Assembly: GCA_022826685.1 (NCBI GenBank)
Contig: JAJDUL010000048.1
Location: forward strand, 1 to 41,796
Source: Gemmatimonadota bacterium
GTDB lineage: Bacteria > Gemmatimonadota > Gemmatimonadetes > Palauibacterales > Palauibacteraceae
Direction of reading: 5' to 3'
Length of the DNA stretch: 41,796 nt
Below are positions 1-41,796 of the stretch, in pieces. The notes under the pieces were generated by a model. That model made no database searches, was not told the DNA's origin, and was given only the letters and a program-made list of their open reading frames with translations. Both the position numbers and the translations under genes were made by a program. Each line of letters opens with the position of its first letter. The stretch's first letter is position 1.

Positions 1-462
1 CGCCTCGGCCGCCGCCACCGTGCGCCTCGCCCCGCCGGCGCCGAAGTCCATCGTGTGGTTGTTCGCCAGGCTCACCATGTCGAACCCGAACCAGGCGAGT
101 TCGTGCGCGATCTCCGGCTCCGCGCGCATGTAGGTGCCGCCGCTCGCCGCCGCCGGGATCACGTCGTCCTCGTAGTCGTGGAACAGGATCTCGAGGTTCA
201 CGAACGCGGTGGTCGCGCTCTGGATGATGTCGCGCAGCGCGAGGAACTCGGGCTCCCGGTACGGAGACATCTTGCGGGAGATGATCGCGTCGCCCGCGAG
301 GGCGATGGACATGTCCCCGCGCGCGTCCTCGAACGCCTGCGCTTCGAGCGAGACCGGTTTCGCGAGAGAGACTCCGGCCGCGAGGAAGACGGCGGCCGCG
401 AACCCGGCGAGCGGGAGGCCGGCCGCGGCGGGGGACGAGAGCGAAAAACGATACCGGCGCAT
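1..462 (-). CDS. CapA-family (poly-gamma-glutamate synthesis-like) metallophosphatase, 5' part only
   Basis: An ATG at 460-462 opens 154 codons that run off the left edge without a stop. The N-terminus has a basic start and a hydrophobic stretch (about residues 12-35) ending near an Ala-rich site, so export is likely. Downstream are the family-type segment IALAGDAII and the diagnostic SLANNHTMDFG motif, which in the PGA_cap (calcineurin-like) fold supplies metal-binding Asn and His residues. CapA proteins take part in poly-gamma-glutamate capsule formation, but many distant members have unknown roles, so function is given at family level only. The gene is divergent from the D-aminoacylase at 566. 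About two thirds of a usual family member lies outside the window. Confidence 0.85.
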   Translation of the reverse strand, partial: MRRYRFSLSSPAAAGLPLAGFAAAVFLAAGVSLAKPVSLEAQAFEDARGDMSIALAGDAIISRKMSPYREPEFLALRDIIQSATTAFVNLEILFHDYEDDVIPAAASGGTYMRAEPEIAHELAWFGFDMVSLANNHTMDFGAGGARRTVAAAEA

Positions 463-565
463 GAGTGCCTCCGCTGAGGATGCCTGCGGGAACCTTGTCC
501 GTGCGGGCCCGCTGCGGGCGCCGCTTTCTTGTGCGGGCCGCGTGCGATCCGACAGATTCGAGCGC

Positions 566-2197
566 ATGAACGACAACATGCCTTCCCCGACCCCGCGCCG
601 CCACGCCGGACGGGTGCTCCCGGGCCTCCTCGCCGCGTGGGGGCTGCTTGCCGGGACGTCCGCCGCCCGGCCTGCCGTGGCGCAGAGCTACGACCTCATC
701 ATCCGCGGCGGCACCCTCGTGGACGGTTCGGGCGGGCCGTCGCGCGCGGGCGACGTCGCGGTCGACGGGGACCGCATCGCCGCCGTGGGCGACCTGGGCG
801 CGGCCACCGCCGGCCGGGTCATCGACGCGAACGGCCTGCACGTCTTCCCCGGCTTCATCGACACGCATTCCCACGCCATGCCGGCGCTGCTGCGCGACCA
901 ACTGCGGACGGCGCACCCCCTCCTCGCGCAGGGGATCACGACGATCTTCGCGAACCCCGATGGCGGCGGCACCGTCGACCTCGCCGACCAGCGGGCGCGG
1001 ATCCGGGACCCCGGCGTCGGCGTGAACGTGGGCCAACTCATCGGGCACGGGAGCGTCCGCCGCGCGGTCCTCGGGATGCAGGCGCGCGAGGCCACGCCCG
1101 AGGAACTCGACCGCATGCGGACCTACGTGCGCGACGGGATGGACGGGGGCGCGTTCGGGCTCTCCTCCGGCCTCTACTATTCGCCGGGGTCGTACGCCCC
1201 CACCGGCGAGGTCGTCGAACTCGCGAGGATCGCCGCCGGGTACGGAGCCGTGTACCAGAGCCACATCCGCGACGAGTCGGACTATTCGATCGGCCTGCTC
1301 GGGGCCGTGGACGAGGTCATCGAGATCTCGCGGGGCTCCGGAATCACCGGCGTCGTCACGCATATCAAGGCGCTCGGCCCCCGAGTCTGGGGCGAGTCCG
1401 CCGAGGTCGTCCGCCGCATCGAGGCCGCCCGGGCGGAGGGCCTCGCGGTCTACGCGGACCAGTATCCCTACGGGGCCTCCGGCACGAGCATCATCGGGGC
1501 CCTGGTCCCGCGCTGGGCGCTCGCGGGCGAGGGCGGCGACCTGTACGAGCGCATCGAGAACCCCGGCGAGCGCGCCCGGCTCGTGCCGGAGATGTGGGAG
1601 AACCTCGATCGCCGGGGCGGGGCCGACCGGCTCATGCTCCAGGGCGGTCCGCATGGAGGCCGGACGCTGGCCGATGTCGCGGAGGAGCGCGGCGTGGACG
1701 CGATCGAGACCGCGCTCGCCCTGCTCGTGGAAGCGCGTGGAGGCGGTGGCGGCAGCACCGGCCTGACCTCCTTCAACATGAACGACGAGGACATCGAGCG
1801 CTTCATGGCGCAGCCCTGGATGATGACCGCGTCCGACGGTTCGCTCTGGGTGCCGGGCGAAGGACACCCGCACCCGCGTGGCTTTGGCGCCTTTCCACGG
1901 CGGATCCGCAAGTACGTGATGGAGGAAGGCGTCACCACGCTCGAACAGGCGATTCACGCCATGACGGCGCTCCCGGCCCGGGTGTACGGGATCGAAGGTC
2001 GCGGCGTGCTCGAAACAGGCGCGGTCGCCGACGTCATCGTCGTGGACCTCGAACGGTTCCGCGACACCGCCGAGTACGACGACCCGCACGGTCTCGCCGA
2101 GGGGGTCGAGTACTCCCTCGTCAATGGTACGCTCGCAATCGACGAGGGCCGCTTCACGGACGCCCTCGCAGGCGAAGCGCTCGTCAAGGCACGATAA
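566..2197 (+). CDS. N-acyl-D-amino-acid deacylase / D-aminoacylase-type amidohydrolase, exported
   Basis: The 543-residue protein hydrolyses N-acyl-D-amino acids or related amides, judged by family. A signal peptide (about residues 1-40, ending AVAQ) precedes the amidohydrolase-fold opening LIIRGGTLVDGSG. Metal and catalytic positions are visible: HSH at 101-103, His233 in QSHIRDE, His266 in VTHIKA and Asp424 in TASDGS. Where classical D-aminoacylases carry a metal-binding Cys in a GNCG motif, this protein has NPDG, placing Asp132 at that site, so metal loading may differ. The start is the first ATG giving a signal peptide; ATG at 578 is an alternative. The next gene begins 13 bases after the stop, suggesting co-transcription with the BNR protein and the DUF1295 gene. 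Confidence 0.88.
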   Translation: MNDNMPSPTPRRHAGRVLPGLLAAWGLLAGTSAARPAVAQSYDLIIRGGTLVDGSGGPSRAGDVAVDGDRIAAVGDLGAATAGRVIDANGLHVFPGFIDTHSHAMPALLRDQLRTAHPLLAQGITTIFANPDGGGTVDLADQRARIRDPGVGVNVGQLIGHGSVRRAVLGMQAREATPEELDRMRTYVRDGMDGGAFGLSSGLYYSPGSYAPTGEVVELARIAAGYGAVYQSHIRDESDYSIGLLGAVDEVIEISRGSGITGVVTHIKALGPRVWGESAEVVRRIEAARAEGLAVYADQYPYGASGTSIIGALVPRWALAGEGGDLYERIENPGERARLVPEMWENLDRRGGADRLMLQGGPHGGRTLADVAEERGVDAIETALALLVEARGGGGGSTGLTSFNMNDEDIERFMAQPWMMTASDGSLWVPGEGHPHPRGFGAFPRRIRKYVMEEGVTTLEQAIHAMTALPARVYGIEGRGVLETGAVADVIVVDLERFRDTAEYDDPHGLAEGVEYSLVNGTLAIDEGRFTDALAGEALVKAR

Positions 2198-2210
2198 CTC
2201 AGGAGCAGGC

Positions 2211-5200
2211 ATGCGATTCCCCGCACCGATGCCGAGAACACGAACTGTCCTCGCCCCTCTGGCCGCCGTCGCGGCCCTCGCGGGGCCCCTCGTCGCACAG
2301 GATGGCGCGAGCGCGGGGGAACTTCCCACCGGCGTCCGGAACCCGGCCCCGGCCGCGGACACCGTCGATCCAAGTCTCTTCGGCGGCCTCTCCTTCCGCT
2401 TCGTCGGCCCCTCGCGCGGCGGCCGCGTCACGGCCGTCGAGGGCCACCGGTCCCATCCCCACACCTTCTACCAGGGGGCGACCGGCGGCGGCGTGTGGAA
2501 GACGACGAACTACGGGATGACGTGGGAGAATATCTCCGACGGATATTTCCGGTCTCCCTCCATCGGACATATCGAAGCGGCAGACTCGGACCCGAATATC
2601 ATCTATGTGGGGACGGGCTCGGACGGCATCCGCTCGAATATCATCATCGGGAAGGGCATCCATAAGTCGACGGACGCGGGAGAAACGTGGGACCACGTGG
2701 GACTCGAGGACGGGGGCCAGATCGCGTCCGTGAAGGCCCACCCCGACAATCCCGACCTCGTCTATGCGGCCGCGATGGGGAACCCGTTCATCAACAACGA
2801 GACGCGGGGCGTCTATCGCTCGTCGAACGGCGGCCTCGACTGGGAGCGCATCCTCTTCACCTCGGACTCCGTCGGGGCGGTCGATCTCGAGTTTCATCCG
2901 GCGGACCCCAACGTCATCTACGCCGGGATGTGGCGGGCGCAGCGGCGTCCCTGGTCGATCATCTCCGGGGCGAGCGAGGAAGACGGGATCTGGAAGACGA
3001 CGGACGGGGGCGACACGTGGCGGCGGATCACGGCCGGGCTCCCGGATGGTCTCATCGGCAAGGTCGACTTTTCCGTCTCGGCGGACATGCCCGACCGGGT
3101 CTACGCGCTCGTGGAGGCGCCCGAACCGATCGAGGGCCTGTATCGCTCGGACGACGCGGGCGAGACGTGGGAGCTGATCAACGACGACCCGCGGAATCAG
3201 CTCATGCACCGGCCCTTCTACTTCGCGAACGTGATCGCGGACCCGACGGACGGGGACGTGGTCTATGTCCTCAATCTGTCCACCTGGAAGTCGACGGACG
3301 GGGGGCGGACCTTCAGCACGATCCCGAATGTCCACGGGGATGACCACGATCTGTGGATCAACCCGGACGACTCGCGGATCATGGTACACGGGAGCGACGG
3401 CGGCGGAGTCGTGACGCTGGATGGCGGGCAGACGTGGTCGCCGGTCAACAACCAGCCCACGGCCGAACTCTACCAGGTCGATGTGGACGACCGCTTCCCG
3501 TACTGGCTCTATGCGGGACAGCAGGATGACGCCTTCACGGTCGCGGTGCCGAGCCGTCAGCCGTCGGTCTCCGCGCCGGGCGGTCCGGACGCGTACTGGC
3601 GCTCGCCGGGCGGGTGCGAGACGGGTCCCGCCGTGCCGAAGCCGGGCGATCCCGACGTCGTGTACGCGAACTGCAAGGGGCGCTTCGGCGTCTACAACCA
3701 GCGCACCGGGCAGGAGCAGCAGTACTACGTCGGCGCGGTGAACATGTACGGCACGAACCCCGCCAACCTCCCCTACCGCTTCCAGCGCGTCGTGCCCATC
3801 GAGGTCTCGCCGCACGACCCGAACCTCGTCTATCACGGCTCGCAGTACGTGCACCGCACGAGCGACGGGGGTCGCACGTGGGAGCGGATTTCGCCGGACC
3901 TGACCGCGTTCCGACCGGACCGGCAGATGGTGTCGGGCGGGCCGATCACGCGCGACGCGACGGGCGAGGAGCACTACTCCACGCTCTACGTGATCGAGGC
4001 GTCGCCGCATGACCCGGACGTAATCTGGACGGGGGCGAACGATGGCCCGGTGTACGTGACGCTCGATGGCGGGGCGTCCTGGGAGAACGTGACGCCGGCG
4101 GACATGCCGCCGGAGGGCCGCATCAACTCGATCGACATCTCCAGGCACGATCCGGACAGGGTGTACGTGGCGGGGTACCGCTTCCTGCTCGGCGACTTCA
4201 GCCCCTACGCCTACCGGACGGATGACGCGGGCGAGACGTGGACGCGTCTCACCGACGGGACGAACGGGATCCCGGCGGACGTGCCCGTGCGGGTCGTGCG
4301 CGAGGATCCGGACCGCGCGGGGCTCCTCTATGCGGGGACGGAGTTCGGGCTCTTCATCTCCTTCGACGACGGCGCGACGTGGCAGTCCTTCCAGCTCGAT
4401 CTCCCGTTGACGCCCGTGACGGACATCGAGGTGTACCGGCAGGATCTCGCGCTCTCGACGATGGGCCGGGGGTTCTGGGTGCTGGACGATGTCACGCCGC
4501 TGCACGAGATCGGCGCGGATGGGTCGGTCGCGGCGGGAGGCGGGGCCCACCTGTTCGAGGGACGGCCGCAGTACCGCACGCGACCCGGACGGAACTCGGG
4601 CTTCGAATGGGCCTCGAATACGGCGCGGCCGGACTATCGCGGGGCGGGTGCGGACATCAACTACTGGATCTCGCCGGATCTGGGACCCGACGAGACGGTG
4701 CGGATCGAGATCCTCGACGCGGGCGGCGAGGTCATCCGCTCCTACGCGAGCGGCGGGGGTGGCGGGGCGGCCCGGGCGGGAGGACCGGCGATGCAGCGCA
4801 TGGCGCCGCGCGGCGGGCCCATGCGAGGGGTCTCGTCGGCGCCGGGCGTGCACCGGCTGCGCTGGGATATGCGTTCGCAGGGCGAGGGCCGCGGCGGGCC
4901 GCTCGTGCCGCCGGGCGAGTACACGGTCCGCCTCTCGGCGGGCGACGTGACGACCGAGACCGGGCTCGAACTGCGGATCGACCCGCGGGTGGCGGCGGAG
5001 GGGGTGACCGTCGCCGACCTCGAGGAGCAGTACCGGTTCAACCTCGCCGTGCGCGAGACGATGGCGGACGCCCGTGAGGTCGCGGACGGCATCGACGACC
5101 TGCGCGATCAGATCGAGGAGGCGCGCGCGGACGCCGGCGGCGGCCGCAACGAGACGCTCGACGAACTCGCCGCGGAACTCGCCGAACTCGACGCCCGCGT

Positions 5201-5390
5201 GAACGACGCGGCGGGCAGCTACCCGCGCCCCATGCTCCTCAGCCAGCTCAACTATCTCGCCGGCATGACCGGGCGGGCCGACCAGGCGCCGGGCGCCGAC
5301 GCATACGAGCGCCACGAGGAACTCCGCGAGGAGGTCAGCGAGGTCGGCGACTGGTTGCAGACCCTGGTCAGGAGGCTGACCGCGACCTGA
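2211..5390 (+). CDS. Secreted sortilin/BNR-repeat (Asp-box) beta-propeller protein
   Basis: A 1059-residue exported protein built of BNR/sialidase-type Asp-box repeats. A signal peptide ends near residue 30 (PLVAQ). The first propeller motif FVGPSRGGRV is typical of VPS10/sortilin-like proteins common in Gemmatimonadota and Acidobacteria. At least ten Asp-boxes are readable (for example TDAGETW, SNGGLDW, TDGGDTW, LDGGQTW, SDGGRTW, LDGGASW), spread over about residues 85-730 and suggesting two propellers. A Gly-rich linker (about 845-885) leads to an FlgD-like beta segment (APGVHRLRWD) and a charged helical, probably coiled-coil C-terminus. AGGAG at 2201-2205 fixes the start. Such proteins are often called glycosyl hydrolases, but no catalytic site is recognisable, so ligand binding or surface degradation remains a guess. 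Confidence 0.88.
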   Translation: MRFPAPMPRTRTVLAPLAAVAALAGPLVAQDGASAGELPTGVRNPAPAADTVDPSLFGGLSFRFVGPSRGGRVTAVEGHRSHPHTFYQGATGGGVWKTTNYGMTWENISDGYFRSPSIGHIEAADSDPNIIYVGTGSDGIRSNIIIGKGIHKSTDAGETWDHVGLEDGGQIASVKAHPDNPDLVYAAAMGNPFINNETRGVYRSSNGGLDWERILFTSDSVGAVDLEFHPADPNVIYAGMWRAQRRPWSIISGASEEDGIWKTTDGGDTWRRITAGLPDGLIGKVDFSVSADMPDRVYALVEAPEPIEGLYRSDDAGETWELINDDPRNQLMHRPFYFANVIADPTDGDVVYVLNLSTWKSTDGGRTFSTIPNVHGDDHDLWINPDDSRIMVHGSDGGGVVTLDGGQTWSPVNNQPTAELYQVDVDDRFPYWLYAGQQDDAFTVAVPSRQPSVSAPGGPDAYWRSPGGCETGPAVPKPGDPDVVYANCKGRFGVYNQRTGQEQQYYVGAVNMYGTNPANLPYRFQRVVPIEVSPHDPNLVYHGSQYVHRTSDGGRTWERISPDLTAFRPDRQMVSGGPITRDATGEEHYSTLYVIEASPHDPDVIWTGANDGPVYVTLDGGASWENVTPADMPPEGRINSIDISRHDPDRVYVAGYRFLLGDFSPYAYRTDDAGETWTRLTDGTNGIPADVPVRVVREDPDRAGLLYAGTEFGLFISFDDGATWQSFQLDLPLTPVTDIEVYRQDLALSTMGRGFWVLDDVTPLHEIGADGSVAAGGGAHLFEGRPQYRTRPGRNSGFEWASNTARPDYRGAGADINYWISPDLGPDETVRIEILDAGGEVIRSYASGGGGGAARAGGPAMQRMAPRGGPMRGVSSAPGVHRLRWDMRSQGEGRGGPLVPPGEYTVRLSAGDVTTETGLELRIDPRVAAEGVTVADLEEQYRFNLAVRETMADAREVADGIDDLRDQIEEARADAGGGRNETLDELAAELAELDARVNDAAGSYPRPMLLSQLNYLAGMTGRADQAPGADAYERHEELREEVSEVGDWLQTLVRRLTAT

Positions 5391-5398
5391 GGTAGCGC

Positions 5399-6241
5399 AT
5401 GTTCGAGATCAATCTCATCGCTCACCCGCTGCGGGGGACGCCCTTCGGGACGGCGCTCGACCTGTGTCTGATCGTCGCGGCGGTGGTCTGGCTGTTGGGG
5501 GTCGTCACCCGCGAGTACTCGTGGATCGACCGCCTGTGGTCGATCTGTCCGGGGGTTTACTGCCTCATCGTCGCCGCCGGGACGGACTTCGCCTCCCCTC
5601 GCGTGAACCTCATGACGGCGCTCGTCGTCCTCTGGGGCGCACGTCTGACCTTCAATTTCGCGCGCAAGGGAGGATACCAGCCGGGCGGCGAGGACTATCG
5701 CTGGACCGCCGTCCGGGAGAGGACGGGACCGTTGGCCATGCAGGTGATGAACCTCACCTTCATCAGCTTCGGGCAGATGCTGCTGATCTGGCTCTTCACC
5801 TCCCCCATCCACCAGGCCAGCGTGCGGATCCCGGCCCCGCTCGGATGGCTGGACTACGCGACCGCTGCCGTGTTCCTCGTGCTGCTCGCCGGCGAGACGG
5901 CGGCCGACGAGCAGATGTGGCGCTTCCAGCAGGACAAGAAGCACCGGATCGCGGCGGGGGAGGAGGTCGCGCAGCCGTTCCTCACGTCCGGGCTGTACCG
6001 GTACTCCCGCCACCCCAACTACTTCTGTGAACTGGGCATGTGGTGGGTGTTCTACCTCTTCGGGGTCTCGGCGTCGGGGGTGTGGCTCCACTGGACGGGG
6101 CTCGGCTTCATCCTCCTCACCGCGCTGTTCATTCCGTCGATGCGCCTCACCGAAAAGATCTCCGCCTCGAAATACCCCGCGTATCGCGACTACCAGGCCA
6201 CCACGCCCGCGCTCATCCCCGGACTCCGCTTCGGGAGGTAG
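5399..6241 (+). CDS. DUF1295 / steroid 5-alpha-reductase-like integral membrane protein
   Basis: A 280-residue polytopic membrane protein with about six or seven hydrophobic segments. The C-terminal motif [15 protein letters not shown] (about residues 202-216) followed by a KYPAYRDYQ segment is the signature of the DUF1295 family, related to isoprenylcysteine methyltransferases and steroid 5-alpha-reductases; those bind NADPH or SAM around this motif. The substrate is unknown. It starts 8 bases after the BNR gene stop, with only a weak GAGGT upstream, so it probably relies on translation of the preceding gene. Length is normal for the family. Confidence 0.88.
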
Positions 6242-6381
6242 CGGCTGGCGGCCGGATCGGTCGCGGGTTTGCGGGGGGACTCCGGGGCCGGCGGGCAACC
6301 TTGGCCCCGTTCTCCACTGTCACAGGCGGCGTCAGGCCGGTGCGTGGGCCGCTGTCGCCCGCTTCACTCTGGGGGAACCTC

Positions 6382-7722
6382 ATGCGCAAGATTCCTTGCC
6401 GTACGCGTCACCTCGTCCTGCTCGCCCTCCTTCTCATGGCCGCCGGATGCGGGGGAGACGCCCGGTCAGGAGACGCCGGACCGGCCGCCGCGGGACTCGA
6501 CAGCCCCGACATCTCCCTCGCGCCCGGCGTGGAGGAGGTCTACACGGTCGGCGTGCTGGACGGGGCCGAGTGGGAGATGTTCGGCAGCGTGGCCGGTGTC
6601 GCCTTCGGGGAGGACGGCACGCTGTTCATCCTCGACAACGACGCGGGCCACATCGTCGTCGTTGATCCGTCCGGTGAATTCGTGCGGACGATTTCGAACA
6701 AGGGCGAGGGTCCCGGGGAGCTCAGCCAGCCGATCGGGATGGCGGTATTCTCCGACGGCGGCATCGGCGTGAACGACCTCACGAGGGGCATCCAGTTCTT
6801 CGGCCGGGACGGCGATTTCCTCGGGGCGGCCACGTTCAACATGACGGACGGGGCTCCCGGCTCTCCGATCTACGCGTTGCCGGACGGCACGATCCTCTCG
6901 GCCGAACTCATCGGTGGGTCGCTCTCACGCCTGCTCGGTGGAAACGACGCCGAGCCGGAAGGTCGCCCGATCCGCCGGTACCGGCTCGATGGGACGCACG
7001 ACGTGTTCCACGCGGCCTGGCCGGGGCCATCCGTCGAGGAGACGGAGACGGAGACGCAGGCCGGCAACGTTCTAATGGTCATGTCGGGCATGGAAGCGTT
7101 CCCCCTCCCCCTGAGCTTCGGCGTGCTCCGGGATGGTCACGTCGCCCTCGCCGATTCCGTGGGCTATCGCATCAAGATCCTCGACGCCTCCGGGCAGGTG
7201 ACCGCTACACTGGAGCGACCCATCCCGCCGGTCGCCGTCACCGACCAGATCCGGGATGCGGAGCGCGAGCACCGGTTGGCAGCGCTGGCCGAAGGCGAAA
7301 GCGGAGGAGCGGGCGGCAGATTCTTAGTCTCGAGCACGGTTTCGATCGGCGGAACCGCCGGCCGCGGGAACCCCATGGATTCGGAGGCGATGCAGGAAGC
7401 CATGCGGAGGATGCAGGAGGACCAGATCCAGGACCTGATGTTCCCGGAGGAGATTCCGGTGATCAGGAGGCTGGCCGTGGACTGGAGCGACCGGATCTGG
7501 GTCCAGCGTTCCGCTCTGCCGGGCGAGCCCGGCCCGACAGACATCCTTACCCCCGATGGCCAGTATTTCGGCACGATCGCCCCAGACGCGCTCCGGATCC
7601 CCGCCGCCTTCGGCCCGCACGGCCTGCTGGCCTATATTGAGGCGGATGAACTCGGCGTCCAGCGCGTCCGCGTCGTCCGCCTCGTGGGCGACCAGCTGCT
7701 GGAGACCATCGGCGCCCGGTGA
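6382..7722 (+). CDS. 6-bladed beta-propeller lipoprotein, first of a tandem pair
   Basis: A 446-residue lipoprotein. The N-terminus has basic residues, a hydrophobic stretch and the lipobox AAGC with Cys23, so it should be lipid-anchored. The body has repeated NHL/6-bladed-propeller strands such as [17 protein letters not shown] and [13 protein letters not shown]. It is a clear paralogue of the next gene: both share [12 protein letters not shown] near the N-terminus and a near-identical block around MDSEAM...[12 protein letters not shown]. Substrate or partner is unknown; related proteins are abundant in Bacteroidota and Gemmatimonadota. The start is the ATG that gives a lipoprotein signal, with a G-run (6371-6375) about six bases upstream. 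It is separated from the DUF1295 gene by 140 bases in which I see no gene, so it probably has its own promoter. Confidence 0.86.
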
Positions 7723-7746
7723 TGCCGGGCGGAGACAGCGCCGGGA

Positions 7747-7762
7747 CGTTCCCGCGGTAACG
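7747..7762. repeat. 16-bp near-palindrome after first propeller gene
   Basis: The sequence CGTTCCCGCGGTAACG lies 24 bases after the stop of the first propeller gene. It differs by one base from the perfect palindrome after the second propeller gene (9149-9164). It could be a short terminator hairpin or a protein-binding site; no T-run follows. Confidence 0.5.
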
Positions 7763-7766
7763 CGCA

Positions 7767-7782
7767 TAAACTATATTCATAG
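7767..7782 (+). promoter_or_regulatory. AT-rich promoter-like patch before second propeller gene
   Basis: An isolated AT-rich stretch (TAAACTATATTCATA) in a very GC-rich background lies about 40 bases before the ATG at 7822 and contains TATATT, which could serve as a -10 element. No convincing -35 box is visible. Position and composition are the only evidence. Confidence 0.3.
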
Positions 7783-7821
7783 TCGCACGCCGGTGTGCAC
7801 TCTCGCGAAGGAGAACAACCC

Positions 7822-9138
7822 ATGCGCCGCTCCGTTGGCTACGCCGCCCGGGCCGTACTCGCTTCCGTCGTCCTGTCGGCCGCGGCCTGCGGCGGAGACG
7901 GCGGACCCGCCGCTCGGGGACTCGACAGTCCCGACGTCACGATCTCGCCTGCGACGGACACCCTCTACACCGTGGGAGTTCTCGACGGGGCCGAATGGGA
8001 GATGTTCGGCCGGGTCGCGGATGTCGGATTCGATGCGGATGGCACCCTGTTCATCCTCGACACGGAGGCCGGACACGTGGTCGTCATCGACCCCGCGGGA
8101 GAGTTCGTCCGCACCATCTCCAACGAGGGAGAAGGGCCCGGCGAACTCCGCCGCCCGAGCAGCCTCATCGTCTTTCACGATGGCCGGGTCGGCGTGCGCG
8201 ACCTCGGAAACCGGGGAATCGCGCTCTTCGACCGCGAGGGAGAGTTCCTCGAGGACGTCAGGATCGATCCCGAGGGCGCGATGCCCTCGGGGCGACTCCG
8301 CGCCATGCCCGACCACAGCCTCATCGCGCCGGTCCGCCGCGTGAGTTTCTCGCCGGAAGGGGAGATCGACCGTGAGGAGAGCCGTCCGATCAACCGCTTC
8401 CGGCTCGACGGAAGCACGGACCCGTTCCATGAGGCCTGGGTCCCCCCCAGGCGCGAAACGCGAACCGATGAAGCGGCGGCCGGGAACATCCGGATACAGA
8501 TGGAATCCGGAGGGGCCTTCCCGCTGCCGCTGGCGCTCGGCGTACTCCGCGACGGCCGCGTCGCGCTCGCCGACTCGGTCGGCTACCGCGTCAAGCTCCT
8601 CGATGCGGCGGGGGCCATGGCGTCGACGCTCGAACGCCCGGTGCCGCCGGTGGCCGTGACGCCCGCGATCGAGGCGGCCGAACGCGAGCGCCGGCTCGAG
8701 AGCCTGGAGTCCGGCGGAGGCGGCGGGGGCGGCGGCGTCATGACCCTGAGCATCACGGCGGCCGCCGGAGCGGCCGGCCGCGGGAATCCCATGGACTCGG
8801 AGGCGATGCGGGAAGCCATGCGGAGGATCCAGGAGGACCAGATCCAGGACCTGATGTTCCCGGAGGAGATACCGGTGATCAGGAGTCTGGCCGTGGACTG
8901 GAGCGACCGCATCTGGGTGCAGCGCTCCGCTCTTCCCGGCGAGACCGGCCCGATCGACATCCTGAGTGCCGATGGGCGGTACTTCGGCTCCCTCGCCCCG
9001 GACGGGCTGAGGATTCCCAGAGCCTTCGGTCCGGATGGCCTGCTCGCTTACGTCGAGCGCGACGAACTCGACATCCAGCGTGTCGTTGTGGTTCGGCTCG
9101 CCGGAGACGAGGCGCTGGAGACCCTCGACACGCCCTGA
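7822..9138 (+). CDS. 6-bladed beta-propeller lipoprotein, second of a tandem pair
   Basis: A 438-residue paralogue of the gene at 6382. The lipoprotein signal ends SAAAC with Cys23. Propeller strands include [17 protein letters not shown] and [13 protein letters not shown], matching the first copy strand by strand. A Gly-rich loop (about residues 295-305) sits before the highly conserved block that contains PMDSEAMREAM. An AAGGAGA Shine-Dalgarno at 7808-7814 supports ATG 7822 over the in-frame upstream ATG at 7795. The two copies have diverged over most of their length but agree at about 93% of bases over 164 nt (7363-7526 against 8779-8942). The function is not known. Confidence 0.86.
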   Translation: MRRSVGYAARAVLASVVLSAAACGGDGGPAARGLDSPDVTISPATDTLYTVGVLDGAEWEMFGRVADVGFDADGTLFILDTEAGHVVVIDPAGEFVRTISNEGEGPGELRRPSSLIVFHDGRVGVRDLGNRGIALFDREGEFLEDVRIDPEGAMPSGRLRAMPDHSLIAPVRRVSFSPEGEIDREESRPINRFRLDGSTDPFHEAWVPPRRETRTDEAAAGNIRIQMESGGAFPLPLALGVLRDGRVALADSVGYRVKLLDAAGAMASTLERPVPPVAVTPAIEAAERERRLESLESGGGGGGGGVMTLSITAAAGAAGRGNPMDSEAMREAMRRIQEDQIQDLMFPEEIPVIRSLAVDWSDRIWVQRSALPGETGPIDILSADGRYFGSLAPDGLRIPRAFGPDGLLAYVERDELDIQRVVVVRLAGDEALETLDTP

Positions 9139-9148
9139 GCCGCGGACG

Positions 9149-9164
9149 CGTTCCCGCGGGAACG
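9149..9164. terminator. Perfect 16-bp palindrome between converging genes
   Basis: CGTTCCCGCGGGAACG is its own reverse complement. It lies 10 bases past the second propeller gene stop and 37 bases beyond the stop of the convergent DoxX gene. The position fits a bidirectional terminator or transcription barrier, although there is no T-run and the loop would be small. The same motif with one change follows the first propeller gene. Confidence 0.45.
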
Positions 9165-9201
9165 TCCGGCCGGGCCGGAGCCGGGGGCCGCGGTCGCACC
9201 G

Positions 9202-9543
9202 CTACCGCGACTTCTTCGCGACGAAGAGCGCGAGGAGCATCGCCACGGTCGGCACCGCGGCCTGGGGCGCCGTACCCGCCCTCACGAGGGTGTACATCGC
9301 GCCCAACATGATCGGGATCACGACGACGGCCGCCATGAATCGGGTCCTGCCGAGCAGGAATCCGACTCCCGCCAGCGCCTCCACGACGCCGATCAGGTAC
9401 TGGAACCACGCCGGGTAGCCCCACAGCGCAAACTGGTCGACCATCATCCCGGCGACCTTCATCCCGCCGTTCAGGAGGAAGAGCAGCGCGAGCAGAATCG
9501 ACGCCACCTTGACGGCCTTGCCTGCGTTTCCGTTGTTCGCCAC
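9202..9543 (-). CDS. DoxX-family small membrane protein
   Basis: A 113-residue protein with four hydrophobic helices (about residues 10-28, 42-60, 66-86 and 92-108). The pattern LLNGGMKVAG in helix 1, followed by YLIGVVEALAGVGFLLG in the next helices, is typical of DoxX/DUF4870-like quinol- or thiosulfate-linked membrane proteins. The start is GTG at 9541-9543, supported by AGGAG at 9551-9555 and by the N-terminus that precedes helix 1. It is the last gene of the long minus-strand run, 62 bases after the preceding gene. The redox partner cannot be inferred. Confidence 0.8.
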   Translation of the reverse strand: MANNGNAGKAVKVASILLALLFLLNGGMKVAGMMVDQFALWGYPAWFQYLIGVVEALAGVGFLLGRTRFMAAVVVIPIMLGAMYTLVRAGTAPQAAVPTVAMLLALFVAKKSR

Positions 9544-9605
9544 TGGAGGCTCCTCGCGTTGGAGTACGTGGTTCGGCCCCGGGCCGATTCCTGAACCTTG
9601 GCCGC

Positions 9606-10541
9606 TCATCCGTCGATGGCCAGACCGCCTCCCTTGTGACTTCGGAGCACCAGGGCACGGTTCAAGGCGTAGCCCATCGGCACGGAGATCTCCTCGGTAT
9701 CTTCGGCGTGAATCCGCTTGCCGAAGTTCCCGGCGCGCCGGATGGAGATCTCCTCCCGCTCGAAGTAAGCCCTCTCGCTGGCCTCCCGCCTCCGGCGTTG
9801 GTCCTCGGTCTCGCCCTCCACCCTGACCCAGAGCGGCTCGCTGAATCGGTGTGCGGCGGCCAGCCGATGCCCCAACCAACGCAGGAGGAGCGCCCGCGCG
9901 TCGGCGGCTTCCGGCCCATCCCGCCCCGTCTCGGCCGTGTCTCGCTCGGTGACGGCGAGTACGAGATGATCTTCGTCGATCGACTCCGCCTCCACCCATC
10001 TCGCCGCCCTGCGCGGGTCTCGGTCATGGACCGCGATCACCGCGTCGCTCAAGGGACCCAGCCTGTACTCCCTGTGCCAACACCCGCGCAGGTGACCGGC
10101 GAGAAAACCGAGCATGAGCGAGTGGCGGAACCGGTCCCCCTCCCTCCAGGCCCGGCGTGCTTCGTTCAGGGCGGCGAGCATCTGAAGGAATCCGGCCTCC
10201 CAGCCGAGACCGCCCTCGCCGCCCACACGCTCGTTCGGCGGGCGGGCCGACCGAAGCCTCGCGGCAACGCTCCGCCGGATCCGGTCGACCTGGCCCAAGT
10301 CCCGTTCCTCTGCGGCGTCGGAGATGTCATCGAAGAGGGCCTCGGACTCGATTCCCGGCAGGAAATCGGCGAAAGCAAGCCCGCCGGCCGACCCGAGGTG
10401 GAACGCTCCCGAGCGCTCGGCATCGTCCTCGTCGCGACCCTCGGCGGGAATCCGCTCCAGCCAGGAGACGGCTTCGTCCAGCGCCTTCAGGATCTTTCGG
10501 TACATCGACATCCGCCGCTCGGCCGCGCCCGATCCGTTCAT
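9606..10541 (-). CDS. Unknown protein, second of a paralogous pair
   Basis: A 311-residue acidic, mostly helical, apparently cytosolic protein with no recognised domain. It is a paralogue of the gene immediately upstream. Shared landmarks include LDEA..WL.R.P near residue 20, SEALFDDISDA (about 60-70), a W.AG.LQ.L..LNE.RRA segment (about 110-130), GFLAG.L and L..WLG.RLAAA (about 215-225). It has an extra C-terminus (residues 260-311) with many charged residues. The ATG at 10541 overlaps the upstream stop by four bases (ATGA), so translation is probably coupled. ATG at 10511 is an alternative start that would match the paralogue's N-terminus equally well. I do not recognise the family. Confidence 0.75.
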   Translation of the reverse strand: MNGSGAAERRMSMYRKILKALDEAVSWLERIPAEGRDEDDAERSGAFHLGSAGGLAFADFLPGIESEALFDDISDAAEERDLGQVDRIRRSVAARLRSARPPNERVGGEGGLGWEAGFLQMLAALNEARRAWREGDRFRHSLMLGFLAGHLRGCWHREYRLGPLSDAVIAVHDRDPRRAARWVEAESIDEDHLVLAVTERDTAETGRDGPEAADARALLLRWLGHRLAAAHRFSEPLWVRVEGETEDQRRRREASERAYFEREEISIRRAGNFGKRIHAEDTEEISVPMGYALNRALVLRSHKGGGLAIDG

Positions 10542-11371
10542 GCCCCGCGACCGCCTCCCCCGGCGCGAGGGTCGGCGAGTCTCCGGCCGAAGTGCTGCGC
10601 GCGCCACGTCGAGCGTTCGCACCGAAGGAAGCAAACCTCTTCCGACTCCGGGTCGGACGCTTCGTCGCCCGGCCGCCGGGCGCCGCGGGAAGAGAGCGAG
10701 TCGGTCACCACGTCGGCGGCGGCGAGGCGGAGGCCCAACCAGCTGAACAGGAGTTCCGGATCCTCGGGCGCCTCCGGCGCGTGGCGGGCCAGCCACTCGT
10801 CCCGGAGCGCCTCCCACTCCAGCCACAGGTTCTCCCCCCAGCCGTCGCTGGTGGCGGAAATCACGGTGTCGTGAAGCTCTCCCGGCTCGTGCTCCCCGGG
10901 TCGCTCGTCCCAATGCAGGAGGCCGGCCAGGAAACCCGCCATGATCCAATATCGGTGCGCGTCTCCGTCGTCCCGGGCACGCCGCGTTTCGTTCAGGACG
11001 CCGAGGATCTGCAGGTAGCCCGCGTCCCAGTCGAACGCATCGTCCGCGGTCTCGTCGCCCTCAAGCCCGTCTTCCCCGGCCCCGTCGTCTTCCGACCGCA
11101 GCCTCGATTCGATCAGGCTCCGGACTCGTCGCACCGCGTCCAGATCATCCGTCTCCACCGCATCGGAGATGTCGTCGAACAGCGCCTCCGAGTCCATGCC
11201 CGGGAAGTGGGCCGAGAAGGCGATCCCGCCCGCCTCTCCGAGCCGAAACGTCCCCTGCCGCTCGGCGCCGGAGTCATGGGGGGTGGCGGGCACGCGCGCC
11301 AGCCAGAAGATCGCTTCGTCCAGCGCGGTCAGGAGTTCTCGATAAGCAGACCGCTGCCGCTCGGCGTCCAT
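10538..11371 (-). CDS. Unknown protein, first of a paralogous pair
   Basis: A 277-residue acidic protein, probably helical and cytosolic, with no signal peptide or membrane helix. It shares the conserved blocks of its downstream paralogue: YRELLTALDEA, FRLGEAGGIAF, SEALFDDISDAVE, LQILGVLNETRRA, MAGFLAGLL and WLGLRLAAA. The middle carries an acidic low-complexity stretch (about residues 95-115). It starts 21 bases after the cyclase-family gene, so it belongs to the same transcription unit. The pair looks like an old tandem duplication. No function can be assigned from sequence; the context of peptide breakdown and solute transport is the only hint. Confidence 0.75.
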   Translation of the reverse strand: MDAERQRSAYRELLTALDEAIFWLARVPATPHDSGAERQGTFRLGEAGGIAFSAHFPGMDSEALFDDISDAVETDDLDAVRRVRSLIESRLRSEDDGAGEDGLEGDETADDAFDWDAGYLQILGVLNETRRARDDGDAHRYWIMAGFLAGLLHWDERPGEHEPGELHDTVISATSDGWGENLWLEWEALRDEWLARHAPEAPEDPELLFSWLGLRLAAADVVTDSLSSRGARRPGDEASDPESEEVCFLRCERSTWRAQHFGRRLADPRAGGGGRGA

Positions 11372-11392
11372 CGCGGATTCCTCCCCCGCCCG

Positions 11393-12172
11393 CTACACCG
11401 GAGCCAGTGCGATCACGCGCAGCGGGCTCCCGCTTCCGCCCACGATCTTCAGCGGCGCGGCGATCGCGATGGCGCCCGTCGGGGGCAGCCGGTCGAGGTT
11501 GCACAGGCTCGCGAGGCCGAACCTCCCCGCCCCGTGCATGATCCCGTGGTTCGGGAACGGCGGATCGAACCCTCCCGCCTGGCCCGCGTCGGTGCCGACC
11601 GTCTCCACTCCGACCCCGAGCACCGCGCGGTCGTGGGCCAGCAGGGCCGAAGTTTCCTGGTGAAAGCCCGGCGAGTGGGGGCCATCGTCCGACACGTTGA
11701 GAAACGCCTCCTTCCCTTCCCTCCGGCTCCACCCGGTGCGCAGGAAGACCCAGGCGCCCTCGGGCACGCGTCCGTGCTCCGACTCCCACGCCTCGAGCCC
11801 GGCGGGAGTGAGCAGGAAGTCGGGATCCGCGTTCACCTCCGCCTCCACGTCGATGACGCACGCCGGGCCGACGAATTTCCCTGGCGGGATCGTGTCCGTC
11901 GTCCCGTCGGGGACATCCTTCCCCGTCACCCAGTGGATCGGGGCGTCGAAGTGCGTGCCGGTGTGCTCGCCGAGCGTGAGGTTGTTCCAGTACCAGGCCG
12001 GCCCGTCGTCGTCATACCTCGAGATCTGCTCGATCGTCACTCCCTTCGACGGCGCGAACATCGGAGGGAGATCGATGACGACGGTATCGGGGCCGAGAGG
12101 GATCGTAAGATCCACCACCCGGACGGTGCCCTCGTTCAACTCCTCCACGAGGCGGTTCAGTACGTCCGACAT
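11393..12172 (-). CDS. Cyclase-family (KynB-like) metal-dependent hydrolase
   Basis: A 259-residue protein of the putative cyclase/kynurenine formamidase superfamily. The metal-binding signature HTGTHFDAPIHW is intact (His70, His74, Asp76, His80), and a later FPNHGIMHG segment (about residue 209) matches the second conserved patch. Members hydrolyse N-formylkynurenine, lactones or other amides, and the substrate here is open. There is no signal peptide, so it is cytosolic. It lies 52 bases downstream of the sodium/solute symporter, which may import its substrate, and 21 bases upstream of the unknown pair. Length is normal. Confidence 0.88.
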   Translation of the reverse strand: MSDVLNRLVEELNEGTVRVVDLTIPLGPDTVVIDLPPMFAPSKGVTIEQISRYDDDGPAWYWNNLTLGEHTGTHFDAPIHWVTGKDVPDGTTDTIPPGKFVGPACVIDVEAEVNADPDFLLTPAGLEAWESEHGRVPEGAWVFLRTGWSRREGKEAFLNVSDDGPHSPGFHQETSALLAHDRAVLGVGVETVGTDAGQAGGFDPPFPNHGIMHGAGRFGLASLCNLDRLPPTGAIAIAAPLKIVGGSGSPLRVIALAPV

Positions 12173-12224
12173 TCGAAGTCTCCCTGTCGTTGGTCGACCC
12201 GCGGGCGAGGTCGCGGTCCGCGGG

Positions 12225-13673
12225 TCACTTGTCCCCGAAGAACGGTTCCAGCGTCTGGCCCGGATTCGGTTTCGTCATCAGCGAAACCATGATGAAGAGA
12301 ATCAGGCTCGCACCGACGCCGAGTTCGACGGAATCTATCCCGTAGAGAGGGAAATAGTGTTCCTGGAACCAGAGCGTCCACACGAGGCAGGCGAGGAAGC
12401 CCCCGATCATGGAGGCGACCGCGCCCTTCGCCGTCCCCCGCCGCCAGTTGAGGCCGATGACGATGGGGACGAAGAAGAAGGAGGCGATGAACTTCGCCTG
12501 CTCGAGGACGATGCCCTGCACATCCCCCAGCTTCTGCAGCGCGAAGAAGAGGGGGATGAGAGAGAGGACGACGATCGCCACCCGGTTCGCGTTCACGAGG
12601 TGTTTCTGGCTCGCGTCGGGCCGGATGAACTTCCCGTACAGGTCGTGGGCCACGCCCGCACCGGTGACGAGGAGGATGGAGTTCACGGTGGACATGATCG
12701 CCGACAGCATGGCGACGAGCAGCAGCGCGCCGACCACGGGCGGCAGGACGTGCAGCGCCATGGTGGCGGTGGCCTGATCCTGTGAGGGAAGGTTCGGGAA
12801 CAGCACCCGCATGAGCATGCCGATGGACATGATGCTCGTCGCGATCACGACCTGGAAGCCGATCGCGACGAAGATCGCCTTCCGCACCGTGCGCTCGTCG
12901 CGCATCGAGTAGAAGCGGGTCAGTTCGTACGGCGCCGCCGCGATGGAGAGTCCGAACGCGATCGCGAAGGCGAGGAGTTCGCGCGGCGAGTAGTACCAGC
13001 CCACGAGACGGTCGTCGAGCGTGTCGAGGAAGTCGAGCGACCGCTCGACCGCCGCCACCGGGCTGCCGCCGCCCACCTGGTTGAGGAGGACGGGCACCGC
13101 GACGATCAGCGCCGCGACCATGATCAGCGTCTGCAGGAAATCGATGTACGAACTGGACCGGACGCCGCCGAGAAGCGTGTAGAGCGCGGTCGAGGCGACG
13201 ATGATGAGCATCGCCGTGAGCGGGCGGATCCCGAACACGACCTCCGCGATCTCGCCGCCCGCCTGGAACTGCGCCACCAGATAGATCGTGTAGGCGACGA
13301 CGATGAGGATGCCCGCGAGCGCGCCGGCCTTGGGGCTGCCGTAGCGGGCGGAGATGTAGTCGGGGACGGTGAGCGCGCCGAGCCGCCGCAGTTTCGGGGC
13401 GACGAAGAAGGCACAGACGAGCCACCCCGTCCACAGGCCGAGCCACGGGAAGACCCAGGAGACGCCGGCGAGGTAGTGGCGGCCCGCGGTGCCGACGAAG
13501 GTGCCGGCGGAGATCTGCGTGGCGGCCAGGACGGCGCCGCCGACGATGGGGCCGATCGAGCGGCCGGCGGCGAGGAAGTCGACTTCGGTCTCGGTCCGGA
13601 AGTAGCTCCAGATCGCGATGCCCATGATGATGGCCACGTACACGCCGAGCACGACGAAGAAGACGTCGCTCAT
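12225..13673 (-). CDS. Sodium:solute symporter (SSS family)
   Basis: A 482-residue inner-membrane transporter with about 13 hydrophobic helices. Family features include the N-terminal DFLAAGRSIGP segment, ATQISAGTFVGTAG in helix 2 and the ALTVPDYISARYG loop, all typical of SSS members that import amino acids, sugars or carboxylates with sodium. Substrate specificity is not readable. The ATG overlaps the stop of the upstream one-helix gene by four bases (13670-13673, ATGA), suggesting the two are made together and may form a complex. The peptidase upstream and cyclase downstream point to import of an amino-acid-derived compound. Confidence 0.92.
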   Translation of the reverse strand: MSDVFFVVLGVYVAIIMGIAIWSYFRTETEVDFLAAGRSIGPIVGGAVLAATQISAGTFVGTAGRHYLAGVSWVFPWLGLWTGWLVCAFFVAPKLRRLGALTVPDYISARYGSPKAGALAGILIVVAYTIYLVAQFQAGGEIAEVVFGIRPLTAMLIIVASTALYTLLGGVRSSSYIDFLQTLIMVAALIVAVPVLLNQVGGGSPVAAVERSLDFLDTLDDRLVGWYYSPRELLAFAIAFGLSIAAAPYELTRFYSMRDERTVRKAIFVAIGFQVVIATSIMSIGMLMRVLFPNLPSQDQATATMALHVLPPVVGALLLVAMLSAIMSTVNSILLVTGAGVAHDLYGKFIRPDASQKHLVNANRVAIVVLSLIPLFFALQKLGDVQGIVLEQAKFIASFFFVPIVIGLNWRRGTAKGAVASMIGGFLACLVWTLWFQEHYFPLYGIDSVELGVGASLILFIMVSLMTKPNPGQTLEPFFGDK

Positions 13674-13885
13674 GTCCGCGCACCGGGTGATTCGGATCCG
13701 TCGGGTTCCGCGGTCTCCGCGCGCGCGGAGGGCGAGGCGCCGCGCCCGGAGCGCTGTGCGACGACCTCGGCCCAGCGGCGGTCCAGTTCGTCGTCGGCGC
13801 TGATCGTCTTCCGGAAGAGGAGGATCACGGTGATGCCGAGGGCGAAGAAGCCCGCCGCGATCAGGATGATCGTCAGCGGTGTCAT
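13670..13885 (-). CDS. Small one-helix membrane protein coupled to the symporter
   Basis: A 71-residue protein with one N-terminal hydrophobic helix (about residues 3-23, PLTIILIAAGFFALGIT) and a charged, Ser/Gly/Glu-rich cytosolic tail. I recognise no family. The start at 13885 overlaps the upstream stop by four bases, and its own stop overlaps the symporter ATG by four bases. An upstream in-frame start at 13930 would add 15 residues before the helix and is less likely. Its fixed place before a transporter recalls the small accessory subunits of some SSS and tripartite carriers, but this is inference only. Confidence 0.7.
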   Translation of the reverse strand: MTPLTIILIAAGFFALGITVILLFRKTISADDELDRRWAEVVAQRSGRGASPSARAETAEPDGSESPGART

Positions 13886-14562
13886 GGGGCGGTCCCCCCG
13901 CTCTCGCGGCGGACTCGCGCGTTCCGCCACGTCCAGATCGCGCCGGTCAGCAGCAGCGCGAGGACCGCGAAGTCGGCGATGCGCGCGAATGAGAGCGCAC
14001 CCCCGCGGGACAGCCGGAGCATCCCCGGCACGCTCGACAGGGTGGCCGTCACGACGTCATCGCCGGCCCGGACGAAGCGCGGCAGGCTGGTCGACAGGTC
14101 CAGCCCATCGAGCACGTCCGGGTCCCCTTCCAGCCGAATCAGCCACGGCGTCGTGACGTCCTGGACGACGGTCTCCTCGGCCTCCCGGCCGGCCACGAAG
14201 AAGGGGACCCGGTCCAGCCGCCCGCGCACCGTATTCCGGACGGTGTAGGACACGACGACCGGCGCGTCGGAGGCGACATCGATGCGGTACGCCCCGTCGA
14301 CCGGGGTCAGCGCGGCATCGGCGGCGGGCAGCGGCGCGCCACCCCGCTCCATCTCCGCCAGCGAAAGCGTCTGGTGCTCGATCTGGATGGCGAAGGCCCG
14401 AATCGCGCCGTCCTCCGGCAGGAGACCCTGTCGAACGTGCGCCGCGCCATCGGCGTCCAGCCGGACGAACACCGTGTCCGTCGTCTGCGCTTGCACCGGC
14501 GCCGCGACGGACAGGCCCGCCAGCGCCGCCAGCAGCGCGAGTGCCGGCCTGGACGCAGTCAC
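13882..14562 (-). CDS. Secreted, C-terminally anchored protein of unknown function
   Basis: A 226-residue protein with a signal peptide (ends about residue 25, PVQAQ), a beta-rich extracytoplasmic domain and a C-terminal hydrophobic helix (about 195-212) followed by an Arg-rich tail. It is therefore probably periplasmic with a membrane anchor. I do not recognise the domain. GTG at 14562 is chosen because AGGGGAG lies a few bases upstream; ATG at 14586 would add eight residues and lies five bases after the peptidase stop. The 3' end overlaps the one-helix gene by four bases. The gene belongs to the peptidase-symporter operon. Confidence 0.7.
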   Translation of the reverse strand: MTASRPALALLAALAGLSVAAPVQAQTTDTVFVRLDADGAAHVRQGLLPEDGAIRAFAIQIEHQTLSLAEMERGGAPLPAADAALTPVDGAYRIDVASDAPVVVSYTVRNTVRGRLDRVPFFVAGREAEETVVQDVTTPWLIRLEGDPDVLDGLDLSTSLPRFVRAGDDVVTATLSSVPGMLRLSRGGALSFARIADFAVLALLLTGAIWTWRNARVRRESGGTAP

Positions 14563-14591
14563 CGGTGCTCCCCTCGCACGGCGCATCTGCG

Positions 14592-16373
14592 TCAGCCCGC
14601 CGGCGCCGAAGCCGTCAACGGCGCCAGGACGCGTCGCACCGCCCGGGCCGCCTCGTGGAACCCGTTCGCCACGTGGTTCGCCTCGCGGCGCACTTCGTTC
14701 ACGAGGAAGGGCAGCGCGTCGGAGCCGGCTTCCGCGAGGCCCGGCAACTCGGCCACCCGGGCCAGCCGCGGGATCGGCGTCCTGGGCAACGCCGGGTCGT
14801 GGTCGAACGGCCCTCCCTCCGCGTAGCCGATCGGCACCAGGATTCGCGACAACTCGAGGAACAACTCGTTCACGGCTCCGGCCGCCGTCGCATCCGGGCG
14901 ACTCCGTCCCACCGCCGCGTACAGCTCGTCCAGCGCGGCTCCCAGCGCTTCGAGTTCGGCACGGACCGCGCCGAGGTCGAGCAGACCCCCGGCCGCCTCC
15001 ACGTAACCGTCGACGAATCCCGCGAGTTCCGAGACGGTCTCGCGGAAGTCGTACGGCAGGATGCGCGAGTTGAGCACGCGCGCGATGGAGGCAACGTAGA
15101 CGCCCAGGTCGCGCTCGAGGTTCTCCCGTTCGGCGACGGTCATGACGTCGTCCTCGGTGTGCCACGCGATGTTGCCTCCGCAGCCGCCCGTGGCGTAGAA
15201 GCCGAGCGCCGCGCGCTCGTCCGCCGGGATGTTTGAGAGCAGCATGTAGAACGAGGTGAGCCCGATCTGATTGAAGGAATAGTCGCCGGCCCGGAGCGGC
15301 CGCAGCCGCTTCGCGGTCTTCCCCGTGACGTCCGCGATCGCGCGCGCGCAGAGCGGCCCCGCCTCGGCCATCCACATCACGTCGTCGTACTCCGTCGCGT
15401 GCCAGCAACCCGGCGAGTCGATGTTGATCGCGCCCACGCAGCGCCGGCGGAGTTCGAGCGCGTGCGTGTCGGCATACCAGGTGGAGCCGCCGTAGCGCCC
15501 GGTCGAGTGCGCCGGCCACCAGGCGATGCGCAGCGAACGCTTCAGCCGCCCCGCCTCCGCATGGAAAATCCGGGCCAGTTCCAGCAGCGTCGCATCGCCG
15601 ACCGCGTTGTCGCCGATCCCCACATCCCACGAGTCGTAGTGTCCGTGCACGAGCATGAACTCCTCCGACGCGCCGGCGATGTGTGCCACGGGCAGCTTGC
15701 ACGGGTACCAGCCCTCCTCCAGCCGGACTTCCAGCTGCACGGACTCGCCCACCGCCTCCTTCAGCCGCTCGCCGTCGGGGTTGTTGACCGCGACCACGGG
15801 CGTCCCGGGCTTCGTGGCGAGGTTCCCGGTCGTCGGCGTGCCCCAGATCGACGTGCAGATCCCCCAGTGGATGTTCTCTCCCGGGTTGATGAAGACCTGT
15901 CCCGCCGCCCCCGCCGCCTCGAAGGCGGAAACCATGCCCGGCATCGCGAATCCCTCGCTGAGCACGATCTTGCCGGCCACGTCGGGCAGGTCGTCGCCGA
16001 GCCGCCTCGCGAACAGGTCTCGCTGCCCCGTCGCAGCCGCGGCCGGAACGAAGACGAGTTCCCCTTCGAGCCCGCCCTCCGCCGTCGGTACCGCGAAGGA
16101 CGGCGGTTTGGCCCGTATCGACCCGCCGCTCCACTCCACCGAGGACTCGCGGGGGAGCGAGAGGTAGAGGTCGGGCTCGTGCATCTCGAACGGCACGCCC
16201 ATCCGGCTCAGTTCGGCGGCGATGTACTCGGCCGCGACGTGCTCGTCGTCGCTCCCGGACTCGCGCACGAGCGTCGAGAAGCGTTCGAGCAGGGACCACC
16301 CGGCATCGAAGGAAACGGCGCGCAGGAGGTCGGGTTCAAGGGCGTCGGGGCCTGTGGCGAGCCCCGCCGGCAT
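14592..16373 (-). CDS. M28-family zinc peptidase with PA-like insert
   Basis: A peptidase of about 593 residues without signal peptide, so probably cytosolic. The M28 metal signature GHYDSWDVGIGDNAVGDA is present near residue 245, after a region with PA-domain character. The usual E-E catalytic/metal pair in the following strand is not seen: the segment reads WWPAHSTGRYGGSTWYAD, with His-Ser where Glu-Glu normally stands, which I recall as typical of a subgroup of M28-like proteins. A helical C-terminal domain follows. ATG at 16373 is used; TTG at 16385 (six bases after the previous stop, GGAG upstream) is possible. The gene sits in the run with asparaginase, GNAT and symporter. Confidence 0.85.
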   Translation of the reverse strand: MPAGLATGPDALEPDLLRAVSFDAGWSLLERFSTLVRESGSDDEHVAAEYIAAELSRMGVPFEMHEPDLYLSLPRESSVEWSGGSIRAKPPSFAVPTAEGGLEGELVFVPAAAATGQRDLFARRLGDDLPDVAGKIVLSEGFAMPGMVSAFEAAGAAGQVFINPGENIHWGICTSIWGTPTTGNLATKPGTPVVAVNNPDGERLKEAVGESVQLEVRLEEGWYPCKLPVAHIAGASEEFMLVHGHYDSWDVGIGDNAVGDATLLELARIFHAEAGRLKRSLRIAWWPAHSTGRYGGSTWYADTHALELRRRCVGAINIDSPGCWHATEYDDVMWMAEAGPLCARAIADVTGKTAKRLRPLRAGDYSFNQIGLTSFYMLLSNIPADERAALGFYATGGCGGNIAWHTEDDVMTVAERENLERDLGVYVASIARVLNSRILPYDFRETVSELAGFVDGYVEAAGGLLDLGAVRAELEALGAALDELYAAVGRSRPDATAAGAVNELFLELSRILVPIGYAEGGPFDHDPALPRTPIPRLARVAELPGLAEAGSDALPFLVNEVRREANHVANGFHEAARAVRRVLAPLTASAPAG

Positions 16374-16391
16374 CGTGTCGTTCAATGGTCG

Positions 16392-16871
16392 CTAGCTCCG
16401 GGGAAGGACGGTGAGGGTGGCCTCGATGGCGTGAGGCTCCACCGTGGTGAGTGTGGCGATGACGCGGTAGACGCCGGCCGGCAGCCCGGCTTCGATCCTC
16501 CCGATCCAGCGTTGCGAGGCGCCGGGTTCGAGCGTCTCGCGTCCCAGAACCTGGGCGAAGAACCTGCCCTCCGCCCAACGCCAGACGACGGCGCCATCCT
16601 CCGAGATCACCTCGAAGTCGTAGCGCTGGCCGTCGGGGAAATCGAGGACGAGCGTGGCCTGGCCGTCGTTCGTGCCGGTCAGCTCGAGGACGACAGGCGT
16701 GGCGGCCTGCGGCGATTCTTCGCCGGTCGACAGCGACAGCCGCAACTCCCGGTCGGGCTCCCCTGCCGCGGGTCCCTCCGCCGATCCGGCCGCGCATGCG
16801 ACTGCCGCGAGCGCGGGCAGCAGCACGACCGGAGCCACCGCGCGCACCGCGGCGTTCACCAGGGGACTCAC
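16392..16871 (-). CDS. BsuPI-like (proteinase-inhibitor fold) exported protein
   Basis: A 159-residue protein with an N-terminal hydrophobic export signal (about residues 8-28, with Cys26 in a poor lipobox) and an immunoglobulin-like beta domain. The pattern of a TLVLDFPDGQRYDFEV strand pair followed by VVWRW and the RWIGRI segment matches the BsuPI domain family (intracellular proteinase inhibitor). Most such domains are probably not inhibitors but small beta-sandwich modules. It begins with GTG overlapping the GNAT stop (GTGA, 16868-16871) and ends six bases before the possible TTG start of the M28 peptidase, an interesting pairing of a possible inhibitor and a peptidase. Confidence 0.75.
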   Translation of the reverse strand: MSPLVNAAVRAVAPVVLLPALAAVACAAGSAEGPAAGEPDRELRLSLSTGEESPQAATPVVLELTGTNDGQATLVLDFPDGQRYDFEVISEDGAVVWRWAEGRFFAQVLGRETLEPGASQRWIGRIEAGLPAGVYRVIATLTTVEPHAIEATLTVLPRS

Positions 16872-17323
16872 ACCAGCAACTCGTAGTGGTCGGTGCCGTC
16901 GAGCGCCCAGCCCAGCTCTTCGTACAGTCTCTTTGCCGGCGCGTTGTGGGTCTCGGTCTCCAGGATGAGGCCCTTGGCGCCGGTTTCGACGGCGAGTTCC
17001 CGCGCGCGGTCCATGAGGGCGCGCGCGACCCCGGACCGGCGGGCGTCCGGCGCCACGAAGAGGTCGTTGAGGATCCAGAGCCGTCTCATCGATACGGAGG
17101 AGAAGGACGGGAAGAGCTGCACGAACCCCAGGGGCCATCCGTCCTCGGTCTCCGCCACGAACACGCGCGATTCGCCGGCTCGGAGACGTGCGGCCAGGAA
17201 CCGGCGGGCCCCCTCCGGATCCGCCGACTGGCGGTAGAACTGGCGGTACCCGTCGAACAGCGGCGCGAGGCGGTCGACATCCTCGAGACCCGCTTCCCTG
17301 ACGATCACGGTCACTTCGGACAC
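16868..17323 (-). CDS. GNAT-family N-acetyltransferase
   Basis: A 151-residue cytosolic acetyl-CoA-dependent acyltransferase. The central acetyl-CoA loop reads LFVAPDARRSGVARALM (about residues 91-107), the usual R/QxxGxG/A pattern. The C-terminal segment NAPAKRLYEELGW is the conserved GNAT motif B helix and turn. The acceptor may be a small amine, an amino acid or a protein. It starts with GTG, 31 bases after the asparaginase stop, and overlaps the BsuPI-like gene by four bases. Confidence 0.88.
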   Translation of the reverse strand: MSEVTVIVREAGLEDVDRLAPLFDGYRQFYRQSADPEGARRFLAARLRAGESRVFVAETEDGWPLGFVQLFPSFSSVSMRRLWILNDLFVAPDARRSGVARALMDRARELAVETGAKGLILETETHNAPAKRLYEELGWALDGTDHYELLV

Positions 17324-17354
17324 GGCGGACGCGAGGTCCGGGTCGGGCGCCCCG

Positions 17355-18566
17355 TCAGTCGGCGACGCTCACCCCCTCGTACGTGTGGATCCCGTCCGCG
17401 TTCGCCACCGTCATGCGGGGCGGGGTGTCGCGGAAGGGCATCCAGGCGCAGCCATGGTCCCCGGCCTTGTTGATCGCGACGAACTTCTCGGACGGGATGA
17501 AGTCCGGCGCCACGTTCCGGTACTTGTGGCGGATCATCCCCACGGCGTCTTCGCAGGCCTCCTGCGGCGTGCGCCCGGCGCCCATCCGCGAGACGATGTA
17601 GTACCCCGCGCACGACTTGATCACGTCCTCGCCCCGTCCGGTCACCGCGGCCGCGCCGATGTCGTTGTCCACGTACAGGCCGGCGCCGATGATCGGCGAG
17701 TCGCCGACGCGGCCGGGGACCTTCCAGGCGAGTCCGCTCGTCGTCGTGATGCCCGAGACGTTCCCCTGCGCGTCGACCGCGAGCACGTTCGTCGTCCCGT
17801 AGCGGTGGATGAGGGCGTCGGCCAGCACGTAGTCGCGGTCGGGGCCGTCACGGCCGGGCAGGTCGAGGAGTTCCGCCCACTCCTCCGCTTCGCGCCAAAT
17901 CGCGTCTTCGCCGGAGCCGGCGCGGGAGAGTCCGCCGCCGTCGGAGCCGCCGTCGGAGCCGCCGCGCGGGCGCCGCAGGTGGTCCGGGGGGCCCCAGTCG
18001 TCGGTGTCGGACAGGCGCTCGCGCCACCGCAGCCAGATCTCCCGCGACTTCGGCGTCATCAGATCCTGGACCTCGAAGCCGAAGCCGATCGCGAACTCCT
18101 GCGCGTACTTGCCGACGAGCATCACGTGATCCGTGCGCTCCATGACGAGCCGGGCCACCGACGCGGGGGTGCGGATCCCCTCGATCCCGGCCACCGAGCC
18201 GGCGTTGTAGGTGGCTCCGTCCATGACGGACGCGTCGAGTTGCACGACGCCGTCGGCGTTGGGCAGGCCGCCCCAGCCGACGCTCGTCCCGTCCGGGTCG
18301 AGTTCGATGATGTTCGCGCCGCGCTCGACCGCGTCCATCGCCGCGCCGCCGCCCGACAGGATCTGCCACGCCGCCGTGGCCGCCCGGCGCCCCGTGTCGT
18401 TCGTGTGGCTCGTGATCATCATCGGCGTCATCGCGCGCCCGCCCGAGGCCCGCGCCGGCCGTTCCTCGCGGACCGAAGCGCGCGCGGGCACGGCGCCTGC
18501 AACCGCCGCCGCGGCACCCAGGCTCAGTCCCCGACCGATGAAACCACGACGATTCATCTCGGACAT
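17355..18566 (-). CDS. Tat-exported N4-(beta-N-acetylglucosaminyl)-L-asparaginase (Ntn hydrolase)
   Basis: A 403-residue glycosylasparaginase, which cleaves the GlcNAc-Asn bond after self-cleavage into alpha and beta chains. The N-terminus has a twin-arginine signal (NRRGFIGRG at 5-13, then a hydrophobic stretch), so it is exported folded. The beta-chain nucleophile is predicted at Thr258 in the motif HRYGTTNVLAVD; the classical family has Asp-Thr here, while this protein has Gly-Thr. Substrate-binding GRVGDSPIIGAG (285-296, with Arg286 and Asp289) and ITTTSG (273-278) are intact. A Gly/Ser/Asp repeat insert (about 200-212) lies in the alpha-chain tail. It leads the long minus-strand run and could act with the M28 peptidase on glycopeptides. 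Confidence 0.9.
   Translation of the reverse strand: MSEMNRRGFIGRGLSLGAAAAVAGAVPARASVREERPARASGGRAMTPMMITSHTNDTGRRAATAAWQILSGGGAAMDAVERGANIIELDPDGTSVGWGGLPNADGVVQLDASVMDGATYNAGSVAGIEGIRTPASVARLVMERTDHVMLVGKYAQEFAIGFGFEVQDLMTPKSREIWLRWRERLSDTDDWGPPDHLRRPRGGSDGGSDGGGLSRAGSGEDAIWREAEEWAELLDLPGRDGPDRDYVLADALIHRYGTTNVLAVDAQGNVSGITTTSGLAWKVPGRVGDSPIIGAGLYVDNDIGAAAVTGRGEDVIKSCAGYYIVSRMGAGRTPQEACEDAVGMIRHKYRNVAPDFIPSEKFVAINKAGDHGCAWMPFRDTPPRMTVANADGIHTYEGVSVAD
17941..17964. repeat. 12-bp tandem repeat inside the asparaginase gene
   Basis: TCGGAGCCGCCG occurs twice in direct succession and encodes the GGSDGGSDGG linker in the alpha-chain tail. It keeps the reading frame and could vary in copy number between strains. 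Confidence 0.7.
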
Positions 18567-18660
18567 CTCGACCCCCGTAGGCTGGTGTGAGTCTTCCTCG
18601 CACCAAACTGTCGCGACATCGGTACCTCCCGCCAGCGTTCGGGCGGGTGCCCTTCGCACG

Positions 18661-18678
18661 CCCGCCCCGGGGGGCGGG
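18661..18678 (-). terminator. GC-rich hairpin after the phosphodiesterase gene
   Basis: Eight-base arms CCCGCCCC and GGGGCGGG are separated by two bases (in practice a seven-pair stem with a four-base loop). It begins nine bases after the phosphodiesterase stop and before the asparaginase leader. There is no T-run. A terminator is the simplest reading, but the sequence could also be a processing or regulatory hairpin. Confidence 0.4.
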
Positions 18679-18687
18679 AGACTTCGG

Positions 18688-19677
18688 TTATGGGTCGTCG
18701 CCGGCAGGGGCGAGCGGCTCCCCATCGAGTCCCGCGCCGGGGTCGGGCGGGACGCCCAGGTGATGGAGCGCCGTGGCCGGTACATCGACGATGTGCGTGG
18801 GCCGGGATCCCGCGGCGGGCCAACCTCCGGTCGACGGCCCGCTTGCGAGGATGAAGATCGTCATCTCCTCCGGCGAGTCTCCGCCGTGCCCGCCGTCCTC
18901 GCGCCGTCCGTGGTCGGTGCTGATGAGCACGAGCCAGTCTTCTTCCGCGTAGGCGGACCGTGCTCGGAGGGCGTCCACCAGCCAGCCGATGTGGCGATCC
19001 GAGAGGGCGATCGCGTCGCGGTATTCGACCCCGATCGATGCGTGCCGGTGGCTCGTTTCGTCGGGATTCCCGAAGTACACGAAGGCGGCGTCCGCGTCGG
19101 CCGAGGCCAGATGTTGCGCCGCGCGTGACGCGACAACGCTGTCGGCCTCCGCCCACCCGAGTTCGTATCCGTCCACCGCGACGAGTGTGTCGATTTCACC
19201 CGAGAGCACCGGGCCGCCGCCGTCGAGCGAAGCGAGCGGCATCCAGTCGAGCGCCGCGAACGTGGAGAGGTCGGGACGCTCGCGCTCGACGAGCGTGAGG
19301 AAACCGGGATACTCGGCGTACCGGCGTCCCTCGAAGCTGTTGTCCACTACGCCGTGCTTCGCGGGCCAGACGCCCGTCAGCATGGAGGACCAGGACGGAC
19401 CACTCACTGATGGCGTCGTCGTCCGCGCCTCCGCGGTGTACCAGCCGCCGGCGGCCAGCGAGTCCATTACCGGCGTCGACACCTCCGCCAGCACGTCCGG
19501 ACGCACCCCGTCGATCCCGATCAGCAGCACTTTGGCGCCCCTCCCGCCGGATATCGCGTCCGGGGATGGCGAGCACGCCCCTCCGCCCAGCGCGATCGAG
19601 CAGACCAGCGGCAGGAGCAGGGCCGCCGGGACCTCGCGTGACCGCGGGCGCGTTCGAGTCGTCATGGGATCGGTCAT
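18688..19677 (-). CDS. Type I phosphodiesterase / nucleotide pyrophosphatase-family protein, exported
   Basis: A 329-residue alkaline-phosphatase-superfamily enzyme. An N-terminal hydrophobic segment ends at Cys35, a possible lipoprotein site. Metal and catalytic motifs follow family order: IGIDGVRPDVL (Asp56), a SVSGPSWSSMLTG segment where Ser92 is likely the nucleophile in place of the more usual Thr, FGNPDETSH and STDHGRREDGGHGG near the C-terminus. Members hydrolyse phosphodiesters or nucleotide pyrophosphates outside the cytoplasm; the exact substrate is unknown. M5 at 19665 is an alternative start. It is divergent from the lipoprotein gene at 19733, with a 55-base shared upstream region. 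Confidence 0.87.
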   Translation of the reverse strand: MTDPMTTRTRPRSREVPAALLLPLVCSIALGGGACSPSPDAISGGRGAKVLLIGIDGVRPDVLAEVSTPVMDSLAAGGWYTAEARTTTPSVSGPSWSSMLTGVWPAKHGVVDNSFEGRRYAEYPGFLTLVERERPDLSTFAALDWMPLASLDGGGPVLSGEIDTLVAVDGYELGWAEADSVVASRAAQHLASADADAAFVYFGNPDETSHRHASIGVEYRDAIALSDRHIGWLVDALRARSAYAEEDWLVLISTDHGRREDGGHGGDSPEEMTIFILASGPSTGGWPAAGSRPTHIVDVPATALHHLGVPPDPGAGLDGEPLAPAGDDP

Positions 19678-19732
19678 GGGAACGAAGGCTCAGCAACTGG
19701 CGCCGGACCCGCAAGCTTCGAAGATTGATGAC

Positions 19733-20200
19733 ATGAACAGAATCGCACCGGTCGTGCTCACCGTACTGCTCGCGGGCTGCTCCACCGCGCCGATCTCCTT
19801 CCAGGGCGTCGCGCCGCCCGGGCTGGAAACCGCCTACCAGTGCGCGGTCGCGCAGCTGAACCTGATGGACTACACGATCGAGGACGGGAACCTCGAGGCC
19901 GGGTTCGTGCGGGGCCGCCGCCAGACTTCCGGCGTCGTACAGGAACTCATCACCGGGGCCGCCCATCACGACATCCTCACGGCGAGCGTGTTCGACAATC
20001 CCGCGACGGGCAACACGCACATCAGGGTCGTCGCCTCGAGGGTCGCGGACCACGACATCGGCCTGATCGCCGGACTCGACGACGACGAGGAACAGGGCCA
20101 GAACCAGCTCGGACCCTCCGACTCCGGCAAGGCGGACGCGCAGCGTCTGCTCACGAACTGTGGCGTGGTCGCGGCGACCGGAGGATCGGCGCCTCGGTGA
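19733..20200 (+). CDS. Small lipoprotein of unknown function
   Basis: A 155-residue lipoprotein with lipobox LLAGC (Cys15 or nearby) and a compact alpha/beta domain. A Cys near residue 39 (YQCAVAQL) and a second near residue 146 (LTNCGVV) could form a disulfide. The segment around MDYTIEDGNLEAGFVRGRR resembles small domains that pack against membranes, but I cannot name the family. The stop overlaps the start of the next gene by four bases, so the two are probably made together. The Shine-Dalgarno is weak. Confidence 0.75.
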   Translation: MNRIAPVVLTVLLAGCSTAPISFQGVAPPGLETAYQCAVAQLNLMDYTIEDGNLEAGFVRGRRQTSGVVQELITGAAHHDILTASVFDNPATGNTHIRVVASRVADHDIGLIAGLDDDEEQGQNQLGPSDSGKADAQRLLTNCGVVAATGGSAPR

Positions 20201-20901
20201 TCCGGTTTGCCGCACCCACAACCCTCGCCGTCTGCCTCTCCCTGCTGGCCGCGCCGCCGGTCCGCGCCCAGTCCGAGGTGGTCCTTTGGCTGACGCCCGA
20301 GGTGGGCTGGCTCTCGGCGGAACACTCCAAGCGAGTGACGGCGGGCGGAGGGTCGAGCGAGAGCGCCACGACGGCCTCGGGTCCGACCTTCTCGGTCAAC
20401 CCTTCCCTTGGGCTCCGCACGCGCGTCCTCGGCGGCCTGCTCGCGGGGGTGGAATTCGAGGGAGTGCTCGCCAATCGGGGAATGATCGAGGGTACGATCC
20501 AGCCCACTCCGAACGGCGAACCGCACGACGTGTGGCCCGGCGAGTGGGACCTCCGCGACCGGTTCGGAATCGGCGTCAACGTGCTCCTCGGCCTTGATTC
20601 CGGAGGCGGCTCGACGCAGGGTTATGTGTTCGGCGGGATCCGTCGGATGTGGAGCGAATTCGCGACGAGCGGCGTCAACCCGGCCAACGGCGACCGCGGA
20701 GAGCGGCGAGAGCAGCGCAGCCGGCGGCCGGCGACGGTCGGCCTCGGGTTGCTGCTCCAGCGGGGATGGCGGGTGGATGTGCGCATCGGCTACTCGCGTT
20801 CCCTCACCGAGTGGACGGAGGAGATTCCCGGCATCCTCCTCGACTACGGATACTCCGCAAACGCCGTGACTCTTTCCGTCGGGGTCGGCCCGCCCCGCTG
20901 A
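20197..20901 (+). CDS. Outer-membrane beta-barrel-like protein
   Basis: A 234-residue protein with a signal peptide ending about residue 23 (PPVRAQ) and alternating hydrophobic/polar strands rich in Gly and aromatic residues, the pattern of a small outer-membrane barrel. Possible strands include VVLWLTPEVGWL, NPSLGLRTRVLGGLLAG, FGIGVNVLLGL, QGYVFGGIRRMW, ATVGLGLLLQRGW and VDVRIGYSRSL. It has no terminal aromatic residue. It begins with GTG at 20197 overlapping the lipoprotein stop (GTGA); GGAGGA lies about 11 bases upstream. With the lipoprotein it may form a two-part envelope unit. Confidence 0.75.
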   Translation: MIRFAAPTTLAVCLSLLAAPPVRAQSEVVLWLTPEVGWLSAEHSKRVTAGGGSSESATTASGPTFSVNPSLGLRTRVLGGLLAGVEFEGVLANRGMIEGTIQPTPNGEPHDVWPGEWDLRDRFGIGVNVLLGLDSGGGSTQGYVFGGIRRMWSEFATSGVNPANGDRGERREQRSRRPATVGLGLLLQRGWRVDVRIGYSRSLTEWTEEIPGILLDYGYSANAVTLSVGVGPPR

Positions 20902-20941
20902 CCCGGCCCGCGTTCCGCCTCACCGAACTTCGACATCCCGG

Positions 20942-22558
20942 TCAGTCTTTCAGGAGGTCCAGGGCAACTTCTCGCGCCTGATCCATGGTCTCGACGACAT
21001 GGTCCCCGGGCAGCCCGGCGAGGATGTCGAGCGTGAGCAGCGTCTTCTCGACGGAGCCGGATACCGCCATCACGATGACGTGCGTGCTGCTCTTCGCGGC
21101 GACATCCAGGAGTTGCCGGATGAGCATGGCGGCGCTGTCGTCCAGGTACGTGGCGTCGGAGAAATCGAAGATGACGATTTCGTGGTCCTTGATGTCCTTC
21201 CCGATCACGTTCACCAGCTTGTGGGACGACGCGACGGTGAACGCCCCGCGGAGCGCGACGAGGCCGACCCGGGCCGAATAGTCGTCCATCGCGGCCGTAT
21301 CCTCGACACCCTCGAAGAATACCCGGTCCAGCAGCGGCACCGAGAGCACGTTGTCGAGTTCGAGGCTCTCGATCTGCCGCGCGTGCGCCATGCCCGCGAC
21401 GATGAGGCCGATGGCCACGGCCGTCACGAGGTCGACGAACACGGTCAGGGCGAGCGTCAGCACCAGCACGAACAGGTGGTCGCGCCGAATGCGGTGAAGG
21501 TGGGCCAGGAGGGGCCAGTCGATGATGTCCCACCCGACCTTGATCAGGATGCCCGCGAGCACGGCATGGGGGATCGGCTCCAGGTACCGGCCCAGGCCGA
21601 GCAGGACCCCCAGCAGCAGGACCGCACGCAGGGCGCCGGACATCCGCGTGAGACCGCCGGCGCGGATGTTGACGACCGTCCCCATCGTCGCCCCCGCCCC
21701 CGGCAACCCTCCGAACAGGCCCGCAATCGTGTTGCCGAGGCCCTGGCCGACGAGTTCGCGGTTCGAGTCGTGCTGCGTACCCGTCAGCGAGTCGGCCACG
21801 AGCGACGTGAGCAGGCTGTCGACGGAGCCGAGGAGGGCGAGAACGAGCGCCGGATGGAAGGCGCGGGCGAGGAAGCTGGCGGAAGGCAGACTCAGCTGCA
21901 GTTCCGGCAGACCGGCGGGGATCGCGCCGATGATCGGCGCGTCGGTCAGCCAGAACATGCCCAGGGCGGTTCCGGCGATCAGGGCGACGAGGGGACCGGG
22001 GAGCAGCCGGGAGAGCCGTTGCGGCCAGAAGATGCTCACCGCGAGCGTTGCCACGCCGATGGCGAGGGCGCTGCCGTTCAGGTTCGCCATCGCCTGCGGG
22101 ACCGCCCGCATCGCAGCCATGGGGCCTCCCTCCGCCGCGGGCGCGCCGAGGAAGGGCAGGATCTGGATCAACATGACGATGACGCCGATCCCCGACATGA
22201 ACCCCGAGATCACGGCGTAGGGCGTGTACACGACGAACCGGCCCGTCCTCAACAGCCCCAGCGCGATCTGCAGAAGCCCGGCCAGCACGACCACGGTGAA
22301 GGCTTCGCCCAGCGTCGAGGCGTGCGTCGTGACGATGACCGACATGGCGACGGTCATGGCGGGCGTGGGACCGGAGATCTGGAACCGGTTGCCGCCGAAT
22401 ACGGAGGCAAAAAAGCCGACCGCGATCGCGCCGTACAGGCCGGCCTCGGCCCCGAGGCCCGAGGCCACGCCAAAGGCCAGCGAGACCGGGAGCGCTATGA
22501 CCGCCGACGTGACGCCGCCGAAAACGTCGCCGCGGAAGGTCCTGAGATCGTAGTTCAC
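20942..22558 (-). CDS. SulP-family anion transporter with STAS domain
   Basis: A 538-residue inner-membrane transporter. The SulP N-terminal pattern (DVFGGVTSAVIALPVSLAFG) and the LYGAIAVGFFASVFGG and SGPTPAMTVAMS segments lie in the first helices. A large central 10-14-helix region is followed by a C-terminal cytosolic STAS domain (about residues 415-538), with IVIFDFSDATYLDDSAAMLI as the nucleotide-binding-like strand and helix. SulP proteins carry sulfate, bicarbonate or other anions. The start is GTG at 22558. The gene is divergent from the NSS transporter with 83 bases between the starts. Confidence 0.92.
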   Translation of the reverse strand: MNYDLRTFRGDVFGGVTSAVIALPVSLAFGVASGLGAEAGLYGAIAVGFFASVFGGNRFQISGPTPAMTVAMSVIVTTHASTLGEAFTVVVLAGLLQIALGLLRTGRFVVYTPYAVISGFMSGIGVIVMLIQILPFLGAPAAEGGPMAAMRAVPQAMANLNGSALAIGVATLAVSIFWPQRLSRLLPGPLVALIAGTALGMFWLTDAPIIGAIPAGLPELQLSLPSASFLARAFHPALVLALLGSVDSLLTSLVADSLTGTQHDSNRELVGQGLGNTIAGLFGGLPGAGATMGTVVNIRAGGLTRMSGALRAVLLLGVLLGLGRYLEPIPHAVLAGILIKVGWDIIDWPLLAHLHRIRRDHLFVLVLTLALTVFVDLVTAVAIGLIVAGMAHARQIESLELDNVLSVPLLDRVFFEGVEDTAAMDDYSARVGLVALRGAFTVASSHKLVNVIGKDIKDHEIVIFDFSDATYLDDSAAMLIRQLLDVAAKSSTHVIVMAVSGSVEKTLLTLDILAGLPGDHVVETMDQAREVALDLLKD

Positions 22559-22641
22559 TGACTCGGCCGCTCCGGCATCCTCGCCTCCCCTCTCGGTGCC
22601 CTACTCTGGACGGCGCTGCGTCCCTCGGCAACTGTTGGAGG

Positions 22642-23991
22642 ATGAGCACGCCGCGCGAACGCTGGGGGAGCCCGCTGGGCTTCATCCTCGCCACCACCGG
22701 GTTTTCGGTGGGGCTCGGCAACATCTGGAGGTTCCCCTACCTCGCGGGCGAGAACGGGGGAGGCGCGTTCCTCCTCATCTACGTCGTGCTCGCGGTCCTG
22801 ATCGGGATCCCGCTGTTCACCGCCGAGATCAGCCTCGGGCGCCGCGCGCAGGCGACGCCGCTGGCCGGGATGCGAAAGCTCGCGGGACGAAGCCCCTTCC
22901 GCGCGATCGGCTGGCTCGGCGTGGGCGCCGCTTTCCTCATCATGTCCTACTACCAGCTCATCATGGGCTGGATCGCGGCCTACTTCGTCCGCGCTTTCCG
23001 CGGGGGCTACGACACCGGGAGCGTGCAGGCGGCGGCAGAGTCGTTCGCGGCCTTCACCGCGCGCCCGGGAGAGGTTCTCGCGTACACGGTCCCCGTGATG
23101 CTGCTGGCGGGACTCATCATCACCCGCGGACTGCGGCGGGGGATCGAGCGCGCGGCACGACTCCTGATTCCCATCCTCTTCTTCTTCCTCGTCGGACTCG
23201 GGATCGTCTCGCTCCAGTTCGACGGGGCGTGGGAGGGCGTTCGCTGGTATCTCGCGCCCGACTTCTCGGCCATCGGCCCGGAGACGTGGCTCGCAGCGCT
23301 CGGGCAGGCCTTCTATTCCATCGGAGTCGGGATGATGGGCGCGTTCGTGTTCGGGAGCTTTCTGCATCCGCGCCGGAGCGACATCCCCGGGAGCGCCGCC
23401 TCCATCGTGGCCTGCGACACGCTCGCCGCCGTCCTCGCCGGGTTCGTCATGTTCCCCGCCCTCTTCGCCTTCGGCATGGAGCCCGACCAGGGCGCGGGCC
23501 TCCTCTTCATCACGATGGCGGGGCTCTTCGGCCGTCTGCCGGCGGGCGAGGTGGCCGCCGCGTTCTTCTTCTTCTTCGTGTTCATTGCGGGACTCACGTC
23601 GTGTCTCGCGCTGCTCGAAGCCCTGACGGCGAGCGCCATGGACTCGCTGGGCTGGGGCCGCCGTCGATCGCTCTGGACCGTGCTCGGCGTCACCATCCTC
23701 GCGGGGGTCCCGCTCGCGCTCGGCGGCGGGCCCTGGGCCGCGGTGCAGGTTGGAGGCCGCGGCCTGTTCGAGCTCGCCGACTACGTGTCGGGGAACATCT
23801 TCCTCACGGTGAGCGGGCTCACGATCTCCCTCTACGTCGCGACCGTCTGGGGGTTCGAACGCTTCCGCGCGGAAACGAACGCCGGGGCGGGCCGCTTCCG
23901 CGTGACGGCGGCCTGGGGGCCGGTGATGCGCTTCCTCGTCCCGGTCGCCGTGGGGCTCGTCGTCCTCGCCGGACTCGGTCTCCTGAGCTAG
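22642..23991 (+). CDS. Neurotransmitter:sodium symporter (NSS/SNF family)
   Basis: A 449-residue transporter importing amino acids or related compounds with sodium. Helix 1 carries FSVGLGNIWRFPYLAGENGGGAF split for readability as SVGLGNIWRFPYLA plus GENGGGAFL, the unwound sodium- and substrate-binding helix of the LeuT fold. ISLGRRAQ follows helix 2 and GMMGAFVFGSF lies in the helix 6-7 region. Eleven or twelve helices are expected. The GGAGG at 22637-22641 sits directly before the ATG, leaving almost no spacer, so translation could be inefficient. A downstream start is unlikely because it would cut helix 1. Substrate is not predictable. Confidence 0.92.
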   Translation: MSTPRERWGSPLGFILATTGFSVGLGNIWRFPYLAGENGGGAFLLIYVVLAVLIGIPLFTAEISLGRRAQATPLAGMRKLAGRSPFRAIGWLGVGAAFLIMSYYQLIMGWIAAYFVRAFRGGYDTGSVQAAAESFAAFTARPGEVLAYTVPVMLLAGLIITRGLRRGIERAARLLIPILFFFLVGLGIVSLQFDGAWEGVRWYLAPDFSAIGPETWLAALGQAFYSIGVGMMGAFVFGSFLHPRRSDIPGSAASIVACDTLAAVLAGFVMFPALFAFGMEPDQGAGLLFITMAGLFGRLPAGEVAAAFFFFFVFIAGLTSCLALLEALTASAMDSLGWGRRRSLWTVLGVTILAGVPLALGGGPWAAVQVGGRGLFELADYVSGNIFLTVSGLTISLYVATVWGFERFRAETNAGAGRFRVTAAWGPVMRFLVPVAVGLVVLAGLGLLS

Positions 23992-24037
23992 CGCGAAAGC
24001 CCTGCTGCGTCCGGGCGGCGATCGCCAGGCCGCTCGT

Positions 24038-24745
24038 TCAGGGTTGGAGGCGGGTGACCTCCCAGCCGCCGCCGGCTTCGCCGCTCCCGTCGCCGCTCCC
24101 GTCGCCGCTCCGCTCGCGCGGCGTGTATTCGAGACGGTCGTGCAGCCGGTTGGCGCGGCCCTGCCAGAACTCGAAGCGGTCCGGAACGAGGAGGTAGCCG
24201 CCCCAGAAGTCGGGGAGCCGAACGTCCCTCCCCTCGAAACGCGCCTCGGCCTCCGCCACCTGGGCCTCGAGCGCCGCGCGATCGGCGACCGGCCGGCTCT
24301 GTGCCGACGCCCACGCGCCGATCTGGCTCCCGCGATCGCGCGTCGCGAAGTACGCCTCCGAGTCTTCCGCCGAGAGGCGCTCGACACGGCCCTCGACGCG
24401 CACCTGCCGCTCGAGCACCGACCAGTGGAAGCAGAGCGCGGCGTGAGGATTGTCGTCCAGTTCCTCGGCTTTCCGGCTGCCGTAATTCGTGAAGAACCGG
24501 AGGCCGTCGGGCGCGATGCCCTTGAGCAGGACCATCCGCACGGACGAGCGCCCGTCCGGCGTCGCCGTGGCGAGCGCCATCGACTCGGGCAGGAGCAGCC
24601 CCGAGGCCTCGGCATCCTCGAACCAGCGGCCGAACAGCGCGTAGGGATCGTCGGACGCCTCGAGCGCCGGCAGGCCGTGCGTCACGCCCCTCGTGAGCGT
24701 GCGGATCGCTCGCAGGTGTGCGCGCAACTCGTCGAATTTGCTCAC
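24038..24745 (-). CDS. pdxH: Pyridoxamine/pyridoxine 5'-phosphate oxidase
   Basis: A 235-residue FMN enzyme that oxidises pyridoxine or pyridoxamine 5'-phosphate to pyridoxal 5'-phosphate in the cytosol. Family blocks are intact: SSVRMVLLKGI, FFTNYGSRKAEEL, ALCFHWSVLERQVRVEG, GSQIGAWAS and FEFWQGRANRLHDRLEY (FMN and substrate binding). A short SGDGSGDGSGE insertion lies before the final WEVTRLQP. The start is uncertain: GTG at 24745 has AAGG upstream, while an in-frame GTG at 24781 would add 12 residues. Pyridoxal phosphate supply fits the amino-acid-centred gene set. Confidence 0.93.
   Translation of the reverse strand: MSKFDELRAHLRAIRTLTRGVTHGLPALEASDDPYALFGRWFEDAEASGLLLPESMALATATPDGRSSVRMVLLKGIAPDGLRFFTNYGSRKAEELDDNPHAALCFHWSVLERQVRVEGRVERLSAEDSEAYFATRDRGSQIGAWASAQSRPVADRAALEAQVAEAEARFEGRDVRLPDFWGGYLLVPDRFEFWQGRANRLHDRLEYTPRERSGDGSGDGSGEAGGGWEVTRLQP
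24078..24110. repeat. 12-bp tandem repeat inside pdxH
   Basis: TCGCCGCTCCCG occurs twice, followed by a third partial copy, and encodes the SGDGSGDGSG loop near the PdxH C-terminus. It keeps the frame and is a possible site of copy-number change. Confidence 0.75.
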
Positions 24746-24828
24746 TCGGCCGGCCTTGGTACGGGGAATCCGGGTGCCCACGCTGCGCTCGGCGCCGCTC
24801 CCCGGTCAAGGAGTGACGGGTTCTCGCG

Positions 24829-26541
24829 TCACGGCGCAGAATTCGAGCACACGCCCCCACCCTGGTGGCGGGGAATGCTCTGGAGCCAGTCCTGGAATTC
24901 CGTGTTGGGAGGAGAACACAAGCCGGTGAGTATCCAGTCGAACGTGGTGAGTCTCAGATTCACGAGTTCCTGCGGAAGCGGTCCGCGCAAGTCCGCGTTA
25001 GTGAAGAGGTACAGGTGCCGGAGCGCGGAAAGCCTCCCGAGCTCGGAGGGTACGGATCCGGACAGCTCGTTTACCTGAAGTCCGAGAAACCCAACTGACG
25101 AGAGGTTGCCCAACTCGGGCGGAATCGGGCCCGTCAACGCATTGCAGCACAGGGACAACCGAGCCAGGCGTTGCAGTTTCCCCAGGCTGGATGGGATCGG
25201 TCCTGACAGTTGATTCATGTGGAGCTTGAGGTCGCGGAGATTGGAGAGGTCTCCGAACGCCGAAGGAATGGTGCCGGTGATTCGATTGCCGGCAAGCGAG
25301 AGAACCTCAAGATCGGAGAGGTTGACCAGATCCGGTGGAATGGGGCCGCTCAGGTCATTTTGCTCAATATCGAGAACCGTGAGGTTCCGCAGGCTTGCGA
25401 GCTCCGTCGGAATCGGTCCGGTCAGGTTGTTGAAGGCGAGGTTCAACTCCTCAAGACGGCTCAGTTGGGCGAGTTCCGGCGGAATCCGTCCGGTGAACCG
25501 GTTCCGACCTGTGAACAGATCGTTGGAGAGGTCCAGTATTCTCAGGTCGGTGAGGCTGGCCAGCTCCACCGGGATCGGGCCCGCGAGCGCGTTGACGGCG
25601 AGACCCAGTTCTTCAAGCTCCGTGAACTCTGCGAGATACGCCGGGATTTCACCGGTCAACCGGTTATATGACAGATTGAGACGCCGAAGATCCGTGAGGT
25701 GCGCGAATTCGTCCGGCAAGCGGCCCTCGAGTCCGATGCCCGGAAGATCCAGTCCGGTTACCCGACCCTCCGCGTCGGCGGTCACTCCATGCCATTGGCC
25801 GATCGGCGCGTCGGTCAGCCAGTTGTCGCTTATCGTCCAGCGCGAGCCCCCGGTTGCGTTGTACAGCATCACCAGGGCAAAGCTCTCGGACACGTTCACG
25901 ACGATCCGCGCAGTCGCGACGAGGCCGGTTCCGGACGCCTGCACGGATATCTCTGCCGATCCCGGTGTTACGGCAGTCACCAGGCCGTCAGCGCTTACGG
26001 TAGCCACCGACTCGTCATCGGAGAGCCACGAGAAGTCCACGCCGGCAACCGGGTTTTCGTTCGCGTCCAGAGCCTGCGCGGTCAGCTGAAGCGTTTCCAG
26101 CGCGTCGATCGTGGCCTGATCGGGTAACACCGCCAGCGCGGTGACCGTCTGCGACACAGTGATGGCCGCGCTTCCGGAGGCACCGCCGCCCCGGACTGTG
26201 GCCGTGATGTTTGTGGCTCCGTTGCCTACTGCCGTGACGACCCCGGCGGGATCGACCGTCACGATTCCGCCGTCGCTGCTCGCCCAGTTCACGCCGATGC
26301 CGGACATGACCGCGCCGGTCTGGTCGCGAACGGTCGCCGTCAGTTGCACGGTCTGTCCCAATGCGGCGAGCACTGCGGACGAGGGGGTGATCGCCAGTGT
26401 GGTGGGTACGGGCGTCCCCGGCGGTGCAGTCCCGGGTTCGCCGTCTCCACAGGCCAGAGCCAGCAGAGGAGCGAGGAGCAGGACCCGGCACCGGTGAGGA
26501 TACACGGCTCGCGCCCCGGGTTGTGTGCGAAGAGGTGCCAT
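24829..26541 (-). CDS. Surface lipoprotein with two Ig-like (BIG2) domains and plant-type leucine-rich repeats
   Basis: A 570-residue lipoprotein. A hydrophobic signal ends ALAC (Cys31), followed by a Gly/Pro linker. Two bacterial Ig-like BIG2 domains (about 45-125 and 130-205) carry typical ASSDGGIVTVDPAGVVTAVG and SDDESVATVSADGLVTAV strands. An LRR cap (LYNATGGSRWTISDNW) leads into about eleven 24-residue repeats of the form LxxLxxLxLxxNxLxGxIPxxL (about 270-540), and a Cys pair closes the C-terminus. The role is probably binding or adhesion, inferred from architecture. GGAGG about 10 bases upstream supports ATG 26541. The base composition of the repeat region is slightly less GC-rich than its neighbours. 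Confidence 0.88.
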   Translation of the reverse strand: MAPLRTQPGARAVYPHRCRVLLLAPLLALACGDGEPGTAPPGTPVPTTLAITPSSAVLAALGQTVQLTATVRDQTGAVMSGIGVNWASSDGGIVTVDPAGVVTAVGNGATNITATVRGGGASGSAAITVSQTVTALAVLPDQATIDALETLQLTAQALDANENPVAGVDFSWLSDDESVATVSADGLVTAVTPGSAEISVQASGTGLVATARIVVNVSESFALVMLYNATGGSRWTISDNWLTDAPIGQWHGVTADAEGRVTGLDLPGIGLEGRLPDEFAHLTDLRRLNLSYNRLTGEIPAYLAEFTELEELGLAVNALAGPIPVELASLTDLRILDLSNDLFTGRNRFTGRIPPELAQLSRLEELNLAFNNLTGPIPTELASLRNLTVLDIEQNDLSGPIPPDLVNLSDLEVLSLAGNRITGTIPSAFGDLSNLRDLKLHMNQLSGPIPSSLGKLQRLARLSLCCNALTGPIPPELGNLSSVGFLGLQVNELSGSVPSELGRLSALRHLYLFTNADLRGPLPQELVNLRLTTFDWILTGLCSPPNTEFQDWLQSIPRHQGGGVCSNSAP

Positions 26542-26669
26542 CGTCACCCGCCCTCCAAAGTCGACCACCATGGGCGAGGCGCCACTATGCCGTCGCCGGT
26601 GCCCAGCTGCAATAGCTGAGACAGGGCGCGGAGGGCACTGTTCCGGGCGGTGCCCGAGGGTCCGCGACG

Positions 26670-27938
26670 TCAGGTGAAGCGCGCGGGATCGAAGGGTGTG
26701 AGGTCGGTCTCCGAACGGCCCTCCAGCACGAGTTGCGCCAGCGCGTGGCCGGTCGAGGGGGCGAGCGTGACGCCGAGCATCTGGTGTCCCGTGGCCACGT
26801 ACACGTTCGGGAAGCCGGGCAATCGGCCGATCGCGGGGAGGCCGTCCGGCGTCACGGGGCGCATGCCCACCCAGTCGGCACGCTCCGTCCCCTCCAGCGC
26901 CCCGGGCAGGTACCGCCGCGCGGCGCGCTCGAGGATCGCGATCCTGCGCGGGTCCAGGCGCTGGTTGATGCCCGAGAATTCCATCGTTCCGATCACACGC
27001 ACCGCCCCGTGGAACGGCGTGAAGCCGATCCTTGCCGGAGTCACGTGCAGCGGCTGCGAGAGCCGGACGCGCGCGTTCCGAACGGTGATGCTGTAGCCCT
27101 TCCCGGCCTGCACGGGAAGCTTCCGTCCCAGGGTCGCCACGAGGGCGGCCGTCTCGGCCCCCGCGGCGAGCACGAAGAGATCCGCGCCCAGTCCCGCCCG
27201 TTCCCCGTTGGCTGCGTTGCCGCTTCCCGCGGCCGCGGTGAGCGCCATCCGGACGCGGCCGGCTTCGGGCGTGAAGCCGACGACACGCTGACCCGTCCTG
27301 ATTTCGACGCCACGTGCCTCCAGGCTCGCGGCAAGCTCGGCGCACAGGGACTCGGGGCGCACATGCGTGTCCCCACGCATCCGCAGGCCGATCAGACCGC
27401 CCCGCAGATCCGGCTCCGCTTCCGCAAGAGCATCGCGGTCGAGGACGTCCACCGGCCCCACCCGTTCCTCTCCCAATCGTGTCAGCAACTCTTCGGTCTG
27501 TCTGAGCTCGCTCTCGTCATCGTAGGCGAGGATGGTCCCGCTCTCGGCGCGCTCGAACTCCATGCCGTCTTCGGCGAGTCCGCGGTACAGCCGGTCCGTA
27601 GCGGCGTTCAGTGCCGCGAGCGCCGCCACGCCCGCCGCGTAGCTCTCCGCGTTGCAGTACCCGCGGAAAGCCCACAGCCAACCCATGAGGCGGGGCATGG
27701 CCGACGGCTTGATGTAGAGGGGGCTGTCGGCGCGGAGCATCCAGCGCAGCGACGTCAGCGTGAGGCCCGGCGCGGGCAGGGGTCGGGAGATCGATGGACA
27801 CACCCAGCCGCCGTTGCCCTTCGAGCATCCGCCGCCCATGAGGTCGCGTTCGAGGAGGACGACGTCGGCTCCGCCGCGCTCCAGGTAGTGCGCGACGCAC
27901 AGCCCGATGACGCCGCCGCCGATGACCGCGACCCTCAC
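26670..27938 (-). CDS. FAD-dependent D-amino-acid dehydrogenase-like oxidoreductase (DAO family)
   Basis: A 422-residue flavoprotein. The N-terminal Rossmann motif VAVIGGGVIGLCVAHYLERGG (in two pieces, VAVIGGGVIG and LCVAHYLERGG) binds FAD, followed by LLERD. C-terminal GMRPVTPDGLPAIGRLPG and YVATGHQMLGVTLAPSTG are typical of DadA/glycine-oxidase relatives. It would oxidise a D-amino acid or glycine-like amine and pass electrons to a quinone or oxygen. The start is GTG at 27938, overlapping the sigma-factor stop by four bases (GTGA). Linkage with an ArsI-type enzyme and a sigma factor is unusual. Confidence 0.88.
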   Translation of the reverse strand: MRVAVIGGGVIGLCVAHYLERGGADVVLLERDLMGGGCSKGNGGWVCPSISRPLPAPGLTLTSLRWMLRADSPLYIKPSAMPRLMGWLWAFRGYCNAESYAAGVAALAALNAATDRLYRGLAEDGMEFERAESGTILAYDDESELRQTEELLTRLGEERVGPVDVLDRDALAEAEPDLRGGLIGLRMRGDTHVRPESLCAELAASLEARGVEIRTGQRVVGFTPEAGRVRMALTAAAGSGNAANGERAGLGADLFVLAAGAETAALVATLGRKLPVQAGKGYSITVRNARVRLSQPLHVTPARIGFTPFHGAVRVIGTMEFSGINQRLDPRRIAILERAARRYLPGALEGTERADWVGMRPVTPDGLPAIGRLPGFPNVYVATGHQMLGVTLAPSTGHALAQLVLEGRSETDLTPFDPARFT

Positions 27939-28555
27939 CCGGCGGTGCTCCCGCCCACCGTGTTCCCGCCGGCCGCGTGTCCGCCGTGGGCCGCTTCGCG
28001 GGGCCGCATGTCGATCACGCCGCCGCGCCGGTCCAGCTCGAAATCGCAGCAGTCCATGAGCTGCCGCTTCAACATCGCCCGCGCCCGCTGCACCCGCGAT
28101 TTCATGCCGGAGACGCTCAGGCCGAGCCGCTGCGCTGCGTCCACCTGGCTCATCCCCCGGAAGTAGGTGAGCAGAAGGGCTTCGGCGTACTTCGACGGCA
28201 ACTCCAGCGCGAACGGCAGCAGGCACGCCTCCAGGTCCGTCCTGAGCGCTTCATGGTCGCGCGCGACGGGGTCCGAATCCGGCGCTTCGGTCTCGGCGCC
28301 CAGCCGTTCGAGGGTCCGCCGTTCGACGGACCGGCGCCGGTGGTGGTCCGCGATCACGTTGGCCGCGACCCGGTAGGTCCACGCGAGCGGATCCCGCGCC
28401 TCCGCGAGACTCTCCTGGCGTTGCAGCAGCCGCAGGAAGATGTCGCCGGTCACGTCATCGGCCCACGCCGGGTCGACGCGACCGCCCACGAAGCGCCGCA
28501 TCCGCCGCTGAAACTCGGACCATGCCGGCAGGGCCCGGATCGTACGATCAGGCAC
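27935..28555 (-). CDS. SigZ-like ECF RNA polymerase sigma factor
   Basis: A 206-residue sigma-70 group-4 factor. Region 2 (about 33-80) contains WADDVTGDIFLRLL and AWTYRVAANVIADHH; region 4 (about 118-166) contains YFRGMSQVDAAQRLGLS and MKSRVQRARAML, the promoter-binding helix-turn-helix. Just after region 4 is DCCDFELDRRGGVID, with vicinal Cys169-Cys170, a hallmark of SigZ-type factors; the cysteines could sense a thiol-binding metal or metalloid, which is inference. GTG at 28555 lies inside the last codons of the ArsI-like gene (8-base overlap), and its stop overlaps the flavoprotein GTG. No anti-sigma gene is adjacent. Confidence 0.9.
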   Translation of the reverse strand: MPDRTIRALPAWSEFQRRMRRFVGGRVDPAWADDVTGDIFLRLLQRQESLAEARDPLAWTYRVAANVIADHHRRRSVERRTLERLGAETEAPDSDPVARDHEALRTDLEACLLPFALELPSKYAEALLLTYFRGMSQVDAAQRLGLSVSGMKSRVQRARAMLKRQLMDCCDFELDRRGGVIDMRPREAAHGGHAAGGNTVGGSTAG

Positions 28556-28979
28556 AGCAGGTCTCGGATTCGTCGGTACACGCGGTCGCCGATGGCGCGA
28601 TCAGCGCCTCGCCGTCCGGCGTGTCATCCGTGACCTGATACCACTCCCAGCGCAGACCCTGCGGCTCGTCGGACCAGACCTTCGTCTGGGTCGCGTGACA
28701 GCACACCGTCTCTTCCTCCACCCTGGTGAGGATCCCGGCCGCCTCCAGCCGCTGGCCGGCCTCGCGGACCCGCGCGTCCTCGAACACCTCCACACCCAGG
28801 TGGTTCACCCGTTCCGCCGCGTCCGGATTCTCGAACAGCACGAGCTTCAGAGGCGGCTCGTCGATCGCGAAGTTGGCGTAGCCCGGGCGACGCTTGTGCG
28901 GCGCCGCGTCGAAGAGCTTGCCGTAATAGTCCACCGCCTCGTCGATGTCCCGCACGTTGAGGGCGAGTTGCAGTCTCAT
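28548..28979 (-). CDS. ArsI/CadI-family VOC metalloenzyme (organoarsenical lyase / cadmium-induced protein)
   Basis: A 143-residue vicinal-oxygen-chelate protein. It closely follows the ArsI/CadI pattern: QLALNV near the N-terminus, RRPGYANFAIDEPPLKLVLFE (in pieces RRPGYANFAI and DEPPLKLVLFE), NHLGVEVF, then the vicinal-cysteine motif ETVCCHATQTKVW (Cys93-Cys94) and RWEWYQV. Q4, H60 and E112 fit the metal-ligand positions of the fold. ArsI cleaves the C-As bond of trivalent organoarsenicals; CadI is a metal-induced relative. The C-terminus ends ETCCA, a second Cys pair. GGGAGG lies about seven bases before ATG 28979. It leads an overlapping operon with a sigma factor and flavoprotein. Confidence 0.92.
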   Translation of the reverse strand: MRLQLALNVRDIDEAVDYYGKLFDAAPHKRRPGYANFAIDEPPLKLVLFENPDAAERVNHLGVEVFEDARVREAGQRLEAAGILTRVEEETVCCHATQTKVWSDEPQGLRWEWYQVTDDTPDGEALIAPSATACTDESETCCA

Positions 28980-28994
28980 GTCGGAAACCTCCCG

Positions 28995-29011
28995 AGCAGC
29001 CCGTGGCTGCT
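28995..29011. promoter_or_regulatory. Inverted repeat directly upstream of the ArsI-like gene
   Basis: AGCAGCC and GGCTGCT form perfect 7-base arms with a 3-base spacer, 16 bases upstream of the ATG at 28979 and just before its ribosome binding site. It could be an operator or a hairpin influencing translation. No regulator gene such as arsR is seen nearby. Confidence 0.35.
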
Positions 29012-29204
29012 TGTCGTGGTATGTCGGATCCTGTCCCCTTCCTCCGCCCCTAAGACGAACGAGGCGCAGAAAGGACGCAACCGAAGCGGACAGCCTGCCC
29101 CGTTGCCGACGCCGGCGGCCACACACAACGTTCCATCCGGCCCCGGACCCGGTCTCGGGACCCGGCCGCGGGAATCCGACAGCCGAACGGAACAGGACTG
29201 GAGA

Positions 29205-30509
29205 ATGCACACACATCGAAGCCTCGGGACAGTCTCGCTCCTCGCCGGTACGCTCGTCACGCCGCTGGCGGGGCAGGATCCCGCCGTGGATGCCGCGGTC
29301 GACCGCGTGATCGACCGGATCGTCGACATGCGCCACCGAATCCACCAGTTCCCCGAACTCGGCAACCGCGAGTTCGAGACCGCCGCGATGGTGGCGGCGC
29401 ACCTTCGGGAACTGGGGTTCGACGAAGTCACCGAGGGCGTCGCTCACACCGGCGTGATCGGGATTCTCAAGGGCGGTCTGCCCGGAGATGTCGTCGCGGT
29501 GCGGGCGGACATGGACGCGCTCCCCGTCACCGAGGACACGGGGTATTCCTTCGCCTCCACGGTCCGCACGGAGTACGGGGGACAGCAAGTCGGCGTGTCG
29601 CACGCGTGCGGCCACGACGTTCATACCGCCGTGCAACTCGGCGTGGCCTCGGTCCTCGCCTCGATGCGCGACCAGATCCCGGGCACGATCAAGTTCATCT
29701 TCCAGCCGGCCGAGGAAGGACCGCCCCCGGGCGAGGAGGGCGGCGCGGATCTCATGGTCCGCGAAGGCGCGCTGGAGGGGGTCGTCCCCTCCGCCATTTT
29801 CGGGCTCCACACCTTCTCCTCGATGGACGTCGGGACGCTCGGCTACACGCCCGGCCCCGCCTTCGCGGCGGTCGACCACTTCAAGATCCGGATCATCGGG
29901 CAACAGGCGCACGGCGCGCAGCCGCACACGAGCATCGACCCGGTCGTGATGGCGTCGCAGGCGGTGACCGCCTTCCAGACCATCCGTTCGCGCAACCTGT
30001 CGCCGCTCGAACCCAGCGTGGTCACGGTCGGCGTGATGAGGGGAGGCGAGCGCTTCAACATCATCCCGCAGGAGATGTGGCTCGAAGGCACGGTTCGCAC
30101 GTACAACCCCGATGTCCGGGACGCGGTCGAACGGCGGATGGATGAGATCCTCGAGGGCATCACCCGCGCGGGAGGCGGCAGTTACGTGCTCGACTACGAC
30201 CGCGGCACGCCGGCCACGATCAACGACCGTGACCTCACCGCCGAGATGGCGCCGACGCTGGCGAAGATCGTGGGCGACGAGAACGTGTTCGTCATCGACC
30301 CCACGATGGGCGGAGAGGACTTCGCCTACTTCGCGAACGAGGTGCCGGGCTTCTACTACCGGCTGGGCTCGGTAAACCCCGAACTCGGCTCGGGAGGCCA
30401 CCACACGCCGGACTTCCGCGCCGACGACGCCTCGATTTCGATCGGGATGCGGGCGATGTCGAACCTGCTCCTCGACTACCTGAAGTCGCGCCGCCCGTCC
30501 ACCGACTGA
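29205..30509 (+). CDS. M20-family amidohydrolase (hippurate/IAA-amino-acid hydrolase type), exported
   Basis: A 434-residue metal-dependent amidase or carboxypeptidase that removes amino acids from N-acyl conjugates. A short hydrophobic N-terminus ending near LAGQ suggests export. Metal-site motifs are complete: RADMDALPV (100-108), SHACGHDVH with Cys135 and His137, PAEEG (169-172 with Glu170/171) and GLHTF. The dimerisation lid follows and MGGEDFAYF completes the C-terminal site. The Cys in SHACGHD is typical of the bacterial aminoacylase subfamily. It is divergent from the ArsI-like operon. GGAG at 29200-29203 lies unusually close to the ATG. Confidence 0.92.
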   Translation: MHTHRSLGTVSLLAGTLVTPLAGQDPAVDAAVDRVIDRIVDMRHRIHQFPELGNREFETAAMVAAHLRELGFDEVTEGVAHTGVIGILKGGLPGDVVAVRADMDALPVTEDTGYSFASTVRTEYGGQQVGVSHACGHDVHTAVQLGVASVLASMRDQIPGTIKFIFQPAEEGPPPGEEGGADLMVREGALEGVVPSAIFGLHTFSSMDVGTLGYTPGPAFAAVDHFKIRIIGQQAHGAQPHTSIDPVVMASQAVTAFQTIRSRNLSPLEPSVVTVGVMRGGERFNIIPQEMWLEGTVRTYNPDVRDAVERRMDEILEGITRAGGGSYVLDYDRGTPATINDRDLTAEMAPTLAKIVGDENVFVIDPTMGGEDFAYFANEVPGFYYRLGSVNPELGSGGHHTPDFRADDASISIGMRAMSNLLLDYLKSRRPSTD

Positions 30510-30542
30510 CCGTCGGAGCCGCGGGAGCGCCGCGGCGAGGAG

Positions 30543-32273
30543 CTACGGTTCGACGAGGACATCGCGCCACGCGAGGCGCGTCACGAGTTCGAGGCCCACG
30601 CCCTCGTCGGCGCCCCGCGGCCGCAGGACGACCGGCTCGCCGAGGGGGACGCCGCAGATCGCGAATCTGCCTCGCTCGTCGGACGCCCCGCCGGCGTATT
30701 CCGACTGTTCGGACACGACGGCGGTCCGCGCCGTGCCCTGAAGCCGGCGCACCCGCCACACGACCTCAACCTCGACGTCGGGCACCGGCAGCCCCGTGTC
30801 GGCAGCGCGCGCGAACCCGACCACGGCGCCCGTGCTCCCCTGGGGCGACGAACGGGGACAGACGCGCGCGAAGAGGGCATCGGCCGACGGCGTCCAAAGC
30901 TCGAGGGGCTCGCTGACCCGGTCGTCCACGACGACGCGGGCCTCGTTCATCCGAACGCCGGCGGCACGCAGCCTCGGATGGTCCACGCCGAGCGCGTATG
31001 CGCCGTCCGGCAGCCCGCCCACCTGGAACCGGCCGGCCGGATCGGTGACGGCGCTGAACGGGGCGTCGGCCGCATTGGGCCGGGGCACGAACGCCGCGGC
31101 GTCATCCCAGTCGCGAAGCACGATGTCCGCGGCGCCGAGCGGTTCGCCGCTCACGCTGTCGCGCAGGACGCCCGCCACGACGCCTTCTCCCACCTTGAAC
31201 GAGATTCCCCCGACGAACGCGTCGGACACCGTCCCGCCGGTCTGCCGATACGCCACGAGCACGGCCCGCCGACGAGACGAGAGGCCCGCGGTCCCGATAC
31301 GCCGGGAGTAGCCCCCGACCGGGAAGCGCAGCCACCAATCGCGGACGTAGAAGGGGCCTTCCGGCAGACGGTCGAAGGTGAGGTCCGCGCCGACGAGCTG
31401 ACGCCGCGCACCCTCCGGCAGGGGGACGTTGCGGTACCGGATCTGCACGCGCCGGAGTTCCGCGCTCTCCTCGTCAAGCCAGAGCGTACCCTCGATGTCG
31501 ATGACGTCCCGGTCGTCCCTCGGGCGGAACGTGACGCCGAGCATCGGTTCGTCTTCCACCTCATCGCGGCGGAGCCCGAAGCAGTGCGTGTCCCTGAACT
31601 CCCGAGACAGCAGCACGTTCGCGTCCGGCGCGTAGAAAACCGAGGAATCCGGGTCCACGAGCGCGTAGCCCGACGTCGTCAGCCGGCCCGCGGGCAAGCT
31701 CCGAAACGGCGGCAGGCGCACATGTCGGCGGACGCGGCTCTCGGACTCCAGCGTCGAGAGATATTCGGGATCCAGCGTGCGCTCGTATTCCGTGAGCGTG
31801 AACGTCACTTCGCCCCGGTCTTCGGCCCACACCGCAGTCTCGAGCGCCTTGCGAGCCTCTTCCCAGACGGTGGCGAGCGCTTCTCCCTCGCTCGGATCGT
31901 CGAGACAGGCCGCGGTCACTTCGACGCGCAGATCCACGAGCCGCACGGGTCGCGGCGGGACTTCGACGGTGATCGTCAGCGTCTGCTCCGCCGTCACTTC
32001 GTACGGCTCGGTGACCCAGTTCGCGTATCCGATGCGCTGCACGCGGATGCGGTACTGCCCGGGGCCGGGCGCCAGCAGCGAAAAGAGGCCGTCCGCCGCC
32101 GTGAAGTCGGCCTGCACCGCCTCGCCGGCCGCGTCCAGAAGGCTGACGAAACCGCCCGAGATGAGCGGGCCGCCATCGGCTTCGCGTACCGTGCCGTTGA
32201 TCCGCTGGGCGGCGGCGGGCGAGGCGAACGCCGATGCGATGAAGGCCATCGCAACCCATGGCAGTATCCTCAT
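30543..32273 (-). CDS. Secreted protein with CarboxypepD_reg-like domains
   Basis: A 576-residue exported protein; the signal peptide ends about residue 23 (SPAAAQ). The first carboxypeptidase-regulatory-like domain (about 24-105) has INGTVREADGGPLISGG and YRIRVQRIGYANW. A central domain (about 110-360) includes LRVEVTAACLDDP and DIEGTLWLDEESAEL strands. Two further CarboxypepD_reg modules (about 362-450 and 475-570) follow. There is no TonB plug or barrel, so it is not a receptor. Similar proteins in Gemmatimonadota have unknown function. It ends 33 bases from the convergent M20 gene. Confidence 0.85.
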   Translation of the reverse strand: MRILPWVAMAFIASAFASPAAAQRINGTVREADGGPLISGGFVSLLDAAGEAVQADFTAADGLFSLLAPGPGQYRIRVQRIGYANWVTEPYEVTAEQTLTITVEVPPRPVRLVDLRVEVTAACLDDPSEGEALATVWEEARKALETAVWAEDRGEVTFTLTEYERTLDPEYLSTLESESRVRRHVRLPPFRSLPAGRLTTSGYALVDPDSSVFYAPDANVLLSREFRDTHCFGLRRDEVEDEPMLGVTFRPRDDRDVIDIEGTLWLDEESAELRRVQIRYRNVPLPEGARRQLVGADLTFDRLPEGPFYVRDWWLRFPVGGYSRRIGTAGLSSRRRAVLVAYRQTGGTVSDAFVGGISFKVGEGVVAGVLRDSVSGEPLGAADIVLRDWDDAAAFVPRPNAADAPFSAVTDPAGRFQVGGLPDGAYALGVDHPRLRAAGVRMNEARVVVDDRVSEPLELWTPSADALFARVCPRSSPQGSTGAVVGFARAADTGLPVPDVEVEVVWRVRRLQGTARTAVVSEQSEYAGGASDERGRFAICGVPLGEPVVLRPRGADEGVGLELVTRLAWRDVLVEP

Positions 32274-32288
32274 GCCAAAATGTCGCGA

Positions 32289-32328
32289 GGCGCCGCCATC
32301 GGCGCCAACCCGGGCCGCCGGAGGCCCG
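32289..32328 (-). terminator. Two tandem hairpins after the PQQ lipoprotein gene
   Basis: GGCGCC-6-GGCGCC (32289-32306) and CGGGCC-6-GGCCCG (32311-32328) each form a 6-pair stem with a 6-base loop, right after the stop at 32332 and before the next minus-strand gene. No T-run follows. Confidence 0.4.
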
Positions 32329-32331
32329 CGG

Positions 32332-34347
32332 TCAGTCGGCGAGGCGCAGCGCGATCAGCGTGTTCGGCGCCTGGATGACGACGTGCTGCCGTCCCTCGTG
32401 CATGTACGTCATCATCCCGTACCGCGGCAGCGCCGGAAGCTCGACCTGCCCGAGCCGCTCACCTGTCGCCTTGTCCACGGCGAACAGGTAGGAGGTCCCG
32501 TCGCTTCCCTCCCCCGTGTACATGAGCAGGGTGCTCGTGACGATCTGCGCGGCCTGCCGTCCCGTGCCGGTGTTCGGGATGTCCATGCCCTGGAGCGCGT
32601 CATGCTCGAGCACGCTGTTCGGCGTGTCTCCCACCGGAATCCACCACAGGTGCTCGCCCGTGTTCATGTCGATCGCCGTGATCCGGCTGTACGGGGGCTT
32701 GAAGAGCGGGAGTCCCTGCACCCGCCGCACCCCAGCGAACCCGCCGACCGCGAACTTCGTGATCGTGGTCCCCGTCTGCGCGGGCTCCCGAGCGTCGCGC
32801 TCCCCTCCCGGCACCATGATCCGCGACCCGCACCCCTTCTGCGACGTCACGTAGAGGATGCCCGTCTCCGGATCCGCAGCCGGCGTCCCGTCGATGTTCG
32901 TCCCTCCCACATCTCCCGGACACCACATCGACGCCATCTTGCCGAGATCGTTGTCCCGGTGAAGCGGCGGCGTGAACAGCGGCCCGATCACGTAATCGTC
33001 GAGCGCCTCGATCGCGGCTTCCCGCAGCTCCGGCGTGAAGTCGATCAGGTCGTCGTGCGTCAGCCCCTGCATGTCGTACGGCGCCGGCCAGGTCGGGAAC
33101 GGCTGCGTCGGCGAGAGCGCCTCGCCCGGCATGAGACCCTCCGGCACCGGCCGCTCCTCGATGGGCCAGATCGGCTCACCCGTCTCCCGGTTGAACGTGT
33201 ACGCGAAGGCCTGCTTCGTGACCTGCACGACCGCCGGAATGTCCTCGCCATCCACCGTCACGTCCATCAGGACGGGGATCTGAGGCGTGTCGTAATTCCA
33301 TATGTCGTGATGCACGAGCTGATAGTGCCAAACCCGTTCTCCCGTCTGCACATCGAGCGCGATCAAGCTCGTGGAAAACAGGTTGTCTCCCGGCCGGAAG
33401 CCGCCCCAGAAGTCCATCGTGGCCCCGTTGGTCGGGACGTAGACGATCCCCCGCTCCTCGTCCGCCGAGAGCGGCGCCCACGAGGAGATGTCACCCGTCC
33501 ATTCCCACGCGTCGTTCTCCCACGTCTCGTGGCCGAACTCGCCCGGTCCGGGGAGGACGTTGAACTTCCACATGAAGTCGCCGGTGCGGGCGTCGTAGCC
33601 GAGGATGTCGCCCGGCACGTTTTCGCGCCGCGACTGGTTGTAACCCTGCTCGGCGGAGTTGCCGATCACGATCACGCCGTTGACGACGATCGGGGGGGAC
33701 GAACTCGTGATGTAGCCGGTCTCGAGCGGGATGCCGTAGTACGGGTCGAACTCGTGCCCCAGCCCCGCGAGCAGATCGACGACCCCCGACTCGGGGAAGC
33801 CCGGGACGCTGACGGGCCCGCCGAAGCCCTCCACGTGCTCGCCGGTGTCGGCCCACAGCGCGTGCAGGAAGAAGGCGGGACTCACCATGTAGACGACCGC
33901 ACGACCGTCGATCTCGCCGTACGCGACGCCCTTCCCGTGGTTCTTCCGCATCGAGTACTCCCAGCGGAAGGTCTCGGGCTCGACGTACTCCCAGATCTTC
34001 TCCCCTGTACCGGCGTCGATCGCATAGGTGTGCCGCTTCTCTCCCGCCACGGAGATCAGCATCCCGTCGACGTAGATCGGCGTGGCGCGCGCGTTCACGG
34101 CCGGGTAGTCCGACCCGTCCCAGACCCAGGCGACCTCCAGGTTCTCGAAGTTATCGGGGTCGATCTGGTCGAGGGACGAGTAGCGCTGACCCATGTCGTT
34201 GCCCGCGATGTTCTTCCACTCGGCGTGGTTCGCCGCGTCGCGGCCACCTTCAGCGCAGCCCGCCACGGCGACGGCGAACGTGAGCAGGAGTGGGATGCGG
34301 CGCCACGTGGACGGCGGCGCATGGGATGCCGAGCGCGCTCTGCTCAT
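32332..34347 (-). CDS. PQQ-dependent dehydrogenase-like beta-propeller lipoprotein
   Basis: A 671-residue lipoprotein (lipobox VAGC, Cys31) of the quinoprotein dehydrogenase family, related to glucose/quinate/alcohol dehydrogenases. It opens EWKNIAGNDMGQRYSSLDQI, typical of the first propeller blade, and has repeated tryptophan-docking motifs such as AIDAGTGEKIWEY, ALDVQTGERVWHYQLVHHDIW and AIDMNTGEHLWW. No haem motif CXXCH is present, so electrons must go to a separate carrier or quinone. It lacks the N-terminal membrane helices of Gcd. The substrate, probably an alcohol or aldose, is unknown. AGAGGT about six bases upstream supports ATG 34347. Confidence 0.9.
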   Translation of the reverse strand: MSRARSASHAPPSTWRRIPLLLTFAVAVAGCAEGGRDAANHAEWKNIAGNDMGQRYSSLDQIDPDNFENLEVAWVWDGSDYPAVNARATPIYVDGMLISVAGEKRHTYAIDAGTGEKIWEYVEPETFRWEYSMRKNHGKGVAYGEIDGRAVVYMVSPAFFLHALWADTGEHVEGFGGPVSVPGFPESGVVDLLAGLGHEFDPYYGIPLETGYITSSSPPIVVNGVIVIGNSAEQGYNQSRRENVPGDILGYDARTGDFMWKFNVLPGPGEFGHETWENDAWEWTGDISSWAPLSADEERGIVYVPTNGATMDFWGGFRPGDNLFSTSLIALDVQTGERVWHYQLVHHDIWNYDTPQIPVLMDVTVDGEDIPAVVQVTKQAFAYTFNRETGEPIWPIEERPVPEGLMPGEALSPTQPFPTWPAPYDMQGLTHDDLIDFTPELREAAIEALDDYVIGPLFTPPLHRDNDLGKMASMWCPGDVGGTNIDGTPAADPETGILYVTSQKGCGSRIMVPGGERDAREPAQTGTTITKFAVGGFAGVRRVQGLPLFKPPYSRITAIDMNTGEHLWWIPVGDTPNSVLEHDALQGMDIPNTGTGRQAAQIVTSTLLMYTGEGSDGTSYLFAVDKATGERLGQVELPALPRYGMMTYMHEGRQHVVIQAPNTLIALRLAD

Positions 34348-34515
34348 CGAGACCTCTTGAAAGGGGGAGATGGTCGACGCGGCCGCCGACGGGCGGCGGC
34401 TCGCGGGCGCTGAACATGAGCCGCGCGCAATTCGGCGGTCAAGCTTCGATCCCGCCCGGGGAAGCTGCAGCCGCACGGAGATTCCTGCGTTGGAGCCGCC
34501 TGCTTCGCGAGCAAG

Positions 34516-34553
34516 GCAAACCCTCCCCGGAACCGACTCCGGGGAGGGTTTGC
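34516..34553 (-). terminator. Strong 15-bp hairpin after the His-rich lipoprotein gene
   Basis: Perfect 15-base arms (34516-34530 and 34539-34553) enclose an 8-base loop, 27 bases beyond the lipoprotein stop. The stem ends in an A/T-rich AAA/TTT step but no T-run follows. It is the clearest terminator-like element in the window. Confidence 0.65.
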
Positions 34554-34580
34554 GGGACTCCTGCGACGGGTTGAGCCAGG

Positions 34581-35078
34581 CTAGCCGTCGTCGTGCTCGT
34601 GGACGTGCACGTGGAGCGGGGCGGTGACGAAGTCCGCGTGCCCCGACCCGACCGCACCGTGCATCAGGCTGAACGTGACATCCGTATCGCCCTCCGCCAC
34701 TCCGTGCAGATGTCCTCCGAACTCGCCGGGGGTGTCCTGCTCGAACTCCGCGACGGATTCGTCCTCGACCTCCACCTCCAGGTAGAAGTCGTCGCCGAGC
34801 GCAACCGCCTGCGCGTTGTGGTCTACGAATACGACCTGGATATGGGCGGTTTCCTCACCGGGCTCGACCTCAAGTTCTCCCGTCCACTGTCCGGTGTCAC
34901 CGTTGTAGGCCGCGATGGGCTGGCCGCTCAGCGACAGGATCACGCCCTCGACTTCTTCGGCGTGATCTTCTTCATCGTCATGATCGTGGGGTTCGGTGGC
35001 GCTGTCGCCGCAGGCGGCAAGGACCAGCAGTCCCGCGGTCAGCAGGGCGAATGGCAGTTTCGGCTGGAAGTGTCTCAT
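34581..35078 (-). CDS. His-rich metal-binding lipoprotein
   Basis: A 165-residue lipoprotein (lipobox LAAC, Cys23). Right after the anchor is an acidic His cluster (HDHDDEEDH at 31-39), and the C-terminus ends HVHVHEHDDG, with further His in GGHLHG. The middle is a beta-rich domain. Such clusters bind zinc, copper or nickel. It follows the TonB-dependent receptor by 79 bases on the same strand, with a good GAGGTGA ribosome binding site, so it may hand metal to or from that receptor. The family is not recognised by name; the metal is unproven. Confidence 0.8.
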   Translation of the reverse strand: MRHFQPKLPFALLTAGLLVLAACGDSATEPHDHDDEEDHAEEVEGVILSLSGQPIAAYNGDTGQWTGELEVEPGEETAHIQVVFVDHNAQAVALGDDFYLEVEVEDESVAEFEQDTPGEFGGHLHGVAEGDTDVTFSLMHGAVGSGHADFVTAPLHVHVHEHDDG

Positions 35079-35157
35079 CTTTCTTCACCTCGTTGTGTTG
35101 ATGTTCCGGTCGCTTCCGTCACGAAGCATCTCCGTTTGCGGCTCCCGATGGCTCGCT

Positions 35158-37374
35158 CTAGAAGACGACACGATAAGCCACGCTGATGGATCTCCCGGCT
35201 TCGGGCATGATCTCCCTCACGCGCGACAGATGGTTTCGGTACACTGCATTACCAAGGTTCTCCCCCCGTACGGTGATCACGTTCAGCCGCCCAAGAACCG
35301 TGATCCGGACGCCGGCGGAGAGATCGAACACTGTATATCCGTCAGTTGCGCTCTCAAAGGGACCCGTCCGGTCCTGGCGAGCCGCAACCCGTGTTTCCGC
35401 TTCGACGAACCAGTTGCGAGGCGCATAGCCGACGGCGAAGCGTCCCTGCAGCGGAGGGATCAGCGGAAGCGGTTCGTCTGTCGCCACGATCCTGCCATGG
35501 ACGTAGGAAGCCACTGCCTCCACGGTCAGGTCCCCGATCGGCGCCCACTCGAGCGCGCCCTCGAATCCCGTGAGCACCGCGTCTTCCCCCTGAAACTGGA
35601 AGATCGGCAGCCGCACGCGGCTCAGCTCGCCCGTCTCAAGCGGGAAGACGTAGTCCGCGATGGCGTTATGGAACCACGTCACATCGGCGTTCAGCCGGTT
35701 GCCCACAAGACGCATGAACAGGTCGATCCCTGTCCCACGCTCCATCTCGAGCGACGGGTTCCCGACCTCGAAGGCGTAGGCCGCCAGATGGGGACCTTCC
35801 GAGAAGAGTTCGTTGACGCTTGGGGTGCGAAAGGCCCGGGCGACGGAAGCACCCACCGTGAAGCTCGGCGTGAGCTGTGCCAGGGCCCCCAGGGATCCGG
35901 ATGCGGCGCCGAACGATCTCTCGCGGATGTGCCCGATGTCGGATGAGCGGTCCTCCCGGTCGGGCCGCACGCGCACCCAGTCGTAGCGGAGGCCGGCTTC
36001 CACGCGTATCGGATTCAGATCGACCTCCTCCAGCGCGAACACGGCGAAGGAGGTCTGCGTCGAGTTCGGCGTGAAGAGAGAGCCGCCGAATCCGAAATCC
36101 TCCCAGGAACCCCGCGTTCCCACCCCTCCCGAGGAGAAGGGGCCCCAGCCGCTGTGGCGGGCGAGGATCTCGCCGCTCACCGTCTGGCGCTTGAATAGCG
36201 TTCCCAGGATGTCGGGGGGTTCGATCTCCCGGTGTTCGTACCAGGTGTGTCCCGCGTCGATCTCGATGCTCTCGAAGAGTTCGGCGGGCCGGAGTACGCT
36301 GCGCAGCCTGGTCGCGGTCCGCTCCATCTCCACGCGAACTCCGGCCGCGTGACCCCCGACGAATCCTCCGGGGATGCCGTAGTCGTTGCCGTAGTAGCGG
36401 AAGGTCGCGCCGGCATGTCCCCAGTCGTCCACCCACGAGGTCCCGCCGGAAATCTCCCGGATATCCGTACTCGTGTTCTGCAGGGGTCCGACCGGGGTCT
36501 CCAGATCGCCGCTGCTGCGACGCGAGAGTTCCAGCCGCACGGGGATATGGTCCGTCACGCCGTACGTGAGATTCAGGCTTCCGCTCGCAGCGTTGCTGAC
36601 GCTCTGTCCCTGGAGGGTGAACGCGCCCGTAAGGTGGTGTGGCACCGATGAGGGCACGTCGTCGCGCACTACGTTGATGACGCCGCCCAGCGCGTTGCTG
36701 CCGTACAGAATCGCACCCGGCCCCCGGATGACCTCGACGCGGCGCGCCGACGATGGATCGATCGCCGTGGCGTGGTCGGGACCGCTCGCAAACTCGTCGC
36801 CGACCCGTTCCCCATCCTCGAGCATCAGGATGCGGTCTCCGCTGAGCCCCCGGATCACCGGGTGCGCAGAGGCCGGCCCCATGGTGCTCACCGCCAGTCC
36901 CGGCTCGGAGGACAGCGTCTCCGCCAGGGTTCCGGCCAGGCGACGCTGCAGACTCTCCCCCGCGAATACGCTGGTTGGGCGCAACACTTCGTTCGCCGCG
37001 CGCGCCACCACGGATCCCGTGACGACGAGATCCGGCAGGGGGATGGGACTGGCTTCCATCTCCACGACCACGATCTCTTCGCCCGACGCGTCGACTTCCA
37101 GCGAGACCGTGCGGTAGCCCAGCCGTTCGACCCGCACGGTGTAGATGCGCGGGCCCGGCACCGGGACATGGAACGTCCCGTCACCGTGCGAGACCGCCCG
37201 GCCACCCGACGCAGCGATGGAGACCAGGGCGCCGGCGAGAGGCTCGTTGGAGTCGGCATCGCGCACGATGCCCTCGATCTCACCCGCGTGCTCCACCTGC
37301 GCGGACGAGCCGACGGCTCCAAGAGCCATTGCCAATACGGCCGGGACGAGACCGGCCAGACGCCTTGTCACCAT
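35158..37374 (-). CDS. TonB-dependent outer-membrane receptor, probable metal uptake
   Basis: A 738-residue receptor. After a signal peptide (about 1-26) comes a CarboxypepD_reg-like domain (about 31-108), then the plug (about 118-225) with HPVIRGLSGDRILMLEDGERV (pieces HPVIRGLSGDR, ILMLEDGERV) and VEVIRGPGAILYGSNALGG, then a barrel of about 500 residues ending in Phe (YRVVF), the usual BAM signal. The plug and overall pattern resemble ZnuD- or copper-type receptors, and the neighbours are a His-rich lipoprotein, a His/Cys-rich small protein and CopC, so a metal or metallophore is likely; the exact ligand is inference. Confidence 0.92.
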   Translation of the reverse strand: MVTRRLAGLVPAVLAMALGAVGSSAQVEHAGEIEGIVRDADSNEPLAGALVSIAASGGRAVSHGDGTFHVPVPGPRIYTVRVERLGYRTVSLEVDASGEEIVVVEMEASPIPLPDLVVTGSVVARAANEVLRPTSVFAGESLQRRLAGTLAETLSSEPGLAVSTMGPASAHPVIRGLSGDRILMLEDGERVGDEFASGPDHATAIDPSSARRVEVIRGPGAILYGSNALGGVINVVRDDVPSSVPHHLTGAFTLQGQSVSNAASGSLNLTYGVTDHIPVRLELSRRSSGDLETPVGPLQNTSTDIREISGGTSWVDDWGHAGATFRYYGNDYGIPGGFVGGHAAGVRVEMERTATRLRSVLRPAELFESIEIDAGHTWYEHREIEPPDILGTLFKRQTVSGEILARHSGWGPFSSGGVGTRGSWEDFGFGGSLFTPNSTQTSFAVFALEEVDLNPIRVEAGLRYDWVRVRPDREDRSSDIGHIRERSFGAASGSLGALAQLTPSFTVGASVARAFRTPSVNELFSEGPHLAAYAFEVGNPSLEMERGTGIDLFMRLVGNRLNADVTWFHNAIADYVFPLETGELSRVRLPIFQFQGEDAVLTGFEGALEWAPIGDLTVEAVASYVHGRIVATDEPLPLIPPLQGRFAVGYAPRNWFVEAETRVAARQDRTGPFESATDGYTVFDLSAGVRITVLGRLNVITVRGENLGNAVYRNHLSRVREIMPEAGRSISVAYRVVF

Positions 37375-37433
37375 GGACAGCCTTCGTCGAGACGCAACAG
37401 CGACTGCTCATGCTCGAGAAGCGCGGTGCATCT

Positions 37434-37452
37434 CGCTGATAACGTTTCAGCG
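37434..37452. promoter_or_regulatory. Possible Fur/Zur-family operator before the TonB receptor
   Basis: A 19-base imperfect palindrome with outer arms CGCTGA and TCAGCG and an AT-richer core TAACGTT lies 60 bases upstream of the receptor ATG. Core TGATAACGTTTCA resembles Fur-family boxes in layout. There is no direct proof of binding. Confidence 0.35.
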
Positions 37453-37535
37453 GGTAACGGGAGTTTCGGGAGACTTGCGATCCGCCTCCCACGGGACGAT
37501 CAGAGGGGCTTCCGGGACGAGGCCCCGGCAGCGGA

Positions 37536-37892
37536 TCAGGCTCGAGGAGGGGCTCTGGGACCGCTCCCGCCGGGCGGGGTCGGGCGGCGTTGCCAGACGT
37601 TCGCGGTCGGGGTGTCGGGGCTGGTTTCGGATACCGCCGACAGCTCGATCGGAATGAGGGGAGGGAACCCCGGCGACACGGTGCGAGCCAACTGGCACAG
37701 CAGGTGGTTGTGCCGTGAGTCGCCCTCTTCGCTGTGCTCCCCTTCAACGTGCACGACAGCGCTCGGCGCTTCCGCTTCGAGCACCGCATCCACCGCTGGC
37801 AGAATGGCGAACACCAGGGCCTGAAGGAGGACGAGGGCCTGAACGCCGAGCCGGCGAAGATCCCGCGGCTGTTGAGGAGAGATACGCGTCAC
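37536..37892 (-). CDS. Small exported His/Cys protein (DUF2946-like)
   Basis: A 118-residue protein starting with GTG. A hydrophobic segment (about 18-38) is followed by HVEGEHSEEGDSRHNHLLCQL (pieces HVEGEHSEEG and SRHNHLLCQL), a spaced His and single Cys cluster like that of DUF2946 proteins often found next to copper- or zinc-receptor genes. The C-terminus is Pro/Arg-rich and unstructured. No ribosome binding site is evident. It lies upstream of, and in line with, the TonB receptor and divergent from copC, supporting a metal role. The family assignment is by pattern only. Confidence 0.6.
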   Translation of the reverse strand: MTRISPQQPRDLRRLGVQALVLLQALVFAILPAVDAVLEAEAPSAVVHVEGEHSEEGDSRHNHLLCQLARTVSPGFPPLIPIELSAVSETSPDTPTANVWQRRPTPPGGSGPRAPPRA

Positions 37893-38140
37893 AGCTTAGT
37901 GCCGTCAGAGTATTCCGGGCGCCGCCAGAGGGCGCTCCGGATAAGTGCAGCAAGCTGCGTTCGGTGGCGGAACGAGTCAAGTTGGCGGCCCCTCCGTACC
38001 GGGCAGTTGCCGCGGATCGCGGAACGGGTAGCATCCTGAAGGTGTACTCGGGATTTTTGAAGCCTCGGAGGCAGCGGCGGATGCGCCGTCGTTCGACCTC
38101 GGATCGACGCGGGGAGCGTACCAGGATCGGCACGAAGTCG

Positions 38141-38524
38141 ATGGGCAGATGGATTCGAAGAGGGGCAGCCGTCGTGGCGACGGCCATGTTCGCGACGGCA
38201 GGCGTCTTTGTCGGCGCCCACCTCGCCCTCGAGGCGTCGTCTCCGGAGAAGGACGCGACGGTGACGACCAGCCCCGGGACGGTCACGCTATGGTTCACGG
38301 AGGCCCCGCAAATGGCCGGGACGTCCGTCCGGCTCCTGCCGAAGGGGGGCGAACCGCTCGACCTCGAGCCGGCGACGGCGAAGGAGGACGACCCGAGCGT
38401 CGTCGTGCTGGATGTGAGCGAGACGCTCGCGGATGGCGACTACGAGGTGATGTGGCGCGCCATGTCGCAGGACGGCCACACGATCCGCGGCGACTTCGGC
38501 TTCACGGTGCAAACCGCCCGCTGA
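38141..38524 (+). CDS. copC: CopC-family periplasmic copper-binding protein
   Basis: A 127-residue exported protein. The signal peptide ends at Ala26, leaving His27 as the mature N-terminus, with the family-type start HLALEASSPEKDATV. Asp111 and His113 in QDGHTIRGDFGF complete the copper(II) site used by CopC proteins (N-terminal amine and His brace, Asp, His). Length is normal for a single CopC domain; no CopD domain or gene is attached. An upstream in-frame ATG at 38081 with GGAGG has the better ribosome binding site but would make a 46-residue Arg-rich signal region. It is divergent from the DUF2946-like gene. Confidence 0.88.
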   Translation: MGRWIRRGAAVVATAMFATAGVFVGAHLALEASSPEKDATVTTSPGTVTLWFTEAPQMAGTSVRLLPKGGEPLDLEPATAKEDDPSVVVLDVSETLADGDYEVMWRAMSQDGHTIRGDFGFTVQTAR

Positions 38525-38583
38525 CCCGGCCATCGCGCCAGCAGTCCGGGCAAACCCCCGCGTCGGGCTCTTGCCACGGGCTC

Positions 38584-38907
38584 CTACAGTTCGGCGAGCG
38601 CCTCGGCGTTGAAGCCGACCAGGAGCGTGGCTCCCGCCAGCACGATCGGCGCGCGGTACTTCCCCGTGCGCCCCTTGAGTGCGTCGAGTTCGGTCTCGGC
38701 CGGCTTCAGGTCGCGCCGGCTCCTTCCCTTCGCGATGACCACGCGCTCGGCGGCCGCCAGCAGCGCCCGCACGTCGTCATCCGTGAGCGGCGACTTCGTG
38801 GTGAACCGTTCCTCCGCGATCGTCGCGCCGATCTCGTCGAACACCGCACGGGTGCGCTTGCAGCTCGTTCAGCCGGGGCGCTGGTAATAGAGCGCAATTT
38901 CGGTCAT
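38584..38907 (-). CDS. ArsC-family selenoprotein (in-frame TGA at codon 13)
   Basis: Read through TGA at 38869-38871, this gives a 107-residue thioredoxin-fold protein: MTEIALYYQRPG-U-TSCKRTRA, then a helix, a KGRSRRDLKP segment and the C-terminal APIVLAGATLLVGFNAEAL, the pattern I recall of the ArsC family (seleno)proteins. Sec13 and Cys16 form a UxxC redox pair where relatives have CxxC. ATG 38907 has a strong GAGGAG ribosome binding site (38914-38919) overlapping the DinB stop, and reading frame and similarity continue on both sides of the TGA. A hairpin of bacterial SECIS shape starts two bases after it. A conventional reading gives either a 12-codon peptide or an 86-codon gene from GTG 38844 that lacks a ribosome binding site. 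The reductant and substrate are unknown; arsenate is one option. Confidence 0.88.
38838..38868 (-). promoter_or_regulatory. Bacterial SECIS-like element
   Basis: Counting from the first base after the TGA, bases 2-6 pair with 27-31 (CGAGC with GTTCG, one G-T wobble), then an asymmetric internal loop, then bases 13-16 with 21-24 (CGCA with TGCG) closed by loop CCCG. The apical loop lies 17-20 bases after the Sec codon and contains a G, as bacterial SECIS elements require. Hand-folded only. Confidence 0.6.
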
Positions 38908-38917
38908 CTCGATCTCC

Positions 38918-39448
38918 TCAATCTTCGGCCGGAGAGGCCAGGTATCGTTCCCTGAGCACATCCCGGTGGTGAAGCTCGTGACCGGCGATGATATGGATGA
39001 GCGCCCGCACCGTGCACTCGGCGCCGCTCGCGACTCCCCGGCGCGAAAGCGCGTCTTCGTCGAGCGAGGCGAAGAAGGCCGCGTTCGCGGTGCGCAGCGC
39101 ACGGAATTCATGCAGCAGTTCCCGGATGGGGCGCTCGGCCGCGTTGGAGGCTGCGGCCCATTCATTCTGATCCATCCCCGGCAGCTCCGCCGAATCCGCG
39201 CGGGCGATGTGCAGTGCGCGGTAGGAGAAGATCCGCTCGGTGTCGATCACATGGCCCAGCACCTCCCGGCACGTCCACTTCCCCGGCTCGTACGCGAAGT
39301 GCTCGCGTTCACGGGGGAGGCCGGAGAGCAGCGCGTCGAGCGCGGCAGGTGCTTCGCGGAGGACATCGGCCAGGGGCCGGTCGGTCGGCACGCGGTCGAT
39401 GTAGGTCGAGTAGTAGTCGCCGTGTTCGTCGGGTCCGGGTCGTTTCAT
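38918..39448 (-). CDS. DinB-family four-helix protein
   Basis: A 176-residue cytosolic protein of the DinB/YfiT-like superfamily. The His-based metal site is visible: the His in CREVLGHVIDTER (about 67) and the pair in IIAGHELHHRDVL (about 156-161). YEPGKWTCREVLGHV is a typical start of the second helix. Members are metal-dependent thiol S-transferases or hydrolases, some using bacillithiol or mycothiol; substrate here is unknown. Its stop overlaps the ribosome binding site of the selenoprotein gene, so the two are co-translated. Confidence 0.9.
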   Translation of the reverse strand: MKRPGPDEHGDYYSTYIDRVPTDRPLADVLREAPAALDALLSGLPREREHFAYEPGKWTCREVLGHVIDTERIFSYRALHIARADSAELPGMDQNEWAAASNAAERPIRELLHEFRALRTANAAFFASLDEDALSRRGVASGAECTVRALIHIIAGHELHHRDVLRERYLASPAED

Positions 39449-39494
39449 GGCCGGCAAGCTATCGACCTCGCCGTCCGGGCGACATCTTGTCCGC

Positions 39495-40439
39495 ATGAAC
39501 CACCGCTCAATTCCCATCGCGACGGTCGTCTGTGCCCTGCTCGGAACGGCTTCGGCCGCCCACGCGCAGGGGGCTCCGGGGGCGTGCGTCGCCCCGGGAT
39601 CCTCGCTGCGCCTCGACCACGTACCCATCGCGGTCGAGGACCTCGAGGCTCTCTCGCAGCGACTCACCGACGAGTTCGGCTTCCGGATCCGGAGTCCCGA
39701 GCCGGACGAGAACGGTCTTGCGACGGCCTCGATTCCGTTCGGCGACGGGACCCGGCTCGAACTGAGAACGATGCAGGGCGCCCCCGGCCCCGATGCGCCC
39801 GGCCCCGATGCGCCCGCCCCCGATGCGCCGGGCGACTTGGAGGCGCTGCGCTACGCGGACCTCATCGCCGATGGCGGAGGCGGGGCGTATCTCGCCTTCT
39901 CCGGTCCGGCGCCGGCAGGCGTCCTGGAGATCGCAGGCGAGCTTGAACCCGAGTTGGCCGCGATCTCCGCCGGAGCGGGCAGCCGGGTCGCCTTCCCCCG
40001 AGGCCACCCGCTGCACCCGGTGTTCTTCGTCATCTCCGATCGCGAGAGCGTGACGTCGGCGGACCCGGCGCCGCACCCGAACGGCGCCCGCGGACTCGAG
40101 GCGGTGTGGGTGATGGTGGAAGACCCGGAGCGCCTCACGCGTTTCCTGCTCGCCTTCGGGGCCCGCGACTGCGGCCCGTCGCGACACCCCGAACATTTGC
40201 ACGGACGCGCCGTCGGGATCCGCGGCGGGACCGTCTACGTCGTGGATGCGCGCCTCTGGATGGCCGATCCGGAGTCCGCTCCGGTCGTGTCGCTGACCGT
40301 GCGCGGCGGGCCCGAGTCCGTCTCTGACAACATCGTGCTCGGCAACGCCGGCGGGCTCTGGATCGAACTGCGGCCTTCCGACGCCGGCTCCGATCCGCCC
40401 AATCCGGCCAGCCCGGCCGACCCCGAGGAGAACGGATGA
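39495..40439 (+). CDS. Exported VOC/glyoxalase-like protein
   Basis: A 314-residue protein with a signal peptide ending about residue 25 (AAHAQ). The first VOC module begins LRLDHVPIAVEDLEALSQRL with the typical H...(30)...strand pattern, and a second begins at RGLEAVWVMVEDPERLTRFL. The full H/E/H/E metal set is not evident, so it may be non-enzymatic or an odd member. A PDAPGPDAPAPDAP linker (about 98-111) comes from a 15-bp tandem repeat. Its stop overlaps the MBL hydrolase ATG by four bases. Confidence 0.75.
   Translation: MNHRSIPIATVVCALLGTASAAHAQGAPGACVAPGSSLRLDHVPIAVEDLEALSQRLTDEFGFRIRSPEPDENGLATASIPFGDGTRLELRTMQGAPGPDAPGPDAPAPDAPGDLEALRYADLIADGGGGAYLAFSGPAPAGVLEIAGELEPELAAISAGAGSRVAFPRGHPLHPVFFVISDRESVTSADPAPHPNGARGLEAVWVMVEDPERLTRFLLAFGARDCGPSRHPEHLHGRAVGIRGGTVYVVDARLWMADPESAPVVSLTVRGGPESVSDNIVLGNAGGLWIELRPSDAGSDPPNPASPADPEENG
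39786..39830. repeat. 15-bp tandem repeat inside the VOC gene
   Basis: Three successive copies of a unit close to GGCCCCGATGCGCCC (the third has two changes) encode the PDAPG linker. The repeat preserves the frame. Confidence 0.75.
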
Positions 40440-41380
40440 CGATCCACACGCTCGACGCGCGGACTTCCATCGTCGACCTGAAGTTCCAGGGTTTCGATCT
40501 CGCCATCGGCACCGGAGTCCTGGAAACCGGGGACGGAGTCGCGCTCGTCGACCCCGGGCCCACGACCTGTCTCCTGGCGCTGGAGGCCGGGCTCGGCGAA
40601 GCCGGGTTCGGCCTCGCCGACGTGCGCGCGATCCTGATCACGCATATCCACCTCGACCACGCCACGGCCGCCGGCACGATCGCGAGCCGGGTGCCTGAAG
40701 CGCGCGTCTACGTTCACCCGATCGGCGCGATTCACATGGTCCGGCCCGAGCGTCTCCTCGCCTCCGCCGGCCGCATCTACGGCGACCGGATGGAGACGCT
40801 GTGGGGAGAGTTCCTACCGGTGCCCGCGGAGTCCGTCACCGAGGTGGACGAGGGGGACGCCCTGCAACTCGGCAACCGCGCGCTGCGCGTCGCCTACACG
40901 CCCGGCCACGCGAAGCACCACGTCGCCTACTTCGAGGAGGACGCGGGGACGGCGTGGGTGGGCGATGTGGGCGGCATCCGCATCCCGCCGGGAGGAGTGA
41001 TCCCGGTCACCCCGGTACCCGACATCGACGTCGAAGGCTGGAACGCGAGCATGGAGCGGGTCATGGCGTGGGATCCCGACCGCATCATCCCGACCCACTT
41101 CGGAGCGGTCGAGGACCCGGCCGCCCACTTCGCGGAACTCCGCGACGAACTCGCGCGCTGGGCCCGCACCGTGCGCGAGTCGCTGGGGAACGAGGACCCG
41201 GCGGATCCGGATACGTCCACCGACCCCGCCCGGGCCCGGGCCTTCGCGGCGTGGGTCGAGGAAGACCTGCGCGGGCGCATGCCGGCGGAGCCCGTGGACA
41301 CCTACATCAATGCTTTCGGCGCCGGCGACTCGTGGTGGGGCCTCGCCCGCTACTGGCGCAAGCGAGCCACGGCCGCATGA
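40436..41380 (+). CDS. MBL-fold metallo-hydrolase
   Basis: A 314-residue cytosolic metallo-beta-lactamase-fold enzyme. The metal signature THIHLDHA (His70, His72, Asp74, His75) is intact, with further ligands His158 in TPGHAKHH, Asp177 in WVGDVGG and His221 in IPTHFG. The usual two-metal site is therefore complete. The substrate could be a thioester, lactone or phosphodiester; it cannot be deduced. ATGA overlaps join it to the VOC gene before and the small membrane gene after. Confidence 0.92.
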   Translation: MTIHTLDARTSIVDLKFQGFDLAIGTGVLETGDGVALVDPGPTTCLLALEAGLGEAGFGLADVRAILITHIHLDHATAAGTIASRVPEARVYVHPIGAIHMVRPERLLASAGRIYGDRMETLWGEFLPVPAESVTEVDEGDALQLGNRALRVAYTPGHAKHHVAYFEEDAGTAWVGDVGGIRIPPGGVIPVTPVPDIDVEGWNASMERVMAWDPDRIIPTHFGAVEDPAAHFAELRDELARWARTVRESLGNEDPADPDTSTDPARARAFAAWVEEDLRGRMPAEPVDTYINAFGAGDSWWGLARYWRKRATAA

Positions 41381-41613
41381 CGCTGAACGCGCCTGCTGCG
41401 GGGTTCGCGAGCTTTCTCGTTCCCGGTCTCGGCCAACTCGCGCAACGCCGGGTCCGCGCCGCCGGCGTTTCGCTGGCCAACGCCGCCCTGCTGGTCTATG
41501 CGGTCACCCAGTGGCTCGCGGATGGCGAGCCGCTCGACTTGATGTGCTTCATCGTCTGCGCGGCCGTCCACATCTTCCAGGCACTCGAAGCCGTGGAGTA
41601 CGGCCAGCGGTAG
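41377..41613 (+). CDS. Small TM2-like membrane protein
   Basis: A 78-residue protein with two or three hydrophobic segments. The motif FLVPGLGQLAQRR (about residues 11-23) matches the PGLGQ-type opening of TM2/DUF5683-like proteins. Start ATG 41377 overlaps the MBL stop by four bases. The role is unknown; it is part of the same unit as the VOC and MBL genes. Confidence 0.75.
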   Translation: MTLNAPAAGFASFLVPGLGQLAQRRVRAAGVSLANAALLVYAVTQWLADGEPLDLMCFIVCAAVHIFQALEAVEYGQR

Positions 41614-41632
41614 CGGGCTTCCCGGGTTGCCG

Positions 41633-41796
41633 TCAGCTGGCGGCGGGGCGCACCACGATGGTGATTTCCTCGTCGGCGAACAGGCCGCCGTCGTCGGCGC
41701 GGCCGCGGAGGATGTAGGTCCCCGGCTGAAGAAAGGTCGCCGTCACGGTCCAGCGATCGTCTTCCGGCAGGTCCGGGGGGCGCCAGAGCGGCGCCC
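41633..41796 (-). CDS. C-terminal end of a secreted protein (partial)
   Basis: Fifty-three codons, from the window edge to a stop at 41633-41635, read PLWRPPDLPED, WTVTATFLQPGTYILRGRAD and EEITIVVRPAAS. The pattern is a terminal beta-sandwich (Ig- or PKD-like) module that Gemmatimonadota-type secreted proteins often carry. The start and domain context lie outside the window. It converges with the small membrane gene. Confidence 0.65.
   Translation of the reverse strand, partial: APLWRPPDLPEDDRWTVTATFLQPGTYILRGRADDGGLFADEEITIVVRPAAS

What the first reader, a model, noticed from the sequence alone, without database searches (positions are those of the whole stretch)
38584..38907. Selenoprotein: ArsC-family gene with an in-frame TGA as the first redox residue
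A strong ribosome binding site and ATG precede 12 codons, a TGA, and then a continuous frame that completes a thioredoxin-fold ArsC-like protein. The TGA sits exactly where the first Cys of CxxC belongs (G-U-T-S-C). A gene caller treating TGA as stop would report a truncated 86-codon gene or nothing. Seen: frame, RBS, motif, hairpin. Known: ArsC-type and other thioredoxin-fold proteins have Sec-containing members. Inferred: this organism decodes UGA as Sec.
Basis: partly seen in the sequence, partly recalled or inferred. Interest (0 to 1): 0.93.

Follow-up and report, generated by a model that had tools for sequence, protein, structure and literature searches.

The report
Selenocysteine-containing ArsC-like redox protein
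This bacterial gene carries an in-frame UGA that is likely read as selenocysteine, the 21st amino acid, at the predicted active site of a small redox protein; this kind of selenoprotein is already known, gene finders cut it short, and here it sits beside a conserved, probably thiol-handling, partner gene.

Summary
On the minus strand GAGGAG and ATG (38907) open 12 codons, an in-frame TGA (38871-38869) and a frame to TAG (38586-38584): MTEIALYYQRPG-U-TSCKR..., 107 residues. Selenocysteine decoding is strongly supported. The genome has tRNA-Sec, SelA, SelB and SelD. All 32 homologues among 100 relatives carry exactly one TGA; 48 of 48 in a genome collection have TGA at this codon. Codons before and after it evolve alike. 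Sister lineages show a downstream hairpin with compensatory changes. The only CxxC matches in a phylum sample lie in genomes without selA. In the window itself folding does not resolve a SECIS. The kind is known: UxxC ArsC-like selenoproteins (PMC2398784; PMC13188914, NF041106), although this protein scores below NF041106's cut-off. What I found in no paper searched is the link of this sub-clade to an upstream DinB/mycothiol-S-transferase-like gene, in 14 of 14 genus genomes plus one Myxococcales, in a genome with bacillithiol synthase BshC. Likely role: selenol-disulfide oxidoreductase, possibly of a bacillithiol system.

The parts
38584..38907 (-). ArsC/Spx-fold selenoprotein gene, 107 residues, ATG 38907, stop TAG 38586-38584
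   Evidence: AlphaFold2 model mean pLDDT 95.0
38869..38871 (-). in-frame TGA, codon 13, predicted Sec (U13 of U-T-S-C)
   Evidence: aligns with the first Cys of the Spx CTSC motif
38860..38862 (-). TGC, Cys16, predicted resolving residue of UxxC
   Evidence: invariant in the 14-row and 39-row alignments
38841..38855 (-). candidate SECIS apical hairpin GCACC-CGUGC-GGUGU (5 bp, 5-nt loop with G second, 18 nt after the UGA); weakly supported in the window itself
   Evidence: all five pairs kept in 11 of 11 distinct 40-nt type-A sequences, little variation; synonymous constraint in the genus; but not the predicted minimum-energy fold of the window sequence
38914..38919 (-). ribosome binding site GAGGAG, 6 nt before the ATG, overlapping the stop of the upstream gene
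   Evidence: sequence
38918..39448 (-). upstream DinB_2 / mycothiol-S-transferase-like gene; its own stop is TGA (38920-38918), 10 nt before the selenoprotein ATG
   Evidence: PF12867 75.2 bits, PF04978 34.6 bits; adjacency; distribution

Best explanation
The gene at 38907-38584 (minus strand) has a conserved in-frame UGA at codon 13 that is likely decoded as selenocysteine, giving a predicted ArsC/Spx-fold protein with a U-T-S-C redox site. Shown: the frame, the conserved TGA on both sides of which the frame evolves as coding sequence, the Sec machinery in the genome, and the UxxC position matching the CxxC of Spx. Inferred: SelB with tRNA-Sec and a SECIS in the codons just after the UGA inserts Sec; the Sec13 selenolate attacks a disulfide (or other oxidised) substrate at the start of the first helix, and Cys16 resolves the selenenyl-sulfide, as in dithiol glutaredoxins. 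Inferred more weakly: because it is probably made with a DinB-type thiol-transferase-like protein in a cell that has bacillithiol synthase, its physiological partner is likely a low-molecular-weight thiol system such as bacillithiol, not arsenate.
Against: No Sec was observed. In the window 189 of 200 shuffles of the 52 nt from the TGA fold at least as well (z +1.41); the proposed stem has base-pair probability 0.0 in the 40-nt window sequence; hairpins of 4 bp or more that meet the rule arise in 4993 of 5000 random synonymous recodings, so the rule has no power here. No Rfam family matched over threshold. In one search two of five measures (pairs changed on both sides, further pair types) do not exceed the shuffles. 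The protein misses NF041106's cut-off (72.7 against 85). The Cys forms found are not close orthologues (one tested: NF041106 35.5 bits, TIGR01617 59.5). The bacillithiol link rests on one neighbour gene and on BshC alone (BshA/BshB not tested); the neighbour is not beside the class-wide relatives, and DinB-like genes as such are common (69 of 100 relatives match at E<=1e-20).
Confidence: 0.85

Rival explanations
1. A selenocysteine-based redox switch of the Spx kind: U13/C16 senses oxidants and the protein binds RNA polymerase to change transcription.
Against: Far below the Spx/MgsR model cut-off (TIGR01617 24.8 against 75.05). The 107-residue protein is shorter than the B. subtilis Spx chains of 131-132 residues. 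A small stand-alone redoxin fits equally.
Confidence: 0.1
2. A true arsenate reductase with Sec as the attacking residue.
For: Pfam ArsC (PF03960) 26.2 bits, over cut-off 24; UxxS arsenate reductases with Sec are reported (PMC1088965 passages).
Against: TIGR00014 arsenate reductase was not listed at E<=1; the motif is UxxC, not the UxxS given for Sec arsenate reductases; the neighbours that I scanned hit no ars family.
Confidence: 0.05
3. The TGA is a real stop, a pseudogene lesion or an assembly error, and only the 86-aa ORF is made.
For: Databases hold the 86-aa ORF.
Against: Same TGA in many independent assemblies; the 12 codons before it show about the same pN/pS as those after; the 86-aa ORF would lack strand 1 and the redox motif; in the 100 relatives the gene occurs only with selA.
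Confidence: 0.01
4. UGA means another amino acid throughout this genome (reassigned code).
For: In-frame TGA without stop function.
Against: The upstream gene, 10 nt before in the window, ends at TGA in 14 of 14 loci read; full Sec machinery is present; the TGA sits at a Cys-equivalent column.
Confidence: 0.005

Closest known systems
ArsC-like UxxC selenoprotein: 'Arsenate reductase 2' of the Global Ocean Sampling selenoproteome (PMC2398784); 'Arsenate reductase-like protein, NF041106, UxxC' in PMC13188914 (table passages seen)
   Same: ArsC-fold, Sec as first residue of UxxC, bacterial Sec machinery
   Different: The window protein scores 72.7 on NF041106 (cut-off 85); its genus-level clade has another downstream hairpin sequence (GCACC-CGUGC-GGUGY; the class-wide type has stem CNCRRG with loop AGUUU) and an upstream DinB-like gene
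Spx (Bacillus subtilis)
   Same: Nearest solved fold and CTSC motif
   Different: Cys in place of Sec, about 131 residues, transcription regulator; window protein far below the Spx model cut-off
Sec arsenate reductase, UxxS (Sargasso Sea, PMC1088965, passages seen)
   Same: ArsC family, Sec at the attacking position
   Different: Ser, not Cys, at +3; arsenate reductase model not hit here
STL (DinB/YfiT) bacillithiol S-transferases BstA-H (PMC5815605, passages seen)
   Same: The upstream neighbour matches DinB_2 and MST and keeps three histidines spaced much like BstA H67, H160, H164 (here H66, H157, H161)
   Different: No selenoprotein partner appears in the passages that I saw; activity of the neighbour untested

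Membership tests
Bacterial selenoprotein | in-frame UGA conserved at a redox Cys column | tested here: met
   32 of 32, 48 of 48, 83 of 89 matches with one TGA; aligned to Spx Cys
Bacterial selenoprotein | SelA, SelB, SelD and tRNA-Sec in the genome | tested here: met
[quoted passage not shown]
   window: 5 bp, 5-nt loop CGUGC, spacing 18 nt, but hairpin alone -5.0 kcal/mol and not the favoured fold; sister lineages: hairpin with covariation, hairpin alone -7.4 and -7.9 for the two tested
Bacterial selenoprotein | Sec present in the protein | not testable with these tools
   needs mass spectrometry or 75Se labelling
NF041106 ArsC family (seleno)protein | score at or above the curated cut-off 85 | tested here: not met
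   72.7; L060 79.2 and L061 82.1 also below; L035 106.2 and L073 136.4 above
NF041106 ArsC family (seleno)protein | UxxC redox motif | tested here: met
   U13-T-S-C16
Pfam ArsC PF03960 | score at or above gathering 24 | tested here: met
   26.2 bits with Cys written for Sec
Arsenate reductase TIGR00014 | match to the equivalog model | tested here: not met
   not listed at E<=1
Spx/MgsR TIGR01617 | score at or above cut-off 75.05 | tested here: not met
   24.8
STL/DinB thiol transferase (upstream gene) | DinB_2 / MST profile over cut-off and histidine triad | tested here: met
   75.2 over 24.8 and 34.6 over 27; H66, H157, H161 invariant in the window and 13 other loci aligned; the motif search missed L034, whose contig (as L059) reads GHV and GHEIHH
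STL/DinB thiol transferase (upstream gene) | metal-dependent bacillithiol transfer | not testable with these tools
   BshC present; BshA and BshB not tested

The most novel reading that the evidence does not exclude
A two-gene bacillithiol system in which a DinB-type S-transferase is made together with its own selenocysteine redoxin (a 'seleno-bacilliredoxin'): UGA stops the first protein and, about 50 nt later on the same message, encodes Sec in the second. It has moved as a unit between Gemmatimonadota and Myxococcota.
Probability: 0.3. Interest if true: 0.6.

Novelty: new member of a known kind. Interest (0 to 1): 0.38.

Why it matters
It is a clean case of a conserved selenoprotein that the databases searched hold only as stubs without the active-site residue (48 of 48). 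Because only TGA forms were found in its sub-clade, it points to a function where Sec is hard to replace. The neighbouring DinB/mycothiol-S-transferase-like gene gives a family known from sequence a testable partner: the review PMC13188914 says that nearly all such selenoproteins were identified by bioinformatics (passage).

Tried and rejected
Pfam ArsC model on the own genome found nothing at E<=1e-3: it found no ordinary ArsC-family protein and missed this one too, probably because the TGA costs it the Cys column. Single-sequence folding for a SECIS in the window: negative. An alternative 4-bp stem (positions 16-19 with 24-27) is broken in one of 11 sequences (the Acidobacteria L061, by its letters), while the 5-bp stem holds in 11 of 11; with so little variation this is a weak preference. 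RNAalifold on the genus set gave another fold without covariation support. Rfam: nothing over gathering score in the window or eight relatives, and two chance-level matches in the gene at E 0.52 and 1.8. Clustering of neighbour ORFs in the 48 named loci gave the DinB gene in 10 loci and otherwise groups shared by closely related loci, many of them wrong-frame ORFs; I did not pursue these. Acidobacteria relative L061 has another ORF upstream, peptidase-like by my reading, not scanned. My first CopC query was in the wrong frame; the right frame is CopC, 79.8 bits, and the search was redone. One search translated the wrong strand and misread the strand of some loci; replace them. Searches for print on the links: selenoprotein+DinB (2 papers listed, unrelated by title), selenoprotein+bacillithiol+selenocysteine (7 listed, none on this by title), selenoprotein+Gemmatimonad+selenocysteine (8 listed), NF041106 (1 paper). 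Palauibacterales paper PMC10469786: 'selen' once and 'bacillithiol' not at all in the main text (find only). Two matches (G064, G141) cover only profile positions 50-103 and 47-101; read and dropped as partial or spurious.

Full report
What is there. The finding lies on the minus strand. From 38919 down: GAGGAG, 6 nt, ATG (38907-38905), 12 codons in all, TGA (38871-38869), then an open frame to TAG (38586-38584). With TGA as U the protein is 107 residues, beginning MTEIALYYQRPG-U-TSCKRTRAVF. The standard ORF list has only an 86-aa GTG ORF in this frame, 38584-38844. The protein database shows the same truncation in relatives: of 48 proteins found, 29 are exactly 86 aa, none has a residue aligned to codon 13, and one (P0049) starts right after it. 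One truncated relative, P0010, already bears the NCBI name 'ArsC family (seleno)protein'.

The genome can decode Sec. The window is contig C52 of a 3.28 Mb assembly, 90.85% complete. It holds tRNA-Sec (79.7 bits, gathering 47), SelB (369.6, cut-off 242.25), SelD (369.1, cut-off 125, itself with one in-frame TGA) and SelA (498, cut-off 267.9). The tRNA-Sec, SelB and SelD models find something in all 14 control genomes but pass cut-off in only 5, 2 and 2, so I rely on hits over cut-off.

The TGA is conserved. In 100 relatives (17 of the genus, counting the window's own genome), 32 have a homologue and all 32 carry exactly one TGA. Thirty of these were read: TGA stands directly before [TL][SG]CK in all 30. 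A scan of a named genome collection used only the peptide TSCKRT[QR][EA][FV], which leaves the Sec codon out: 48 loci encode relatives and 48 of 48 have TGA at that codon. That peptide was drawn from TGA-bearing proteins, so Cys forms with other flanks would be missed. Titles name Gemmatimonadota and Candidatus Palauibacter for most, and also Myxococcales, Acidobacteria, Planctomycetota, Latescibacteria and, in four bins, Gammaproteobacteria; one of these four (L071) has the contig length of a genome that the tool places in the window's class, so bin names can be wrong. In a phylum sample 87 of 395 genomes match, with 89 matches: 83 have one TGA, 6 none. I read the 6: two are partial matches later in the profile, and four that cover the motif, in three genomes of one family, read YCTTC, ECTTC (shortened start), YCTTC and HCKSC. 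Those three genomes and two more of that family have no selA match (5 of 5). The one of these Cys proteins that I scanned is ArsC-fold but not a close orthologue.

Presence follows the Sec trait. All 32 genomes with the gene have selA over cut-off; of the 68 without it, 50 do (Fisher two-sided p 5.5e-4, uncorrected for kinship). Eight of eight further TGA-bearing genomes tested have it. In the genus, G006 has neither selA over cut-off nor the gene, while G013 has selA but not the gene. Ten of ten genomes behind chosen named loci, four of them outside the phylum by title and one without a group name, have selA over cut-off.

Both sides of the TGA are coding. In 13 distinct genus sequences pN/pS is 0.302 for the 12 codons before the TGA and 0.291 for codons beyond +10. 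If translation ended at the TGA, one side at least should have drifted.

The SECIS. I sorted 91 TGA-bearing sequences into two types by whether CGTG stands at positions 22-25 counted from the TGA, so that part of the type definition is built in (loci of the same genome count more than once). In the class-wide type (66 sequences, 43 distinct over 40 nt) a hairpin lies at positions 20-25/31-36 with loop AGUUU in most: pair 21-35 is GC 33, UA 6, CG 3, AU 1, all 43 paired; pair 23-33 is AU 33, GC 7, mismatch 3; pair 20-36 is paired in 35 of 43. On 18 of these chosen to spread the variation, 99.1% of cells pair, covariation is 0.388 against 0.183 in shuffles with 0 of 500 reaching it, and slid versions fall to 65% or less; the counts of pairs changed on both sides and of further pair types do not exceed the shuffles. 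The window's type is different: 25 sequences (14 distinct over 48 nt) share GCACC-CGUGM-GGUGY at 17-31, 18 nt after the UGA. In the genus, where no such sorting was used, wobble positions here are unusually fixed: 7 of 9 codons in +1..+10 use one codon only, against 13 of 44 elsewhere (Fisher p 0.019), and pS is 0.129 against 0.284. The stem, loop and spacing fit the published rule (PMC13188914, passage), but the hairpin alone is only -5.0 kcal/mol, the window sequence prefers another fold, and 4993 of 5000 random synonymous recodings offer some hairpin that meets the rule with 4 bp or more. So a SECIS is well supported for the sister lineages and only indirectly for the window.

The neighbour. 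Directly upstream, 10 nt away and on the same strand, is a DinB_2 protein that also passes the mycothiol-S-transferase cut-off. tblastn finds it beside the selenoprotein in 13 of 13 other genus loci of this type and in the Myxococcales locus L060 (67% identity), but in none of 67 other loci, whose upstream flanks are 0.5 to 3 kb. In L059 (the divergent genus member) and L060 no other Palauibacter neighbour that I searched (glyoxalase-like, metallo-beta-lactamase-fold, CopC, TonB receptor) was hit, though L059 holds only 0.8 kb downstream. Genus genomes without the selenoprotein, G006 and G013, have no DinB match at E<=1e-20; G012, which has the class-wide type, has only a 45% match on another contig. 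More distant DinB-like genes are common: 69 of 100 relatives match. Three histidines spaced much like the metal ligands of BstA are kept. The genome has BshC, bacillithiol synthase, 326.7 bits, cut-off 265.8. A bacillithiol link is therefore plausible and untested.

Compared with what is known. UxxC ArsC-like selenoproteins were reported from the Global Ocean Sampling (table passage: Arsenate reductase 2, cd03032, UxxC, 42 selenoproteins, 238 Cys homologues; PMC2398784), are listed in PMC9312934 (table passage) and tied to NF041106 in PMC13188914 (table passage). So this is not a new kind. New here, as far as the searches go, are the DinB-linked sub-clade, its own downstream sequence signature and the presence/absence evidence.

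Verdict. Ordinary as a kind, well supported as a case, with an interesting and testable neighbour.

Noticed in passing
L016 (G000:C35:13378-14298): The genome's own SelD matches with one in-frame TGA, so it is probably a selenoprotein too.
   Followed up: no
window 39447-41380 (+): A Glyoxalase_3-like gene and a metallo-beta-lactamase-fold gene run away from the DinB gene; both are found in 8 of the 9 named genus loci L051-L059.
   Followed up: partly
window 38141-38524 (+): A CopC-domain gene (PF04234, 79.8 bits) converges on the selenoprotein gene and is kept in 12 of 13 other genus loci of this type.
   Followed up: partly
L050 / L087 (G012): A same-genus genome carries the class-wide type of the selenoprotein instead of the DinB-linked one, suggesting replacement or separate acquisition.
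   Followed up: partly
L133-L140: More distant Sec relatives vary the motif (U-I-T-C, U-N-T-C, U-K-T-C, U-S-T-C, U-T-T-C) but all eight keep UxxC; the one scanned (L133) hits no NCBIfam model at E<=1e-3.
   Followed up: no
window 34581-37374 (-): TonB-dependent receptor with carboxypeptidase-like N-terminal domain (35158-37374) next to a His-rich ORF (34581-35078) without a Pfam hit, perhaps a metal uptake pair.
   Followed up: no
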